NCBI RefSeq assembly: GCF_021390495.1
Contig: NZ_JAJEJP010000002.1
Location: 124,001-188,000 of the forward strand
Source of the DNA: Paraburkholderia sp. ZP32-5
GTDB taxonomy: Bacteria; Pseudomonadota; Gammaproteobacteria; Burkholderiales; Burkholderiaceae
Direction of reading: 5' to 3'
DNA length: 64,000 bases
Shown: in pieces, positions 1-64,000 of the stretch
How positions within the stretch are numbered: the first letter of the stretch is position 1
How the letters are laid out: each line of letters begins with the position of its first letter
Program-made: the position numbers and the translations under genes
The notes under the pieces: generated by a model
What the model was told of the DNA's origin: nothing
The model's database searches: none
The model's input: only the letters and a program-made list of their open reading frames with translations

Positions 1-166
1 CGAGCGCGGTGCCCGATGCAACCGTGCCGCTCACCGAGTTCGGGCTCGGCGGCGGCGCGGGGGTCGACTCGGTGCCGGAACCGCCACCGCTGCCGCATCC
101 GCCGAGTTGAAAGAAGACGAAGGTGATGGCGGTTGCGATACCGGTGCGCACGATCGATCGATGCAT
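1..166 (-). CDS. Lipoprotein N-terminus (partial, runs off left edge)
   Basis: Reading leftward from ATG at 166, the protein starts with a basic stretch (MHRSIVRTG), a hydrophobic core and LGGC, which fits a lipobox with the lipidated Cys at about residue 24. A Gly/Ser run and a Pro-rich linker follow, then SVSGTVASGTAL, which resembles the first strand of a beta-sandwich or carboxypeptidase-regulatory-like repeat common in Burkholderia lipoproteins. A GGGGAA ribosome site lies just upstream of the ATG. About 55 codons are visible. It is probably an envelope lipoprotein; the function is not determinable. Confidence 0.65.
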   Translation of the reverse strand, partial: MHRSIVRTGIATAITFVFFQLGGCGSGGGSGTESTPAPPPSPNSVSGTVASGTAL

Positions 167-631
167 GAAATTCCCCGCTGCTCGGACTATTTGAGTTGTT
201 GCCGGTGCGACCGATGAGGCCGCCGTGGTCCCGCGCTGAAACGGCTGTTCAAGCGCGGGCTCGAATGGATTTCGGAGAATACTTCAAAGCGGCGCTGGTG
301 TGTCGCGTGCCGGCGTGAAGATGCGTGGCACGTCGCTTTTACGAGTGTCCGTAGCGGAAATGTCCGCGGATGCCGGCCGGAATGCGCCGGGCCGTCTCGC
401 GAACGCACTACGAAGCGCGGGCCTGCGTTGCGGGCCTACCAGCCTGGCGGTTTGCCGCTGTCATGCCCTGTTGCTAGACTGGTTGCGCCTCTTTCCAACG
501 ATGCTCATTAGCAGCCGGGTTGGCCAGCGAATGCCGGCGCGCGCGGCGACGATCCCGCCCAATCACCCGGAAGCGAACCACAAGCGAACCACAAACGCAT
601 CGCAAACCAACCCGACCCAATCGGAGACGCC
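167..631. other. Intergenic region without a convincing gene
   Basis: The stretch separates a leftward lipoprotein from the rightward DGPF/sigma-factor module, so it should hold divergent promoters. Short open frames on both strands have no family resemblance, and several overlap genuine coding DNA. Nothing else is supported. Confidence 0.5.
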
Positions 632-985
632 ATGTCCTACATGCTGCTCATCGTCGAACCCCCGAATCAACGCGCCGAGCGTGGCGAAGCCGCGGGCCGC
701 GAAGTCTATGGCCAGATGCTGGAATTCGCCGCCGGCCTGAAGGAGCGCGGCAAACTGCTCGCGGCCGAATCGCTGACCGCGCAAAAGGATGCGGTACGCG
801 TCGAAGTCCGCAATGGTCAGCCGAAGCTCGTCGACGGTCCGTTCGCCGAGGCGAAAGAGATGATCGGCGGCTTCTTTCTGTTGAACTGTGACACGCGTGA
901 AGAGGCGCTGGAGATCGCGCAGGCCTGCCCGGCGGCGGCGTGGTGCACGGTCGAGGTGCGCAAGCTCGGGCCGTGTTTCATGTAG
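632..985 (+). CDS. YCII/DGPF-domain protein 1
   Basis: A 117-residue protein of the YCII-related (DGPF) family: a small ferredoxin-like fold with the family signature DGPFAEAKE at residues 68-76. The start MSYMLLIVEPP is typical. These proteins have no proven reaction, but they are genomic partners of ECF42-type sigma factors. Here it is the first of two DGPF proteins upstream of a VOC protein and such a sigma factor, all on the same strand. A 179-base gap separates it from the second copy, so it may have its own promoter. Family is certain, biochemical role unknown. Confidence 0.85.
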   Translation: MSYMLLIVEPPNQRAERGEAAGREVYGQMLEFAAGLKERGKLLAAESLTAQKDAVRVEVRNGQPKLVDGPFAEAKEMIGGFFLLNCDTREEALEIAQACPAAAWCTVEVRKLGPCFM

Positions 986-1043
986 TCGCATTTAAAGGCC
1001 CGGGAGGCTTTTGCTCAGTACTTTCCCTGGGCGTTGCCGCGCG

Positions 1044-1070
1044 TGTCGATCGGACCGCGCATCGCTCGTC
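1044..1070 (+). promoter_or_regulatory. Candidate ECF42-type promoter
   Basis: TGTCGA at 1044-1049 is followed after 17 bases by CGTC at 1067-1070, about 95 bases before the second DGPF gene. Work on ECF42 sigma factors described a TGTCGA -35 element with a short CGAC/CGTC-like -10, so this could be an autoregulated promoter for the downstream DGPF-VOC-sigma genes. In GC-rich DNA such short words occur by chance, so the call is tentative. Confidence 0.35.
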
Positions 1071-1164
1071 GTGTGAATGAGGAGCGCGCCGGCACCGCGC
1101 GTTCCGCGATCGATTCACCTGCATCCACCGGCAACAACCCACATACAACGACGGAGCAACGACC

Positions 1165-1578
1165 ATGCGATTCATGATCATCGTCAAGGCCACGGCCACG
1201 AGCGAAGCCGGCGAGATGCCGGAAACATCGCTGATCGCCGCGATGAGCGCGTACCACGAAGAACTCGCCAAAGCCGGCGTGCTGCTCGACGCCAACGGCT
1301 TGCAGCCGACCTCGAAAGGCTGGCGCGTGCGCTACAGCGGCGGCAAGCGGACCATCGTCGACGGCCCGTTCGCGGAAACCAAGGAACTGATCGCCGGCTA
1401 TACGCTGATCCAGGTGCGCTCGCGCGACGAAGCGATGGAATGGGCGCGGCGTTTCCCCGCGCCGTTCGGCGAGAACGCCGACGGCGAGATCGAGGTCCGC
1501 CAGTTGTTCGAACTCGACGACTTCGAGCCGAGCCCTGAAATCGAACGTTTCCGCCAGGTCCAGCAAGGTCGTCACTGA
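1165..1578 (+). CDS. YCII/DGPF-domain protein 2
   Basis: A 137-residue member of the same YCII/DGPF family, with the signature DGPFAETKE at residues 66-74 and a start (MRFMIIVKAT) typical of the group. It is clearly divergent from the neighbouring copy rather than a recent duplicate. It lies 38 bases ahead of the VOC gene, probably in one transcript with it and the sigma factor. By association with ECF42 sigma factors, a role in signalling or in a regulon target function is likely; no enzyme activity can be assigned. Confidence 0.87.
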   Translation: MRFMIIVKATATSEAGEMPETSLIAAMSAYHEELAKAGVLLDANGLQPTSKGWRVRYSGGKRTIVDGPFAETKELIAGYTLIQVRSRDEAMEWARRFPAPFGENADGEIEVRQLFELDDFEPSPEIERFRQVQQGRH

Positions 1579-1616
1579 ACCGCGCCAGCAACCCACGTCA
1601 ATTACCGGACGCCATC

Positions 1617-2039
1617 ATGCACAAACAGATCTACGTCAATCTCGCGGTCGACAACGTCGAACGCTCGAAGGCCTTTTTTACCGCGCTCGGCTTTAGCGTC
1701 GAACCGCGCTTCAGCAACGACCAGGCGGTGTCGCTGATCCTCGGCGAAAACATCTACGCGATGCTGCTCGTCAAGGACATGTTCAAGGGCTTCACGCCGA
1801 AGCCGCTCGCCAACGCGAAGGAGAGCACCGAAGTGCTGGTGTGCCTGTCGTGCGACAGCCGCGCGGAAGTGGACGCGCTGGTCGCGAAGGCCCTCGCCGC
1901 CGGTGGCAGCGCGCCGCGCCCGCCGCAGGATCACGGCTTCATGTACGGGCACGCATTCGAGGACCTCGACGGCCATATCTGGGAACTCGCGTACATGGAA
2001 CCGGGCGCGGACCCGAGCGCGCAGTCGGCAGCCAATTAA
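1617..2039 (+). CDS. VOC family (glyoxalase/bleomycin-resistance fold) protein
   Basis: A 140-residue VOC-superfamily protein. It begins with a beta strand and helix of the glyoxalase type (KQIYVNLAVDNVERSKAFF), and near the C-terminus has the common EDLDGHIWEL segment whose acidic residue usually contributes to the metal site. Members include glyoxalases, extradiol-like enzymes and PhnB-like proteins; the substrate cannot be inferred. The sigma gene begins 9 bases after its stop, so the two are almost certainly co-transcribed. Confidence 0.82.
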   Translation: MHKQIYVNLAVDNVERSKAFFTALGFSVEPRFSNDQAVSLILGENIYAMLLVKDMFKGFTPKPLANAKESTEVLVCLSCDSRAEVDALVAKALAAGGSAPRPPQDHGFMYGHAFEDLDGHIWELAYMEPGADPSAQSAAN

Positions 2040-2048
2040 GGTCAGCTC

Positions 2049-3323
2049 GTGACAACGCAGGCCACCCATCGTGCGATCGAGGCTGTCTGGCGGATCGAGT
2101 CCGCGAAGGTCATCGCTCACGTCGCGCGGATCGTGCGCGATGTCGGGCTCGCGGAAGAGCTCGCGCAGGACGCGCTGGTGGCCGCGCTCGAACATTGGCC
2201 CGACGCCGGCGTGCCCGATAACCCCGGAGCATGGCTGATGACGACCGCGAAAAACCGCGCGCTCGACCGGCTGCGCCAGGAAGCGCTGCATGCGCGCAAG
2301 CGCGAGGAACTCGGCCACGATCTCGACGCGATCGAAGCGCACGTAGTGCCGGATTTCGTCGATACGCTCGATGCCGCGCGTGCCGACGATATCGGCGACG
2401 ATCTGCTGCGGTTGATCTTTACCGCGTGCCATCCGGTGCTGTCGACCGATGCGCGCGTCGCGCTGACGCTGCGTCTGCTGGGCGGCCTCACGACCGATGA
2501 AATCGCCCGCGCGTTTCTGGTGCCGGAGCCGACCATCGCGCAGCGGATCGTGCGCGCAAAACGCACGCTGTCGGCGGCGCGCGTGCCGTTCGAGGTGCCG
2601 CAAGCGGACGCGCGCGCGCCGCGCCTCGCGTCGGTGCTGCAGGTGATTTACTTGATTTTCAACGAAGGTTATTCGGCGACGGCCGGCGACGACTGGATGC
2701 GCCCCACGCTGTGCGAGGAAGCGCTGCGGCTCGGGCGCGTGCTCGGCGGACTCGTGCCCGGCGAGAGCGAAGTGCTCGGCCTCGTCGCGCTGATGGAGAT
2801 TCAGGCGTCGCGCACGCACGCGCGCATCGACGCGCAGGGGCGCCCCGTGCTGTTGCTCGATCAGGATCGCAGCCGTTGGGATCCGCTGCTGATTCGCCGT
2901 GGGCTGGCTGCGTTGCAGAGCGCGCATGCGCTCGGCGGCGCGAGCGGGCCGTACGCGTTGCAGGCCGCGCTCGCCGCCTGTCATGCGCGTGCCCATCGCG
3001 CCGAGGATACCGACTGGGCGCAGATCGTCGCGCTATACGATGCGCTCGCGCAGGTCGCGCCGTCGCCGGTGGTCGAGTTGAACCGCGCGGTCGCGGTCGG
3101 CATGGCGTTCGGGCCGGCGGCCGCTCTCGAAATCGTCGATGAACTTGCCGCGGATGCGGCGCTCGCGAATTATCACTGGCTGCCGAGTGTGCGCGGCGAT
3201 CTGCTGGTCAAGCTCGGGCGCATCGATGAAGCGCGCGCCGAGTTCGAGCGTGCCGCGGCGATGACGCGCAATACGCGCGAGCGGGTGTTGCTGCTGGAGC
3301 GTGCGCGCGGGCTTGCGCATTGA
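2049..3323 (+). CDS. ECF42-type RNA polymerase sigma factor with long C-terminal extension
   Basis: A 424-residue sigma-70-family protein from a GTG start nine bases after the VOC stop. Region 2 lies at about residues 15-85 (RIVRDVGLAEELAQDALVAA, then a PGAWLMTTAKNRALD segment) and region 4 at about 120-175 (LRLLGGLTTDEIARAF). The remaining ~250 residues form a helical, TPR-like C-terminal domain including YLIFNEGYSA and VELNRAVAV motifs, characteristic of ECF42 proteins, which lack a classical anti-sigma partner. Linkage to two DGPF proteins is the diagnostic context. It probably controls its own cluster; the triggering signal is unknown. Confidence 0.9.
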   Translation: MTTQATHRAIEAVWRIESAKVIAHVARIVRDVGLAEELAQDALVAALEHWPDAGVPDNPGAWLMTTAKNRALDRLRQEALHARKREELGHDLDAIEAHVVPDFVDTLDAARADDIGDDLLRLIFTACHPVLSTDARVALTLRLLGGLTTDEIARAFLVPEPTIAQRIVRAKRTLSAARVPFEVPQADARAPRLASVLQVIYLIFNEGYSATAGDDWMRPTLCEEALRLGRVLGGLVPGESEVLGLVALMEIQASRTHARIDAQGRPVLLLDQDRSRWDPLLIRRGLAALQSAHALGGASGPYALQAALAACHARAHRAEDTDWAQIVALYDALAQVAPSPVVELNRAVAVGMAFGPAAALEIVDELAADAALANYHWLPSVRGDLLVKLGRIDEARAEFERAAAMTRNTRERVLLLERARGLAH

Positions 3324-3328
3324 GCGCC

Positions 3329-3946
3329 TTAGCGAATCAACTGCCGCACGCCCAACGCGACGATCAATCCGCCGCATACCCGATCGACCCACGTCTTACC
3401 GCTCCGGTATGCCGCCGCGATCCGCGCATGCGACAACGCCAGCGCAACGAAGCCATACCAGCTGCTGGCGACGACGAACACCATGCCGAGCATCGCCGCA
3501 AACGTGCCGGTGCTCACATGCGCGGGCGCCGCCGACGAGAACACCGCGGCAAAAAACGCCATCGATTTCGGATTCGCGATGTTGGTCGCGAAGCCCTGCG
3601 TGAACGCCTGACGAAAGCCGCCCGACGGCGCTTTGGCGAGCACCATCTGCCGCGCCGCCGACGCGTTGAAGATCAAGCGTCCGCCAAACCACAGCAGATA
3701 GCACGCCCCCACGATCCTGACCACGAGCGCGAGCCAGGGAAACGCGGCGAACACGATGCCGACGCCGAGAATCGCGCAGCTTGCCCAGAACAGATTGACG
3801 AGCACGATGCCGGCGACCATCGCCAGCGCTTCGATGCGCGTCGCCGACGCGGCCTTGTGCGCGACCGCCACGAAGTTCGGGCCGGGGCTCACGACGCCCG
3901 CGATATAGACGGAGAAAACGCCGAGAACGGCGGAGCCATCGATCAC
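3329..3946 (-). CDS. LysE/RhtB family amino-acid exporter
   Basis: A ~205-residue inner-membrane protein with six hydrophobic segments. The N-terminal VVSPGPNF is the typical SPGP-N signature of the LysE/RhtB superfamily, which exports amino acids such as lysine, threonine or homoserine lactone. I chose GTG at 3946 because AAGGAG lies seven bases upstream; a longer form from 3973 has no such site. The gene is convergent with the sigma factor, only 5 bases apart. The exported substrate is not predictable. Confidence 0.88.
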   Translation of the reverse strand: MIDGSAVLGVFSVYIAGVVSPGPNFVAVAHKAASATRIEALAMVAGIVLVNLFWASCAILGVGIVFAAFPWLALVVRIVGACYLLWFGGRLIFNASAARQMVLAKAPSGGFRQAFTQGFATNIANPKSMAFFAAVFSSAAPAHVSTGTFAAMLGMVFVVASSWYGFVALALSHARIAAAYRSGKTWVDRVCGGLIVALGVRQLIR

Positions 3947-4034
3947 AACACACTCCTTGGCTGGAAACGGCAAATACGGGGAAAACAGCGGAAGTGCGGA
4001 AAGCGGAGCAAGCGCGAGGCGAACAGCGCCGCGC

Positions 4035-4622
4035 TCATAGCCCGAAAAACGCCGCGCCCGCGGTCAGCACGCCACCCGTCGCGACCACGTAGGCCAGATT
4101 GCGCAGCCAGTTCTTGCGCGTGAGCAGCGTGATCGCACACAGCGCAATCGCCACCTGAATCAGCAGCGTCGCCTGGGCCCAGCGATGGTGACCGTGCAGC
4201 AGTGCTTCGCTGCGCGTGTCTGCGACGACGACCTGCTTCTCGATCGCTTCGGCGTTGGCGCGGATCGGCTCTTTTTCGTGCGTGTATTTTTCGACGTCGG
4301 CGGCGAATTTGGCCTGCGCGGCACTGTTCGGCGGCGCCAGCGCCGCGCCGAGTTCGGCGAGGTTCTGCTTTTCGCCCTTCGCCTGGTAGTAGGCCCACTG
4401 GTTCGCCGCTTCGGTCTTCTTGATCGCGGCTTCGTTCTTGTAGAACAGCGCGAGGTTTTCGCTGTTGCCGCTCTGGTATGCGCACAGCGCGCCGATCGTC
4501 GCGAGGATCGCCGTCATGACCGCCATGCGGCTCGCGAACGGGTCGGCGTCGTGATGCGCGGCGTGACCGGCGTGTTCGACCGCATGATCGTGCGGACCAT
4601 GCACTTCATATTCTTCAGACAT
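4035..4622 (-). CDS. DUF4337 membrane protein
   Basis: A 195-residue protein with a His-rich N-terminus (about residues 8-24), a first membrane segment (ASRMAVMTAILATIGALCAY), a long charged helical middle likely to form a coiled coil, and two C-terminal membrane segments ending in FFGL. This architecture matches DUF4337 proteins of proteobacteria, which have no known function. The His cluster could bind metal, but this is speculation. It is probably a monocistronic leftward gene. Confidence 0.8.
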   Translation of the reverse strand: MSEEYEVHGPHDHAVEHAGHAAHHDADPFASRMAVMTAILATIGALCAYQSGNSENLALFYKNEAAIKKTEAANQWAYYQAKGEKQNLAELGAALAPPNSAAQAKFAADVEKYTHEKEPIRANAEAIEKQVVVADTRSEALLHGHHRWAQATLLIQVAIALCAITLLTRKNWLRNLAYVVATGGVLTAGAAFFGL

Positions 4623-4741
4623 CAGATTCTCCGAGGCGATGCTTTCTTGTCGTCACCGGGCGCGGCGGGAGCCCGGCGGGCCTCAATCTTAACGTGTCGC
4701 GCGCGGCGGCAGGCCGCGTGAGTCGTGATTCGGCGGGCGCT

Positions 4742-4918
4742 TCAATGCACGCCCGACGCGAGCCATGCGCGCAGGAGCGGAATCAGTTGCTCGCCGCCGA
4801 CCATGCCGAGCAGCCCGACGAGCGCGACCGTCGGCGGCGCGGGCGATTTCACGTTCATCACGCTATACAGCAGCCCGACCAGCGCACCGGCGGCGAGCGA
4901 GAGCACATACGCTTTCAT
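4742..4918 (-). CDS. XapX domain membrane protein
   Basis: A 58-residue small membrane protein read leftward from ATG at 4918. It has two hydrophobic helices separated by the short conserved segment NVKSPAPPTVALVGLLG, with EQLIPL following, matching the XapX domain family. The family is often next to membrane or oxidoreductase genes and has no proven role. A run of purines (GGTACAAC) precedes the start, with a moderate ribosome site. Confidence 0.85.
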   Translation of the reverse strand: MKAYVLSLAAGALVGLLYSVMNVKSPAPPTVALVGLLGMVGGEQLIPLLRAWLASGVH

Positions 4919-4952
4919 GTTCGTTGTACCTGTGGGAAGGGGGCGGTGACGG

Positions 4953-5921
4953 TTAATCCATGCGAATCACGACGCGTCCGCGCGTGCCCGCGGCCACCGC
5001 GTCGTAGGCTTCGCGCGCGCGGGCCAGCGGAAATTCCTGCGCGATCGCCGGTGCGCTCAGCTTGCCGCTCTCGAAGCCATCGACGAGCGCCGTCATCAGC
5101 GGCGCCGATTCAGCCACGCCGAGCTTCGCGCTGTCGACGCCGAGCAATTGGGTCTCGTTGTGATAGAAGTCGATCAGATCGAATTCGACACGGCGTTTGC
5201 CGGTGCCGCTGATTTCGAGCACGCGGCCGCGCCGTTTCGCGACGCTCAACGCGGTCTCGAACGCGACGCCGCCGACCGTGTCGTAGACGACTTCCGCGCC
5301 CGCGCCATCGGTCAGCTCGCGCAGCCGTTCGCTCGCGTGTTCGTCGAACGGCACGTAGTCGTCGATCAGGCGGCCTGCGGGCGTGGCCGGATCGAGCGGG
5401 CGGCGGTCCAATGCGATCACGCGCGCGCCGCGCGCCTTCGCGATCTGCACGATCGCGCCGCCCACGCCGCCCCCCGCGCCGAGCACCGCGATCGTTTCGC
5501 CCGCGCGCAACTGTGCGTATTCGACGGTGCCGAGCCATGCGACCACGAAGTTCACGCCGATCGCCGATGCCGCCGCGTGACTCAATGCGGCGGGTTTGCG
5601 CGACAGCGCCGCGAGCGGGAGCTGGATGTATTCGGCGTGCGTGCCGTCGCGCGTGAAGCCGATGTCGCCGCCGGTGCCCCACACCTCGGCGTCGAGCCAT
5701 TCGCGCGGGCCGTCCGTGACGACGCCGCTGAAGTCGCGGCCCGGCGTGCGCGGCAGTACCGTGTGCGCGAAATGGCCAGCGACGTTTTTCACGTCGCTCG
5801 GGTTGACCGAGGCCGCCATCACGCGCACCACTGCGTGGCCGGCATCGGCTTGCGGGGTCGGCAGGTCGACGTATTCGAGCACGTCGGGTGCGCCGAAGGA
5901 TTTGAACTGGATCGCTTTCAT
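4953..5921 (-). CDS. NAD(P)H:quinone oxidoreductase-like zinc-independent alcohol dehydrogenase (MDR)
   Basis: A 322-residue medium-chain dehydrogenase/reductase. The N-terminal GroES-like domain (MKAIQFKSFGAPDVLEY, ASVNPSDVKN, PGRDFSGVV) is followed by a Rossmann domain with VLGAGGGVGGAIVQIAKARG at about residues 143-162, the NADP-binding loop of quinone oxidoreductase-type MDRs. The usual catalytic-zinc ligands are absent, as in QOR/zeta-crystallin enzymes. It probably reduces quinones or enones with NADPH. The XapX gene follows 34 bases downstream and may share its transcript. Confidence 0.87.
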   Translation of the reverse strand: MKAIQFKSFGAPDVLEYVDLPTPQADAGHAVVRVMAASVNPSDVKNVAGHFAHTVLPRTPGRDFSGVVTDGPREWLDAEVWGTGGDIGFTRDGTHAEYIQLPLAALSRKPAALSHAAASAIGVNFVVAWLGTVEYAQLRAGETIAVLGAGGGVGGAIVQIAKARGARVIALDRRPLDPATPAGRLIDDYVPFDEHASERLRELTDGAGAEVVYDTVGGVAFETALSVAKRRGRVLEISGTGKRRVEFDLIDFYHNETQLLGVDSAKLGVAESAPLMTALVDGFESGKLSAPAIAQEFPLARAREAYDAVAAGTRGRVVIRMD

Positions 5922-6100
5922 CGTGGGTCGCTCCTAGGGTAGGTAGGCCGCGTCGTATGCGGATGGAGCTAAGTCTAGGTGACGGACGAGAGCGAGTCAG
6001 GACAAGGACTTTCGAATTTCGGACAACGGGGAGCGGGACTGGGGTACGGCGGTGCCGACGCTTTGGCGAAGCGGGAACGCGGAGGGTCCTGGCGAGGTGA

Positions 6101-6943
6101 TCAGGCTTTGGGCCGGTCTTGGTCGACATCCGCATGCGCCGCGGTGTGGGCGTTTCGTTCATCCACCAGCGTCCGGCGCGGATCGAATGCGCTCGGCGGC
6201 GCGCCCAGTTCGCGCCGGAACATGTCGCTGAAGCTGCTCGGCTGGAAGCCGAGCGCGCGGGCGATGCTGCTCACCGGCCGCCCTTCGGCGAGGCCCGATA
6301 CCGCGACTGCGAGTTGCACCTGACGCCGCCACTCCGCAAAACCGACACCGAGTTCGCGCATGAAGAGCCGCGCGAGCGTGCGTACGCTCGCGCCGACCGA
6401 TGCCGCGTGCTGCTCGAAGCCGATTGCGTTGGTCGGGTTGTCGATCACCGCGCGGCACAGCGCTTCGAGCCGCCGGTCCGATGCGCCGGGCAGCGCGATG
6501 CGTAACGACGAGCGCGGCGCACGCGCGAGTTCCAGCATCGCCAGACGATAGGCGGCGTCGAGATAGGTCGGGTCGCGCGCGTCGGCGCGCTCGTGTTCGG
6601 CAATCGACGCGATCAGCTCGCGCAGCAGCCGGTTCACCTCGAACACGTCGCTGCGAGGGCTCAGATGGCCGACGTTGCGCGCGTGCAGATAGAGGTTGCG
6701 CATCTCGACGTCGCTCATCATGTGGATCGAATGCGGCGTGCCGGCTGGCAGCCAGACGGCGCGCTGCGGCGGTACGACCAGTGCCTCGCGGCCGACCTCG
6801 ACCCACATCACGCCGGAGACCGCGTACAGCACCTGCGCCCACGCATGCGAGTGCGGATCGATGCGCAGCCCGCGCGGATAGTGCCGCGCGAGGGAGCGGG
6901 CGTTCGCGTCATCGTCGAGTTTGGGTGGGCGGGCTTGGGGCAC
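6101..6943 (-). CDS. AraC family regulator with cupin sensor domain
   Basis: About 280 residues. An N-terminal cupin (HSHAWAQVLYAVSG, then VVPPQRAVWLPAGTPHSI) is followed by a C-terminal double helix-turn-helix of the AraC/XylS type (SVRTLARLFMRELG; SSIARALGFQPSSFSDMFRRELG). I placed the start at GTG 6943, just before the cupin, because longer readings run back through the 3' end of the AEC carrier gene in another frame and lack protein-like composition. No strong ribosome site marks this start, so it is uncertain. It lies downstream of the AEC carrier on the same strand. Confidence 0.82.
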   Translation of the reverse strand: MPQARPPKLDDDANARSLARHYPRGLRIDPHSHAWAQVLYAVSGVMWVEVGREALVVPPQRAVWLPAGTPHSIHMMSDVEMRNLYLHARNVGHLSPRSDVFEVNRLLRELIASIAEHERADARDPTYLDAAYRLAMLELARAPRSSLRIALPGASDRRLEALCRAVIDNPTNAIGFEQHAASVGASVRTLARLFMRELGVGFAEWRRQVQLAVAVSGLAEGRPVSSIARALGFQPSSFSDMFRRELGAPPSAFDPRRTLVDERNAHTAAHADVDQDRPKA

Positions 6944-7020
6944 GGCGGTCGTTGCGCGGCGCGCATCAGGAGATCGCGGACCTTCGCGGCCCGTGTGCGA
7001 AGGATAACGCGCGCTCGCGG

Positions 7021-7998
7021 CTAGGTGCGATGTCCCATCACCATCAGCAGCAACGATAACGTGAGCACCGAACCGACCGTCGACAGCAAAATCGTCCGCG
7101 ACGTAATGTGCGCCTCGCGATCGTAGAACTCGGCGAGCATGAACGGGCCGGTGCCGGTCGGCAGCGCGGCGAGCACGACCGCCATTTCGACCAGTGCCGG
7201 CGCGAGGCCGAACACGCGCGCGGCGAGCCACCAGGTCAGCGCCGGCTGCCCGATCAGCTTGACGCCGGTCAACAACAGTGAAATGCCGCCCGCGCCGCTC
7301 TCGCTATTTGTAGCGCCCGCGCCCGAGCTCGCTTCGCTGGAGCGCTTTTCCGCGAGGAACAGGCCGAGACTAACGAGCGCGCACGGACTCGCCGCGCCGG
7401 CCAGCAGCTTCAGGAAGGTCTCCGCGCTGGCGGGCAACGTGACGTGCAGGCTCGCGACCGCTACGCCCGCGAGCGGCGACACGATCAACGGATTGCGCGC
7501 GAGCGAGCGCAGCACCTTGAAGCCGAGCTTGTGCGGCGTGCGCTCGGTTTGCAGGCCGATTTCGATCAGCACGATCGCGAGCGCGAACAGCACGCACGCG
7601 ACGAGGATCGTCGCGATCGTCGTCGGCGTCAGGCTCGCCTGCCCAAACGCGATCACGCCGAGCGGAAAGCCGATGTAGCCGGTGTTCGGATACGACGCGG
7701 CGATCGCGTCGACGCTCGCATCGGCGAGGTGCCGGCCGTTGAACAGGCGCAGCGCGAGGATCAGCGTGAACACGGCCGCGCAGGCGATCGAAAACGTCGC
7801 GACGAACGCCGGTTGGTAGAGCTGATGCCAGGTTGCGTGCGCCATCGTATCGAACAGCAGCGCGGGCAGCGCGAGCCACACCACGAAGCGATTGAGTTCG
7901 GAGGCGGCGTTCGGTCCGAGCACGCCGCGCCGGCGGCACGCGAAGCCCGCGAAAATAAGGCCGAAAACGGGAAGCAGGATTTCGAGGGTGGCTAACAT
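7021..7998 (-). CDS. AEC (auxin efflux carrier) family transporter
   Basis: A 325-residue inner-membrane protein of the AEC family, with about ten membrane helices in two inverted five-helix halves. It begins MLATLEILLPVFGLIFAGF and contains the conserved YPNTGYIGFPLG segment. Bacterial members carry malate, malonate or other organic acids. ATG at 7998 begins the first helix; upstream codons are not protein-like. It is divergent from a LysR gene with about 200 bases between them, suggesting LysR control. Confidence 0.88.
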   Translation of the reverse strand: MLATLEILLPVFGLIFAGFACRRRGVLGPNAASELNRFVVWLALPALLFDTMAHATWHQLYQPAFVATFSIACAAVFTLILALRLFNGRHLADASVDAIAASYPNTGYIGFPLGVIAFGQASLTPTTIATILVACVLFALAIVLIEIGLQTERTPHKLGFKVLRSLARNPLIVSPLAGVAVASLHVTLPASAETFLKLLAGAASPCALVSLGLFLAEKRSSEASSGAGATNSESGAGGISLLLTGVKLIGQPALTWWLAARVFGLAPALVEMAVVLAALPTGTGPFMLAEFYDREAHITSRTILLSTVGSVLTLSLLLMVMGHRT

Positions 7999-8201
7999 CG
8001 ATGCAAGCGGTGCGAAAGCGGGGGGCGAAAAAAGTTGCGTGTAACGGGGCGAGCGAAAGCGGCTTATGAAAACACCGAAGAAGGCGCCGAAATGCGGCGA
8101 AACTGCCGAGCCGCCAGCGTAGTGAATTGCGTTGATACAATCCAATACTGTTTAAAGGCTTCAACAATACCTTTTTTGCATCGTTGTTCCACGGAGGCTT
8201 C

Positions 8202-9068
8202 GTGATCGATGTCAAACCGCTACGCTACTTCGTTACGCTGGCCGAGACGCGTCATTTTGGCCGGGCGGCGGCGCGGCTGAATCTGTCGCAGCCGCCGTTG
8301 AGCCGGCAGCTCGCGGCGCTGGAGGCGAGCCTTGGCGTGACGCTGATCGAGCGCAGTCCGCGCAGCGTCACGCTGACCTCGGCCGGCGAACGCTTTTACG
8401 CGGATGCGAAGGCAATCCTCGCGGCGGTCGAGCAGGCGGTGAGCAACGCGCGGGCCGCCGCGCACGGCGAGGCGGGCAAGCTCGCGATCGGCTTCACGAT
8501 GTGCTCGGCGTATAGCGTCGTGCCCGGCTACGCGCGAACTTTCGGCGTCGCGTATCCGGAGGTCGAATTGAAACTGCGCGAGGTCGTATCGAACGATTTG
8601 ACCGAACAACTGCTCGCCGGGCACATCGACGCGGCGATCATGTTTCCGGCCGTGACCGACAAGGCACTCGCGACGCGCACGGTGCTGAGCGAGCCGCTGT
8701 GTGTCGCGCTGTCGCGCAGCCATCCGCGCGCGCGGGCGCGGCGGCTGAAAATCGCACAACTGGCCGGCGAGCCGTTCGTGCTCGCGTCGGAGGATGTTGC
8801 GCCGAGCCTGCGCGCAACGATCCTCGAGCATTGCCGCGGGGGCGGCTTCGAGCCCGATATCCGTTTCGAGGTGCAATTGCAGCAGACGGTGCTGAGTCTC
8901 GTCGACGAGGGCGTGGGTGTCGCGCTGGTGCCGTCGTCGATGCGCAAGGCGCAGCTTGCGGGCGTGGTGTTCCGGCCGTTGGTGGATGCACCGCTGATCG
9001 AGCAGGTGCTGGCGTGGTCGCCGGCGAACCGGAACCCTTGTTTGAAGAGGTTTTTGGAGTTGGCGTGA
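8202..9068 (+). CDS. LysR family transcriptional regulator
   Basis: A 288-residue LysR-type regulator. The winged helix-turn-helix covers about residues 1-65 (LRYFVTLAETRHFGRAAARLNLSQPPLSRQLAALE). The effector-binding domain follows, opening with GKLAIGFTMCSAYSVVPG. The signature places it in the BenM/CatM-like half of LysRs that sense aromatic or organic acids. GTG at 8202 follows GGAGG at 8193-8197; a TTG at 8184 is less likely. It probably regulates the divergent AEC carrier. Confidence 0.88.
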   Translation: MIDVKPLRYFVTLAETRHFGRAAARLNLSQPPLSRQLAALEASLGVTLIERSPRSVTLTSAGERFYADAKAILAAVEQAVSNARAAAHGEAGKLAIGFTMCSAYSVVPGYARTFGVAYPEVELKLREVVSNDLTEQLLAGHIDAAIMFPAVTDKALATRTVLSEPLCVALSRSHPRARARRLKIAQLAGEPFVLASEDVAPSLRATILEHCRGGGFEPDIRFEVQLQQTVLSLVDEGVGVALVPSSMRKAQLAGVVFRPLVDAPLIEQVLAWSPANRNPCLKRFLELA

Positions 9069-9098
9069 GGGGCGCCGAGGAATTGCGCGGCGGAACCA

Positions 9099-9761
9099 TC
9101 AGAGGCTGACGGTCGAACTCGCGACCACCGCATCGTCATCCGGATAACGCCGCGCGTCCCGCTTGATGCGTCGGCGGATCCAGAACGTCCATAGCGTGAG
9201 CGCCGCATACACGCCGTAGCGCAGCAGCGTCGACGCAAGCACCGCACGGCGATCGTCCGGCCAGTACCAGACGATCGCGCAACGCAGGATATTCTCGGCG
9301 ATCATGCCGACGCCCCATACGAGCGTCATCAGCCGGATATACGCGGCGAGCGTCGGGCGTTCACGCCAATGCCGCTCGAAACTCTCGGCGCTGCGATGAT
9401 CTTCGCGCGACATCGTCGAGCGTGCCAGATAGAACACCCATGGCTTGCGCAATGCGAGCGACGCGAGGAACGAGATGCCGATCAGGCCCGACACCATCGG
9501 ATCTTCGAGCGATTGCAAGCGCGTGCTGGCGCCGATGGACCGAGCCCCGAGCGAAAGCACGATACCCGTGAGCACGAGCGCGCTGAGCGCGTCGAAATGG
9601 CGATAGTGGAACAGGTCCCAACTCATCCACGCGATCAGCGGCAGCGCCGACGCGGCGAGCGCGCCGGACTGCCCCCAGTGCGGAAACGCGAGCCGGTAGA
9701 CGAGCCACGGCAGCGCGACGTTGATGAGCAATGCGCTGAGGTAGCGCAGACGGGATTTCAT
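9099..9761 (-). CDS. VC0807-family integral membrane protein
   Basis: A 220-residue multi-helix membrane protein resembling the VC0807 family (septation-protein-A-like fold). It starts MKSRLRYLSALLINVALPWL, with helices near residues 10-30, 45-60, 65-85, 95-125, 155-175 and 185-205, and an RKPWVFYLAR segment typical of the family. ATG at 9761 is preferred because upstream codons encode an arginine-rich non-membrane extension. Function unknown. It is convergent with the LysR gene, 30 bases apart. Confidence 0.72.
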   Translation of the reverse strand: MKSRLRYLSALLINVALPWLVYRLAFPHWGQSGALAASALPLIAWMSWDLFHYRHFDALSALVLTGIVLSLGARSIGASTRLQSLEDPMVSGLIGISFLASLALRKPWVFYLARSTMSREDHRSAESFERHWRERPTLAAYIRLMTLVWGVGMIAENILRCAIVWYWPDDRRAVLASTLLRYGVYAALTLWTFWIRRRIKRDARRYPDDDAVVASSTVSL

Positions 9762-10037
9762 CGGCTGGGCGGTGGCGAACGTGGCAATCGGATTGGCGTC
9801 GCGCGGGCCGTTGCCGGTACGTATGCCGGGCCAGGGTGCTCGCGCGACGTCACTGCGCAGTGTAGGGCGAAGCGGTATTCGCATCCCGCGGTTGGCGGCG
9901 CATGGCGAGTTGCTGGCGGGATTGCACGCTTCCCGGGCGTGGGCTGTTCCGAGCTGCTTTGACTTCAGGGCAAGCGCGCCGCGTGTGGACGTATCGACGG
10001 CGCGCCTTTTGAAGCAAGCGCGAAGAGCGCGCGCTTT

Positions 10038-10763
10038 TTACGCCGCCGCTCTGCGCCGCGCGATCAGGTCCGCGAGCTTTGCCACCTGCTGCCCTTGCGC
10101 ATCGAAATTGCCTGCATCGAGCCATTGCGTATAGCACTCACGCAGCGCCGGCCATTCGCCATCGAGGATCGAGAACCACGCGGTATCGCGATTGCGCTCG
10201 CGATACACGATCGCCTGGCGGAAGATTCCCTCGAACGTGAAGCCATAACGCGCGGCCGCGTCGCGCGACGGCTCGTTCAGCGAATCGCATTTCCATTCGA
10301 AGCGTCGATAGCCGAGTGCGTCGAATACCTCGCTCATCAGCAGAAACATCGCATCGGTCGCGATGCGCGTGCGCTTCAGACGCGGCGAATAGGTGACGTG
10401 GCCGACTTCGATCACACCGTTCGCCGGATCGATCCGCATCAGCGCGAGCGTGCCGACCGGCTTGCCGGTCGCGAGGTCGATCACCGCGTAGTGCAGCGGA
10501 TCCTTCGACGCGGCCATGCGCGTCAAATGCTCGCGATACGCGCTCAGACTGTCGAACGGGCCGACCGCGAGATAGGTCCAGTCGCGGCCGTCGGTGGCCG
10601 AGCTATACGCGTCGAACAGGTCCGCCGCGTGGCGCTCGACATCGACCGGCTCGATCCGGCAATAGCGGCCCGTCAGCGGCTCGCGGCCCGGTGTCCTGGC
10701 GCCATGCCAGCCGGGCACGGCGATGCCGATCGGCTGGCCATACGTGTTACGTCTTTGTTCCAT
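10038..10763 (-). CDS. GNAT family N-acetyltransferase (RimJ/RimL type)
   Basis: A 241-residue acetyltransferase. Visible motifs are the opening LTGRYCRIEPVDVERHAADL, the central KPVGTLALMRIDPANGVIEVGHVTYSP strands, RTRIATDAMFLL for acetyl-CoA binding, and RFEWKCDSLNEPSRDAAARYGF, where RimL-type enzymes have their conserved Asn-x-x-S/A...GF. It is larger than the usual ~180 residues because of an N-terminal lead-in. It transfers acetyl to an amine of a protein or small molecule. Divergent from the MocR regulator, which suggests that MocR regulates it. Confidence 0.87.
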   Translation of the reverse strand: MEQRRNTYGQPIGIAVPGWHGARTPGREPLTGRYCRIEPVDVERHAADLFDAYSSATDGRDWTYLAVGPFDSLSAYREHLTRMAASKDPLHYAVIDLATGKPVGTLALMRIDPANGVIEVGHVTYSPRLKRTRIATDAMFLLMSEVFDALGYRRFEWKCDSLNEPSRDAAARYGFTFEGIFRQAIVYRERNRDTAWFSILDGEWPALRECYTQWLDAGNFDAQGQQVAKLADLIARRRAAA

Positions 10764-10886
10764 GTCTGTTCCCCAGTCTGGTACGCGCGAGCGCGGGCGG
10801 TTGATACAGGTCGATGCCGAAACGATACGGCAAACGTGGTATGTTCAAAAGATCCACGACACGGCTGATCGATAGGTCCAGCAAAC

Positions 10887-12395
10887 ATGATCGAGATCAT
10901 CGGGGCGCTTATCCATGCGGACGACGCCACCGCCGCGAACGGTGCCACCAACGGCGCCGCGCGGCCCGCGCCGCTGCAAAAGCAGCTGATCGAACGTCTG
11001 CAGCAGGCGATTCTCGCGGGCCGCTTGCCGGCGGGGTCGCTGCTGCCGTCGTCGCGGTTGCTCGGGGCGGAGATGGGCGTATCGCGCAACACGGTCGTGA
11101 TCGCCTACGAGCATCTGGCCGCGGTCGGCTATGTGATCGCCGATCGTCAGGGCACGCGCGTGAGTCCGCTATCGAGCCCCGCCGCGCGCGGCGAGCCGAT
11201 GGCGCTGGGCGCCGCGGCGGAAGTCGCGTATGCGGCGCGCGTCGGCCAGTTCGCGGCGCCACAGAACCCCGTCGACAACGGCTATGCGCTGACGCCCGGC
11301 ACGCCCGCGCTCGACCGCTTTCCGCTCGCCGCATGGCGGCGCGCGCTCGAACGGGCGATGGAGCGTGCGTGGCCGCAGGCACTCGGCTACGGTACGCCGG
11401 CCGGCGAGCCGGCGCTGCGCGACGCGATCGCCGCGCATCTGCGGATGGCGCGCGGCGTGCGCTGCGACGGCTCGCAGGTGGTGATCACCGAGGGCGCGCA
11501 GGAGGCGCTGAACCTGTGCGTGCGTCTGTTCACGAATCCCGGCGATATCGCGTGGGTCGAGGACCCCGGCTATCGCGGCGCGAAGGCCGCGTTCAATGCG
11601 GGCGATCTGCATACGCTGGCGATGCCGGTCGACGCCGAGGGCATCGCCGCGCCGGACGATGCGTGGCGCACCCATCCGCCGAGGCTGATTTACACGTCGC
11701 CCGCGCATCAGTATCCGACCGGCGCGGTCTTGTCGGTCGCGCGGCGGCTCGCGCTGATTGCGCAGGCCCGGCGCGGCGGCGCGTGGCTGATCGAAGACGA
11801 TTACGACGGCGAGGTTCGTCATACCGGCGAGCCGATTGCGAGCATGCAGGGTCTCGTCGACGACGCGCCGGTGCTGTACGTCGGCTCGTTCAGCAAGACG
11901 ATGTTTCCGGCGCTGCGCATCGGCTTCGTGGTGCTGCCGCGCCCGATCGCCGCGCGTGCCGCTGTTGCACTGCAAGAAATGCTGCGCGGCGGGCATCGAC
12001 TGGAGCAACTGGCGCTTGCGCATTTCATCGACAGCGGCGAGTTCGGGCGGCATCTCGGGCGCATGCGGCGGCTGTACCGCGAGCGCCAGCAGGCGCTGCG
12101 CGATGCGCTGGCGCGGCATTTTCCGGCGGCGCGGATTCTCGGCGGCGATTGCGGCATGCATTTGACGCTGCTGTTGCCGTCGACGCTCGATGACCGCACG
12201 CTGGCCGAGCGCGCGCAGGCGCGAAGGCTCAACCCGCGGGCGCTGTCGGGGTTCGCGCTGGCCGCGTCGGAAGCGACGAATGGTCTCGTGATCGGCTATG
12301 GCAATACGGCTGCGGAGCGGTTGGCGCCGGCGGTCAAGGTGCTGGCGGAGTTGGCGCGTGAGCAAGACCCCACGGCTGCCGCGCCTCGCGTGTAA
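10887..12395 (+). CDS. MocR-type (GntR helix-turn-helix + aminotransferase) regulator
   Basis: 502 residues. An N-terminal GntR winged helix (about 25-100: LQKQLIERLQQAILAGRLPAGSLLPSSR, GVSRNTVVIAYEHL) is linked to a fold-type I PLP aminotransferase domain (about 120-495). The PLP Schiff-base lysine is in VGSFSKTMFPALRIGF, and YTSPAHQYPTG and DDYDGEVRH are typical active-site blocks. Members such as PdxR, GabR and TauR sense PLP or amine-PLP adducts. The 123-base divergent spacer with the GNAT gene is the probable operator region. Confidence 0.9.
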   Translation: MIEIIGALIHADDATAANGATNGAARPAPLQKQLIERLQQAILAGRLPAGSLLPSSRLLGAEMGVSRNTVVIAYEHLAAVGYVIADRQGTRVSPLSSPAARGEPMALGAAAEVAYAARVGQFAAPQNPVDNGYALTPGTPALDRFPLAAWRRALERAMERAWPQALGYGTPAGEPALRDAIAAHLRMARGVRCDGSQVVITEGAQEALNLCVRLFTNPGDIAWVEDPGYRGAKAAFNAGDLHTLAMPVDAEGIAAPDDAWRTHPPRLIYTSPAHQYPTGAVLSVARRLALIAQARRGGAWLIEDDYDGEVRHTGEPIASMQGLVDDAPVLYVGSFSKTMFPALRIGFVVLPRPIAARAAVALQEMLRGGHRLEQLALAHFIDSGEFGRHLGRMRRLYRERQQALRDALARHFPAARILGGDCGMHLTLLLPSTLDDRTLAERAQARRLNPRALSGFALAASEATNGLVIGYGNTAAERLAPAVKVLAELAREQDPTAAAPRV

Positions 12396-12617
12396 GTTTT
12401 ACGTTTGTCCGCGCGGCCCATGTCGCGCTATCGTGTCGTCTATGCGCGGCGATTCGACAGGACCGATTCACGATTTCGCCAGCATGTGCCGCCATTGCAC
12501 GGCTTGCCGCCCGGCGTGATCGCCCGGCAGACGGTGCGCTCGCCGCGGTTCCGGCAATGGGCACGAACAATGCCTTGAATGTGGTTATCGATGACGATCT
12601 ATCCGACCGGAGACGAC

Positions 12618-12950
12618 ATGAAGGAAATCGAACCGACCCCGTGGTTTGACCTGGCCACGCATACGCCCGTCCGCGAAGGCTGGTACGAAGTGCAATTGAC
12701 GAGCGGGGACACGGCGTTCGCAAAGTTTGGCGACGGCGTCTGGACCGAAAAGCCGTTGCTCGTATTCACGCACTGGCGCGGACTGTCCGCCGATCCGTCG
12801 AAAGCCGGCGAGGGCGCGGTCGAATCGGTCAACGCCGAAGCTACCGCGGCGCAAGGCGTGCGCGCCGCATGGAACGCGTTCTTCCCGGGGCTCGGCGAAG
12901 AACAGCACAAGCCGCTCGATGCGTTGCCGAACGGCAAAGCGCCACACTGA
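12618..12950 (+). CDS. Small conserved hypothetical protein
   Basis: A 110-residue soluble acidic protein. The N-terminal half has a beta-rich, Trp-containing pattern (TPWFDLATHTPVREGWYEVQ, GVWTEKPLLVFTHWRGL) that recalls small beta-sheet domains such as DUF551, but the match is not firm. ATG at 12618 follows GGAGACGAC; an upstream in-frame ATG at 12591 lacks a ribosome site. No membrane segment or signal peptide. Function unknown. Confidence 0.65.
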   Translation: MKEIEPTPWFDLATHTPVREGWYEVQLTSGDTAFAKFGDGVWTEKPLLVFTHWRGLSADPSKAGEGAVESVNAEATAAQGVRAAWNAFFPGLGEEQHKPLDALPNGKAPH

Positions 12951-13082
12951 GGTCTGTCAGGGCGGCGGCTTGCGGGCCGCCGCCGCATCGTCGCTTCGTT
13001 TCAGTTCGCCGTACTTCGCCGCGCCCCTTCGACTGGCGCCGCTACAATCTGCGTCATCTCTTCCGGCGCAAACCCGCAAACA

Positions 13083-13667
13083 ATGAACCCCACTCGCGAA
13101 CCCGTGGAACTGCCGCGCGCGACGCAGCTGCTCAATCATGGCCCCGTCACGATCGTCACCAGCGCGCATGGCGGCCGCTCGAACGTGATGGCCGCATCGT
13201 GGGCGATGCCGCTCGATTTCAATCCGCCGAAGGTGGTGGTCGTCGTCGATAGCCGGACGTTGACGCGTCGCCTGATCGAAGCGAGTGGCGTGTTCGGCCT
13301 GCAATTGCCGAGCCGTGGTTTCGCCGCGCAGACACTCGCGGTCGGCACGCATGCAGGCACCGAACTCGACAAGTTCTCCGCGTTCGATCTCGATACGTTC
13401 CCCGCGCAAAAAATCGACGTACCGATGCTCGCCGGTTGCATCACGTGGATGGAGTGCAAAGTGATTCCCGATGACAGCCAACGGCACGATCTGATCATCG
13501 GCGAAGTGGTTGCCGCGTACGCGGATAGCCGCGTTTATTCGCACAACCGCTGGCATTTCGGTGACGACCCGAATCTGCGCACCTGCCACTATGTGGCGGG
13601 CGGAACGTTCTTCGCGACGGGCGACGCGTTCGAGATCGCGCCGGCGAGTGCGTCGTCGGTGGAGTGA
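13083..13667 (+). CDS. Flavin reductase family protein
   Basis: A 194-residue FMN-binding split-barrel protein of the flavin-reductase-like/DIM6 family. The N-terminal TQLLNHGPVTIVTSAHGGRSNVMAASWAMPL carries the FMN-phosphate-binding strand-turn, and GCITWMECKVI...HDLIIGEVVAAYAD is the conserved C-terminal sheet. Such proteins reduce FMN with NAD(P)H or supply reduced flavin to monooxygenases. No partner oxygenase is adjacent, so the role is general. Confidence 0.85.
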   Translation: MNPTREPVELPRATQLLNHGPVTIVTSAHGGRSNVMAASWAMPLDFNPPKVVVVVDSRTLTRRLIEASGVFGLQLPSRGFAAQTLAVGTHAGTELDKFSAFDLDTFPAQKIDVPMLAGCITWMECKVIPDDSQRHDLIIGEVVAAYADSRVYSHNRWHFGDDPNLRTCHYVAGGTFFATGDAFEIAPASASSVE

Positions 13668-13696
13668 CGGGCGACGTTGCTTGAGCCGCCGGTCCG

Positions 13697-14026
13697 CTAT
13701 TTGGCGCGAAGAAATCTTCCCGCTTTCTGTTCGAGCAGCGCGACGAGTTCGGGCTGCATGAATGCGTAGTTGTCGGGGATGTCGAGGCAGACAACCTTCT
13801 TGCCATTCAGATACGCGCGGAATTTCGCCGACAGCCGCGCGCGATGCGCTTTTTCCATCACGAAGACGATATCGGCCCAACGCAACTGCTCGGCCGTGAG
13901 CGCTACGTCGGCATCCGCGCCGAGACCGGCCGAATCGGTGGCGACGCCGGGCCAACTGGCGAATACCTGTTCAGCCGTAGGACTGCGCAGGCGATTCTTG
14001 CCGCAGATAAACAATGCGCGTATCAC
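13697..14026 (-). CDS. Low-molecular-weight protein tyrosine phosphatase-like protein
   Basis: About 109 residues. The N-terminal ALFICGKNRLRSPTAE matches the C-x5-R phosphate loop of LMW phosphatases in a shortened family form (Cys, Asn, Arg, Ser all present). ADIVFVMEKAHR and CLDIPDNY follow; the latter replaces the usual DPDxY acid motif, leaving Asp available. GTG at 14026 begins the first strand; TTG at 14050 is an alternative. It may remove phosphate from proteins or act on small phosphoesters. The divergent acid loop makes activity uncertain. Confidence 0.78.
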   Translation of the reverse strand: MIRALFICGKNRLRSPTAEQVFASWPGVATDSAGLGADADVALTAEQLRWADIVFVMEKAHRARLSAKFRAYLNGKKVVCLDIPDNYAFMQPELVALLEQKAGRFLRAK

Positions 14027-14071
14027 GATAGGTGCGTAGTGCGATATCAATAGCGACGCTGCTTGAGCCGC

Positions 14072-14605
14072 TTATGCACTTCCTTCGCCTTCGGCAAATG
14101 ATTTGAGCGCATCGCCGGCGAGACGATAGCGCACCCATTCGCTCTGCGGATTCGCGCCGATCGACTTGTAGAAGCCGATGGCCGGTTCGTTCCAGTCGAG
14201 CACGCTCCATTCGAAGCGGCCGCAGCCTGTTTCGCAGGCGATTTGCGCGAGATGGCGCAGCATCTGTTTGCCGGCGCCGCTGCCGCGCGAGGCGGGCGAC
14301 ACATACAGATCTTCCAGATAAAGCCCCTGTTTGCCGAGCCACGTCGAATACGAAAAGAAATAGACGCAAAAGCCGACGGGCTCGCCATCGATTTCGCAGA
14401 TCAGCGCTTTTGCCGGAACACCCGCGGAAAACAGGCTCTTTTCGATATCTGCGACGGTGGCGACGACTTCGTGCTCGGCTTTCTCGTACACCGCGAGTTC
14501 GGTGATGAAGCGAAGGATCAGCGCGGCGTCGGAGGAGGTGGCGGGGCGGATGTGGATGGTCAAGGTTGGATGCTCGGTGAGTTGAGTGGCACGGCGGCGG
14601 AACAC
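14072..14605 (-). CDS. GNAT family N-acetyltransferase
   Basis: A 177-residue acetyltransferase of the SAT-like/diamine acetyltransferase group. It has IRPATSSDAALILRFITELAVYEKAEHEV at the N-terminus (a common opening of this group), YLEDLYVSPASRGSGAGKQMLRHLAQIA as the acetyl-CoA binding motif A, and WSVLDWNEPAIGFYKSIGA as motif B. Listed from GTG 14605; a TTG at 14563 would start closer to the domain and cannot be excluded. The phosphatase-like gene follows 45 bases downstream, possibly in the same transcript. Confidence 0.88.
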   Translation of the reverse strand: MFRRRATQLTEHPTLTIHIRPATSSDAALILRFITELAVYEKAEHEVVATVADIEKSLFSAGVPAKALICEIDGEPVGFCVYFFSYSTWLGKQGLYLEDLYVSPASRGSGAGKQMLRHLAQIACETGCGRFEWSVLDWNEPAIGFYKSIGANPQSEWVRYRLAGDALKSFAEGEGSA

Positions 14606-14699
14606 GGCGCCATCATAGCCGCTTTTGTTGCCGGGCTCGCGCGTGCCGGGCGCTTCATCCGATGCTTGCGGAGAAGCGCATTCTCAACGCACTAACGCA

Positions 14700-17627
14700 C
14701 TAACCGATTTCAGCCGCTTCGACGTAACGCTCGATATCGATCTCGTCGATCTGCTCGCTGCTCATGAATCGATCCGCGTAGTCGCGGTACACACCGGAAG
14801 TCAGAAACAGATCGAACAACTCCGGATCGATATGGCCGCCGCGTTTCATCCGCCACATGATCTCCATCGATTCGGAGAGCGTCTTGGCTTTCTTGTACGG
14901 ACGATCGGCCGCCGTCAGTGCCTCGAAGATATCCGCGATCGCCATCATCCTGGCGAGCGGGCTCATCTGATCGCGCGTCAGACGCTTCGGATAGCCTTTG
15001 CCGTCCATTCGCTCGTGATGGCCACCGGCAATTTCCGGTACCTGCCGCAAGTGTTTCGGAAACGGCAGTTGCGACAGCATGATCAACGTCTGAATGATGT
15101 GCTCGTTGATCTTGAAGCGCTCTTCCTCGCACAACGTGCCGCGCTCGACGCACAGGTTGTGAAGTTCGCCGCGGTGATACAGCAACTCGGGGACCGTCAT
15201 TCTGAATCCCCACGGATTGTCCGCGGCAATTCGCTCGCGTTCGTCGCGCTCGATGCGATGCTCGGGTTTGTCGGCAAGCAATGACTCGCGCACCGGCAGC
15301 GGCTCGGCGACGGTGCCATCCTTGCGCAGGCTCTCCTCCGCCGAGATGCCGATGCGATCATCGAGCGTGCGCTCCCACGTGCGCGCGCCGATCTGCTTCA
15401 GGCGCTCGATATACGCGGGGTTCATCGATTCGCCACCGATGTTGCAGGTTGCCACGAACGCGAATTCGTCATCGAGTTGCGCAAGTTCGAGATCGCGGCG
15501 CGCCTGTGCGGTGGCGGTGTCTTCTCCAGCCGCGATCGCTTTCAGGCAGGCAATTTCCGCATCGCGTTTCAGCACCTCGAAGCGCGTGCGGATTTCGTGG
15601 ATGCGGTTATAGATCGTCTCGAGCTTGGTTGCCTTGTCGACCACATACTCCGGCGTCGTGACCTTGCCGCAATCATGCAGCCAGGCCGCGACATGCAGCG
15701 CTTCCCATTCCTGCTCATTCAGTTTGAACTCGCGATAAGGGCCCGTGGTGGTATCGCAGGCCGCCTTCGCGAGCAGTTTGGTCAGCTCCGGTACGCGGGC
15801 GCAATGGCCGCCCGTATAAGGGCTCTTTGCATCGATGGCCCCAGCGGTCAACTGGATAAAGGCCTCAAACAGATCGCGTTGCGCCTTGATCAGTTCGCGG
15901 GATTCAAGCACACCCGCGGCGAGGCCGGCGGCGGTCCTGACGAACGACAATTGGGCACTCTCCATCGGCGTTGAGCGCAGGAACAGAAAAACGCCCACTG
16001 GGTGGCGTTGCCGATTCAGCAGCGGGACGGCGGCGGCATGGCAGCCGCCGTCGCCGGCAAGCGCGGTCAGCTTCGCGCCGGCCACTTCGTCGCGAGTCAG
16101 ATAAGCCGTGTGTGGCGCGCCGTTGCGAATCGCTTCGCGGATGACGGACAACGTGCCGTCGAGCGTGGTCTGCTGCAGCTGTACTTCGCCATTCATGCTC
16201 CGTGCGTTCCATACCGACGCCGGTTCGAGCGTCGCTTCGTCGACGAGGTATAGCACGCCCGAGTCGGCGTCGGCCGCGCTCATCGTCTCGGTCAGCAGCA
16301 TCGGCATAAGCCGGTCGATGCGAGGTTCCTTCGCGACGTTCTCGATGATATGCAGGAATCGCCGGATCGTCCGCCTCATGCTGTTCATCGTGGTGCCGAG
16401 CTCGTTGACTTCGGTGATTCGCGAGGCAATCTCGAACTCCTGCGTGAATTCGAAATGCCGAATCGCCTCCGCTGCGCGTGTGAGAGATTGCAGCGGACTG
16501 GTAATGCGACGAGCGCCGAGCCAGATCACCGGAATCGCCAACAGAACGATCAGCAGAGTAATGCTAAGGCTTATCGAACGCAGCCGATCGGCGCCATGCA
16601 GCAGATCGCTTTTACGTATCGCGTACACCAGAAAGAGCGGATCGTGATCGCCCAACGGTAATCTGCCGATCGACGCGTACCACTCGTGACCGTCGAGCGT
16701 AATGGTTTCATGTATCTCTCGCGTGGTGTCGGATGCGGGGATGTCCATCGCGAGCCGCGCGAGCAATGGTTCGCCGAACTCGCGCGCGAGCCGCAGGCGC
16801 GGCTTCTGATCGGGGCCCATCGTGGTCAGACTGGCGGCGGGCATCGTGCCGTCGGCGATAACTTCACCGCCGCGGTTCATCAGCGCAAGCGTGGCGCCGT
16901 GTGGTTTCGGCACGTTTGAAAGCGCCTGCCCCAGTGTGTCCAGCGTGATGTCGCCGCCGATCACGACGCCCGGCACTCCGCTGGCGACGGCCAATGACGT
17001 ACCCACCTTGTGATTCGAGAAGAACACATAAGGTTGTGTGCGAATCAACTTCCCGGTTCTGTTGGCCGAGCGGTACCAGTCGCGCGTGCGCGGATCGAAT
17101 TCCGCCGGATATCCGGGACGATCGATGATCTTCAGAACTTTCAGATCTGCATCGACCAATAGAAAACGTCCCACCGAAGAAGACTCGTGGTGTTCGATGC
17201 TTTGGACGATATAGCGGGCTTCAGGAGGCGCATTCACTAATGCGCGGTCGGCGTCGTCCTGCAACTGCCTCACATAGAAGAAGTCGCCATTCGGATAGCC
17301 GATATAGAGTGCATTCAGCGTCGGCGAAGCGTCGAATGCTTCGCGAACCATACCTATGCGTTCAAGCCGTTGGGGGAGAGAGACAGCTTCCACCAGCACG
17401 CTCTGGCCGAGAAGTTTGACCGCCATCTCCGCGGGCGAAAGCAGTTTGCGCACTTCATCGTGCATTTGCAGACCCATGCGCTGCGTCGTGTCCGATGCGG
17501 CAGCTTCGAGCATGTTCCTTGCAAGCGAATGGACGATACTGCTGATCAATATGCCGACCGCAAGAATGAGCAACACAAACAGCGCGGAGACATGAACGTG
17601 GAGCGGAAAATTTTTGCGCGCTTTCAT
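14700..17627 (-). CDS. Membrane sensor with dCache, HAMP, GAF and HD-GYP domains
   Basis: 975 residues. Membrane helices at about 12-35 and 350-371 flank a periplasmic dCache-like domain (about 40-335; FDPRTRDWYRSA at 177-188). A HAMP follows at 371-425 and a GAF at about 435-580. The HD-GYP domain has H608, HD at 651-652 in HDCGK, and HH plus GYP in HHERMDGKGYP (870-880). It should hydrolyse c-di-GMP in response to a periplasmic ligand. About 155 residues, charged and helical (about 670-825), lie between the HD and GYP blocks, longer than usual. ATG 17627 opens the first helix. Confidence 0.88.
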   Translation of the reverse strand: MKARKNFPLHVHVSALFVLLILAVGILISSIVHSLARNMLEAAASDTTQRMGLQMHDEVRKLLSPAEMAVKLLGQSVLVEAVSLPQRLERIGMVREAFDASPTLNALYIGYPNGDFFYVRQLQDDADRALVNAPPEARYIVQSIEHHESSSVGRFLLVDADLKVLKIIDRPGYPAEFDPRTRDWYRSANRTGKLIRTQPYVFFSNHKVGTSLAVASGVPGVVIGGDITLDTLGQALSNVPKPHGATLALMNRGGEVIADGTMPAASLTTMGPDQKPRLRLAREFGEPLLARLAMDIPASDTTREIHETITLDGHEWYASIGRLPLGDHDPLFLVYAIRKSDLLHGADRLRSISLSITLLIVLLAIPVIWLGARRITSPLQSLTRAAEAIRHFEFTQEFEIASRITEVNELGTTMNSMRRTIRRFLHIIENVAKEPRIDRLMPMLLTETMSAADADSGVLYLVDEATLEPASVWNARSMNGEVQLQQTTLDGTLSVIREAIRNGAPHTAYLTRDEVAGAKLTALAGDGGCHAAAVPLLNRQRHPVGVFLFLRSTPMESAQLSFVRTAAGLAAGVLESRELIKAQRDLFEAFIQLTAGAIDAKSPYTGGHCARVPELTKLLAKAACDTTTGPYREFKLNEQEWEALHVAAWLHDCGKVTTPEYVVDKATKLETIYNRIHEIRTRFEVLKRDAEIACLKAIAAGEDTATAQARRDLELAQLDDEFAFVATCNIGGESMNPAYIERLKQIGARTWERTLDDRIGISAEESLRKDGTVAEPLPVRESLLADKPEHRIERDERERIAADNPWGFRMTVPELLYHRGELHNLCVERGTLCEEERFKINEHIIQTLIMLSQLPFPKHLRQVPEIAGGHHERMDGKGYPKRLTRDQMSPLARMMAIADIFEALTAADRPYKKAKTLSESMEIMWRMKRGGHIDPELFDLFLTSGVYRDYADRFMSSEQIDEIDIERYVEAAEIG

Positions 17628-18068
17628 GCAATGCCCATTCCATGACCTCAGCAACAGTTGGATTACATCGGAGGCAACCAGGCGATGCTTTCTCTCGTGG
17701 TCACCAGCAAGATAACTTCGAATCCGGCCTGTCCATAGTACGAAGACGGGCAATTTCAGGCGGTGAGAATTCGCTGATGATAGTTGATCGCCGCGTATCA
17801 CGCTTGCCTGGAAAGTGCATAACGGGAGGCATTACAGGAAGCTGTCGAGACTATTGTTCTGCGTTTCCGTGACCTTTTCATTTCTGCCGGAATAGATCGT
17901 CACTCCGTGCGTTGGGAATAACAACATAGTACGAAGTCATGGCGAGAAACAATAAAACTTGAATAGCAGAATGATGCGGTGATAGCGCGGTTACTTCGCA
18001 ATCGTTTGCTTCTTGCAGGTGGAGTAACGTGATTGACGTACCGGACCAAATTCGTTTACCTTCGATAC
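17628..18068. other. Intergenic region between divergent genes
   Basis: Holds the divergent promoters of the HD-GYP sensor and the attenuated ThrRS gene. It is noticeably more AT-rich around 17900-18010 than its flanks. A possible -35 TTGACG at 18033-18038 lies in front of the leader peptide, but no good -10 is visible. The short open frames here have no family resemblance. Confidence 0.45.
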
Positions 18069-18155
18069 ATGCGCTTCCACTCGATCTCACTCTTCGCCGT
18101 CACCACCACGACGACCACCTTCACAGGCGGGTCGTCTGGAGGTTGCGCGCGCTAG
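18069..18155 (+). CDS. Threonine-rich leader peptide of an attenuator
   Basis: A 28-codon frame from ATG 18069 to TAG 18153-18155. Codons 12-17 are six consecutive threonines (ACC ACC ACG ACG ACC ACC) and codon 19 is another Thr. It sits 120 bases before a threonyl-tRNA synthetase gene and just before a strong hairpin, the arrangement of amino-acid leader peptides such as thrL. Scarcity of charged tRNA-Thr would stall ribosomes on this run. A ribosome site for this ATG is weak, so its start is inferred from the codon content and RNA structure; possibly leaderless translation. Confidence 0.78.
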   Translation: MRFHSISLFAVTTTTTTFTGGSSGGCAR

Positions 18156-18201
18156 AGCTGGAGAGCAGCACAAGCAGTGGCAAATCCCCAAAGGCCCCGC
18201 C
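18110..18201 (+). promoter_or_regulatory. Attenuator pairing elements (protector and antiterminator)
   Basis: Segment 1, GACGACC at 18110-18116 inside the Thr codons, is complementary to GGTCGTC at 18130-18136 (segment 2). The overlapping segment GGCGGG at 18126-18131 is complementary to CCCGCC at 18196-18201, which is the 5' arm of the terminator hairpin. A ribosome stalled on the Thr codons would block 1:2 pairing and favour 2:3, the antiterminator. This is the classic three-state attenuator geometry, read by eye without folding energies. Confidence 0.65.
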
Positions 18202-18222
18202 GGAAACGGACGGGGCCTTTGG
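18188..18222 (+). terminator. Attenuator terminator hairpin ahead of the ThrRS gene
   Basis: CCAAAGGCCCCG (18188-18199) pairs perfectly with CGGGGCCTTTGG (18211-18222), with CC/GG extending inward and GGAAAC as the loop, plus one bulged A. The stem is very GC-rich in its upper half and ends in AAA/TTT. Only a short T-rich stretch (CGTTT) follows, so termination strength is uncertain, but the position between leader stop and gene start fits an attenuator. Confidence 0.75.
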
Positions 18223-18282
18223 CGTTTCAGGACCTTCCGTTTGCGGCATTCATCGTGGTATCCAAACCAACGGAGCATGACC

Positions 18283-19494
18283 GTGAACGACATCGATCAT
18301 CGTGTACTCGGCAATAAGCTGGATCTCTTTCATCAGCAGGAGGAAGGCCCCGGCATGGTCTTCTGGCATCCGCGCGGCTTTACGCTTTACCGCGTGCTCG
18401 AAGATTATGTGCGCGCACGCATGCGTCGCGCGGGCTTTCGCGAGATACGCACGCCGCAGTTGCTCGCGCGCTCGCTATGGGAAAAGAGCGGTCATTGGGA
18501 GAAGTTCGGCGGCGCGATGTATTCGCTGGCCGATGCCGAAGAGGAAGGCCGCGCGCTTTGTCTGAAGCCGATGAGTTGCCCTTGCCATGTGCAGGTGTTC
18601 AACCAGCGCGTGCGCTCGTATCGCGAGTTGCCGGTGCGTTATAGCGAGTTCGGCGCGTGCCATCGGGATGAACCGTCGGGGTCGCTCGAAGGTTTGAAGC
18701 GCACGCGCGCGTTCGTGCAGGACGACGCGCATGTGTTTTGCGCGCCCGCGCATATCGAGGCGGAAGTGGGCCGCTTCTGCGCGTTGCTGCGTTCGATGTA
18801 CGCGGACCTCGGCTTTCCCGACTTCAAGGTTGCGCTGGCGACGCGCCCGCCATTGCGCGCGGGCGACGACGCAACGTGGGATCGCGCGGAACAGGCGCTG
18901 GCTGATGCCGCGCATGCGGCCGGTCTTGCATTCGACGTACTCGCCGGAGAAGGCGCTTTTTACGGGCCGAAACTCGAGTTTCATCTGACGGATAGCCGCG
19001 CGCGAAGCTGGCAATGCGGCACGATCCAACTCGATTTCGTACTGCCCGAGCGGCTCGATGCGCAGTACGTCAACGAGCGCAACGAGCGCGAGCGGCCGGT
19101 GATGATCCATCATGCGGTGCTCGGCAGCATCGAGCGTTTCATCGCGATGCTGCTCGAACATCATCAGGGATGGTTGCCGATGTGGCTCGCGCCTGAGCAG
19201 GTGGTGGTCGCGACGATCAGCGGCGCGAATCTCGCTTATGCGGACGAACTCGTTCGGGCTCTCGACGATGCGGGTGTTCGCGCGGTGCTCGATAGCCGGC
19301 CGGAGCGGCTGGAGAAGAAGATCGTCGATGCGCGCGACAAGCAGGTGCCGATTCTCGTCGCTGTTGGGCCGCGTGATCAACGTGATCGCACGCTTAGCGT
19401 TCGCGCGCGTGATGGACGGCAATCGGTGTTTGCGTTGGCGGAGGGTATCGAGTACTTGACGCGAATTGCGCTGCCGCCGGGACGATTGAAATGA
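18283..19494 (+). CDS. Short threonyl-tRNA synthetase lacking TGS and editing domains
   Basis: About 403 residues against ~640 for bacterial ThrRS. It starts directly at the class II catalytic core and ends with the anticodon-binding domain (QVVVATISGANLAYADELV onward). The zinc-site residues are all present: Cys in KPMSCPCHVQVF, His in DDAHVFC and His in HHAVLGSIERF. Motif 2 is seen as YSEFGACHRDEPSGSLEGLKR. The N-terminal ~240 residues (TGS and Ser-editing domains) are absent. GTG 18283 lies seven bases after GGAG; ATG 18277 is too close to it. It charges tRNA-Thr or activates threonine for another pathway. Preceded by a threonine attenuator. Confidence 0.88.
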   Translation: MNDIDHRVLGNKLDLFHQQEEGPGMVFWHPRGFTLYRVLEDYVRARMRRAGFREIRTPQLLARSLWEKSGHWEKFGGAMYSLADAEEEGRALCLKPMSCPCHVQVFNQRVRSYRELPVRYSEFGACHRDEPSGSLEGLKRTRAFVQDDAHVFCAPAHIEAEVGRFCALLRSMYADLGFPDFKVALATRPPLRAGDDATWDRAEQALADAAHAAGLAFDVLAGEGAFYGPKLEFHLTDSRARSWQCGTIQLDFVLPERLDAQYVNERNERERPVMIHHAVLGSIERFIAMLLEHHQGWLPMWLAPEQVVVATISGANLAYADELVRALDDAGVRAVLDSRPERLEKKIVDARDKQVPILVAVGPRDQRDRTLSVRARDGRQSVFALAEGIEYLTRIALPPGRLK

Positions 19495-19939
19495 AGAGTG
19501 GAAGTTTGCTTCGGCTGGATCGATCTGTTGCGTAAGCGATCGCGAGGAATGGAGAGGGCGGCGATAGCCGCCCTCAATTCCGCAGTCAATCCGACGATTC
19601 GTCCCCGCATGTAATGGCCTGTAACTCGCTCCGATCGCTCCGCCGGAATAAACGCGATGCAACCAGCGTTCATCCTCAGCGTCAGCCGTTCGACAGGTAT
19701 TTCGTGACCCAAGGCTGACCAGAAGGGAGTGCGCCGCCAGGAACATCGCATCTGTTCTCGACGGAAGAACCAGGGGCCCGGCATTAATGACGGGGCAAAT
19801 TGCACTCCAAAAGTTAAACAAAAATCGTTCTCAGTTGTATTTGTGATTAGCGATTGAACAATCCACGCGCCGATTCAAGGCGTCGCTGGGATGCGCGCCA
19901 ATCGATCTGCAATTGAGAAGTGAACTGGAGGTTTTTGAA
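19495..19939. other. Intergenic region upstream of TonB receptor
   Basis: GAGGGCGGC at 19554-19562 pairs with GCCGCCCTC at 19567-19575 around a GATA loop, a strong hairpin that may end the ThrRS transcript although no T-tract follows. The right part (19810-19860) is AT-rich and should hold the TonB-receptor promoter. No convincing gene is seen on either strand. Confidence 0.45.
19822..19839 (+). promoter_or_regulatory. Possible Fur box
   Basis: AAATCGTTCTCAGTTGTA contains the AAAT..TTCTCA core seen in many betaproteobacterial Fur sites (compare AAATGATTCTCATTAT) and lies about 100 bases before a siderophore receptor gene. The right half matches poorly. Offered as a weak candidate because such receptors are usually iron-repressed. 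Confidence 0.3.
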
Positions 19940-22171
19940 GTGAAGAAGACCCGTATCAAGAAGATCGGAAAAGGGGTTGCGCGGGGATTGACCGCGCCGC
20001 TGCTCGCCATGGCACTCGTTCACCCGGCGAGCGCGCAGCAGTCGCCGACGGCTGGCGCGGCAAACGCGGCACCGTCGGATACTTCGACGTTGCCACCTGT
20101 CGAGGTGCGCGCAGCCACGCCGACTCAGGCGCCGGTGATCGACAACATCAACGATCCGGAGCAGGTCACGGGTTTGAGCAAGACCGGAACCGCGCTGAAG
20201 GATCTACCCGCGAGCGTGCAGGTGATTCCGCGCGCACTGTTGACCGAGCAAGGCGCGACGATGCTGCGGCAGGGCGTGTCCAATGCGAGCGGTGTCAATG
20301 TCGGCGGTCAGGACACGAAGGGCTACTACGACCACTTTCTGATTCGCGGCCTCAATGCGCAGATCTATAACGACGGATTCTCCGATGGCGATCTGCTCGG
20401 CGGCGTTTCGCATTCGCTAAATGGCGTCGAGCGTATCGAGGTGCTCGAAGGCCCGGGTTCCGCGCTTTTCGGCAGCGGGCCGCCGGGAGGCACGATCAAC
20501 ATCGTCCATTACGCGCCGTCTTCCGAATTTCATTTTGGCGGCAATATCCAGTCGGGCTCGTTCGGCACGATTGGCGGCAGCGGCTACGTTACCGGGCCAA
20601 CTGGCATCGCAGGACTGAACTATCGCGTCGATGCGACCGTGTCGCGCTCGGATGGATTCCGCGATCTCGCGAGCCGCGACGAAGAGATTCGGCCCGCGTT
20701 CGAATGGAAGCTCGACAATCACAAGATCGATTTCTCTCTGGATGCGCGTGACATTCACGAGACGCCCGACTCGTATGGTCTGATCTACTTCCATGGTTCG
20801 CCTATTACAGGCGTGCCGATCGATGCAAAGTACTCGACGCCGTTTGCTTATGCGCGTGGTAACTACGTGCGCCCGACTCTGACCGATGAGTGGAAGATCA
20901 GCGACATCCTGACGATCAACAATCGCTTTTCGTACCTGCATCACAGCCTCGATGTAGTCGGTAACGGCGACAGCACGAGTACCAAGGTCAGCGATGGCGA
21001 GGTGGTCGGCCGGCAACTGCGGCAGCAGGACGATTCGGACAACAGTATCGATTATCAACTGGAGCCGGTATGGCGGTTCGGCACGGGCAGCGTCAAGCAC
21101 ACGCTGCTGACCGGCTTCGAATACCAGCATCAGACGATCGACACCGAGCGCACCACGGCGGACTTGCCGAACATTCCCGATGCGTTCGCACCGGTTCCAC
21201 CGGAAACTTCGCTGGCCGGTCTCACATTCCTGTGCGATGCCAAGCACTCGTGCGACAACGATCATCTCGTCGCCAATTACTACAGCCTGTACGCGACCGA
21301 TCAGATCGACGTGACCGACAGGCTCAAGGTGAGAGCAGGCGTTCGCAAGGATTGGTGGGACACGTCGCTCACGCCGAACATCACCGTGCCGGGGCGCTTC
21401 GATACGCAGGGTCAGCCGCTTGTTGCCGGTGTAACGGATTCGCGTAACGACGCGCCGGTCAGTTGGAACATCGGCGTGCTCTACAAAGTACTGCCGTGGA
21501 TGTCGCCTTATGTCGGCGTATCGAAGAGTCATCTGACGAACTTCAACTCCGAGAGTACGCAAAACGGCATTGGCGCACCGGAATCCGCGTTGCAATACGA
21601 AGTGGGCGTGAAGTTCTCGTTTCTCGACGACCGGTATGTGTTGAATACTGCGCTCTTCGACGTTTCGCGCGATAACGTGGCGACGCTGACCACGATCAAT
21701 GGCGTGGAAAGCGTGGTGTTCGACGGCCAGAAAACGAAGGGCGCGGAAGCGTCGCTCGATGCGAGCATCACGCCGCAATGGCATCTGACCGCCAACTTCA
21801 CCGCGCAGGATCCGAAGATCACCGACAACCCGCAGGCGTTGGCATCGGTCGGCAATCGTCCGCAAGGTGCACCGGCGTTTATCGGCAACCTGTGGACCAC
21901 CTACGACTTTTCGATCGCCGGCGTGCCGGGTTTCCATGTCGGCGCGGGCGTCAACTATGCCGCCAAGTCGTACAGCGATGCGACGAACGTCAATTCGATT
22001 CCGTCGTACGTGATTGCCAATGCAGCATTCGGCTATGAAACGTCACGCTGGGGCGTGGATCTGAACGTCCACAATCTGACGGATCGCCGTTACTTCATTG
22101 CCGCCAACGCAGCCGGTGCGTATGTCGGCGAATCGCTGAGTGCGTTCGTCAATCTGCACGCACACTTCTAA
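19940..22171 (+). CDS. TonB-dependent siderophore receptor
   Basis: A 743-residue outer-membrane receptor. GTG 19940 is preceded by CTGGAGG. A long basic signal peptide ends in PASAQQ. A TonB-box-like segment (LPPVEVRA) leads into the plug domain (SVQVIPRALLTEQGATMLRQ; GVERIEVLEGPGSALFGSGPPGGTINIV, the plug signature). The 22-strand barrel follows and ends NLHAHF with the terminal aromatic residue used for outer-membrane insertion. The ligand is probably an Fe(III)-siderophore of the ferrichrome/hydroxamate class, but this is not determinable. No siderophore biosynthesis genes are adjacent. Confidence 0.9.
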   Translation: MKKTRIKKIGKGVARGLTAPLLAMALVHPASAQQSPTAGAANAAPSDTSTLPPVEVRAATPTQAPVIDNINDPEQVTGLSKTGTALKDLPASVQVIPRALLTEQGATMLRQGVSNASGVNVGGQDTKGYYDHFLIRGLNAQIYNDGFSDGDLLGGVSHSLNGVERIEVLEGPGSALFGSGPPGGTINIVHYAPSSEFHFGGNIQSGSFGTIGGSGYVTGPTGIAGLNYRVDATVSRSDGFRDLASRDEEIRPAFEWKLDNHKIDFSLDARDIHETPDSYGLIYFHGSPITGVPIDAKYSTPFAYARGNYVRPTLTDEWKISDILTINNRFSYLHHSLDVVGNGDSTSTKVSDGEVVGRQLRQQDDSDNSIDYQLEPVWRFGTGSVKHTLLTGFEYQHQTIDTERTTADLPNIPDAFAPVPPETSLAGLTFLCDAKHSCDNDHLVANYYSLYATDQIDVTDRLKVRAGVRKDWWDTSLTPNITVPGRFDTQGQPLVAGVTDSRNDAPVSWNIGVLYKVLPWMSPYVGVSKSHLTNFNSESTQNGIGAPESALQYEVGVKFSFLDDRYVLNTALFDVSRDNVATLTTINGVESVVFDGQKTKGAEASLDASITPQWHLTANFTAQDPKITDNPQALASVGNRPQGAPAFIGNLWTTYDFSIAGVPGFHVGAGVNYAAKSYSDATNVNSIPSYVIANAAFGYETSRWGVDLNVHNLTDRRYFIAANAAGAYVGESLSAFVNLHAHF

Positions 22172-22358
22172 GTAAAGACGAAAGTAGGACGGGGTACCGA
22201 ATCGGGGCGAAATGCGAGCCCTGATTCGACGACCTCGATCACCTCCGTTGGACCTGACCCCGGCTCTCCGGGGCCACGCAGGCTGCCCGGCAGCCGTCTT
22301 CCACACCTTTCCGGTCTTCACCGGCGCTGTCTGATCTCTTCCCAGGGTAAACCCAATT

Positions 22359-22374
22359 CGCAAGCAAATTTGCG
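22359..22374 (+). promoter_or_regulatory. Operator copy 1 of the gln/C45/RpiR operon
   Basis: CGCAAGCAAATTTGCG, an imperfect palindrome (five of seven arm positions match) located 92 bases before glnH. It shares the AAATTTGCG right arm with the perfect copy 29 bases further on. A third half-site, GCGCAAAT, begins at 22416. Likely binding site for the RpiR regulator encoded at the end of the operon. Confidence 0.5.
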
Positions 22375-22387
22375 CTCGTCCCTATTG

Positions 22388-22403
22388 CGCAAATAAATTT
22401 GCG
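22388..22403 (+). promoter_or_regulatory. Operator copy 2 of the gln/C45/RpiR operon
   Basis: CGCAAATAAATTTGCG is a perfect 7-2-7 palindrome centred 29 bases (close to three helical turns) from the first copy and about 70 bases before glnH. The spacing puts two dimers on the same helix face, as expected for cooperative repression or activation. Assignment to RpiR is by context only. Confidence 0.55.
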
Positions 22404-22465
22404 AGAGAATACTTGGCGCAAATCGGCTTGCTGCCGATCGTGAACCCAACCCGGAAGAGGTCGTC

Positions 22466-23215
22466 ATGAAACTCGTTGCAAAGCTCGTCGCGGCGGCACT
22501 CGTCGCTGCCTCCGTCCTCGGTCATGCCGCACGGGCCGAGACCTTGCTGGTCGCCTGCGACACGGCGTTCGTGCCGTTCGAATTCAAGCAGGGCGACAAA
22601 TACGTCGGCTTCGACATCGATCTGTGGGAAGCGATCGCGAAGGATCTGAAGCTCGATTACAAGCTGCAGCCGATGGACTTCAGCGGCATTCTGCCGGCTT
22701 TGCAAACGCATAACGTCGATGTCGCGCTCGCGGGCATCACGATTAAGGACGAGCGCAAGAAGGTCATCGACTTCTCGGATGGCTACTACGACAGCGGCTT
22801 CCTGTTGATGGTGCCCGCCACGAGCACGATCAAGGGTCCGGAAGACCTCAAGGGCAAGTCGCTCGCGCTGAAGACCGGCACCTCGGCGGCAGACTACGCG
22901 AAGGCGCATTTCGCCGGCACCGATCTGCGGCAGTTCCCGAACATCGACAACGCGTATCTCGAACTGCAGACCGGTCGCGTCGATGCCGCGATGCACGATA
23001 CGCCGAACGTCCTCTACTACATCAAGACGGCAGGCAACGGACATGTGAAGGCAGTCGGTCCACAGATGATGGCGCAACAATACGGCATCGGTTTCCCGAA
23101 GGGCAGCCCGCTCGTGCCGAAGGTCAATGAGGCGATTGCGAAGATCAAGGCCGACGGACGTTATGCGGCGATCTACAAGAAGTGGTTCGGTGTCGAACCG
23201 CCGGCAAAGTCCTGA
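22466..23215 (+). CDS. glnH: Glutamine ABC transporter periplasmic binding protein
   Basis: 249 residues with a cleavable signal peptide ending GHAARA. The mature part closely follows E. coli Gln[80 protein letters not shown] and IYKKWFG. It captures L-glutamine in the periplasm and delivers it to the permease encoded next. First gene of a five-gene operon (binding protein, permease, ATPase, C45 hydrolase, RpiR regulator). The ribosome site GGAAGAGG lies upstream of ATG. Confidence 0.95.
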
Positions 23216-23239
23216 TCTACACCGCTGCGGAGAGCACTC

Positions 23240-23896
23240 ATGCAGTTCGATCTGTCTGTCGTCATCAATGCGATACCGGCGCTGCTGCAGGGCGCGAAAC
23301 TGACGGTGCTGATTACCATCGCCGGCCTCGCGGGCGGCCTCGTCGTCGGTTTTCTGTTCGGCCTGATGCGCGCATATGGCAACGCCGTTCTGCAGAAGAT
23401 CGCGTTCGCGTACGTCGAATTCGTGCGCGGTACGCCAATCGTCGTTCAGGTGATGTTCATCTACTTCGCGTTGCCGGTACTGCTCAACGTGCGCGTCGAC
23501 GCGATGACGGCCGCGGTTGTGTCGATCATCGTCAACTCGGGCGCGTATATCGCCGAGATCGTGCGCGGCGCGTTTCTATCGGTGCCGCGCGGTCTGAAGG
23601 AAGCGGGGCTCGCGCTCGGCATGCCGATGTGGCGCGTGCTCGCGTTCGTCGTCGGGCCGGTTGCCGTGCGGCGCATGACGCCGTCGCTGGGCAACCAGTT
23701 CATCGTGAGCCTGAAGGACACATCGCTGTTCATCGTGATCGGCGTCGGCGAATTGACGCGCCAGGGCCAGGAGATCATGGCGGCGAATTTCCGCGCCGTC
23801 GAAATCTGGACCGCGGTCGCGCTGATCTACCTCTGCATGATCGGCGTGCTGACCTTCGGCCTGCGCACGATGGAAAAGAGGATGCGGATACTATGA
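23240..23896 (+). CDS. glnP: Glutamine ABC transporter permease
   Basis: 218 residues, a His/Glu/Gln-type permease with about five membrane helices. The family signature is at the N-terminus ([20 protein letters not shown]) and [19 protein letters not shown]. The EAA loop is visible as [37 protein letters not shown]. As with other GlnP proteins it should form a homodimer that couples to the ATPase. The stop overlaps the start of the ATPase gene (ATGA), so translation is coupled. Confidence 0.93.
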
Positions 23897-24630
23897 ATAC
23901 GCTCGATATGGTGCAGTTCAAGCAGGTCACGAAGCGCTTCGGCAAGACCACCGTGCTCGACGGCGTCGATCTGAACATCCGCGCGGGCGAAGTCGTGGTG
24001 CTGATCGGTCCATCGGGTTCGGGCAAGTCGACGCTGCTGCGGTGTATCAACGCGCTGGAGCAGATCGACGGTGGCGATCTGGTCGTCGACGGCATCAGCG
24101 TGCTGGGCGGCTCAAAGCAGGTACGCGAGATCCGCCGCGAAGCGGGCATGGTGTTTCAACAGTTCAACCTGTTCCCGCAATTGACGGCGCTCGAGAACGT
24201 CGCGTTCGGTCCGCGTCAGGTGCGCGGCATGGGCAAGCGTGAAGCCGAAGTGCTCGCGCGCGAACTGCTCGCGAAAGTGGGCCTCGCAGAACGCGTGAAT
24301 CACTATGCGAGCGAGTTGTCGGGCGGTCAGCAGCAACGCGTGGCGATTGCGCGCGCGCTGGCGGTCAAGCCTAAACTGATGCTGTTCGACGAGCCAACTT
24401 CCGCTCTCGATCCGGAATTGCGTCAGGAAGTATTGCGCGTGATGCAGTCGCTGGCGGAAGACGGTATGACGATGGTCGTGGTGACGCACGAGATGGCGTT
24501 TGCGCGCCGCGTCGGCACGCGGCTCATTTTCATGGAGCACGGCCATATCGCCGTCGATGGCGCGCCCGCCGAACTGATCGACAATCCGCCGAATCAGCGG
24601 TTGCGTGATTTCCTTCAACACGTCGAGTGA
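23893..24630 (+). CDS. glnQ: Glutamine ABC transporter ATPase
   Basis: 245 residues. Walker [10 protein letters not shown] is at about residues 40-48, the Q-loop is in [11 protein letters not shown], the ABC signature is [15 protein letters not shown], Walker B is [11 protein letters not shown], and the switch His is in VVTHEM. It is closest in pattern to GlnQ/GltL-type polar amino-acid ATPases. Overlaps the permease stop by four bases and ends 10 bases before the next gene. It powers glutamine uptake. Confidence 0.94.
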
Positions 24631-24640
24631 ATTCATTCAG

Positions 24641-25723
24641 ATGCCCGTACTAGGTTACATCGAGATTTCCGGCATGCCGTTCGAGGCAGGCCGCGCGTTG
24701 GGGCGTTTCGGCGCGCCGGCCGTGCATCGTCATCTGGTGCGTTCGAGCGCCTGGCGCGACGTGATGCAATGGCGCGGCACGCCGCTCGCCGGCGCGCTGG
24801 CCGCGCACACGCAGCAGCGTTTTCCTCGTGTGTGGGCGGAATTGCAGGGCCTCGCCGATGGCCTCGGTCTGCCATTCGAAGAGGTGTTCCTGTGGAACTG
24901 CCGCGGCGACGTGTGGGCCGCATCGCCGGATGGATGCACGACAGTGCAGTTGCCGGCGGCCGGCCACAATCGCATCGCGCACAACGAAGACGGCGACCCG
25001 GGCTTCGCCGGCGATTGCGCGATCGCCGAATGCCGTATCGACGGCAGCCCGCGCTTTGCCGCTTTCGTCTATCCGGGTTCGCTGCCGGGTCATACGTTCG
25101 CGGTGACGGACGCGGGTCTTGCCATTGCAGTAAACAACCTGCGGCAGCGCGGCGTGCAGGCTGGCGTGCCGCGCATGGTGCTGATGCGCGCATTGCTGGA
25201 TGTCCGCAATTCCGCGAACGCGTTATCGCTGTTGCGCGACAATCCGCGCGCGGGCGGCTTTCACGTTACGCTCGGGCACCGCGCGAGCGACGTTTTGACC
25301 AGTGTCGAGTTCAGCGGGCACGGCTACTCGGCGCAAACGATCACGCAGCCATCGTTGCATGCGAATCACGCGATCCATCCGGCGATGAGCGGCTTTGCGC
25401 AGATCGTGACCGATTCTTCACGGCATCGGCAGGCGCGCGGTGACACGTTGCTGCACGAGGCGAGGCAAGCGCGGCATTCGCCGGAGCCGCTGTCGATTCT
25501 CGCCGACACGCACGACGCGTCGCTACCGATCTATCGCAACGACCCGAATGACCCGGACGACGAGAACACCCTCGCCACCGCCGATATCCTGATCAAGGCG
25601 TCTCACATAGAATGGAGCGTTTATGAACAGCCGGGGACGCCGCCCCGATATCGAATGATCGATGGACACAGACAAACGCACGACACGCCGCAAGGCGGCG
25701 AACAACGAAGCGAAGGCGCCTGA
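24641..25723 (+). CDS. C45-family autoproteolytic acyltransferase/hydrolase
   Basis: 360 residues resembling acyl-CoA:6-aminopenicillanate acyltransferase (peptidase C45, Ntn-hydrolase fold). The N-terminal helical part includes GLADGLGLPFEEVFLWNCRGD. The expected autoprocessing nucleophile is Cys in SPDGCTTVQLP (about residue 102), followed by HNEDGDP. The family cleaves or transfers amides. Lying inside a glutamine transporter operon, it may release an amino acid or amine from an N-acyl or peptide-like substrate. No signal peptide, so cytoplasmic. ATG 24641 is chosen over earlier in-frame codons that overlap glnQ. Confidence 0.82.
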   Translation: MPVLGYIEISGMPFEAGRALGRFGAPAVHRHLVRSSAWRDVMQWRGTPLAGALAAHTQQRFPRVWAELQGLADGLGLPFEEVFLWNCRGDVWAASPDGCTTVQLPAAGHNRIAHNEDGDPGFAGDCAIAECRIDGSPRFAAFVYPGSLPGHTFAVTDAGLAIAVNNLRQRGVQAGVPRMVLMRALLDVRNSANALSLLRDNPRAGGFHVTLGHRASDVLTSVEFSGHGYSAQTITQPSLHANHAIHPAMSGFAQIVTDSSRHRQARGDTLLHEARQARHSPEPLSILADTHDASLPIYRNDPNDPDDENTLATADILIKASHIEWSVYEQPGTPPRYRMIDGHRQTHDTPQGGEQRSEGA

Positions 25724-26657
25724 CCCGATCGGTCTGGTGCCGCGCACTGTCGACGGATTGCGCGAGCTGGTGGTGCGCATCGGCCGCGACGAGGCAGGGC
25801 TTTCGCTTGGCGGCAAGGCGCATGCGGTGCTCGCGTGGTTGATCGAGCGGCCGGAGGAAGTGGCCGTGCGTACGATCACCGATCTTGCGGCCGCGCTGGA
25901 TGTCAATGCATCGACGCTGACGCGTCTCAGCACGAAACTCGGCTACACCGGCTTCGCCGATTTTCAGAGCGTATTCCGCGATTCGTTGGCGCAGCGGCAT
26001 CGGCATTTCTACACGCATCAGGCGGAACGTCTGGTGGCCGGCAAGAAAGCGCATGGGCATGCTGGCGCCGACGCGGAAGATTCATCCGAAGTCGATGTGG
26101 TCGCGCAACTCGCGCGTGAATCGATCGGCAATGTCGAGACGTTCCTCGCGCGGCTATCGCCCGCGGATCTGCGTGGCGCGGCGACTTTGCTCGCCGATGC
26201 GCCGCGTGTGCGCGTACATGGTCTGCGGCAGTTCAGCGCGCTTGCCAGTTTCCTGTGCTACGGCCTCGGCATGATCCGCACCGATGTCGGCCTGCTCGAT
26301 GCGCAAGGGCTCGGCGTCGCGGAAGGCCTCGCGCAGTTGCAGCCGGGTGACGTGGTCGTCGTGACGAGCGTGGCGCCATATACGCGCAGCGTTGCCGAAG
26401 CAGCTGTAGCAGCCTCCGACGCCGGCATGACCGTGATCGCGATCACCGACACGCTCGCATCACCGCTCGTGCCGCCCGCGCGTCACGCGTTTCTGATTCC
26501 GCACGACAGCAGCTTCTTCAGCAACAGCATGGGCGCGTATCTGATCTTTTGCGAAGGCCTGCTCAATCTCGTCGCGACGCATCTTGGCAAGCGTTCTCTT
26601 CAGGCGCTGTCGCGACGTGAGCGGCTCATTACGGCATTGGGTATCGAGCGCGATTGA
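25662..26657 (+). CDS. RpiR/MurR family transcriptional regulator
   Basis: 331 residues. The N-terminal HTH_6 domain (about 20-110; GKAHAVLAWLIERPEEVAVRTITDLAAALDVNASTLTRLSTKLGY) is joined to a C-terminal SIS domain (about 150-285; VHGLRQFSALASFLCYGL, DVVVVTSVAPYTRSVAEAA) that normally binds a phosphosugar or related ligand. Its start lies 62 bases inside the upstream C45 gene, an unusually long overlap; the ATG is followed by a basic, natural-looking N-terminus. It probably controls its own operon through the palindromes at 22359-22403. Confidence 0.88.
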   Translation: MDTDKRTTRRKAANNEAKAPDPIGLVPRTVDGLRELVVRIGRDEAGLSLGGKAHAVLAWLIERPEEVAVRTITDLAAALDVNASTLTRLSTKLGYTGFADFQSVFRDSLAQRHRHFYTHQAERLVAGKKAHGHAGADAEDSSEVDVVAQLARESIGNVETFLARLSPADLRGAATLLADAPRVRVHGLRQFSALASFLCYGLGMIRTDVGLLDAQGLGVAEGLAQLQPGDVVVVTSVAPYTRSVAEAAVAASDAGMTVIAITDTLASPLVPPARHAFLIPHDSSFFSNSMGAYLIFCEGLLNLVATHLGKRSLQALSRRERLITALGIERD

Positions 26658-26668
26658 CAGCGAACGGT

Positions 26669-27163
26669 CTACGAAAAGACCATCGCAATGCGGGACATAA
26701 GAAGCTTTGCAAGAAACCGCGGAGGAAACGTCCGGTAGGTCGGTATATCGCTCGGTGCGCTGGCCGACTCCGGCTTGAAGCGCGCCTGAATGCACATTTG
26801 TATTGGTGGCGCGTCTTGCCGAAAGCGTTCCCGGTACGCCGCCACCCAGTGTCCCTTTTCGAAGTCGAGATGCATCGCGGTATTGCAGCATCCGGCGACG
26901 ACACGTTTGGTCGGCGACGTGTCCTTCAGGCGCAGGTCTCGCAGCAACTCACGGCCTTTCGTGCACTCGAAACGATCTCTGCGATAGAGCACATACGCGG
27001 TTCCGCCATCCGCGCCGAGAACCGGCGCGGCATTCGCTAACGCGTCGATCTGCGCGGAGCCTCGTTGGCAATCGTCGCAGTAGCAAACGGCCGTCAGTAT
27101 CGGTGTACCGGCAAGCTTGTACTCCACTTTGCCGCATGAGCATGAAACGGATGTCGCTGTCAT
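26669..27163 (-). CDS. GFA/CENP-V (DUF636) zinc protein
   Basis: 164 residues of the glutathione-dependent formaldehyde-activating-like family. Zinc-binding cysteines are visible in SCSCGKVEY and CYCDDCQRGS, and a further Cys pair in VAGCCNTAMHLDF. Despite the family name most members have no proven activity; some are thought to bind thiols. The C-terminal ~60 residues (after MCIQARFKPE) are longer than in minimal members. Convergent with the RpiR gene. Confidence 0.85.
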   Translation of the reverse strand: MTATSVSCSCGKVEYKLAGTPILTAVCYCDDCQRGSAQIDALANAAPVLGADGGTAYVLYRRDRFECTKGRELLRDLRLKDTSPTKRVVAGCCNTAMHLDFEKGHWVAAYRERFRQDAPPIQMCIQARFKPESASAPSDIPTYRTFPPRFLAKLLMSRIAMVFS

Positions 27164-27224
27164 CGGGACTCTCTCTTCGCACGGCTTCGGGACGAATGGG
27201 ACTATATCGTCTCGTACGACCGTG

Positions 27225-27701
27225 TCAATTGAGCGAGCCGATTCCCGACTGCTGATAGTTTTCGATGCCGATCTTGTCGATCAGTCCAAGCTGGGTTTCG
27301 AGCCAGTCGATGTGATCTTCGGTGGCGTCGAGAATTTCAACGAAGATCTCTCTCGATACGAAGTCGCGAACGGATTCGCAATACACGATCGCTTCCTTGC
27401 ATTGCGCTTGCGCGATCCGTTCGAGCTTCAGATCGCATTCGAGGATCTCGCGCGTGTCTTCGCCAATGAGCAGCTTGCTCAAGTCCTGCAGGTTGGGCAG
27501 TCCGTCGAGCATCAGAATCCGCTCGATCAGCTTGTCCGCATGCTTCATTTCCTCGATCGATTCGTCGTATTCATGCTTGCCGAGTGCATCGAGGCCCCAA
27601 TGTTTATAAAGCCTCGCATGCAGGAAATACTGGTTGATCGCTGTCAGCTCGTTTTTCAGTTCGGCGTTCAGATAGTCGATAACCTTCGGATCGGCTTGCA
27701 T
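27225..27701 (-). CDS. bfr: Bacterioferritin
   Basis: 158 residues, a four-helix-bundle bacterioferritin. Ferroxidase ligands appear in [22 protein letters not shown] (Glu18 region) and [18 protein letters not shown], where Met52-type heme axial ligation is expected, then [15 protein letters not shown] and [13 protein letters not shown]. It forms a 24-mer iron store with heme at subunit interfaces. AGGAGGAAGCC precedes ATG, a strong ribosome site. Stands alone, leftward. Confidence 0.95.
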
Positions 27702-28107
27702 GGCTTCCTCCTGGAATCGATTCCGTTATAGCGACTGGGCAATTACGAAAGCATAGACCCTTGATTCAGACATCGCGCGAACGAGAGCATCAATGAGAGG
27801 AATTCCGTCTTTCATCAAGCCTACGCTTCACTCGAAATCTCACGCGTGTATCGGTATCAATTGCATTGAAACGACGATTTACCAGATGCGAATTCGGCAA
27901 GAAATGCGGCGTCGAAACGCACTTTCCTGGAGAACTCTACTCTCTGCGAATAGCAATCCGAGTGCGATTTTTATTGCACCCGGCTGGCAGCCATTAGGGA
28001 AGCCGTTAAGCCGCCTTAGTCGCCCTCTGCGCTCTGCCTCACCGGAACCACCCAATGTATTACATGTCGATAAAAACATCACCCGGGGCTTTTGGGGGAG
28101 ACATCAA
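27702..28107. other. Divergent intergenic region (bfr and MHS transporter)
   Basis: Contains the leftward bfr promoter and the rightward transporter promoter. TATAAC on the lower strand about 35 bases before the bfr ATG (near 27730) is a plausible -10. The in-frame upward extension of the transporter is not protein-like. No RNA gene or repeat is apparent. Confidence 0.4.
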
Positions 28108-29469
28108 ATGGCTGCCACGCAATCAGGGGCAATGCCCCTCTCCAATGAGGAGGCTCGGCGCCAGTTGCGCCGCGCTGTCATCGCCAGCACGATTGGCACG
28201 ACAATCGAATGGTACGACTTCTTTCTATACAGCACGGTCACCGGTCTGGTGTTCGCCAAGCTGTTCTTCCCCGAATCGGACCCGCTCGTCGGGACACTGC
28301 AGGCTTTTCTGATCTATGCCGTGGGCTTTATCGCGCGGCCTGTCGGCGCGGCGATTTTCGGCCACTACGGCGACCGGATCGGACGTAAAGCAACCTTGAT
28401 CGTCACACTATTGCTGATGGGGTTTGCGACGTTCGCCGTGGGTTTTGTGCCGACCTATGAGAGCATCGGCATCTGGGGTGCCATCCTGCTCACGGTGCTG
28501 CGCTTTATTCAGGGTGTTGGCGTCGGCGGCGAGTGGGGCGGCTCGGTACTGATGTCGATGGAATGGGCGCGTACCAACAAGCATCGCGGCTTCGTCGCAT
28601 CGTGGCCACAGTTCGGCGTACCCGCCGGGTTATTCGTCGCAAACCTGGTGGTGCTGGCCACCAGCGAGCTTTCCGGCAGTGCGTTTCTGACGTGGGGTTG
28701 GCGAGTGCCGTTCTTCTTCAGTATCGTGCTGGTCGCGATCGGTCTTTATATCCGCTTGAATATTCTCGAAACACCGATTTTCGCGAAGCTCCTCGCCGAG
28801 AACAGGATCGAAAAGGCACCGATGCTCGAAGTACTGCGCCGTCAGCCGAAAGACATTCTTCTGTCGGCGTTTGCGCGCATGGCCGAACAGGCGCCTTTCT
28901 ACATTTTCACGGCCTTTATCTTTGCCTACGGCGTGAAGACATTGGGCGCCTCGCGCGACCTGTTGCTCACGGCGGTACTCGCGGCAGCCGTATTGGAATT
29001 CATCACGATTCCGCTATTCGGCCACATTTCCGATCTTATCGGCCGGCGACGCATGTACATGATCGGCGCCGCTGCCGTGGGCATTTTCGGCTTCATCTTC
29101 TTCTACATGGTCGACACGCGAAACCCGATGTGGATTTTCGCTGCCATCGTGCTTTCGCTGGTGCCTCACGCGATGATGTATGGTCCGCAAGCCGCGCTGA
29201 TCGCGGAGTCGTTTACGGGCCGGTTGCGCTATAGCGGTGCGTCGATGGGCTACCAGTTGGCGTCCATCATTGCGGGCGGACCCGCGCCGCTGATCGCGAC
29301 CGCGCTATTCGCGTACTTCCATTCGGGCCTTGCCGTGGCGGGTTATATCTTCGTGTGCGCGGTGATCAGTCTGGCCGCGGCGTCGCGTCTCGGCGATTAC
29401 ACGAACAAGGATATTTCGCGCGAATACGACGACGTACCGGGGAGACGGCATCGGTTCCACCTGAATTAA
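28108..29469 (+). CDS. MHS family major facilitator (metabolite:H+ symporter)
   Basis: 453 residues, 12 membrane helices. The N-terminus RRAVIASTIGTTIEWYDFFLYS is the MHS-family opening, with GDRIGRKATL as the loop 2-3 motif and GVGVGGEWGGSVLM as a typical MHS segment in helix 5. Relatives carry alpha-ketoglutarate, shikimate, proline/betaine or citrate. ATG 28108 follows GGGGGAG. The neighbours (amino-acid ABC system, saccharopine-type dehydrogenase) suggest a carboxylate or amino acid, without proof. Confidence 0.9.
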   Translation: MAATQSGAMPLSNEEARRQLRRAVIASTIGTTIEWYDFFLYSTVTGLVFAKLFFPESDPLVGTLQAFLIYAVGFIARPVGAAIFGHYGDRIGRKATLIVTLLLMGFATFAVGFVPTYESIGIWGAILLTVLRFIQGVGVGGEWGGSVLMSMEWARTNKHRGFVASWPQFGVPAGLFVANLVVLATSELSGSAFLTWGWRVPFFFSIVLVAIGLYIRLNILETPIFAKLLAENRIEKAPMLEVLRRQPKDILLSAFARMAEQAPFYIFTAFIFAYGVKTLGASRDLLLTAVLAAAVLEFITIPLFGHISDLIGRRRMYMIGAAAVGIFGFIFFYMVDTRNPMWIFAAIVLSLVPHAMMYGPQAALIAESFTGRLRYSGASMGYQLASIIAGGPAPLIATALFAYFHSGLAVAGYIFVCAVISLAAASRLGDYTNKDISREYDDVPGRRHRFHLN

Positions 29470-29564
29470 AAATGCCCGGCATCGAATCGACGCGAACCAG
29501 ACTCGACGCGGCACTTCTTTGAAAAGATGTGCCGCGTATCGGTGAGATGTATTTCAACAGCCTG

Positions 29565-30290
29565 CTAGTGCAGAATTTTGGCGAGAAAATCCCGCGCGCG
29601 CTCCGAGCGCGGCGTATGGAAAAATGAGTCGCTTTTCGCGTCTTCAACGATCACACCTGCATCCATGAAGAGCACGCGATTTGCGACTTTGCGCGCAAAT
29701 CCCATCTCGTGCGTCACGCACACCATCGTCATTCCTTCACGCGCGAGTTCGACCATCACATCGAGCACCTCGTTGATCATTTCCGGGTCGAGTGCGGACG
29801 TTGGCTCGTCGAACAGCATCGCAATCGGGTTCATCGACAGTGCACGGGCGATCGCCACCCGCTGCTGCTGTCCGCCCGACAACTGGCCGGGAAACTTCTG
29901 CGCATGTGCTTTCAACCCAACCCGATCGAGAAGGCGCAGTCCTATCTCGTGAGCCTCATCCTTCGGCCGTCGCAGCACCTTCATCTGCGCAAGAGCGAGA
30001 TTGTCGCGAACGGACAGGTGTGGAAACAACTCGAAATGCTGGAACACCATGCCGACGCGCGCACGCAGCTGCGAGAGCTTGACCGAAGGATCGTCAAGCC
30101 GATTGCCGTCGACAGTGATGCTGCCCTTCTGGAACGGCTCCAGACCATTGATCGTCTTGATCAGCGTCGACTTGCCCGATCCAGACGGCCCGCAGACGAC
30201 AACCACTTCGCCTTTCGTGACCGACGCGCTGCAATCCGAGAGGACCTGATGCTTGCCGAACCACTTCGATACGCTATCGAGTGTAATCAT
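29565..30290 (-). CDS. Polar amino-acid ABC transporter ATPase
   Basis: 241 residues. Walker A is GPSGSGKST, the Q-loop is in MVFQHFELFPH, the signature is [15 protein letters not shown], Walker B is [11 protein letters not shown], and the switch His is in CVTHEM. It is of the GlnQ/GltL/TcyN type. It is the third gene of an importer whose binding protein and permease lie immediately upstream (63 bases to the permease). It energises the cystine-like importer described in those entries. Confidence 0.92.
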   Translation of the reverse strand: MITLDSVSKWFGKHQVLSDCSASVTKGEVVVVCGPSGSGKSTLIKTINGLEPFQKGSITVDGNRLDDPSVKLSQLRARVGMVFQHFELFPHLSVRDNLALAQMKVLRRPKDEAHEIGLRLLDRVGLKAHAQKFPGQLSGGQQQRVAIARALSMNPIAMLFDEPTSALDPEMINEVLDVMVELAREGMTMVCVTHEMGFARKVANRVLFMDAGVIVEDAKSDSFFHTPRSERARDFLAKILH

Positions 30291-30353
30291 GTTGGGAATG
30301 TTTATCAGTAGCAGAACACTCGGCCGTACACGTTGTGAACAGCCTGTAGATAG

Positions 30354-31010
30354 TCAGTGCGACGGCATCGCGCATCGCTTTTCGATGCGAAACTGGATTC
30401 GCGCTAGCAGAGTACTCAGTACCCAATAGATCGCCGCGGCAGCGAGATACAACGGAAGTGGCTGGAACGTCGACGCGATTGCTTCCTGCGCCGAACGCAG
30501 CAGTTCGGTCACGGTAATGACGGAAACGAGCGATGTATCCTTGATCAGGCTGATCAGGGTGTTCCCAAGACTCGGCACCGCAAGCCGCAGCGCCTGCGGG
30601 CACACGACGTAGCGCAGCGTCTGCATATACGTCAGGCCGAGACTGTGCGAGGCGGCCCACTGGCCGCCGCTGATCCCGAGGATTGCGCCACGCATGCTCT
30701 CCGAAAGGTACGCGCCAGCATTGAGCGTCAGCGTGAGGATGCCGGCCGCCGTCGGGTCAAGCGAGATGCCGATGTCGGGCAGCCCGTAGTAGACCACGAA
30801 GATCTGCACGAGCAGCGGCGTGCCACGCATCAGGCTGACGTACCCTTGTGCGGTTGCGGACAGGATCCGGCTGTTGCTGATACGCACGATCGCGACAATG
30901 AGGCCGACGACCAATCCGAGCACCATCGATGCGACCGCGAACTTAATGGTAAGCAGGGCTCCCCTCAGCAGAAAGGGCAAGCTATGCACGACCAGATCAA
31001 ACGCTTCCAT
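30354..31010 (-). CDS. Polar amino-acid ABC transporter permease (TcyL-like)
   Basis: 218 residues, about five membrane helices. The opening SLPFLLRGALLTIKFAVASMVLG, FVVYYGLPDIGISLDP and SLIKDTSLVSVITVTELLRSAQ resemble the E. coli cystine permease TcyL/YecS more than GlnP. The EAA loop is GGQWAASHSLGLTYMQTLRYVVCPQALR. It forms the membrane channel of the importer. 71 bases separate it from the binding-protein gene. Confidence 0.88.
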   Translation of the reverse strand: MEAFDLVVHSLPFLLRGALLTIKFAVASMVLGLVVGLIVAIVRISNSRILSATAQGYVSLMRGTPLLVQIFVVYYGLPDIGISLDPTAAGILTLTLNAGAYLSESMRGAILGISGGQWAASHSLGLTYMQTLRYVVCPQALRLAVPSLGNTLISLIKDTSLVSVITVTELLRSAQEAIASTFQPLPLYLAAAAIYWVLSTLLARIQFRIEKRCAMPSH

Positions 31011-31081
31011 GAACTTGACTCCTTGTTACCGCGGGGCGCGTCGACGACAGAACGCGCGAGGACGCCCGCGCGTGGGATCGG

Positions 31082-31882
31082 TTAATGTATGGCGGGAACC
31101 GTGATGTCGGTGTCGAACCAATGCATCGAAATCTGTTTCAAGGTGCCGTCCTGCTTCATCGAAGTAATCGCATCATCGAGCGCTTTCTCGAACTTCGGAT
31201 TCCCCTTTCGGAACGGAATGCCCATTTGCGTGTCGCCACCCTTGACCAATGCCCCCGCCTTAAGCGGCAGATGTGCGTTCTTGATCAGGTAGGGCAGCAT
31301 TACCCGATCATCCATACTGACATTGACGCGCCCCGACGCGACGTCGGCCAGTTTCTCGGGCGCCCCCGGGTAGGTCTTCACGTCTACGCCCGGCAGGTTC
31401 TTCGCGAGTTCGGCGAAGTTCGTGCCGAGAGTGACACCGATGCGCTTACCCTGCAAAGCATCGTGCGCGCCGTAGTCGACCGGGTCGTTCACGCGCTGGA
31501 TCAACTGCGCGGACGAGTACGTGTAGGGTTGCGAAAAGTCGAGCGCCGCCTTGCGCTGGTCGGTAATTCCAACCTGGTTGACGATCACGTCGAACTTACC
31601 CGCCTCCAGGCCGGCGAGGATTCCGCTCCATTCGGTTGTGATGAATTGTGGCTTTACGCCGAGCCGTGCTGCAACCGCCTTCGCGACATCGACATCGAAG
31701 CCCACGAGCTGGCCATCTGCTCCGCGCGAGTCGAACGGCGGGTAAGTTCCTTCGCAGGCAATCTTCAATACTCCAGCCTGCTTGACGGTATCGAGCAAGT
31801 CTTCGGCGTGCGCGGACGCAGCCGCGACGCCAAGTAGTGCGGCGATGAGTCCAGACACGAACATCGGCTTAAATCCCTTCAT
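31082..31882 (-). CDS. Periplasmic amino-acid (probably cystine) binding protein
   Basis: 266 residues with signal peptide ending SAHAED. The mature protein shows CEGTYPPFDSRGADGQLVGFDVDVAKAVAARLGV, VIVNQVGITDQRKAALDFSQPYTYSSAQ and GTNFAELAKNLPGVDVKTYP. The INQV-T-ERK-DFS-PYT pattern and TYPG block are those of the cystine-binding protein TcyJ/FliY. GGAGATAAAG precedes ATG 31882. Cystine is the best guess; related polar amino acids remain possible. It is followed by its permease and ATPase and preceded 34 bases upstream by a saccharopine-type dehydrogenase, so the four genes are likely one operon. Confidence 0.87.
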   Translation of the reverse strand: MKGFKPMFVSGLIAALLGVAAASAHAEDLLDTVKQAGVLKIACEGTYPPFDSRGADGQLVGFDVDVAKAVAARLGVKPQFITTEWSGILAGLEAGKFDVIVNQVGITDQRKAALDFSQPYTYSSAQLIQRVNDPVDYGAHDALQGKRIGVTLGTNFAELAKNLPGVDVKTYPGAPEKLADVASGRVNVSMDDRVMLPYLIKNAHLPLKAGALVKGGDTQMGIPFRKGNPKFEKALDDAITSMKQDGTLKQISMHWFDTDITVPAIH

Positions 31883-31916
31883 CTTTATCTCCAGTCGTTG
31901 GAATAGTGTTAAGAGC

Positions 31917-33020
31917 TTAGGCGGCCTCGAGCTGCAATTGAGGCTGCATCGCATATGCGCTTCCGAAGCGGTTCGCAAGGAACGTATCAAGCGAAATATC
32001 TTCCTGGCGAATGAAACCCGTACCCGACAGTTTTCCGTCAGCGAGCATATCGAGCACCGCGCAGATGCCTGAAGCCGTGGTAATTTGAATAGCGCTACGG
32101 ACCTCCCCACCAATCGACTTGCTATAGATCTTGTTGGCGTAGGTATCCTGAAGCAGCCTGCCGGAGCGCCTACCGACGACAGTCACAAAAATCACGACGA
32201 CGTCTTGAATCGTCGTGGGCACGACTGCCTCGAGCAGGTTCTTGAAAACGTCGCGTCGATCGCGCAAACCCAGATCATTGAGCAACGTCTTCATAATCTG
32301 CGCGTGGCCCGGATAACGAATCGTCCGGTAGTTCAACGTCCGGACTTTGCCATCGAGCGTTTCACAAAGTGTACCGAGGCCTCCCGACGTGTTGAACGCT
32401 TCGTAAAGAACGCCGTCTAGCGAAAACTCTTCACGCTCTTCGAGCGACGGCACCTTCACCAACTGGCCGTTCATGATCGCTTCACAGGGCTCGATGTATT
32501 CGTTGATGACTCCATCCGTGCTCCACGTGAGGTTGTAGTTCAGCGAGTTCGACGGATATTGGGGCAGTGCGCCAACGCGCATGCGAACGCTTTCCAACGT
32601 GTCAAAGCGCTTTGCCATGTCATACGCGACGATTGAGATGAAGCCGGGTGCCAGCCCGCATTGGGGAATGAAAGCGGTGTGTGCGCCCTTCGCCAACTGC
32701 TTGACTGCATGTGTGCTCGCTACGTCTTCGGTCAGATCCAGGTAGTGGACGTTCTCCGCGCGAGCGGCCTGTGCAATTCGGGTGGTCAGATGAAAAGGTG
32801 CGGCGCTCAAGACTGCGAACTTGCCTTTCAGCTCGCCTTCCAGTACTCCAGGTGCGGAGATATCAAGCGCTTTTTTATCCAGAGTGTCGGAGCGCTCTAA
32901 CGTACTCAACGCTGTCTCGGATTGATCGATCAACGTCACATGATAATCTTTAGTACCGGCCAGCATGCTGGCAATGGTTGCTCCGATCTTGCCGGCGCCC
33001 ACAACAGCGATTTGTTTCAT
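31917..33020 (-). CDS. Saccharopine dehydrogenase family oxidoreductase
   Basis: 367 residues. The N-terminal Rossmann fold MKQIAVVGAGKIGATIASMLAG binds NAD(P). LTEDVASTHAVKQLAKGAHTAFIPQCGLAPGFISIVA is the conserved family block seen in saccharopine, lysine-6- and carboxynorspermidine dehydrogenases, and the C-terminal domain includes RTLNYRTIRYPGHAQIM. It oxidises or makes a C-N bond at an amino-acid side chain. Adjacency to an amino-acid importer and a divergent Lrp fragment suggests amino-acid catabolism; the substrate is open. GGAGAGAG precedes ATG 33020. Confidence 0.85.
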   Translation of the reverse strand: MKQIAVVGAGKIGATIASMLAGTKDYHVTLIDQSETALSTLERSDTLDKKALDISAPGVLEGELKGKFAVLSAAPFHLTTRIAQAARAENVHYLDLTEDVASTHAVKQLAKGAHTAFIPQCGLAPGFISIVAYDMAKRFDTLESVRMRVGALPQYPSNSLNYNLTWSTDGVINEYIEPCEAIMNGQLVKVPSLEEREEFSLDGVLYEAFNTSGGLGTLCETLDGKVRTLNYRTIRYPGHAQIMKTLLNDLGLRDRRDVFKNLLEAVVPTTIQDVVVIFVTVVGRRSGRLLQDTYANKIYSKSIGGEVRSAIQITTASGICAVLDMLADGKLSGTGFIRQEDISLDTFLANRFGSAYAMQPQLQLEAA

Positions 33021-33183
33021 CTGCTCTCTCTCCGTTAGCGTTACTCGCACCAAACTTTGAGAGCATGTTAGGGCCACGCTACGCCGGTTTGTAGCCAACC
33101 AATATTCGTATTGCGCGTTTGTTTCGACAGATCGACGATCTGAATTCGCAAAACGACGAAAACTAATCGATTACCCTCGGGCC

Positions 33184-33203
33184 ATGGTTGCACATCCAAC
33201 CAT
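33184..33203. promoter_or_regulatory. Inverted repeat in the dehydrogenase/Lrp spacer
   Basis: ATGGTTG (33184-33190) and CAACCAT (33197-33203) form a perfect 7-base inverted repeat around a 6-base centre, in the spacer between the leftward dehydrogenase gene and the Lrp-type gene. The position suits an operator for the divergently encoded Lrp protein, though Lrp sites are typically less symmetric. A simple hairpin in RNA is the alternative. Confidence 0.35.
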
Positions 33204-33261
33204 CGCTTAACAGGTGTGCTCCCGGCTGATCTGGCGCACGCAATCGAACCTTGGACTCGCT

Positions 33262-33501
33262 GTGCAATTCACCGATTCGATTGACGACAAGCTGCGTGGC
33301 TTGTTGCGCGCGGATGCCCGCGCGCCAATCGTAGAACTTGCCCGGCAGTTGGAGATTTCGCTAACCGTCGTTCAAAGCAGAATTGACAGACTCGAACGGA
33401 GAGGAGTGGTCGCTGGATACAGCGTAAGGTTCTCGGAAGAGTACGAGCAAGGCCTCGTGAAGGCGCATGTCCCTATTACTGCGCTTCTCAAATATTCTTG
33501 A
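33262..33501 (+). pseudogene. Truncated Lrp/AsnC-type regulator
   Basis: About 79 residues. It has a complete AsnC-type helix-turn-helix (DSIDDKLRGLLRADARAPIVELARQLEISLTVVQSRIDRLERRGVVAGYSVRF), then only the first strand of the ligand-binding domain (GLVKAHVPITALL) before a stop. Normal members have ~150 residues. No continuation of the RAM domain is seen in other frames before the convergent MFS gene begins at 33546. It is either a decayed gene or a free DNA-binding domain. It lies divergent to the dehydrogenase, the usual place for an Lrp activator. Confidence 0.65.
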
Positions 33502-33545
33502 CACGAGCCCGGGCGACCAACGTATCTGGGCTTCCCGAATGCCGC

Positions 33546-35039
33546 TCAGTAGTTCTCCGTTGCCGCGCGCGAGTCGCGCGAAGCTTGCGTCGGTGGCGCC
33601 GACGTATCGTCAGCCCCTTGCGGATGCGCTCCACCGGCAAGCCCTGGCCGCAACAGCAAGCCGCCGAGAATGCCCGCCATTGCAGCGAAAATCGCGCCGA
33701 ACAGAAACGCGACATGGTAGCCGCTATTAAGCGCCGCGCCCGCGCTCATCGACGCCTGCATCGCATCGCTGCGCGCGGCCGCCAGGCTCGCGAGCACCGC
33801 GAGACCGAGCGCGCCACCCATCATGAACGACGTATTGACGATGCCTGACGCGAGGCCCGAATCGGCCGCATCGACGTCGCTCATCGCGGCGAGCAGCAAC
33901 GGGTTGAATGCGATGCCGGCGCCGAAGCCGAGCAGGATCATGCCGGGCAACACGTCGGGCACGAAGCTGCCGTCGACGGGAGCACGCGCGAACAGCGCAA
34001 GTCCGCAGGCAGCGATCAGCAGACCCGCCGCGAGCGGCCGGCGCAGTCCGAAGCGCATCACCACGCGCGCTGACAGGCCGAGCGAAAAGAAGGCCATGAT
34101 CAGGTTCGCCGGCAGGAACGCGAGCCCGACCTGCAACGGCCGATAGCCGAGCACGCGTTGCAGGTACAGCGCCGAAATAAAGAACCACGCGAACATCGCG
34201 GCCGCCCACAGCACGCCGACCACATTGGCGGTCGCGACATTGCGCAGACGCAAGAGACCCAGCGGCATCAACGGATGCTCGACCTTCGCTTCGATCAGCA
34301 GGAACAGCGCGAGCAACACGAGCGCCGCGCCGAGCAGCCCGAGCGTTTGCAGCGAGGTCCAGCCCGCCTCGTTGCCGTTGACGACCGCGTATACCGCGAG
34401 CATCAGCGATGCGGTCACGCTGATCGCGCCGGCCACGTCGAGCCGCTCGCCGTGAGCGTGTCCGCGCGCGGAAGGCAGCAGCGCGATACAGAGCGCGTAC
34501 ACGGCGATGCCGATCGGCAGATTGACGAGAAAGATCCAGTGCCAGCTCAGCAGGTTCGTCAGCAGTCCGCCGAGCAGCACGCCGATGCTGCCGCCGCCCG
34601 CGCACACGAAGCCATATACGCCCATCGCTTTCGCGCGTTCGCCGGCTTCGGTGAACAGATTCATGATCAACGACAGCGACACCGCGGAGACGATTGCGCC
34701 GCCGAGGCCCTGCACGGCACGCGCGGCGATCAGCAGGATCTGCGAGTTCGCAAGTCCACAGGCGAGCGATGCAAGCGTGAACAGCGTGATACCGCCCAGA
34801 AACAGGCGCCGATGGCCATACAGATCGCCGAGCCGGCCACCGAGCAGCAGGCAGCCGCCGAACGTCAGCATGTAGGCATTGACGACCCACACGAGCGAGG
34901 TTTCGCTAAAGCCGAGGTCGGCCGCGATGGACGGCAGCGCGACGTTCACGATCGTCGTGTCGAGCACGATCATCAGCACGCCGAGACACAGTACGATCAG
35001 CGCGAGCCAGCGTTGCTTGCCGTGGATGGAGTGGGTCAT
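33546..35039 (-). CDS. DHA2-family multidrug exporter (14 TMS MFS)
   Basis: 497 residues with 14 predicted helices. The opening RWLALIVLCLGVLMIVLDTTIVNVALPSIAADLGF is the DHA2 motif (D1: LDxTIVNVALP), followed by GGRLGDLYGHRR in loop 2-3 and GLGGAIVSAVSLSLIMN. Proton-driven exporters of this type extrude disinfectants, dyes or antibiotics. No membrane-fusion partner is adjacent, so inner-membrane export only is likely. ATG 35039 opens the first helix; the upstream in-frame extension is shadow. Confidence 0.9.
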   Translation of the reverse strand: MTHSIHGKQRWLALIVLCLGVLMIVLDTTIVNVALPSIAADLGFSETSLVWVVNAYMLTFGGCLLLGGRLGDLYGHRRLFLGGITLFTLASLACGLANSQILLIAARAVQGLGGAIVSAVSLSLIMNLFTEAGERAKAMGVYGFVCAGGGSIGVLLGGLLTNLLSWHWIFLVNLPIGIAVYALCIALLPSARGHAHGERLDVAGAISVTASLMLAVYAVVNGNEAGWTSLQTLGLLGAALVLLALFLLIEAKVEHPLMPLGLLRLRNVATANVVGVLWAAAMFAWFFISALYLQRVLGYRPLQVGLAFLPANLIMAFFSLGLSARVVMRFGLRRPLAAGLLIAACGLALFARAPVDGSFVPDVLPGMILLGFGAGIAFNPLLLAAMSDVDAADSGLASGIVNTSFMMGGALGLAVLASLAAARSDAMQASMSAGAALNSGYHVAFLFGAIFAAMAGILGGLLLRPGLAGGAHPQGADDTSAPPTQASRDSRAATENY

Positions 35040-35293
35040 GCGGGCGCTCCTGTGCCGCGAGAGAGGGTAGGGCGGCGAGAATCGCGCGGGGCGCGGTTGC
35101 ATGGACAGGAATGCGCGTCGATGCGCATCGATGCATGCTCGCGGCTTCACGCGGATTCAGACCGAGACCGATGCCGGGAATCGACTTTCGAGTCTAGCAC
35201 CCGCCTATTTCGCGTCACAACTACGAAATCCTGGGCGTCGCGGCTCGGCGGAGCGAAACGGCGGCCGCGTGCGCGGCCAGCCGTCCTTCATAC

Positions 35294-36517
35294 TCAGACC
35301 TTCGATTTCGCGCCCATCAACTGATTCGACGGCAACGTCTCGTCGAGCAACTTGCGCGCACTTTCGATGCCCGCCACCGGCAGCCCTTCAGGATTGAGCA
35401 GCCCGACCTGCACGAGCACCGAAGCCTGATCCCAATAGATGTGCTCGTTGTAAAGCTTGTCGCCGCGGAAGCACACCACCGCCAGCATCGGTACCTCGAA
35501 ATACTTGCCGGTCGGCGCGACGCCCGGCAGCAGCCAGTCGATTTCGCAACTATGCGTGCAGCTGAAAATGAACTCATCGACGATACGATCCGAGCCGATC
35601 GTGCGCGAGATCGGAATCAGCTTCGTGTCGGGCGGATTCGAGTTGACGAAGTGATGCGTATAAAAACGCTTGAGCTTGTCGTGACCGACACCACCCGTCA
35701 TCGTCGGCACGTGATTGACGTAGGGCTCGGCGACCATCGTCGGCATCACCGCGTCGACGTCGCGCGTCGCGAACTCGTGATAGCAGTGCGCTTCCCACAG
35801 TGCATTCAGATCGTAGACCGGTCCCAGCACCTTGCGCAGCAGCGCGAGCGTGCGCGAATACGCCATCATCGCGGCGGGTTTGTCGTATTGCGTGCGCTGC
35901 GGCGCGGCGAACGCGTGATCGCAGCCGGGGTACACGTATTGCTCGATCTGCGGCCGCATACGCAACGCGGCGCTGATTCGCTCGCGTGTGACGGGCGGGC
36001 AATGCGCGTCGTTTTCGGGGAAGTGAAACACCATCGGGCAGTGGATCGCCGGCACTTCGTCGAGCAGCGCATCGAGGCCGACGCCGTAATAGCTGACCGC
36101 GCAATCGATATCGGTGCGCGCCGCGCTCAGAAACGCGAGTTTGCCGCCGAGGCAATAGCCGACGGCGCCGACTTTGCCGGCCTGTTCGGGCATCGCGCGC
36201 AACGCGGCGATGGTGGCGGCGATGTCGTTGACCGCGAGATCGGTGTCGAACTGGCCCAGATAGCCGAGCGCCTGTTGCATGTCGGCGTCGCCGTAGCCGA
36301 GTTCGATACCGGGCTTGATGCGCCAGAACAGGTCCGGCACCAGCACGACGTAGCCTTCTTCGGCGTAGCGATCGGCGGTCGCCTTCATCGTGTCGTTGAC
36401 GCCGAAGATTTCCTGCAGCAGCACGAGCCCGGGGCCTGAGCCCTGCGCGGGGCGCGCGACGTAAGCGTTGAAACGGCCGCCATCCTGGGCGACGACTTCG
36501 ATGAAAGAGCCGGCCAT
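35294..36517 (-). CDS. Dienelactone hydrolase-SnoaL fusion protein
   Basis: 407 residues. Residues ~1-235 are a dienelactone hydrolase-type alpha/beta hydrolase: LLQEIFGVNDTMKATADRYAEEGYVVLVPDLFWR, nucleophile Cys in GAVGYCLGGKLAF, Asp in FPENDAHCPP, His in GCDHAF. Residues ~240-400 are a SnoaL/NTF2-like domain (HCYHEFATRDVDAVMPTMVAEPYVNHVPT; CTHSCEIDWLLPG), related to ester cyclases. Each domain is normally a separate protein. Last gene of the aminobenzoyl-CoA operon, so it may hydrolyse a lactone or open a ring after CoA removal. This is inference. Confidence 0.85.
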   Translation of the reverse strand: MAGSFIEVVAQDGGRFNAYVARPAQGSGPGLVLLQEIFGVNDTMKATADRYAEEGYVVLVPDLFWRIKPGIELGYGDADMQQALGYLGQFDTDLAVNDIAATIAALRAMPEQAGKVGAVGYCLGGKLAFLSAARTDIDCAVSYYGVGLDALLDEVPAIHCPMVFHFPENDAHCPPVTRERISAALRMRPQIEQYVYPGCDHAFAAPQRTQYDKPAAMMAYSRTLALLRKVLGPVYDLNALWEAHCYHEFATRDVDAVMPTMVAEPYVNHVPTMTGGVGHDKLKRFYTHHFVNSNPPDTKLIPISRTIGSDRIVDEFIFSCTHSCEIDWLLPGVAPTGKYFEVPMLAVVCFRGDKLYNEHIYWDQASVLVQVGLLNPEGLPVAGIESARKLLDETLPSNQLMGAKSKV

Positions 36518-36560
36518 GCAGTGTGCCTCCGCGCAGCTGATGCGCTGCAAAGGAAATGGG

Positions 36561-38204
36561 TTACGCCATCATGCGCAGCTCGAAACGTTTGAGCTTGCCG
36601 GTTTCGGTGCGCGGCAGCGCGCCGACGAAGGTGATGACGCGGGGATATTTATAAGGCGCCACACTATTTTTAACGAAATCCTGCAGTTGCGCGACGAGTT
36701 TGTCGTCGGCGGTATAACCGGGATTGACCACGACGAAGGCCCTGACGATCTGTCCGCGCGTTTCGTCCGGTACGCCGATCACGCCGCATTCCGCGACCGC
36801 CTCGTGTTGCAGCAGCACGCTTTCTACTTCGGGGCCGGAGATGTTGTAGCCGGCCGACACGATCATGTCATCGGCGCGGGCCTGGTAGAACACGTAGCCG
36901 TCCGCGTCCAGATAAACCGAATCGCCCGGCAGATTCCAGCCGTCGCGCACGAAGCGCAACTGCCGGTCGTCGGCGAGATAGCGGCAGCCGGTCGGGCCGC
37001 GCACGGCGAGCTTGCCGATCGTGCCGGGCGGCACCGGCTGCATGTCGTCGTCGACGGCTTCAATCACATAGCCGGGCACCGCGCGGCCGATTGCATTCGG
37101 CCGGATCTCCGCGCCCTGCGACGAAATGAAAATGTGGATCAGCTCGGTGCCACCGATGCCGTCGATCATGTCGATACCGGTCGCGTCGCGCCATAGACGC
37201 CGCGTCGAATCGGGCAGCGCCTCGCCCGCTGATACGGTTTTCTTCAACGACGACACGTTGCGCGTGGTGACGAGCGGCGCCATCTGCCGATAGAACGTCG
37301 GCGCCGTGAACATGACGGTCGCGTGAAAACGTTCGACGACTTCCAGCAGCGTGGGCGGCGTGAGCTTTTCGATCAGTACCGTCGATGCACCGACGCGCAA
37401 CGGAAAGCACAGCATCCCGCCGAGACCGAACGTAAACGCGAGCGGCGGCGTGCCGCAAAAGATATCGCTCGAAGTCGGTTTCAGCACGTGGCGCGGAAAC
37501 AGATCGCACATCGCGATCACGTCGCGATGGAAATGCATGCAGCCCTTCGGCGCGCCGGTCGTGCCGCTCGTGAACGCGATCAGGCAGACATCGTCGGTGG
37601 CGGTGTCGCATGCGGTGAAGTGCTCCGGCTTGTTGCGCGCGAGCGTATCGAGCGAATCGGCGGAATCGTCGTGAAAGCGCAGCGTTTGCGTGAGCGTCGC
37701 GCAGTAGAAGTCGTCCTGCGGATTCGTGCAGCGTTCGAGTTCGCCGGTCAAGCGCGAGTCGCATAGCGCGGCGGTGACGCGCGCTTTCTCGATGATCTGC
37801 TTCAGTTCCTTCGCGCGCAGCAGCGGCATCGTCGGCACGACGACGAGACCGGCCTTCAGTGCCGCGAGCATCGCGACGGCCATCTGCAACGTATTCGGGC
37901 CGCGCAGTAACACGCGGTTGCCGGGCCGCAATCCCATCTCGTCGACCAGCACGTGCGCACTGCGATTTACCAGCGCCAGCAGTTCACCGTAAGTGGTCGC
38001 GTGCGGTTTGCCGTCGACGTCGGACCAGATGGCCGGCCGGTCGCGATGCCCCGCTTCGATGGTCCGGTCGAGCAATTCGGTCGCGCAGTTCATCCGCGGC
38101 GGATAGGCGACGTCCGGATTGTCGAGCAGAAAGACGGGCCATTGATCCTGCGGCGGAAGGTTGTCGCGCGCGAAGGTATCGACGTGTGCTGACGGTTCCA
38201 TCAT
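36561..38204 (-). CDS. abmG: 2-Aminobenzoate-CoA ligase
   Basis: 547 residues, ANL superfamily adenylate-forming ligase. AMP-binding P-loop IAFTSGTTGAPKGCMHFH, A5 motif IDGIGGTELIHIF, A7 region VYLDADGYVFYQARADDMI, hinge and C-terminal catalytic Lys in LPRTETGKLKRFEL. The overall pattern is that of the benzoate-/2-aminobenzoate-CoA ligases. Located with an aminobenzoyl-CoA monooxygenase/reductase, so anthranilate (2-aminobenzoate) is the most likely substrate; benzoate or salicylate are alternatives. MM start at 38204 after GGGAG. Lies 78 bases downstream of the RidA gene. Confidence 0.85.
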   Translation of the reverse strand: MMEPSAHVDTFARDNLPPQDQWPVFLLDNPDVAYPPRMNCATELLDRTIEAGHRDRPAIWSDVDGKPHATTYGELLALVNRSAHVLVDEMGLRPGNRVLLRGPNTLQMAVAMLAALKAGLVVVPTMPLLRAKELKQIIEKARVTAALCDSRLTGELERCTNPQDDFYCATLTQTLRFHDDSADSLDTLARNKPEHFTACDTATDDVCLIAFTSGTTGAPKGCMHFHRDVIAMCDLFPRHVLKPTSSDIFCGTPPLAFTFGLGGMLCFPLRVGASTVLIEKLTPPTLLEVVERFHATVMFTAPTFYRQMAPLVTTRNVSSLKKTVSAGEALPDSTRRLWRDATGIDMIDGIGGTELIHIFISSQGAEIRPNAIGRAVPGYVIEAVDDDMQPVPPGTIGKLAVRGPTGCRYLADDRQLRFVRDGWNLPGDSVYLDADGYVFYQARADDMIVSAGYNISGPEVESVLLQHEAVAECGVIGVPDETRGQIVRAFVVVNPGYTADDKLVAQLQDFVKNSVAPYKYPRVITFVGALPRTETGKLKRFELRMMA

Positions 38205-38282
38205 GGTCTCCCGGGGCGTTGAGCCGGACAATGCGCTTCGTTAGGTGTGAAGGGGTGCGTCGATGCTCGCTACGGACAACGT

Positions 38283-38678
38283 TCAGTGCGGAATCACCGC
38301 GGTCGCTTCGATCTCGACCTTCGCGCGGTCTTCCATCAGCGCGACCACCTGTACCGCGCTCATCGCGATGTCGTAGTCGCCGATCAGTTCGCGAAACGCA
38401 CGCCCGATATCCTTCAGCGACGCGAGGTATTCGCGCTTGTCGGTCACGTACCACGTGAGCCGCACCAGATGCTCGGGCTTGCCGCCCGCTTCGCTCAGTA
38501 CGGCCAGCAGATTCTTCAGCGCCTGCGCGGACTGCGCGGCGAAGTCGTCGGTATGGAATTGCGCCTGTTCGTCCCAGCCGATCTGGCCGGCGATAAACAC
38601 CTGTGTGCCGGTTGCCGCGACGCCGTTCGCGTAGCCGCGCGGTTTGATCCAGCCGGCGGGAAGGAGAGCTTTTTTCAT
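38283..38678 (-). CDS. RidA-family enamine/imine deaminase
   Basis: 131 residues of the RidA/YjgF/UK114 fold. GQIGWDEQAQFHTDDFAAQSAQALKNLLAVLSEAGGKPEHLVRLTWYVTD includes the family's strand-helix with a conserved Gln and Arg, and VEIEATAVIPH is the C-terminal signature. The catalytic Arg of canonical RidA corresponds to the VEIEA-preceding KVEIEAT region and cannot be fixed by eye. Co-translated with the thioesterase upstream (ATGA overlap). In this operon it could hydrolyse the enamine produced from aminobenzoyl-CoA. Confidence 0.88.
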   Translation of the reverse strand: MKKALLPAGWIKPRGYANGVAATGTQVFIAGQIGWDEQAQFHTDDFAAQSAQALKNLLAVLSEAGGKPEHLVRLTWYVTDKREYLASLKDIGRAFRELIGDYDIAMSAVQVVALMEDRAKVEIEATAVIPH

Positions 38679-39118
38679 GGGCGATGCGCCTCGGTGGAGG
38701 GGGACGGTGGGGCGAACGCCGCGAGCGCGCTCGCGATGTCGCCAGGAATATCGATGGATTTGCCGGTGTCGAACGACATGAACACGAGCTTCTGTTGCGA
38801 GCGAAAGCGCGTTTCGCCATTGCAGTGGCCATGAAACTCGATGCCGAGCGAACTGCGGCCGATCGTGTCGACGCCGAGCGCAAGCAGCATCGTTTCGCCC
38901 ATTTGGCTCGGCCGCACGAATTCGCAGTCGAGCTTGACGATCGGCAGACCGATCCGGCGTTGCCCGATCATCCGCGCGTAGTCGATGCGCAGTCCCTCGT
39001 TGAACCAGTCTTCGACGAGCACGTTGGTCATCACGAGGTACTGCGGAAAGTACACGATGCCCGCCGGATCGCAGTGCGAGAAGCGGATGCGCACGGGCCG
39101 CTCGAACGACGGGTTCAT
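38675..39118 (-). CDS. Acyl-CoA thioesterase (4HBT hotdog family)
   Basis: 147 residues, 4-hydroxybenzoyl-CoA thioesterase-like hotdog protein. [29 protein letters not shown] carries the catalytic Asp of the DPAGIVY motif, the hallmark of the Pseudomonas-type 4HBT active site. It cleaves the thioester of an aromatic or alicyclic acyl-CoA, either as the route's exit step or as a proof-reading enzyme freeing CoA. Overlaps its neighbours on both sides by four bases. Confidence 0.9.
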
Positions 39119-40353
39119 GATGCGTTGGCGTTGGTATTGACGTTGGCGTTCGCGGCCGCATGCGCCTTCAACAGATCGCGGCCGACGATCAACTGTTGCA
39201 CTTCAGTTGCGCCTTCATAGATGCGCAGCGCGCGGATTTCGCGGTACAGCATCTCGACCGCCGTACCGCTTTGCACACCCATGCCGCCATAGAGTTGCAC
39301 GGCCGCGTCGATCACCTGCTGCGCGCCTTCGCTCGCATGCCACTTCGCCATCGCGGCTTCGCGCGTGACGCTCTCGCCTTGATCGCGCAGCCATGCGGCG
39401 CGATAGACGAGCAACGCGCTGCTGTCGATCGTCAGCGCCATTTGCGCGAGCTTCGCTTGCGTCAACTGGAAGTCGCCGAGCGTCTGGCCGAACATCGTGC
39501 GCGAAGAAGCACGCTCGAGTCCTTCGGCCATCGCATGACGCGCAAAGCCCAGCGATGCCGCCGCGACCGACGTGCGGAAAATATCGAGCGTACGCATCGC
39601 GATCTTGAAGCCTTCGCCAGGTGCGCCGAGCATCTGGCTGCGCGGCACGCGCGCGCCGGCGAAGCGCAGACGCGCCAGCGGATGCGGCGCGATCACGTCG
39701 ATGCGCTCGGCGATTTCAAAACCCGGCGTATCGGCATCGACGACGAACGCGCTGATGCCGCGCGCTCCCGGCGCCTCGCCGGTGCGCGCGAACACCACGT
39801 AGAAGTCGGCGATACCGCCGTTCGAAATCCACGTCTTTTCGCCGTCGAGCACGTAATGGTCGCCGTCTTCGCGCGCGGCGAGCGCCATCGCCGCGACGTC
39901 GGAACCCGCTTGCGGTTCCGATAGCGCGAACGCCGCGATCGCGGTGCCGCTCGCGACGCGCGGCAGATAGCGCGACTTCTGCTCATGCGTGCCGGCGAGC
40001 GAGATCGCGCCCGAACCGAGGCCCTGCATCGCCAGCGCGAAATCGGCGAGGCCGGAATAGCGCGCGAGCGTTTCGCGCAGCAGGCAGACCGCGCGCGTGT
40101 CGATCGTGTCGCCGTGGCCGCCGTATGCGACGCCGCCGACGCCATATTTCAGCCAGCCCGCCGCGCCGAGTTCGCGCACGAGCCGCCGGCAGGTTGCATC
40201 GGTATCGCCGTGGTCTTCATGCTCCTCGTGCGTCAGATGCGCGCGGCACCATGCATCGATACCGGCCGCGAGTTCGCGATGGCGCGGCTCGAAGAACGGC
40301 CACGCAAGCGGGCTGTGCAGATCCACTTCAGTGTTGCGAGGTTCGGCGCTCAA
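39115..40353 (-). CDS. Acyl-CoA dehydrogenase
   Basis: 412 residues, FAD-dependent acyl-CoA dehydrogenase. [52 protein letters not shown] is the first family signature (FAD and substrate contacts), and [50 protein letters not shown] is the second. The catalytic-base position is IYEGATE, as in SCAD-type enzymes. In this operon it would oxidise a cyclohexane- or cyclohexene-carboxyl-CoA intermediate. The short C-terminal Asn/Ala tail ([12 protein letters not shown]) is low-complexity. Confidence 0.91.
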
Positions 40354-40354
40354 C

Positions 40355-41206
40355 TCAGTCTCCTTCGAACACGGGCCGCGTTTTTGCGGCGAACGCGTTG
40401 TACGCGCGTTCGAAATCGCGCGTGTTCATGCAGATCGCCTGCGCTTGCGCTTCCGATTCGATGGCTTCGTCGATGCTCATGCTCCATTCCTGGTGCAGCA
40501 TCTTCTTCGTGATGCCGTGCGCGAAGGTCGGGCCGGCAGCGAGATCGGCGGCCAGCTTGTGGGCCTCTTCGAGCAGCGCGGCGGGTTCGCACAGGCGGTT
40601 GTAGAAGCCCCATGCGTGGCCTTCGTCGCCGCTTGCCGAGCGGCCGGTGAACAGCAGGTCGGCGGCGCGCCCCTGGCCGATGATGCGCGGCAGGATCGCG
40701 CACGCGCCCATGTCGCAACCGGCGAGGCCGACGCGCGTGAACAGGAACGCGAGCTTGCTGCGCGAAGTGGCGAAGCGCATATCGGAGGCCATCGCGAGAA
40801 TTGCCCCGGCGCCGGCGCACACGCCGTCGACGGCGGCGATGATCGGCTGCGGGCAATGGCGCATCGCCTTCACGAGATCGCCAGTCATGCGCGTGAACAG
40901 CAGCAGTTCGGGCATCGGCAGATTGATCAGCGGCGCGATGATGTCGTGCACGTCGCCGCCGGAGCAGAAGTTTTCACCGGCGCCGTGCAGCACGACCGCC
41001 TTGACGTCGGTTGCGTAGGCGAGGTCGCGGAACAGGTTGCGCAGCTCCGCATACGATTCGAAGGTCAGCGGATTCTTGCGCTCGGGGCGGTTCAGCGTGA
41101 TCGTCGCGACCTTGCCGGTCACCGACCAGCCGAAGCGCTGCGCTTCATATCCGGCGAGCGCCAGGCGATTGCCGGCCAGCAGCGCGTCGGCGTTGGATCG
41201 AGTCAT
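40355..41206 (-). CDS. Enoyl-CoA hydratase/isomerase family protein
   Basis: 283 residues of the crotonase fold. [14 protein letters not shown] supplies the oxyanion-hole Gly, [44 protein letters not shown] holds the second oxyanion strand and the usual acid region. It belongs to crotonases that hydrate or hydrolytically open cyclic oxo-acyl-CoAs. Only one base separates it from the acyl-CoA dehydrogenase start. Likely a ring-opening or hydration step in aminobenzoyl-CoA breakdown. Confidence 0.9.
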
Positions 41207-41225
41207 GGATGTCTCCTATGCGAAA

Positions 41226-41786
41226 TCAGCCTTTCAGGCTGTCGAGCAGATGTTGTTTGAGCTTGCCGAGGTCCTGATGCGTCTGCATCTTTTCATCGAC
41301 GCTCAGACCGCCGAACATTTCGACGACCCACTGTTCGTGCGCGACCGCCATCTTGTCGAACGCCTTGCGGCCGGCCGGCGTCAGGCACACGCTGATCGAA
41401 CGGCGATCGTTCGGATCGGTATCGCGTACCACGAGCCCTTCTTTTTCGAGCTGATCCGTGATGCCGGTGACGTTGCCGCCGGTCACCATCAAACGGCGCG
41501 ATAGCTCGGTCATCTTCAGCCCTTCGGGATGACGTTCGAGCTGCGCCATCAGATCGAAACGCGGCAACGTGATGTCGAATTCGTTGCGCAGACGCTTGCG
41601 CAATTCGGCCTGCACGAGGTTGGTGGTGGTCAGCATGCGCAGCCATAGCCGCAGGCCCATGTGACTGTCGGCGCCAGTACTCATTTCGAGGTCCACGACA
41701 TTCTCCGCGGGTTGGGCGATGCCTTTGCGCGGCGTCTTTGCATTGCCGCTTGCCGTTGATTTCCGGATTGAGGTCGATTTGCTCAC
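41226..41786 (-). CDS. MarR family regulator inside the aminobenzoyl-CoA operon
   Basis: 186 residues with a Lys/Ser-rich N-terminal tail (about 1-40) and a MarR winged helix (NLVQAELRKRLRNEFDITLPRFDLMAQLERHPEGLKMTELSRRLMVTGGNVTGITDQLEKEGLVVRDTDPNDRRSISVCLTPAGR). The GTG start at 41786 overlaps the SDR stop (ATGTGAGC). MarR repressors of aromatic-CoA operons usually release DNA on binding the acyl-CoA. Self-encoded inside its operon, so autoregulation is expected. Confidence 0.88.
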   Translation of the reverse strand: MSKSTSIRKSTASGNAKTPRKGIAQPAENVVDLEMSTGADSHMGLRLWLRMLTTTNLVQAELRKRLRNEFDITLPRFDLMAQLERHPEGLKMTELSRRLMVTGGNVTGITDQLEKEGLVVRDTDPNDRRSISVCLTPAGRKAFDKMAVAHEQWVVEMFGGLSVDEKMQTHQDLGKLKQHLLDSLKG

Positions 41787-42556
41787 ATTACTTCTCCGCC
41801 CGAGATGGAAATGGATTGCCCCGTGATCGCATCCGAGCCGGGGCGGCATAGCCAGAGCACTGCGTTCGCGACCTGCTCCGGGCTCACGAAGCGGCGCTGC
41901 GGGTTCGAACGCAGCAAAGTTTCGCGCGCCTGTTCCTCGGTGCGCGACGTCTTGCTGGTGATCTGTTCGAGCGATGCGTGCAGCAGCTCGGTTTCGGTGT
42001 AGCCGGGGCACACCGCGTTGACGGTGATGCCTTTGGTCGCCGTTTCGAGCGCGAGCGAACGGGTGAGCCCGATCACGCCGTGCTTCGCCGCGCAGTACGC
42101 AGCGACGTACGCATAGCCGATCTGCCCCGCCGTGCTCGCGACGTTGACGATGCGCCCATGGCCGCGTTCGAGCATGCCGGGCAGCACCGCGCGCGTGCCG
42201 AGAAACACGCCAGTGAGGTTCACATCGAGCATGCGCTGCCATAGCGCCATGTCGGTATGAGAAAACGGCGCGGCTTGAGCTTGGCCCGCATTATTGACGA
42301 GGATATCGACCGCGCCTGCTTCGCTGAATGCGCGCGCAACTGAATCTTCCTGTGTGACGTCCACGCTGATGCATGTAACGTCGCCGAGCGCCGCGCATTG
42401 TTCGCGCTGCGCTTCGAGGCGCTGCGCGTTGCGGCCCATCAGCGTGACGCGCGCGCCCGCGCGCAGCAGTGCTTGCGCGATCGCCGCCCCGATGCCGCTG
42501 CCGCCGCCGGTAACGACTGCGTGCTGCCCGGCGAGAGTGGTGTCTGACGTATTCAC
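41783..42556 (-). CDS. SDR family 3-hydroxyacyl-CoA-type dehydrogenase
   Basis: 257 residues, classical short-chain dehydrogenase. NAD-binding [20 protein letters not shown] ([12 protein letters not shown]), catalytic Ser in [10 protein letters not shown], Tyr-x3-Lys as [11 protein letters not shown]. It ends with ISISGGEVM and its stop is overlapped by the MarR start. In this operon it would oxidise the hydroxyl made by the hydratase step. Starts four bases inside the monooxygenase/reductase gene. Confidence 0.92.
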
Positions 42557-44937
42557 ACGGTTCCTTCGGCGCGTTGCGCGCGTTGTTGCGCGGTGAGACC
42601 GGCATTCGCGATGGCCTGGGCGCGCTCGCGTTCCAGGTTACGTTCGAGCTGCATTTTGGCGGCGGTGTAGGGCTTCGGCCACGCAACATCGAGATAACCG
42701 ATCTTCGCCGCTTCGTTCAATGTCCACGAAGGATTCGCCAGATGCGGACGCGCGATCGCGCAGAGATCCGCGCGGCCCGCCGCGATGATGCTGTTCACGT
42801 GGTCCGCTTCCGAAATCGCGCCGACCGCGATCGTCGCGATACCGGCTTCGTTGCGCACGCGATCGGCGAACGGCGTCTGGAACATGCGGCCGTACACCGG
42901 CTTTTCTTCCTTGCTGACCTGACCCGACGACACGTCGATCATGTCCGCGCCGGCCGCTTTGAAGGCTTGCGCGATCTTCACGGCGTCGTCGGGCGTGTTG
43001 CCGCCTTCGACCCAGTCGTGCGCGGAAATCCGCACCGAAATCGGCTTGTCTTGCGGCCACACCGCGCGAATCGCGTTGAACACCTGCAGCGGATAACGCA
43101 AGCGGTTTTCGAGCGAGCCGCCGTATTCGTCGGTGCGTTGATTCGTTAGCGGCGACAGGAAGCTCGACAGGAAATAGCCGTGCGCGCAGTGCAGTTCGAG
43201 CCAGTCGAAGCCCGCTTCGATCGACATATGCGTTGCATTGACGAACTGCGCTTCGATCTCGCGCAGCTCTTCATGCGTGGCCTCGCGCGAATGCTGGCTG
43301 ATACCGCGCAGATACTGTTGCGGCGACGCGGAAATAAGCGGCCAGTTGCCTTCGGTCAACGGCTGGTCGATGCCTTCCCACGCGACGCGCGTCGACCCCT
43401 TCGCGCCGGAGTGACCGAGCTGAATGCCGATCTTCGCATCCGACTGTTGATGGACCAGATCGACGATGCGCTTCCATGCGGCCAGATGTTCGGGCGTGTA
43501 CATGCCGGGGCATCCGGGCGTGATGCGCGCTTCGGGCGACACGCAGGTCATCTCGGTCATCACGAGCGCGGCGCCACCCATCGCGCGGGCGCCGAGGTGC
43601 ATCAGATGGTAGTCGCCGGGGATTCCATCCACCGCCGAGTATTGCGCCATCGGCGACACCATCACGCGGTTTTTCAGCGTGACGCCGCGCACTTTGAACG
43701 GCGTGAACATCGGCGGAATCGAATGCTTCTGCGGTGCGCGTTCGACGCCCGCGCGCCGCGCGAGCCAGTCCTCGAAGCCGGACAGATACTGCGAATCGCG
43801 CTCGCGCAGGTTCTCGTGCGAGATGCGCTGCGAACGCGTGAGCAGCGAATACGCGAACTGTTCCGGCTCGAACGACGTATAGCGGTCGACGTGCTCGAAC
43901 CATTCGGTGGAATTACGCGCGGCGTTCTGGATGCGCAGCACGTCGACGCTACGCACTTCGGTGTAGTGCTGCAGCGCAGCGGTGAGGCTGTTGGTATCCG
44001 TGCCCGGATGCGCGCTGATGCTGTTCGCGAGTTCGATCGCGTCTTCAAGCGCGAGCTTGGTGCCCGAGCCGATCGAGAAGTGCGCGGTATGCGCGGCATC
44101 GCCCATCAGCACGATCGGCGTTTGTGTGCCGTTCGCGTTGGTGCGCCAATGCACCCACTCCGTGTTGACGACACGCGGGAAGCGAATCCATTGCGACGAG
44201 CCGCGCAGATGCGACGCGTTCGACATCAGCGCATTGCCGTCGAGGTACTTCGCGAACAGCTTTTCGCAGAACGCGATGCTGTCTTCCTTGCTCATTTCGT
44301 CGAGACCGGCGGCGCGCCATACGCGCTCCGGCGTTTCGACGATGAACGTCGAGGTTTGATCGTCGAAACGATAGGCGTGGGCCTGAAACCAGCCGAATTC
44401 GGTTTCCTCGAACGCGAACGTGAAGGCGTCGAACAGTTTCTTCGTGCCGAGCCACACGAAGCGGCAGTCGCGCACGTCGATGTCCGGTTGATAGGTGTCG
44501 GCGTACTTTTGCCGGATTGCGCTGTTCAGACCGTCGCTGGCGATGATCAGGTCGGCTTCGTATGCGCTGTCGTCCACGACCTGGGTTTCGAATACGAGCT
44601 TGACGCCGAGTTCTTCGCAGCGCGCCTGCTGGATATTCAGCAGACGCTTGCGGCCGATGCCGCAAAAGCCGTGGCCCGACGAGCGCACGCTGCGGCCGCG
44701 GAAATGGATTTCGATGTCGTCCCAGTGATTGAACGCGTCGAGAATCGCGTCGGCGCTGGGGGCATCGGCGGCGCGCAGATTGCCGAGCGTCTGGTCGGAG
44801 AACACGACGCCCCAGCCGAACGTGTCGTAGGGGCGATTGCGCTCGACTACCGTGACTTCGTAGCTCGGGTTGCGTTTTTTCATCAACAGACCGAAGTACA
44901 AGCCGGCCGGACCGCCACCGATACAGACTATGCGCAT
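42553..44937 (-). CDS. 2-Aminobenzoyl-CoA monooxygenase/reductase (bifunctional flavoprotein)
   Basis: 794 residues in two halves. The N-terminal ~390 are a group A FAD monooxygenase ([21 protein letters not shown] with the Rossmann GxGxx[23 protein letters not shown], the FAD-ribityl motif). The C-terminal ~390 are an old-yellow-enzyme FMN barrel ([44 protein letters not shown]). This fusion is specific to 2-aminobenzoyl-CoA monooxygenase/reductase, and to the related salicylyl-CoA 5-hydroxylase. It hydroxylates and reduces the ring to an amino-oxocyclohexene carboxyl-CoA. First gene of the operon. Confidence 0.9.
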
Positions 44938-44971
44938 GCTGGTTCCCCAAAAATGACTCTGCTATGAGATT

Positions 44972-45000
44972 AATTTAGATTTTGATAATTTAGATGTCAA
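44972..45000 (-). promoter_or_regulatory. Sigma70-type promoter of the aminobenzoyl-CoA operon
   Basis: Read leftward: TTGACA (complement of 45000-44995), a 17-base spacer, then TAAATT (complement of 44977-44972). The -35 is consensus and the spacing optimal; the -10 matches four of six. The start codon of the monooxygenase gene lies about 35 bases beyond. The -35 sits in an AT-rich repeated region, so repression by MarR at this promoter is plausible. Confidence 0.65.
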
Positions 45001-45007
45001 GTAAATT
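44972..45007. promoter_or_regulatory. Repeated AT-rich operator candidate for the MarR regulator
   Basis: AATTTAGAT occurs at 44972-44980 and again at 44987-44995 (15-base period). AATTTA at 44987-44992 also forms an inverted pair with TAAATT at 45002-45007. The block covers the promoter core, so a bound MarR dimer would exclude RNA polymerase. No other strong symmetric site lies near this operon start. Confidence 0.45.
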
Positions 45008-45790
45008 TTGAAAGGGAGGGTGAAGTATGTGGTTCACCCTTGGCGATATAAATGAAGTCAGCCCGTTTTTACACAACCTCGGCCAAAAAATGTCAGTCGA
45101 GCCGAACGTGCAGAGTGTTGAAAATCTTTGGTTTCGTGACCTGGATCGGCAAATCCGTTGTTCGATCCGTTGAAACGCGTTTAGCCTGCTGACTGTCGAA
45201 CGTCCAACTTTACGGGCAGCCTGAACGTAGCTCGCACGGACGACACAAGAGCAGTGCGGCCAGGCGGCCTTCACGTTGGGGCCGAACACACCTGCAAACC
45301 ACGTACCGATGCTGCTGATCGGCATCGGGCTGTTTGGCACGTCGTTGACTGGCGCACTGGCGCCGACCGTCTTCATGCTGTCGAACAGCACGGTCGCTGC
45401 TGCTCACGCGCACTAGCCGCGCGCACGCGATCGACAACACCGCGGAGACGATCTGAACGATGCGGGATTCGAATCGACGGGAATTCCGATGTGATCGCTG
45501 GATGGATCGAGCCGACCGAATCGCGATACATGGCGTTCGTGACGAATCCCGCGGAAACTGTACTGCTTGGAGTGGCTTGCCTAGATCGTTGATCAGCGTG
45601 CAGCGCTTCTTTCAACAAGAAACTGGTGAATCCGGAGGCACGCCCCGATGTCGACGCCGCCTGTCATCTCATGCAGTACCAGGAGTTCCGGCTCGGTGGC
45701 CATGCGCGAGCTCCAGCTTGCCCTTACTCTCGTGCGTTGCAGCGGCCTTGTCTTTTCGTACATGGAGTCCACGAAGCAAACGAGCACCAT
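45008..45790. other. Gene-poor region with decayed fragments
   Basis: Between the aminobenzoyl-CoA operon and the LysR gene no intact gene is convincing. Rightward at about 45265-45416 there is a hydrophobic stretch (NHVPMLLIGIGLFGTSLTGALAP) resembling one or two membrane helices, ending at TAG; it looks like the tail of a lost membrane protein. TTTTTACACAACCTCGGCC at 45065-45083 resembles the end of some IS elements, but no transposase is present. Composition is less GC-rich than the flanks. Confidence 0.4.
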
Positions 45791-46738
45791 TCAACCTAAA
45801 GCCAACTCGCCCGCCGTCTCCTGCAACAGCTTGCGAAAGCGCTTCAACACGGGTTCTTCGCGCGCCGTTAACCGCGAGCCCAGCATGATCGGGCTCGATG
45901 GCAACGCGCTCTCTATCTCCAGAATGCTCAACATCCCGAATCGCATGTAACGCCGGGCGATCGACTCCGGCGCGATCGACAGCAACCGCGTGTGCGCCAC
46001 CACTTCGATATTCGATTCGAACGAGCGTGTTTCGAGCACCGGCTCGATCGGCGGCAGACGACGTCGCGTCCAGAACAGATCGAAGGCGATACGCGAGGTC
46101 GTGTCGGCATGCGGCAGCGTCCAGTCGAGCGCCGCCAGATCGGCTAGCCGCAGTTGCCGTGCAGACAGCGCGGGGTGGTCGTTTGAACAGACAATTACGG
46201 TGCGCTCCGCATACAGGCGCTCGATCTTCACCTCGTCGTTTTTCACCGTGCTGGCGCTGCGCAAGATCGCGAAATCGAGTTCGCCTGCCTCCAGCAGTTC
46301 AAACAACCGGGTCGAACTACCTTCGATCACCTTACAACGGAACGCCGTGCCATCGGCGCGCGGCGGATTGTCCGCATGCGTGCCCGCGTACATCCGCGCA
46401 TAAAGTGGCGGAATCAGCGTATGCATCGCGCGGGGTATGCAACCGAGCCGGATCGGCAAACGCGCGCACGACGCGCTCGCGCTCAGCCGGTCCATCGCGC
46501 GCATCACGGAGCGCGCCTGCGCGAGCACGGTTTCGCCGCGCAATGTGGGCTGGGTGCCCCGACTCGACCGTTCGAAGAGCCGTGTTCCCAGCCGGCTTTC
46601 CGCATCGGCGAGCAACCGTGACAGCACCGGTTGCGCGACGCCAAGACTGCGCGCCGCGCGATGCACCGAGCCGCCCTCGCCGATGGCGATGAGCGCTTCG
46701 ATATGACTTCGTTGCAGTGCCGCAGGCGAGCGCTTCAT
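45791..46738 (-). CDS. LysR family transcriptional regulator
   Basis: 315 residues. Winged helix at 1-65 (IEALIAIGEGGSVHRAARSLGVAQPVLSRLLADAESRLG) and a periplasmic-binding-protein-like effector domain beginning LPIRLGCIPRAMHTLIP. It starts MKRSPAALQRSH with GGAGG seven bases ahead of ATG 46738. It is divergent from the first dioxygenase gene, with a textbook LysR box in the 141-base spacer, so it most likely controls the cluster to its right. Confidence 0.88.
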   Translation of the reverse strand: MKRSPAALQRSHIEALIAIGEGGSVHRAARSLGVAQPVLSRLLADAESRLGTRLFERSSRGTQPTLRGETVLAQARSVMRAMDRLSASASCARLPIRLGCIPRAMHTLIPPLYARMYAGTHADNPPRADGTAFRCKVIEGSSTRLFELLEAGELDFAILRSASTVKNDEVKIERLYAERTVIVCSNDHPALSARQLRLADLAALDWTLPHADTTSRIAFDLFWTRRRLPPIEPVLETRSFESNIEVVAHTRLLSIAPESIARRYMRFGMLSILEIESALPSSPIMLGSRLTAREEPVLKRFRKLLQETAGELALG

Positions 46739-46766
46739 GACGTCAACCTCCGAGGGTTGATGGGGA

Positions 46767-46783
46767 GATACGTAAAAGGTATC
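46767..46783. promoter_or_regulatory. LysR-type binding box (ATAC-N7-GTAT)
   Basis: GATACGTAAAAGGTATC contains the perfect interrupted palindrome ATAC-N7-GTAT (with outer G/C pair), the classical recognition box of LysR regulators for aromatic catabolic genes. It lies 28 bases upstream of the LysR start and about 96 bases upstream of the first dioxygenase gene, in the divergent spacer. This supports direct LysR control of both directions. Confidence 0.65.
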
Positions 46784-46879
46784 ACGCGATGCCTTGAATA
46801 TCTCATTTACGCTATCACGGGCACTGACTATATTGGTCTGCATTCGAAAAGGAACCGCGGAATAAGGAGTGCAAAAACC

Positions 46880-47767
46880 ATGACTCAGTTCACCGTGACC
46901 CCGCTCGGCGACGCGCTCGGGGCCGAAATCTCCGGCATCGATCTGACGGCGCCGCTGTCGGCAGACGTAATCGACGGAATCAAACAAGCGTGGGCCGATC
47001 ACCTGGTGCTGCGGTTTCGCGGTCAGGTCCTGACCGATCCGCAACTGCTCGCCTTTACGCGTCATTTCGGCGAACTCGATCCACCAGGGCCGAATCCCTA
47101 CGGCAAGCCGTTTCTATCCGAATTTCCCGAGATCAACGTTATCTCCAACATCAAGAAGGACGGCATGCCGATGGGCAACCTCGGCGATGGCGAAGCGGTC
47201 TGGCACTGCGACATGACGTACATCGAATCGCCGCCCCGTGCTGCGCTGCTCCATGCGCTGCAAATTCCATCCGAAGGTGGCGACACGTTCTGGTCGAACA
47301 TGTATCTCGCGTGGGACACGCTGTCGGACGCGCTGAAAGCGCAGATCGACGGCAAACGCGCGATTCACGACGCGACGTACAACAGCGCGGGGATGATGCG
47401 CAAGGGCATGCAGGAAGTGACCGATCCGCGCAAGGCGCCGGGCGCGCACCATCCTCTCGTGATCCGTCATCCCGATACGCACCGTCCGGCACTGTTTCTT
47501 GGCCGGCGGCGCAACAGCTATATCGTCGGCATGGATCTCGACGCGAGCAACGCACTGCTCGACACGCTCTGGGCCCACGCGACGCAACCGCAGTTCACGT
47601 TCCGCCAGGTCTGGCAGAAGGCCGACCTGATCATGTGGGACAACCGCTGTACGCTGCATCGACGCGATTCGTTCGATCCTTCCGCATCGCGATTGATGCA
47701 CCGCACGCAGATCAAGGGCGGCAAAGTCGCGCCCTATGAGTCGGCCCATCTCACCGTCGCATCCTGA
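46880..47767 (+). CDS. TauD/TfdA-family Fe(II)/2-oxoglutarate dioxygenase 1
   Basis: 295 residues. Iron ligands are seen as H-x-D in VWHCDMTY and the distal His in NRCTLHRRDSFD. The 2-oxoglutarate-binding Arg is in the C-terminal LMHRTQIKG. The N-terminus FTVTPLGDALGAEISGIDL is the usual TauD/TfdA opening. It hydroxylates a C-H next to a heteroatom, often cleaving sulfonate or aryloxy side chains. Related to the second dioxygenase downstream. Preceded by AAGGAG; expected to be LysR-regulated. Confidence 0.9.
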   Translation: MTQFTVTPLGDALGAEISGIDLTAPLSADVIDGIKQAWADHLVLRFRGQVLTDPQLLAFTRHFGELDPPGPNPYGKPFLSEFPEINVISNIKKDGMPMGNLGDGEAVWHCDMTYIESPPRAALLHALQIPSEGGDTFWSNMYLAWDTLSDALKAQIDGKRAIHDATYNSAGMMRKGMQEVTDPRKAPGAHHPLVIRHPDTHRPALFLGRRRNSYIVGMDLDASNALLDTLWAHATQPQFTFRQVWQKADLIMWDNRCTLHRRDSFDPSASRLMHRTQIKGGKVAPYESAHLTVAS

Positions 47768-47771
47768 TCCC

Positions 47772-48893
47772 ATGGCCGAACTTTCTCTCCCCATCAAAAG
47801 CGTCGACGTGTTCGGCGTCGCCGTGCCGCTCGTCGGTGCCGGATTCAAGAACGCCTATACGACCAAGACGACGCAAAAAAGCGCAATCGTGCGCCTGACG
47901 GCAGAGGACGGATCGATGGGCCTCGGCAACATCGATCCGTCGCCGGGATATTCGGTGGAAACCGTCGAGGCGTCGCTTGACGTCATACGGCGAACGCTGG
48001 CGCCCTGCGTCAAAGGCATGAACGCCGGCAACCCGCATCGCCTGATCAACGCGATGGATCGCATGACCGACGCGTATCTGGACGCCAAAGCGGCCATCGA
48101 AATGGCTGCCGTCGATCTTTTGTCGCGGCATCTCGGCATTCCCGTGCATCAATACCTCGGCGGCGCCGTGAGGGACACGGTCGGCTTCAACGCGTGGATC
48201 GGTATCGTGCCCCCGGACCAGGCCGCCGCGGAGGCGCGGAAATGGTTCGACGCGGGTTTCCGCTCGGCCAAGATCAAGGTAGGCGGCAACATCCACGCCG
48301 ACCGCGACCGCCTGATGGCCGTGCGTGCGGCAGTGGGTCCCGGGATGGCGCTGCGAGCGGATGCCAATGCGGGATATAGCGTGGAAGACGCAATCGCTCT
48401 CGGGCGGCTGCTCGAACCGGTGGGTTTGCAACTGCTCGAACAGCCGGTGGCCGCGGAAGATCTGGCCGGCATGGCGAAGGTGCGGCAGGCGGTCGGCATG
48501 CCGGTGATGGCCGACGAGTCGATCACCGACTATCGCAGCCTGATCGACGTGATCCGCGCCGACTGCGCCGACATCGTCAAGCTCAAGGTGATGAAGCAAG
48601 GCGGCTTGCTGCGCTGCCGCCGGATGCTGGAAAGCGCGACGGCCGCCGGTATGCCCGTGGTGATCGGTCATGGCTTCGGACTCGGAATCAATACGGTAGC
48701 CGAAATAATGCTCGCCTGCACCAGCGACAACGTGCTCGACGGGCTGGAATGCGTGGGGCCGCTCAAAACAGCGGACGACATCGTGACCGCCAAGCTCGAT
48801 CTGACGGGCGGCCGCCTCGCGGTGCCGCAAGGGCCGGGGCTCGGCGTGACGATGGATGACGAGAAGGTGCGGCGCTATCTGTTCGACGCGTGA
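47772..48893 (+). CDS. Mandelate racemase/muconate-lactonizing enzyme (enolase superfamily)
   Basis: 373 residues. The N-terminal capping domain leads to a barrel with Lys-x-Lys in SAKIKVGG, metal ligands Asp in LRADANAGY, Glu in LLEQPV and Asp in VMADESITD, then Lys in IVKLKVMKQGG. The Lys-x-Lys plus second Lys pair is that of the muconate-lactonizing/dipeptide-epimerase subgroup. It catalyses proton abstraction alpha to a carboxylate: racemisation, cycloisomerisation or dehydration. ATG 47772 lies five bases after the dioxygenase stop; an earlier in-frame start would overlap that gene. Confidence 0.9.
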   Translation: MAELSLPIKSVDVFGVAVPLVGAGFKNAYTTKTTQKSAIVRLTAEDGSMGLGNIDPSPGYSVETVEASLDVIRRTLAPCVKGMNAGNPHRLINAMDRMTDAYLDAKAAIEMAAVDLLSRHLGIPVHQYLGGAVRDTVGFNAWIGIVPPDQAAAEARKWFDAGFRSAKIKVGGNIHADRDRLMAVRAAVGPGMALRADANAGYSVEDAIALGRLLEPVGLQLLEQPVAAEDLAGMAKVRQAVGMPVMADESITDYRSLIDVIRADCADIVKLKVMKQGGLLRCRRMLESATAAGMPVVIGHGFGLGINTVAEIMLACTSDNVLDGLECVGPLKTADDIVTAKLDLTGGRLAVPQGPGLGVTMDDEKVRRYLFDA

Positions 48894-48966
48894 CCTGCGT
48901 GCTACCTGTGATACAGGCGCGGGCGTGGCGAGCATCGAGCATGATACGCACCGCGCACCGGTCGAA

Positions 48967-49323
48967 TCAGACGGGCTGAAGCAGTGGCGTCACCTCGTCG
49001 GCCGGGCGGCACAATTTGATGCCGCGCGGCGTACGGACGATGGGCCGGTTCATCAGCACCGGATTGGCCACCATCAGCTCGACGATGCGCGCGTCCGATA
49101 GCGACGCATCGTCGAGGCCAAGATCGGTGTAAGCCGGCTCCTGGGTACGCAACAACTCGCGCGGCGAAAGCTGCATGTCGCGCAGCATGGTGGTGAGTTC
49201 ATCGCGGCTCGGCGGATGCCGCAGGTATTCGACGATGCGGGGTTCCTCGCCGCTTGCCCGAATCATGTCGAGCACCTTGCGCGACGTGCCGCAAGCCGGA
49301 TTGTGAAAGATGGTGATGGTCAT
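48967..49323 (-). CDS. arsC: Arsenate reductase (glutaredoxin type)
   Basis: 118 residues, glutaredoxin-linked ArsC family. Catalytic Cys in IFHNPACGTSRKVLDMI at residue 11, and NPVLMNRPIVRTPRGIKLCRP carries the conserved RP-I pair that positions the arsenate. It reduces arsenate to arsenite with glutathione. It is a single leftward gene set between two dioxygenase genes with no arsB or arsR nearby. ATG 49323 fits the family start MTITIFHNP. Confidence 0.9.
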   Translation of the reverse strand: MTITIFHNPACGTSRKVLDMIRASGEEPRIVEYLRHPPSRDELTTMLRDMQLSPRELLRTQEPAYTDLGLDDASLSDARIVELMVANPVLMNRPIVRTPRGIKLCRPADEVTPLLQPV

Positions 49324-49509
49324 GGTGTCCTCGTTCAATGGAGCGTTGCACGATGACCCGAGCTTAGCGCGATTGATCGCGATCCGCTGTCAGCGCGCTG
49401 ACCTGCGGCAGCGTCATGCCGGCCTGCCGGCGACAACGAATAGAACGGGTGAGCACACCCGCATGAGCCGCATTCCGGCGCGTCGTCATAACAGTTCAGG
49501 AGACACATC

Positions 49510-50418
49510 ATGTCCGCACCAACGCCAGCAGGCACCGCGCTCAAGATCACGCCGCTTGGTGACGCCATCGGCGCGGAGATCGAAGGCGTCGATCTGGCGC
49601 GACTCGACGACGCGGCATTCGCGCAGATCGAACGCGCGTGGGCCGACCATCTCGTGCTGCGCTTTCGCCGCCAGCAACTGAGCGACCTCGATCTGATGCG
49701 ATTCAGCCGCCGCTTCGGCGCACTGGACCGGGTGCCGATCCGCGCGAGCGACGTGATGGATCACACCGATCCGCGCCTCGCCATCGATCCGGAAGCACGC
49801 GAATATGTCACCATCATCTCGAACGTGAAAGTGGACGGGATGGCGATCGGCGGCCTCGGCAATTACGAGGCGCACTGGCATACCGATATGTCGTACAACG
49901 ACACGCCGCCCAGCGCCAGCCTCCTGTATGGCATCGACGTGCCGCCCGCCGGCGGCGACACGTCGTTCTGCAACATGTACCTCGCGTATGAGACGCTCGA
50001 CGAGGCTTCACGCGAACGCGTGCGCGGGCTCACCTGCGTGCACGACGCATCGCGCAACAGTTCGGGCGAGCTGCGCCGTGGCTTCGCCGACAACGACGAC
50101 CCCACCCACACCGTCGGCGCGCGGCACCCGCTGGTGCGCGTGCATCCCGTCACCGAACGCCCGTGTCTTTTCCTCGGACGCCGCCGCAACGCGTATGTCC
50201 CGGAGTTGCCGCTCGACGAGAGCGAACGTCTTCTCGATCATCTATGGGCTCATGCGACGCAACAGCGCTTCAACTGGACGCAGCAGTGGCGGCAGCACGA
50301 CCTCGTGATCTGGGACAACCGCTGCGCGATGCATCGGCGTGACGGTTTCGACGATCGTCACGACCGCGTGATGCACCGCACGCAAATCCGCGGCACCGCG
50401 CCCATGCGGTACGTCTGA
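49510..50418 (+). CDS. TauD/TfdA-family Fe(II)/2-oxoglutarate dioxygenase 2
   Basis: 302 residues, clearly paralogous to the dioxygenase 1.7 kb to the left: shared opening ITPLGDAIGAEIEGVDL, H-x-D in HWHTDMSYND, distal His in NRCAMHRRDGFD and LMHRTQIRG-like Arg (VMHRTQIRG). Substrate-side loops differ (IRASDVMDHTDPRLAIDPEAREYV inserted). The ribosome site is AGGAGA. Followed 50 bases later by a Crp/Fnr regulator. The two enzymes may act on related side-chain-bearing substrates. Confidence 0.9.
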   Translation: MSAPTPAGTALKITPLGDAIGAEIEGVDLARLDDAAFAQIERAWADHLVLRFRRQQLSDLDLMRFSRRFGALDRVPIRASDVMDHTDPRLAIDPEAREYVTIISNVKVDGMAIGGLGNYEAHWHTDMSYNDTPPSASLLYGIDVPPAGGDTSFCNMYLAYETLDEASRERVRGLTCVHDASRNSSGELRRGFADNDDPTHTVGARHPLVRVHPVTERPCLFLGRRRNAYVPELPLDESERLLDHLWAHATQQRFNWTQQWRQHDLVIWDNRCAMHRRDGFDDRHDRVMHRTQIRGTAPMRYV

Positions 50419-50468
50419 GCCTGGGCGCCTGCGCCGATATCGTCACGCCGTCCGAACCGGAGCATGCG

Positions 50469-51143
50469 ATGCGTGAATACAGTCTGAATGCAAGCCAGTC
50501 GCTGGACGCAGTGCTATCGCCGCGCCACGCCCAGACGCTATGTGCGGCAGGACAGATGCGCGAGTTCGACGCGGGGGAGTTCATCTGCCACCAGGGCGAC
50601 GACGCGCGCGACGTGTATCTGCTCGCGCGCGGCGGCGTGAAGACCGTCATGCTGAATTCGGCGGGGCAGGAATCGCTATTGCGGATTCATCTGCCCGGCA
50701 GCCTGCTGGGGCTCATCGCGCTGACGACATACGGCATGCGCGACGTCAGCCTGATCGCCCTCCAGCGCTCGCATGTCGTCGTGATCGCGCGTGATGCAAT
50801 GCTGCAACTGCTGCGCACCGACGGCGATTGCGCCGTTCACGTGATCCGGCTCGTGCTCGACCGGACCCGCGACCTTCATATGCGGGTGGCGGAGTTGTCG
50901 GCCAATCGCGTCGATCAGCGCCTGGCGCGCGCGCTGCTGTCGCTCAGCCGCCCCGATCCGGAAGGCGAGGCCGACGGCACGGTCGCGCTCACGCACGAAG
51001 AACTCGCGCAGTGGATCAATTGCCGCCGTCCCACGGTGACGAGTTGCATGAGCCGCTTCGCGCTCGCCGGACTCATCGACCGGTCGAAACATCGCATCGT
51101 GATCGCCGATCGCACGCGACTCATGCAACTCGTCGCCGTCTGA
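50469..51143 (+). CDS. Crp/Fnr family transcriptional regulator
   Basis: 224 residues. The N-terminal cyclic-nucleotide-binding fold (FICHQGDDARDVYLLARGGVKTVMLNSAGQESLLRIHLPGSLLG) lacks the N-terminal Cys cluster of FNR, and the C-terminal winged helix is THEELAQWINCRRPTVTSCMSRF. It lies between the second dioxygenase and the MFS importer, all rightward, so it may govern both in response to a small ligand or redox cue. The ligand cannot be named. Confidence 0.88.
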   Translation: MREYSLNASQSLDAVLSPRHAQTLCAAGQMREFDAGEFICHQGDDARDVYLLARGGVKTVMLNSAGQESLLRIHLPGSLLGLIALTTYGMRDVSLIALQRSHVVVIARDAMLQLLRTDGDCAVHVIRLVLDRTRDLHMRVAELSANRVDQRLARALLSLSRPDPEGEADGTVALTHEELAQWINCRRPTVTSCMSRFALAGLIDRSKHRIVIADRTRLMQLVAV

Positions 51144-51319
51144 CGCGGCCGCTCACATGCGCCGCCGATGAGGCAATAACAGGCAATACCGCGCAGAACC
51201 GGGCAGAACCCGGCAACGCCACGCAACATCGCAAAGGAGAGTCAGGTCCTTTACACGCAGGCCCTACGACATTATCCCCGACCGGTCGCCGACCAGGTCG
51301 CATACAGGGAGGAGACACC

Positions 51320-52717
51320 ATGGATAACCAGCCGCCGTCACCCGCACTTTTGCTGGCGCGTTTGCAGCGCATTCCGACCACCTGGCATAGCTGGGTGATC
51401 GTGCTGCTCGCCGCCGGTGCACTCGTCATCGAAGCGCTCAACATCGGCAGTCTGTCGATCACGTTGCCGATCATCAGGAAGATCATGATGCTGACGCCGC
51501 GCGACACCGGCATGCTCGCCGCCTCGTCGGCGCTCGGCATCGTCGCCGGGATGATTCCCACCGGCTATATGGCGGACCGCTTCGGCCGCAAACGGCTACT
51601 GATCTTCGGCGTCGTGTGGTTCGCGGGCGGCACCGCGGTATCCGCATTCAGCCCGAACTTCGCAACGCTCGTGATTCTGCGCGGACTGACCGGCTTCGGC
51701 ATGGCGCCGGCGTTCATCATGCCCTACACGCTCACTTCCGAAATCGTCTCGGCCACGACGCGCACAGCGTTCGCCGGACTGCTCGAGACAGCGCTAGGCA
51801 TCGGCTATCTGCTACCGCCGATCGTCGGCATGGCGGTGATTCCGCATTTCGCGCCTGAAGTGGGCTGGCGCGTGTTCACGTTCCTGTGCGGCGTGCCCGT
51901 CGTCTACGTCGTGCTGATCTGGAAATTCCTGCCGGAGTCGCCGCGCTGGCTGCATCGCGTCGGGCGCTATCACGAGGCCGACGGCATCATCTGCCGGTTC
52001 GAGGCCACCGCGGAGCGCAAGCTCGGCGCGCGTCTGCCGTTGGCGGTGGTCGACGAGGTGACCGAGAGCGCCAGCGTGAGCGATCATGCGGCGCCGAAAT
52101 TCTGGTGGTCGCTCGGCGTCGTGTGGACACCGCCGTATCTGTTCCGCACCATCGTGATGACGATCGGCGCAACGAGCCTTTTCTCGATGTTCTACATTTC
52201 GGTTAACTACCTGCCGTCGATTTTCATCGAGAAGCACGTCGTGCTCGAAAGCGCACTCTTCCTCACGCTGATCACCACGGCGACGCAGATTCCGTGGAAG
52301 ATCATGAATGGCATCGCCGCCGAGCATTTCGGGCGCAAGAGAGTGTTCTTCGTCTACACGGTGCTCGCGGCGATATCGACGTATGAATTCACGTTGGCTG
52401 AAAGCACGCTGGCCATGGTGCTGTGGGGCATGGTGATGTTCTCGTCGTCGGGCGCGTCGCCGTCGTTCAAGATGTGGTACGCCGAGCAATACCCCACGCG
52501 AATCCGTGCAACCGGACAGAGCGTGGTCGAAGGGCTCGGCGGACGCTTCTTCGGCGGCGTCGTGTGGACGGCCGTATTCCCAGTGTTGCTGGCGAACGTC
52601 GGCCTGCACGTGTCGATGATGATCGGCGTCGCGATCATGATCGCCGGCATGCTGATCGTGACGATCTTCGCGCCGGAAACCGCCAAACGAACCGTGGAAT
52701 CATTGGAGGCTGCGTGA
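51320..52717 (+). CDS. MFS importer (aromatic acid/organic acid H+ symporter type)
   Basis: 465 residues, 12 helices. GYMADRFGRKRLL is the loop 2-3 MFS motif, with RGLTGFGMAPAFIMPYTLTSE at helix 4 and LPESPRWL at the end of helix 6, the sugar/AAHS-type pattern. ATG 51320 follows GGGAGGAGACACC, a strong site. Probably the uptake system for the compound processed by the dioxygenase/enolase cluster. Confidence 0.88.
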   Translation: MDNQPPSPALLLARLQRIPTTWHSWVIVLLAAGALVIEALNIGSLSITLPIIRKIMMLTPRDTGMLAASSALGIVAGMIPTGYMADRFGRKRLLIFGVVWFAGGTAVSAFSPNFATLVILRGLTGFGMAPAFIMPYTLTSEIVSATTRTAFAGLLETALGIGYLLPPIVGMAVIPHFAPEVGWRVFTFLCGVPVVYVVLIWKFLPESPRWLHRVGRYHEADGIICRFEATAERKLGARLPLAVVDEVTESASVSDHAAPKFWWSLGVVWTPPYLFRTIVMTIGATSLFSMFYISVNYLPSIFIEKHVVLESALFLTLITTATQIPWKIMNGIAAEHFGRKRVFFVYTVLAAISTYEFTLAESTLAMVLWGMVMFSSSGASPSFKMWYAEQYPTRIRATGQSVVEGLGGRFFGGVVWTAVFPVLLANVGLHVSMMIGVAIMIAGMLIVTIFAPETAKRTVESLEAA

Positions 52718-52837
52718 ACGGCGCCGATTCGATCGGCGACACCCTTCGCGGGTGACCGCCTTTGCGAGAAGCGGTTCGCGTGAGGACTCTGTGCAAACAG
52801 GCGTTACGGTCGATTTTTTCCTGCAGGTCAGGATGCG

Positions 52838-53050
52838 TTATTGAATCGACAGGACCGCATTCCAGGCAGTGGGCGCAGCGGAATTCTTGAGGCGGAGCTT
52901 CGCAAGGTTCAGCTGGCCTTTGCGAATGTGTTGCATCAACTCGATGCCGGCCAACGTGGCCGCCGCACTCCTGAAACGTTTGAAACCGAGCATGACATGT
53001 GTCCGGGACTTGATGTTGCGATGGCCCTGCTCGATCAAATTATGGGTATC
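52838..53050 (-). pseudogene. IS6-family transposase, 3' fragment
   Basis: The leftward frame reads NLIEQGHRNIKSRTHVMLGFKRFRSAAATLAGIELMQHIRKGQ, a direct match to the C-terminal part of IS6-family transposases, including the catalytic Glu of the DDE triad in NLIEQ. About 70 residues remain. The N-terminal two-thirds with the two Asp residues is missing, so it cannot be active. Inverted repeats of the element were not found. Confidence 0.8.
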
Positions 53051-53200
53051 CGTGTTCCGCGGTTGAATTGTCATCGTGCGATGCAGCAGTAGGTGCAGGG
53101 TGCGGCTCGCTGCGGATGTGTCGCGGAACGGCCCGACTGTTGCCTGACGATGCGCCGGGGGCGGTGCTCCCACTGCCGGTTTTTAGGCATCTCAAATGCA

Positions 53201-53338
53201 AGACGGACTTTATTCCGCGGCAGGATCGTCGAACCGTGATTTCCAGATGTCGTGACGGACTTTGCGCCTGAGCACATTCCTATGCCAAGTGCGTTTCGAT
53301 TCAATGGGTTATGAGTTGCCCCTTAGACGGACTTTATT
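53201..53338. repeat. Repeated AGACGGACTTTATT words
   Basis: AGACGGACTTTATT is found at 53201-53214 and again at 53325-53338, and the 10-base core GACGGACTTT also at 53254-53263. The repeats are direct, 52 and 72 bases apart, next to the IS6 remnant. They could be remnants of mobile-element ends or a regulatory cluster. Nothing else supports a function. Confidence 0.55.
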
Positions 53339-53688
53339 ATCACGGATCAACTTACCCACATTCAGGCGCGTTTGTGTTGATATATGAACGAGCAGGCTGC
53401 GTTTGCTTAGCCGGCACATCGCGGACCATGGCTGATCGCATGGCAGAGGTCGGCTTCGCTGGGCCCTCTGTCAGTGCCGAAATCGCGGCGAGTGACCACT
53501 GCTCCGCGGAACCCGGTGCTCCTGCCACGTTCGGTTGAGCGTCCGCCTTACCCGATGCACTTGATGAGGTCTCACACCTGGCTAAGGCCAGTCAGGAGTC
53601 GGATGATCCTGAGGCCTGGTGCGCGAGCTTACCGGGCTGTCCCGCCGAAGCGATCGTTGGCGGTAACGCACTGGACGGAGAGATGACG

Positions 53689-54492
53689 ATGTCGCAGATG
53701 GCAAAGATTCGGAGCTTCGTCGTGGTGCTTGCGCTCTTTAGCTCGGCCGCGTACGCGCAGACCACCGACTTCTGGGGAACACGTCTTCCCGATCAGCCGA
53801 CGCAGTTCATTTTCGGCTATGGCTCGCTCATCAACACGTCATCGCGCGCCACCACCGCAGGCAAGCCGATTGCGGCGATTCCCGTGCGCGTCGCGGCGGC
53901 GTTCGGCTATGTGCGCAGCTGGAGCGACCGCGCATCCTCAGGGTTCACGGCGCTCGGCCTGCGGCGTCCGTTCGAGGGCGAGGCGTCGATGACGATCAAT
54001 GGCGTCATCTATCCCGTTGTTGGCAACGACATGTCCGCGTTCGACGAGCGCGAGAAGGGATACGTGCGCGTCGAGGTGCCGTGGGCGCTGATCGAGGCCG
54101 TATCGTGGCAGCCGCTGCCGGCGCAGGGAACGGTTTGGGTCTACGTGCCGAAGGCCCAGAACAAAGCGCCGGGAGAAGGGCTTGCGATGCCGGACGCGAG
54201 ATACCCGCTCGTCGAGTCGTATATCGATGTCGTTGTCGAAGGCGCGCTCGAGTACGGGCCGGAATTCGCGCGCGAGGTCATCGAGACGACTCGTGACTGG
54301 AGCCCCTACTGGCTCAATGACCGCACGCTCGCACGTCGGCCATGGGTGTTCAACAATCAATATGCGCAGGTCGATGCACTGCTCGCAACCTCGGCGCCTT
54401 GCTTCGCGCAGCGGGCGTTCTCCGAGGACTATGCCGCCGCGATTGCCAAACGCAAAAGCCATGCATGCAGTCTGGTGAATCACGATCGCTAG
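53689..54492 (+). CDS. Exported gamma-glutamylcyclotransferase-like protein
   Basis: 267 residues. A signal peptide (MAKIRSFVVVLALFSSAAYAQ) precedes a gamma-glutamylcyclotransferase (GGCT) domain. The substrate-binding loop FIFGYGSLIN is intact and the general-base Glu probably lies in RPFEGEASM or a nearby acidic position. Most GGCT proteins are cytosolic, so export is unusual. ATG 53689 is eight bases after GGAG; the ATG at 53683 is too close. No partner genes. Confidence 0.8.
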   Translation: MSQMAKIRSFVVVLALFSSAAYAQTTDFWGTRLPDQPTQFIFGYGSLINTSSRATTAGKPIAAIPVRVAAAFGYVRSWSDRASSGFTALGLRRPFEGEASMTINGVIYPVVGNDMSAFDEREKGYVRVEVPWALIEAVSWQPLPAQGTVWVYVPKAQNKAPGEGLAMPDARYPLVESYIDVVVEGALEYGPEFAREVIETTRDWSPYWLNDRTLARRPWVFNNQYAQVDALLATSAPCFAQRAFSEDYAAAIAKRKSHACSLVNHDR

Positions 54493-54496
54493 GCCA

Positions 54497-54733
54497 CTCG
54501 CTGTCAGCTTCGGTGCCCATGTCGTGCCTGGGCCGTCGGACCGCGAAGCCGACCAGCTAGAACGAGAAGAAGAGCCAAACGGCAATGCATGGCTGCAGCA
54601 CGAGGGCGTCGCCGCGCCTCGTCGGGCTCACGCGGACGACGCCATCGCTGCAGTCGACATGAGCCTGTCGGCCGACGAAATCGGGGCGCTGGAAGCACCG
54701 CACAAACAGCATCCCGTGACCGGCCACGGCTGA
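54497..54733 (+). pseudogene. Aldo/keto reductase, C-terminal remnant
   Basis: A rightward frame shows DDAIAAVDMSLSADEIGALEAPHKQHPVTGHG, which matches the C-terminal end of aldo/keto reductases (AxDLxLSxDEIxALEAP.YxPHxVxG). No catalytic part is present; upstream residues (GPSDREADQLEREEEPNGNAW) are only vaguely similar. A leftover of a lost oxidoreductase, directly after the GGCT gene. Confidence 0.5.
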
Positions 54734-54761
54734 GCGTGCCTGAAGCGGGCAGACGCTTCAA

Positions 54762-54798
54762 ACGAAATCTGTTCATGCGTTGCATGAAGTCTTTTCAT
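54762..54798. promoter_or_regulatory. Multi-half-site operator A
   Basis: ACGAA-N5-TTCATG-N5-CATGAA-N5-TTCAT: four half-sites in a row, each separated by five bases. The central TTCATGCGTTGCATGAA (54772-54788) is a near-perfect palindrome. It is the leftmost member of a family of four sites with the same geometry. Confidence 0.65.
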
Positions 54799-54842
54799 CG
54801 TCGCAAGGCGTGGGGAGCGCATGCGACTGCACTGTGTATCGG

Positions 54843-54869
54843 ATGAAATCCGTTCATGGCGCACATGAG
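54843..54869. promoter_or_regulatory. Multi-half-site operator B
   Basis: ATGAA-N5-TTCATG-N5-CATGAG, same spacing as sites A, C and D, in front of the decayed hydrolase copy and the MFS gene. Embedded in a 68-base segment nearly identical to the one around site C. Confidence 0.7.
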
Positions 54870-54910
54870 AAATCACCGTTTGCGACAGGGGGCGTTCTGC
54901 CTCAGTGTGC
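54843..54910 (+). repeat. 68-base repeat, copy 1 (partner at 57953-58020)
   Basis: Identical at about 60 of 68 positions to 57953-58020. It contains operator B, then AGAAATCACCGTTTGCGAC, and ends CTCAGTGTGC. The shared tail past the operator suggests a duplicated promoter region rather than independent operators. Confidence 0.8.
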
Positions 54911-54934
54911 ACCCACCGCCGCACGAACCGCATC

Positions 54935-55322
54935 CAGTGGTCATCCCTGCCGGTCGCAACGCGAACGGTTTCTGGAAGTTCTGCCTGGTATCGACTCCGG
55001 ACATATTCGCGCGCGCTCGGTCTCATCGATGCGATCGAGCGGGTACGGCGAAACGGCGGCGAGGAACTGCCTGGAGCGCGGCGAGAGCCGGGCAGGGCGG
55101 GCTCGAGACGCTCGTCGATTTTCAGACGACACGCTGATTCAGCGACGCATTTCGCGCGGCGCAGTCCGTTGTCGTGCAGTGAGTGTTGCGTCCATCCGTT
55201 CGTGCGTAACGACGTCGAGGCTTTCGCGTTGGCTTGCCGGATGTTGGGGGCGTTCGATGGCCGCGCGTTGTTGTCGAATGTGCTTGCGCCATGCGTGATG
55301 AGCGTCGGCGAAGACCGTGCGG
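54935..55322 (+). pseudogene. Decayed duplicate of the alpha/beta hydrolase at 59953
   Basis: 55019-55322 aligns at DNA level with the intact hydrolase gene: shared GGTACGGCGAAAC, TTTCAGACGAC, GATTCAGCGACGC, TTCGATGGCCGCGCGTTG and GTGATGAGCGTCGGCGAAG equivalents. In frame it shows FVRNDVEAFALACRMLGAFDGRALLSNVLAPCVMSVGED against FLRNDIAAFAATGRMLGAFDGRALMRDVTVPACVIVGEE. The Trp of TTRWFSDAF is a TGA stop here, further stops follow, and the catalytic Ser region (codons ~75-130) is deleted. It ends just before the MFS start. Confidence 0.8.
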
Positions 55323-55348
55323 CACCGAAAAAAACAAGGAGACAATCG

Positions 55349-56749
55349 ATGCAACATCCCGCAGGCCGTTCCAGCCAACCGCGCCCGGACATCACCTCGC
55401 CCACCGGGCAACTGACGAAGGGCGGCGCGACATCGCAGGTCTGGTATCGCTCGCTCAATCGTCACCAGTGGAGTGCGCTGTTCGCCTCCAATCTCGGCTG
55501 GTTGTTCGACGGCTATGAAACCTACACGCTGATCCTGACGGTCGGCATCGCGCTGCGCCAGTTGCTCGACCCGGCGCTCCACACACAGATTCCGTTTTAC
55601 GCGGGCCTCGTGATCGCGTTGACGCTGCTCGGCTGGGGCATCGGCGGCCTCGCGGGCGGTGTGCTGACGGACTACATCGGCCGCAAGCGCATGATGATGG
55701 TCGCGATCCTCGCCTATTCATTGACGACCGGCTTGAGCGCATTCGCGTGGGACTGGGAGTCGTTTGCGGTGCTGCGCTTTATCGTCGGCCTCGCGATGGG
55801 CTCCGAATGGGCGACAGGCACCGCCATGACCGCGGAACTGTGGCCGGATCGTCATCGCGGCAAGGGTGCGGGCCTCATGCAATGCGGGCTCGGGATGGGC
55901 TTTTTCGTTGCATCGCTGGTCTGGCTTTTCATGAGCCAGACCGGAGAACATGCGTGGCGTTACATGTACGTGCTCGGCGTACTGCCTGGTCTCGCGACGC
56001 TATGGATGCGCTCGGGTATTCCAGAGTCGGAACAATGGGAACGCGTCAATGACGACCGGCGCAGGATTCGCGCGCACAAGCGTAAGGGCGGCGCAGTGTC
56101 GGAGCGCGAAGCGGCGCTGAGCCGCTTCACGCTCGTCGATCTGTTTTCGGCGCCGACGTTGCGGCGCCGCACGTTGATTGCGGTATTCATGTCGCTGACG
56201 ACGACGCTCGGCTGGTGGGGCATCTCGACCTGGGTGCCGCCGTACATCGGCGCGGTTGCCGCGCATGCGGGGCTCACACCTGCGCGTTGGGCCAGCTACG
56301 CCGGCATGACCTATAACGTCGGTGCGATTGCAGGCTATATCGGCCTGGGTTTTCTCGCCGATGCGTATGGCCGCAAACGCGTGACGTTCATGTTCTTCGG
56401 CATGGCGCTCCTGATGACGCCAGTACTTTTCCTGTGGACGCATGACATCGCGATGCTGCTGGTCGTCTCCGCCGTCACGGGCTTCTTCAGTCTCGGCCAG
56501 TACACCTGGATGCCGACGTGGTTGCCGGAGCTCTACCCGACACGGATGCGTGGCACCGCGATCGCCTTCTGTTTCAACATTCCGCGGCTATTGGCATGGT
56601 CGGGGCCGCTCGTCGCGGGCACGTTGATTACGCGCTTCGGCGGCTACGGCCACGCGGCCGTGACGGTCGGCTTTATTTATCTGATCGGTGTGGTGCTCAC
56701 GCCGTTTCTGCCGGAAACCAACGGCAAGCCTCTGCCGGAGGACGTATAG
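55349..56749 (+). CDS. MFS importer
   Basis: 466 residues, 12 helices. NRHQWSALFASNLGWLFDGYETYTLI opens helix 1 with the D-G-E/Y pattern of aromatic-acid/sugar-type MFS proteins; GVLTDYIGRKRMM is the loop 2-3 motif and GLAMGSEWATGTAMTAELW the helix 5 segment. ATG 55349 follows AAGGAG. A porin gene begins 51 bases after the stop, so inner- and outer-membrane uptake steps are probably co-expressed. Substrate unknown; probably shared with the hydroxylase cluster at 59.9 kb. Confidence 0.88.
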   Translation: MQHPAGRSSQPRPDITSPTGQLTKGGATSQVWYRSLNRHQWSALFASNLGWLFDGYETYTLILTVGIALRQLLDPALHTQIPFYAGLVIALTLLGWGIGGLAGGVLTDYIGRKRMMMVAILAYSLTTGLSAFAWDWESFAVLRFIVGLAMGSEWATGTAMTAELWPDRHRGKGAGLMQCGLGMGFFVASLVWLFMSQTGEHAWRYMYVLGVLPGLATLWMRSGIPESEQWERVNDDRRRIRAHKRKGGAVSEREAALSRFTLVDLFSAPTLRRRTLIAVFMSLTTTLGWWGISTWVPPYIGAVAAHAGLTPARWASYAGMTYNVGAIAGYIGLGFLADAYGRKRVTFMFFGMALLMTPVLFLWTHDIAMLLVVSAVTGFFSLGQYTWMPTWLPELYPTRMRGTAIAFCFNIPRLLAWSGPLVAGTLITRFGGYGHAAVTVGFIYLIGVVLTPFLPETNGKPLPEDV

Positions 56750-56800
56750 CGCGACCAGGATGCGACAGGCAGAACAACAAAACGGAGACGAACGTTCGCA

Positions 56801-57880
56801 ATGAAAAAACTGACCCTGACGATGCTCGTGGCCGGCATGCTGACAACGGGCGCGTACGCGCAAAGCAGTGTCACGCTATACGGCAGCATCGACGAAGGCA
56901 TCACATACAACACCAATAACATGGGACACGGCACGGTTACGCTTGGCCCGGTTGCCGTGCCCGATTTCTACGGCCTACGCGGCGCCGAAGATCTGGGCGG
57001 TGGGCTGAGCGCGCTGTTCGCGCTGCAGAACGGCTTCAAGTCGAACACCGGGCAGGGGACGATTGCCGGTGAAATGTTCAGCCATTTCGCGTGGGTCGGC
57101 CTGTCGGACAAACGCTTCGGCACGCTGACGCTCGGTCGTCAGCTCGATCTTGCCGCCGACGCGCTGCGCGTCAATTCGAACGGTGCGCTGCAGTACTCGT
57201 TCTATCTGTTCCACCCGGCGAATCTCGACAATCTCGGTATTACCGGCGACTCGATCAACAACTCGGTCAAATACACGACCCCGACGTTCAACGGCTTCAC
57301 GGCGAGCGGACTATACGGTTTCGCCGACACGAGCACGCAGCCGGGCCGAGTAGTCAGCACCGATATCGTGTATTCGCAGGGACCGTTGCGCGCGTCGTTT
57401 GTTTACAGCAGCTGGCGCAATCACGCGATCGCACTCGTGTCGGGGCTCGGCGAGAGTCCTTTTCTCGGTCAATCGCTGACGGGCGGTCAAACGTTTATTG
57501 CGCGCACTCAGGACATCTTCGGCCTGTCGGCGTTTTATAAAGCGACTTCGCATGTCGACGTGCACGGTGTGCTCACGCAAGTAAATCTGTCGACGCAGAC
57601 GCACTCGACGAAAATGCGCACTGCGGAACTCGGCACGGACTATCACCTGAGCGCGGCCAATACCGTCGCGCTGGGCGGTTATCTTTCGTGGCTCGCAAGC
57701 ACACGCTACGCGGAGCTTGGCATAGGGGATCTTTACGCGCTGTCGAAGCGGACCACCGTGTATGCGCAGATCACTTACCAGCACGCGAATGGCGCCGGCA
57801 ATGCGGCGATGCCGTTGCTCGCGCCGTCGGACAGTCCGAATCAGACGGCGTTTCGCATCGGCTTGCATCACTTCTTCTGA
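56801..57880 (+). CDS. Gram-negative porin 1
   Basis: 359 residues. The signal peptide (MKKLTLTMLVAGMLTTGAYAQ) is followed by SSVTLYGSIDEGITY, the standard betaproteobacterial porin opening, then LRGAEDLGGGLSALFALQNGF, LSDKRFGTLTLGRQ, and a barrel ending RIGLHHFF with the terminal Phe insertion signal. A 16-stranded trimeric diffusion channel. Directly behind the MFS importer, suggesting specific co-uptake. Confidence 0.93.
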   Translation: MKKLTLTMLVAGMLTTGAYAQSSVTLYGSIDEGITYNTNNMGHGTVTLGPVAVPDFYGLRGAEDLGGGLSALFALQNGFKSNTGQGTIAGEMFSHFAWVGLSDKRFGTLTLGRQLDLAADALRVNSNGALQYSFYLFHPANLDNLGITGDSINNSVKYTTPTFNGFTASGLYGFADTSTQPGRVVSTDIVYSQGPLRASFVYSSWRNHAIALVSGLGESPFLGQSLTGGQTFIARTQDIFGLSAFYKATSHVDVHGVLTQVNLSTQTHSTKMRTAELGTDYHLSAANTVALGGYLSWLASTRYAELGIGDLYALSKRTTVYAQITYQHANGAGNAAMPLLAPSDSPNQTAFRIGLHHFF

Positions 57881-57952
57881 CTTATCACCGACCCGCGGTA
57901 TTGCGTTGAAGCGAACGCCGAGGATCGAGCACGCCTCGGCGTGCTGCAACGA

Positions 57953-57979
57953 ATGAAATCCGTTCATGGCAAACATGAG
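57953..57979. promoter_or_regulatory. Multi-half-site operator C
   Basis: ATGAA-N5-TTCATG-N5-CATGAG, identical to site B except inside the second N5 (GCAAA against GCGCA). It lies 74 bases after porin 1 and 560 bases before porin 2. Confidence 0.7.
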
Positions 57980-58020
57980 AAATCACCGTTTGCGACGGCG
58001 GATGTTGTGCCTCAGTCTGC
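57953..58020 (+). repeat. 68-base repeat, copy 2 (partner at 54843-54910)
   Basis: Nearly identical to 54843-54910 (about 8 differences, no gaps). It includes the operator and the following AGAAATCACCGTTTGCGAC and GTGCCTCAGT, so a promoter segment was duplicated or converted. Confidence 0.8.
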
Positions 58021-58208
58021 GCTTAGGGTAGTGCTTCCGCCGCGATCCGACAGACGGGGTCCGTGTGGCGGGTCATCGAAGAAATAGTTCTCGTCGTCCA
58101 CGTTCGAACGTCTGCCGATACCGATTTCGGCGGCCAGTCTACGTCCCGAATCACCGTGATACGGCGTCTCGATTGGCAACTGGATAAACAAACCGATCTG
58201 CGCGACTC

Positions 58209-58334
58209 GAGGTGGAAAGCGAGTACTTCAAAACGGGCGAGGAACAGACGCGTCAACGCGTCGGCCTCGAATGGATCAACCAGAACTCTGACTGGTTCTT
58301 CGCGGAGAAGAAGGGCAGTCGGGAGGACGGCTGA
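58209..58334 (+). pseudogene. Unidentified coding remnant
   Basis: 41 codons with protein-like composition, ending in TGA, without start or ribosome site and no upward continuation in frame. Residues TGEEQTRQRVGLEWINQNSD and WFFAEKK could be the tail of a decayed enzyme. Not recognised. Confidence 0.3.
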
Positions 58335-58542
58335 ACAAGCGTTGACAGCGGCCGCATGGCCGCTCCAGCGCGGCAGTAAGGGAGCGTGTCGCGTGAGTGT
58401 AGACGGATTGCCGCCTGGAAACCGGCAGAAGTCGCACGGCGGTTCAGGCGAGACGCCTCTCGACATCGAAGGTGGACGGCACGGGAGGCATCGCGTCCCG
58501 CACGTTCCGCCATATCAATAGAAAGGCATGGGTGGAGGAGAT

Positions 58543-59634
58543 ATGGACGAAAAAGGAGGCGCGGCTTCGGCTCCGCGTCTGAACACGCTGGCGCGCTCGC
58601 TCGCGGCATTAACGCTGGCGGGTCTTGCCGCGAGTCCCGCATACGCGCAGAGCAACGTCACGTTGTACGGTTCTCTCGACGGCGGGTTGCGCAATCTCGT
58701 CAACGGCACCAAGTCCGGCGGCGCAGCGTTGACGATGGCGTCGAACGGCGTCTACAACTCGAACCGCTGGGGCTTTGAAGGCAAGGAAGATCTCGGCGGC
58801 GGATACTACGTGCGCTTCAATCTCGAAGCGGGCTACGTATTGTCGACAGGCGCGCTGAACAATACGAACAACCAGCTCTTCCAACGCACATCGGTGGTCG
58901 GTATCGGCGGCCCGTTCGGTCAGCTCGACATGGGGCGGCAGTTCACGGTGCAGCACTATGTGATCAAGGATTTCGAGCCGTTCGACTTCCACTACCTGGG
59001 CATTACCGAATCGACGGCGATCTCGGGCGGCGACACGGGGCGCGACAGCAATGCGATCAACTATCGCGGCATTTTCGGGCCGTGGGTGGTGCGCGGCACG
59101 TACGCGCTCGGCGGCGTGCCGGGAAGCGTCTCGGATGGCTCGACGCTGGCAGCCGGCTTGAACTATCGCACCAGCACGTTCAAGCTCGGCGCGGCCTACA
59201 CGCATCGGTCCAATCCGCTGACGGCCACCTCGAGCCAGTACTTCGGCAACGATCAATATACGGCGGGCGGCGCGGTGACCGTGGGCCCTGTCGACGTGAT
59301 GGGAGGCTATTCGCTTTCTCTGCAGGACGTGCCCTCCACCGTTCACAGCCAGACGCGCAACCAGTACCTGTGGGGCGGCGCGCGTTATCAGGTCACGCCG
59401 TACTTCAGCGCGACGGCTGCGTACTACGACAACAAGAACAAGACGAACGGCCTCGATGGAAGAAAGGGCGTGGCGATTCTCGGCGTCGTCTATCTGTTGT
59501 CCAAGCGCACGGAGCTATACGCGGACGTCGACTACACGCACTTTACCGGTGTGTACGTGACGAATGCGACGCTCAATCCGTCAGGGCATTCGAAGCAGAC
59601 CGGCGTTTCGTTCGGTATCAATCACTGGTTCTAG
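58543..59634 (+). CDS. Gram-negative porin 2
   Basis: 363 residues. ATG 58543 follows GGTGGAGGAG. The signal peptide is longer than usual, with a hydrophobic core LARSLAALTLAGLAASPAYAQ, then SNVTLYGSLDGGLRN. FEGKEDLGGGYYVRFNLEAGY and GQLDMGRQFTVQ are the usual porin strand-loop blocks, and it ends FGINHWF with the terminal Phe. It is only distantly similar to porin 1, so they probably differ in selectivity. Confidence 0.92.
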   Translation: MDEKGGAASAPRLNTLARSLAALTLAGLAASPAYAQSNVTLYGSLDGGLRNLVNGTKSGGAALTMASNGVYNSNRWGFEGKEDLGGGYYVRFNLEAGYVLSTGALNNTNNQLFQRTSVVGIGGPFGQLDMGRQFTVQHYVIKDFEPFDFHYLGITESTAISGGDTGRDSNAINYRGIFGPWVVRGTYALGGVPGSVSDGSTLAAGLNYRTSTFKLGAAYTHRSNPLTATSSQYFGNDQYTAGGAVTVGPVDVMGGYSLSLQDVPSTVHSQTRNQYLWGGARYQVTPYFSATAAYYDNKNKTNGLDGRKGVAILGVVYLLSKRTELYADVDYTHFTGVYVTNATLNPSGHSKQTGVSFGINHWF

Positions 59635-59952
59635 CCACTGTCCTGGAAACAAGGCCGATTGGAGCGCATCGAGCATTCCAGTCGGCTTTGCTGTTTCTGA
59701 CTGATGCGGACGTTCGCATGGGGCCGCGCATCGCGTTGCATCGCCACGCACGAGACGACGGGCAAACGCCAATCGTTCATCCCGCATATCAGAACAACTT
59801 ATCCGCCGCCGTGCGCCGCGTGCTGCCAATGAATACTTTTCATGCACTGCATGAAAGATCGTCGTTTGCCGCCCTTTCGGCTTGCCAGCAATATCCGACA
59901 GCGGGCTCAAAAAACCCGAATTCGAACCCATCCGACAGCTGCGGAGCACGCA
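59635..59952. other. Promoter region of the hydrolase/hydroxylase operon
   Basis: 318 bases after porin 2. The right half contains operator D; CGGCTTTGCTGTTTCTG near 59683 follows a GCCGATTGGAGC / GATTCCAGTCGGC-type dyad that may end the porin transcript. No gene is seen. Confidence 0.45.
59829..59855. promoter_or_regulatory. Multi-half-site operator D
   Basis: ATGAA-N5-TTCATG-N5-CATGAA; the core TTCATGCACTGCATGAA (59839-59855) is a perfect 8-1-8 palindrome. It lies 98 bases before the hydrolase start, the expected place for an activator or repressor. The three-half-site layout recalls PobR/PcaU-type (IclR family) sites. Confidence 0.75.
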
Positions 59953-60789
59953 ATGAATCAACCGGTCAATGCTGATGTCGTTTCGTCCCACGTCACCGTG
60001 CGGGACGGCACGCGTATCGGCTACAACCTCTATGGCAGAAAAGAAAACGCGGTGCGCGTCGTCCTCGTGCATTCGCTTGCGATGGACCGTCGCTTCTGGA
60101 CGCCCGTCGTCGAGCGGCTGATGCCGCGCGCGTCGGTGCTCGCGATCGATGCGCGCGGTCACGGCGCGTCGGACAAACCCGCCGGTCCGTACACGGTGTC
60201 GCTATTTGCACGCGATGTGTACGACGTGATGCACGCACTGGACTTCCGCCATGCGCTGATCGCCGGTGCGTCGATGGGCGGCTGCGTCGCACTCGAATTC
60301 GCGGCAACCTACGCCGAGGCGATCGCCGCGGGCCTGATCGATACGACTGCCTGGTACGGCGAAACCGCGCCGCAGGATTGGGACCTACGTGCCACCAAGG
60401 CGGAAGCGGGCGGCCTGCCGCCGCTGGTCGAATTTCAGACGACCCGCTGGTTCAGCGACGCGTTTCGCGCCGCGCGCCCGGACGTCGTGCAGCAGTGCGT
60501 CGATACGTTCCTGCGCAACGATATCGCCGCGTTCGCCGCGACGGGCCGCATGCTCGGCGCGTTCGATGGCCGCGCGCTGATGCGCGACGTCACGGTGCCG
60601 GCGTGCGTGATCGTCGGCGAAGAGGACTATGCGGCGACGCCCGCGATGGCGCGCGCGCTGCATGCGGGCATCGCCGGTTCGACCTTCACTGAAATTCCGG
60701 CGGCACGGCATCTGACGCCGCTCGAAACGCCGGACATCGTCGCGCGTGAACTGCATACGCTGCTCGACCGCGCCGGCTGCGCAAAATAA
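59953..60789 (+). CDS. Alpha/beta hydrolase (3-oxoadipate enol-lactonase-like)
   Basis: 278 residues. Catalytic Ser in GASMGG (about residue 105), Asp in VIVGEEDYAATP and His in AARHLTPLETP are all present. The strand-loop VVLVHSLAMDRRFW supplies the oxyanion hole and IDARGHGASDKP the usual following block. The pattern is that of PcaD-type enol-lactonases and related C-C or ester hydrolases. First gene of an operon with a molybdenum hydroxylase, so it may open a lactone or amide ring made after hydroxylation. A dead copy lies at 54.9-55.3 kb. Confidence 0.88.
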   Translation: MNQPVNADVVSSHVTVRDGTRIGYNLYGRKENAVRVVLVHSLAMDRRFWTPVVERLMPRASVLAIDARGHGASDKPAGPYTVSLFARDVYDVMHALDFRHALIAGASMGGCVALEFAATYAEAIAAGLIDTTAWYGETAPQDWDLRATKAEAGGLPPLVEFQTTRWFSDAFRAARPDVVQQCVDTFLRNDIAAFAATGRMLGAFDGRALMRDVTVPACVIVGEEDYAATPAMARALHAGIAGSTFTEIPAARHLTPLETPDIVARELHTLLDRAGCAK

Positions 60790-60803
60790 AAGGAGTGCCC
60801 TAG

Positions 60804-61700
60804 ATGATTCCATTTGAGCTCGCGAGGCCCCGCTCGCTCAGTGAAGCGATCGCGCTGCTGGATCCGGAAGATCCGGACATCCGCCCGATGGGCGGCGGTA
60901 CGGCAGTGATGTTGATGATGAAGGCGGGCGTGCTGCGCCCGACGCGCCTTGTGAGCCTCGGCGATATCGAGCCGCGCTACGCGCAGGTGCGCATCGGCCA
61001 GAACGGCGAGTTGCGTATCGGCGGACTGACCCGGCTCGCGACGCTCGAACACTCGCCGCTCGTGAAGGAAGGCTGGCCGCTGCTGTCGCGCACGTTGCGC
61101 ACGCTGTCGAACGTGCGCGTGCGCAACGTCGCGACGATCGGCGGCAATCTCGCTCACGCCGATCCGCACATGGACATGCCGCCCGTGCTGAGTTCGCTCG
61201 GCGCGAGCGCGACGATTTCGGGGCCGGCCGGCGAGCGCAGCGTGCCGGTCGAGGCGTTGTGCACGGGTTATTACGAAACCGTGCTGGCGCGCGACGAACT
61301 GATTTCCGAAGTGATCGTGCCGCCGCAGGCGGGACGACCCGGTGCCTACATGAAGGTGACAACGCGCGCGGCGCACGACTGGCCCGCGCTCGGCGTCGCC
61401 GTCATGCTCGACATGGACGGACCGCGGATCGGCAATGCGAGCGTGATCGTCGGCGCGGCAACCGATCGTCCGACGCGGCTCACGCAAGCCGAAGCGCTGC
61501 TGCGCGGCGCGTCGCCCGACGATGCGGCGGTGTTGCGCGACGCGGGCGAAGCGGGTGCGGCGCAGCTCGACATCGTCGGCGATCCCCATGGTTCGGCCAG
61601 CTACAAAAAACAACTGCTGAGGGTCTATCTGGGCCGCGCGGTACGCACGGCGCTCGCCACGGCGAACGGCAGCACGATGCCATTCGAGGGGCACGCATAA
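60804..61700 (+). CDS. Molybdenum hydroxylase FAD-binding subunit (CoxM/XdhB type)
   Basis: 298 residues. FAD-binding loops PMGGGTAVMLMM (about 30-41) and TIGGNLAHADPHMDMP (about 112-127) are the two signatures of the PCMH-type FAD domain of xanthine dehydrogenase-family medium subunits. The C-terminal CO-dehydrogenase flavoprotein domain follows (about 180-290). It passes electrons from the iron-sulfur subunit to the acceptor. Fourteen bases after the hydrolase; its stop overlaps the next start (TAATG). Confidence 0.93.
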   Translation: MIPFELARPRSLSEAIALLDPEDPDIRPMGGGTAVMLMMKAGVLRPTRLVSLGDIEPRYAQVRIGQNGELRIGGLTRLATLEHSPLVKEGWPLLSRTLRTLSNVRVRNVATIGGNLAHADPHMDMPPVLSSLGASATISGPAGERSVPVEALCTGYYETVLARDELISEVIVPPQAGRPGAYMKVTTRAAHDWPALGVAVMLDMDGPRIGNASVIVGAATDRPTRLTQAEALLRGASPDDAAVLRDAGEAGAAQLDIVGDPHGSASYKKQLLRVYLGRAVRTALATANGSTMPFEGHA

Positions 61701-64000
61701 TGAAAATCGAAACGAAGCTGGAAGAACAGCCAGCACCGAAGCAGGTGGGCCGTGCGTTGAACCGGCTCGAAGCGCGCTCGAAAGTGACGGGGCGCGCGGA
61801 GTACATCCACAATCTCGTGCTGCCGCGGATGCTGTACGGCAAGATTTTTCGCAGCACCGTCGCACACGGCAGGATCGTCAGCATCGATACCAGCGCCGCG
61901 CGCGAGCTCGAAGGCGTATTCGCGGTCTATACCGGCGAAGACATCAGGAAGGTGATTCCCGAGCCGTACTACGGCCCCGCGTTTCACGACCAGCCGATTC
62001 TCGCGCTGGATAAGGTCCGCTATATCGGCGAGCCGGTCGCCGTCGTACTCGCTTCCGATCCGCACGTCGCCGAAGAGGCGACACATCTGATCATGGCCGA
62101 GTACGATGAAATGCCGGCCGTGTTCAACGAGGTCGAGGCCGCGAAATCCGACGTGCTCGTGCACGACGTTCTGCGGCCCGCTGGCACGTTTCCCGATCTC
62201 AAGCATCTGGCCGGACGCAAGGGTACCAACGTGGCGCTCGATTTCCAGTTGCGCCGCGGCGACGTCGACGCGGCCTTCGCGAGTGCCGCGCACGTTTTCG
62301 AGGATACCTTCACGACGCAGCAGGTCATGCATACACCGCTCGAACCGATGGTGTCGCTGGCGGAGCCCGACCTCGGCACGGGCATGCTGACCGTGCACAC
62401 GGCGTCGCAAAGTCCGTCGTTCGTGCGGATCGAAATCGCGCGCCTGCTCGGCTGGGACGAAAACCGCGTGCGCGTGAAATCGGCGCTGCTCGGCGGCGGC
62501 TTCGGCGCGAAGCTGTACATCAAGCTCGAAGCGCTGGTCGTTGCGCTTGCGCTGCTGTCGCGGCGTCCGGTCAAGGTGTCGCTGACGATGGAGGAGCAGT
62601 TCTTCACGATCACCAAGCACGCGACGACGTTCCGCATGAAAACCGCCGTCGACGCGGCCGGCCGCATCACCGCGCGCAAGTGCGACGTGTGGTGGAACGG
62701 CGGCGCGTATGCGGATATCGGTCCGCGCGTTACGCAGAAGTCAGGCTTCACCGCATCGGGCCCGTACGACATCGACAACGTGTCGATCGATTCGTATCAG
62801 GTGTACACGAATCTGCCGCCCGCGGGCGCGTTTCGCGGCTTCGGCATTCCGCAGATGGTGTGGGCGTACGAAAGCCATGCGGACATGGTCTCGCGCGCGC
62901 TCGGCATCGATCCGCTCGAATTCCGCCGCCGCAACATTTTGCGCGAGGGCCGTCCGCACCCGACCGGCACGACGATGCACGACGCCGCGGTCGACCTCGT
63001 GCTCGAACGCGTCGCACAGCGCATGAACTGGGACGCACCGTTCGAGCGCGGCGCGGGCACGCTGCGGCGCGGGCGTGGCATCGGTATCGGCTTCAAGGCG
63101 GTGGTTGCGCCCACCACGTCGGTCGCGATGGTCAGTCTCGCGGGCGACGGCAGTTGCACCGTGTATTCGAGCACGGTCGATATGGGGCAGGCCTCGGAGA
63201 CCGCGATCGCGCTGATGGCCGGCGACGTGCTGGGGATTCCCGCCGAACGTATCAAGGTCATGCGTCCCGATACGGACGTCACGCCCTACGACATGGCGAC
63301 GCTCGGCTCGCGCTCGACGTTCCATATGGGCCACGCGGTGCGCCTCGCCGCCGAGGATGCGAACCGCAAGATCGCCGAACTCGCGAACGAATTGGGCGTG
63401 CCGCCGGTGCCCGCGATGCGCGCGGGCGAGCTGCTGCGCCGCAAGTACGGGATGCAGGCCGGCAATATCGTCGGCATCGGCAGCTTTATTCCGAGCTACC
63501 AGTCGCCGGCATATGAGACGGGCCATTCGGAGAACATCACGCCGAACTGGATGGTGGGCGGCTGCGGCGTCGAAGTCGAAGTGGATACGGAGACGGGCCA
63601 GTTCCGCGTGCTGCGCTTCGAGAACGTCGTCGATTGCGGCACGCCGATCAATCCGAAGGTCGTCGATACGCAGATTTCAGGCGCGGCCATCATGCAGCTC
63701 GGCATCTCGCTGTTCGAGCGCATGGAGTTCGACGAAGTCGGGCAGCTGCGCAACGCATCGTTCGCCGAGTACAAGATTCCCGGCATCCATGACATTCCGT
63801 CGACGATCGGCCGCGAAACCGTCGAGTCCGTGCAGAGCAACGGCCCGTTCGGTGCGAAGGGCGTCGGAGAGAGCGCAACGTTCGGCGTGGCGTCCGCGAT
63901 TGCCGAAGCGATCGAAGATGCCGTCGGCGTGCGGCTCAAGTCTTTGCCGTTGACGCCCGAGAGCGTCTACCGCGCGCTGTGCGCCGCGCGCAATGAACCG
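61700..64000 (+). CDS. Molybdenum hydroxylase large subunit (partial, runs off right edge)
   Basis: 767 codons visible of an expected ~780. N-terminal a/b hammerhead (RLEARSKVTGRAEYIHNLVLPRMLYGKI) and the molybdopterin domain: LLGGGFGAKLYIK (about 263-275), PPAGAFRGFGIPQ (about 373), VVDCGTPINP and the catalytic Glu in KGVGESATFG (about 722). AFRGFG is the xanthine-dehydrogenase/nicotinate-type loop; the AYRCSFR selenium/copper loop of CO dehydrogenase is absent, so this is not CO dehydrogenase. It hydroxylates a heterocycle or aldehyde with water as oxygen source. The small 2Fe-2S subunit is expected just beyond the window. Confidence 0.93.
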   Translation, partial: MKIETKLEEQPAPKQVGRALNRLEARSKVTGRAEYIHNLVLPRMLYGKIFRSTVAHGRIVSIDTSAARELEGVFAVYTGEDIRKVIPEPYYGPAFHDQPILALDKVRYIGEPVAVVLASDPHVAEEATHLIMAEYDEMPAVFNEVEAAKSDVLVHDVLRPAGTFPDLKHLAGRKGTNVALDFQLRRGDVDAAFASAAHVFEDTFTTQQVMHTPLEPMVSLAEPDLGTGMLTVHTASQSPSFVRIEIARLLGWDENRVRVKSALLGGGFGAKLYIKLEALVVALALLSRRPVKVSLTMEEQFFTITKHATTFRMKTAVDAAGRITARKCDVWWNGGAYADIGPRVTQKSGFTASGPYDIDNVSIDSYQVYTNLPPAGAFRGFGIPQMVWAYESHADMVSRALGIDPLEFRRRNILREGRPHPTGTTMHDAAVDLVLERVAQRMNWDAPFERGAGTLRRGRGIGIGFKAVVAPTTSVAMVSLAGDGSCTVYSSTVDMGQASETAIALMAGDVLGIPAERIKVMRPDTDVTPYDMATLGSRSTFHMGHAVRLAAEDANRKIAELANELGVPPVPAMRAGELLRRKYGMQAGNIVGIGSFIPSYQSPAYETGHSENITPNWMVGGCGVEVEVDTETGQFRVLRFENVVDCGTPINPKVVDTQISGAAIMQLGISLFERMEFDEVGQLRNASFAEYKIPGIHDIPSTIGRETVESVQSNGPFGAKGVGESATFGVASAIAEAIEDAVGVRLKSLPLTPESVYRALCAARNEP

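Follow-up and report, generated by a model that had tools for sequence, protein, structure and literature searches.

A predicted threonine attenuator upstream of a second, editing-less threonyl-tRNA synthetase gene in Paraburkholderia

A spare threonyl-tRNA synthetase (ThrRS) gene in Paraburkholderia sp. ZP32-5, thrS2, is very probably controlled by a ribosome-mediated transcription attenuator. The attenuator is well supported by computational evidence, namely the leader open reading frame (ORF), its Thr codons, the alternative stems, their conservation and the tie to a clade of short ThrRSs, and from this evidence we infer ribosome stalling, termination and the direction of the response. The window analysed here is a stretch of 64,000 nucleotides (positions 124,001 to 188,000 of contig NZ_JAJEJP010000002.1) from a genome of 9.1 Mb that is assembled into four contigs; unless stated otherwise, coordinates are those of the window and features lie on its forward (+) strand. 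A leader ORF is followed by a GC-rich hairpin at 18188-18222 and by thrS2 from a GTG at 18283. Three points go beyond the preliminary description of this DNA: a leader mRNA that is probably leaderless, a predicted hairpin in which many relatives bury the start of thrS2, and the occurrence of the architecture at other genes.

The leader ORF, identified by an ORF scan and by comparison of relatives, has 28 codons (18069-18155; coordinates re-checked) and encodes the peptide MRFHSISLFAVTTTTTTFTGGSSGGCAR. It has the marks of the short leader, rich in the regulatory amino acid, that defines a ribosome-mediated attenuator: six consecutive Thr codons (18102-18119), as first described, form the only run of at least six across the six frames of the window. 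These codons contain segment 1 (GACGACC, 18110-18116), which is indeed complementary to GGTCGTC at 18130-18136, and the second complementarity that had been pointed out, between GGCGGG (18126-18131) and CCCGCC (18196-18201), was also found. Segment 2 (18126-18136), in which GGCGGG and GGTCGTC overlap, would pair with segment 1 or, when the ribosome stalls, with segment 3, the CCCGCC in the 5' arm of the predicted terminator hairpin (18188-18222); segment 4 (18207-18217) occupies its loop and 3' arm. The hairpin is GC-rich as claimed, but its length was understated, since the fold has 15 pairs, interrupted by a single bulge, instead of 12 bp. It is strong, but the imperfect U tract behind it (UUUGGCGUUUC, 18218-18228) is weak in the window, and the hairpin is absent from the terminator list of a consensus scan; among thrS2 loci, the 10 nt past the 3' arm hold 3 to 9 U. 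An Rfam search of the window at gathering score returned no family, the Thr leader and the T-box included, and no tRNA genes were found within the window.

Directly downstream lies the ThrRS gene that the preliminary description had placed there, thrS2 (18283-19494), which encodes a 403-aa ThrRS without TGS and editing domains. Its start is probably the GTG at 18283, because a Shine-Dalgarno (SD) sequence, ACGGAG (18270-18275, segment 6), precedes it and relatives start there. The product, ThrRS2, scores 444 bits against the family model TIGR00418 (cutoff 384) and carries the tRNA-synt_2b and HGTP_anticodon domains only, and its alignment with ThrRS of the E. coli type sets in where the catalytic domain begins; the N-terminal TGS and editing domains of a full-length editing ThrRS are missing, so that the earlier label 'editing-less' is right by domain content. 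A second ThrRS with a longer frame is encoded elsewhere in the same genome and is 53% identical over the common part. With E. coli numbering placed from motifs and in part presumed, the positions of C334, H385, H511 and R363 are conserved in 64 of 64 short ThrRSs, the first three being what we take to be the zinc ligands. Beside zinc-ligand positions, residue 98 of ThrRS2 is Ser in 64/64 short and Asn in 58/59 full-length enzymes, and residue 277 is His in 64/64 short and Arg in 59/59 full-length enzymes. Leu489 is kept in 62/64 short ThrRSs, and Met is common at this position among full-length ones (34/59). Obafluorin resistance of the ObaO type, for which the accessible part of PMC11252418 gives serine at the Gly463 position as the criterion, was considered and rejected, the short ThrRSs keeping Gly in 64/64.

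A short ThrRS was found in 55 of 144 genomes of the genus, among the matches listed. It stands beside a second ThrRS match in 54 of them and alone in one (86% complete), and the remaining genomes have one ThrRS match each, with frames of at least 645 residues among the matches listed. The leader is present in 53 of the 55; of the other two, one copy (L130) lacks its 5' end, its match starting at residue 68 with different sequence upstream, and the other (L133) begins at a contig edge. The 53 loci were joined by 12 further ones, being 20 short-ThrRS loci from named genomes minus eight repeated upstream sequences; 11 are alphaproteobacterial (Bradyrhizobium, Inquilinus, Acidocella and two further MAGs) and one is from Burkholderia. 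In the resulting comparison set of 65 loci, the Thr run proved to be kept as the attenuator reading demands, 64 satisfying the Thr-run rule and the exception, L017, having TSTAT; when 46 leaders of 28 codons are aligned, every one of the six positions encodes Thr in 45 or 46. A chance run in a GC-rich intergenic region, which the GC-rich codons ACC and ACG might favour, is practically negligible as an explanation, given this conservation and the fact that 60 first-order Markov simulations yielded no Thr-codon run of six or more. Against the attenuator reading stands the leader of one ThrRS2 relative (L183), which has three scattered Thr plus Ile and Val.

Of 23 short-ThrRS loci, 21 carry the leader according to a covariance model, R1, with at least 72 bits each; 16 of the 21 had been training sequences and five are independent, and the two missed are again L130 and L133. 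By contrast, R1 had no match near the gene at 61 other loci (59 full-length ThrRSs and two partial), the best stray match reaching 23 bits, with almost no upstream sequence available at L056 and about 240 nt at L053. A tree of 128 ThrRS sequences sets its 69 short members apart behind a single branch with support of 100; it was made by a quick method that gave a long-branch warning, L022 and L158 included. Acidocella groups with Burkholderiaceae in this tree, which suggests transfer of the short ThrRS between classes, and the ThrRS of genome G432 groups with Bradyrhizobium. The HD-GYP and TonB receptor genes that neighbour thrS2 in the window were seen among L001-L137 at the window's own locus, with a 35% HD-GYP match at the full-length-ThrRS locus L061, in a comparison confined to flanks of 1.5-5 kb at most loci. 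Judged by its surroundings, the attenuator-thrS2 module looks free-standing.

The comparison of relatives also brought out a putative promoter, which a consensus promoter scan had not listed. It consists of a -35 element, TTGACG (18033-18038), whose spacing to the leader ATG is kept among relatives, and a putative -10 element, TACCTT (18057-18062), for which relatives have TACTGT or TATCGT; from spacing only, the transcript is predicted to start at about 18069. TTGAC was not found upstream of the leader in two of the 65 loci; where it occurs, its distance to the leader ATG is 35-37 nt in 62 of 63 loci, whereas that from the ATG to segment 2 varies from 45 to 69 nt, and the leader ATG is the first ATG past the promoter in 59 of 63. 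Since the promoter-to-ATG spacing is so constant, the transcript is expected to start at or beside the leader ATG, making the leader mRNA probably leaderless. A start downstream of 18120, which the preliminary description had named as fatal to the attenuator, is thus not what promoter spacing predicts. The S. meliloti trpL attenuator RNA starts at its leader ATG, according to the accessible part of PMC7298713, and resembles in this respect the RNA predicted for thrS2; it differs in serving Trp and trpE(G). The same part of that source describes rnTrpL/peTrpL, a leaderless attenuator RNA with a role in trans, and by analogy the thrS2 hairpin might end a short trans-acting leader RNA while thrS2 has its own promoter. 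We consider this highly improbable: the leader occurs at short-ThrRS loci and at none of the 61 others, its mutually exclusive stems are conserved, and the consensus scan, a weak test, found no promoter between hairpin and gene.

The attenuator reading fares well in folding. For the 201-nt region the folding z-score is -4.42, a value equalled by 0 of 200 shuffles. Nascent-RNA folds were compared between a stalled state, modelled with the Thr codons hidden by the ribosome, and a released state with the leader free; the mean probability of the antiterminator (2:3) across the 65 loci was 0.93 stalled and 0.07 released, in keeping with the original proposal that stalling lets 2:3 pairing win. Stalled exceeded released in 65/65 loci, with a margin of almost nil in L010 and L022, and the antiterminator exceeded 0.3 in the released folds of five loci (L010, 0.99; L022, 0.87; L098, 0.76; L134, 0.57; L137, 0.37). 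When the segment 2 region was shuffled, the stalled 2:3 value dropped, with p of 0.03 or less in 64/65.

Both alternate stems have support in the alignments, a point that the preliminary description had made a test of its reading. Across 45 sequences the terminator has 20 double-changed cells against a shuffled mean of 5.9, and 0 of 500 shuffles reach 20, cells here counting sequences and not events; judged by how many terminator pairs carry a double change, there is no excess over shuffles (3 vs 2.2; 175/500). The antiterminator is near-invariant in the same number of sequences, with 95.9% of cells paired and one compensated double change, a single event that 8 of 500 shuffles match; its last pair is missing in 7/45. 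The double change is that of L025, where GGUGGG with CCCACC keeps the 2:3 pairing and loses one terminator pair. The codons GGC GGG TCG are unchanged even at third positions in 46 of 46 aligned 28-codon leaders, which points to a constraint at the RNA level. Set against codon shuffles, the leader hairpin is the more stable (p<0.05) in 29/45 sequences and the weaker in L176; pairing of segment 2, put to a simpler comparison with such shuffles, gave no enrichment (0.76 vs 0.75). The count of leader lengths that are multiples of three is partly circular, because leader ATGs were chosen so as to share the frame of segment 2. Antiterminator and terminator stems that exclude each other according to where the leader ribosome stands, a further hallmark of such attenuators, are thereby indicated at the level of folding and conservation.

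In the attenuation model, RNA polymerase would start at or beside the leader AUG with a ribosome close behind. When Thr-tRNA is plentiful, the ribosome would pass the six Thr codons and depart, whereupon 1:2 would pair, 3:4 would form the terminator and thrS2 would stay mostly untranscribed. When tRNA-Thr is uncharged, the ribosome would stall on segment 1, 2:3 would pair, no terminator would form and thrS2 would be expressed. Failing ThrRS activity, through an inhibitor, metal loss or overload, is a more likely trigger than plain Thr starvation, because an extra synthetase makes no threonine. Most simply, then, ThrRS2 induced by uncharged tRNA-Thr would back up a failing ThrRS1.

Further complementarity lies between the terminator and the gene. 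Segment 5 (18235-18243) has two complementary partners, the ribosome-binding region of thrS2 and segment 4, and in the window the 5:6 duplex exceeds shuffles (p 0.017) while 4:5 does not (p 0.153). Among relatives the thrS2 SD tends to be buried, with a mean unpaired probability of 0.06 against 0.29 for shuffles and p<0.05 in 33/65; sequestration is not significant in the window (p 0.43), any of the six Bradyrhizobium loci and L025, among others. In many relatives, the hairpin predicted around the start of thrS2 may add a layer of translational control. It is conceivable, though somewhat unlikely, that control acts at two levels, such that 5:6 pairs when 3:4 forms, 4:5 pairs with the freed segment 4 when 2:3 forms, and a stall thus also opens the start site, leaky read-through remaining untranslated unless Thr-tRNA is short. 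Consistent with this, 4:5 duplexes beat shuffles (p<0.05) in 24/84 sequences (12/27 of those hand-picked as diverse) and 5:6 duplexes in 29/84, with the control 3:5 duplexes doing so in 0/84, and Bradyrhizobium L016 has a 4:5 duplex of -26 kcal/mol; yet 4:5 and 5:6 use common bases, so that one complementarity partly implies the other, and 5:6 reaches p<0.05 in none of the eight asd and hydrolase loci described below. The window's own 4:5 and SD values, and the loci without significant sequestration, also speak against such a relay.

A general thermodynamic switch of start-site accessibility was rejected, as equilibrium folds gave no overall change: SD accessibility was 0.19 released and 0.21 stalled, with a rise in 6 loci and a fall in 5 of the 65, and start-codon accessibility on stalling went up in 15 and down in 10 of 65. 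This, too, counts against the relay. That the start site is poorly accessible on average in both folded states would fit a hairpin acting independently of the leader, as a constitutive brake or as an operator for ThrRS feedback. E. coli thrS is subject to translational autoregulation, which lends this reading some plausibility; E. coli ThrRS feedback, however, relies on N-terminal domains that the short ThrRS lacks, and we hold the reading to be doubtful.

The attenuator reading gains from genes other than thrS2. Model searches were run against three evenly drawn sets of genomes: 398 from the phylum at E 1e-4, 337 from the class to which G432 belongs at E 1e-14, and 369 from the window's own class at E 1e-7. 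The phylum search matched 33 genomes and gave 29 loci beyond the window's own, of which 25 (L146-L170) were read, L171-L174 and matches without a locus being left out. Seven of the 25 have a short ThrRS behind the leader. Four (L152, L153, L154 and L161) show the same architecture with a Thr-rich leader before an isochorismatase-family hydrolase, the family being called by Pfam on three loci and by likeness on the fourth. At six loci (L155, L156, L157, L159, L160 and L162), a common leader ORF ending like MTRFGWAVGGVAR precedes a small protein; these leaders have no obvious amino-acid run, and L156, the sole locus tested, encodes a DUF1127 protein. At L163 and L167 a leader-like ORF and hairpin stand before a GNAT acetyltransferase or methyltransferase gene, and a leader of this kind was not seen in the remaining six of the 25. 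In the class of G432, 11 genomes matched and ten loci were gained, three of them at asd and seven at a short ThrRS (leaders read at all but L178, and L183, with its few Thr, among them). The search of the own class matched three genomes, namely the window's, one with an asd locus (L186) and one with a hairpin after a coding gene (L185).

Lys and Thr abound in the leaders of the four asd loci, which share the hairpin: KRKTTKKT in L181, KRMTKKT in L182, TKATTTAKTTT in L184 and NKRTMKTKT in L186. The product of aspartate-semialdehyde dehydrogenase, the enzyme encoded by asd, feeds both Lys and Thr synthesis, and such leaders fit the gene because it serves both pathways. That leader codons appear to track gene function is the best independent argument for codons being read as the signal. 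A broader proposal, unlikely as it stands, would make these loci a proteobacterial class of leaderless two-level attenuators in which a codon stall drives an odd-even relay of six segments, the polymerase passes and the start site is then freed, an architecture with exchangeable codons serving the spare ThrRS, asd and the hydrolase. Separately, the source genome holds at C2:293416-293566 (L139 1501-1651, minus strand) a His-rich leader ORF, MQALTSLPIATHHHAHTRAGLPLGTCIR, with TTGACG upstream by eye and a GC hairpin with a T tract; the gene that follows belongs to the YunG family (PF24585), and the locus is a candidate His attenuator.

Attenuators of this kind are known. The closest precedent is trpRS1 of Streptomyces coelicolor, an auxiliary, antibiotic-resistant TrpRS gene that Vecchione and Sello reportedly found in 2010 to be under ribosome-mediated attenuation. 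As in thrS2, a second synthetase for one amino acid lies behind a leader-peptide attenuator; unlike trpRS1, thrS2 involves Thr and ThrRS, belongs to Proteobacteria and encodes a short editing-less enzyme without the Gly463 change of ObaO. The enterobacterial thr operon leader (Rfam Thr_leader) combines a Thr-codon leader peptide with a terminator and an antiterminator, as the thrS2 leader does, but controls biosynthesis, and the window has no Rfam match at gathering score. Bacillus thrZ encodes a second ThrRS that is induced through a T-box by uncharged tRNA-Thr, the signal proposed here for thrS2; it differs in that its RNA reads the tRNA directly, with no leader peptide, and no T-box match occurs in the window. 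Classical attenuators upstream of synthetase genes are also known or predicted for gammaproteobacterial pheST and for the trpS and leuS genes of Streptomyces, which resemble the present one in placement and differ in amino acid, gene and lineage, as far as the accessible part of PMC1262725 goes; 'thrS' and 'threonyl' are absent from its text. Anabaena thrS2/T2, in the portion of PMC4787780 available, is a duplicated, editing-impaired ThrRS kept for stress, alike in these respects and different in retaining a degenerate editing domain and in being under Zur control. Within the literature searched, most subscription papers lying outside its reach, no report of a leader attenuator was recognised for thrS, the hydrolase leaders brought up one Salmonella RNA-seq study, and nothing was found for asd. 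What is new by this comparison is the pairing of Thr codons with ThrRS, the probably leaderless leader mRNA, the start-site hairpin and the range.

The architecture common to asd and the hydrolase points to a family of attenuators, one that has no Rfam match in this window. At thrS2, attenuator and gene together would be a complete unit that senses uncharged tRNA-Thr and responds by making a second synthetase, doing in a Gram-negative bacterium what the T-box does in Bacillus. With such a module one can ask under which conditions cells require an editing-less ThrRS, and whether enzymes of this type stand in when a ThrRS is disabled by natural inhibitors or by metal loss.
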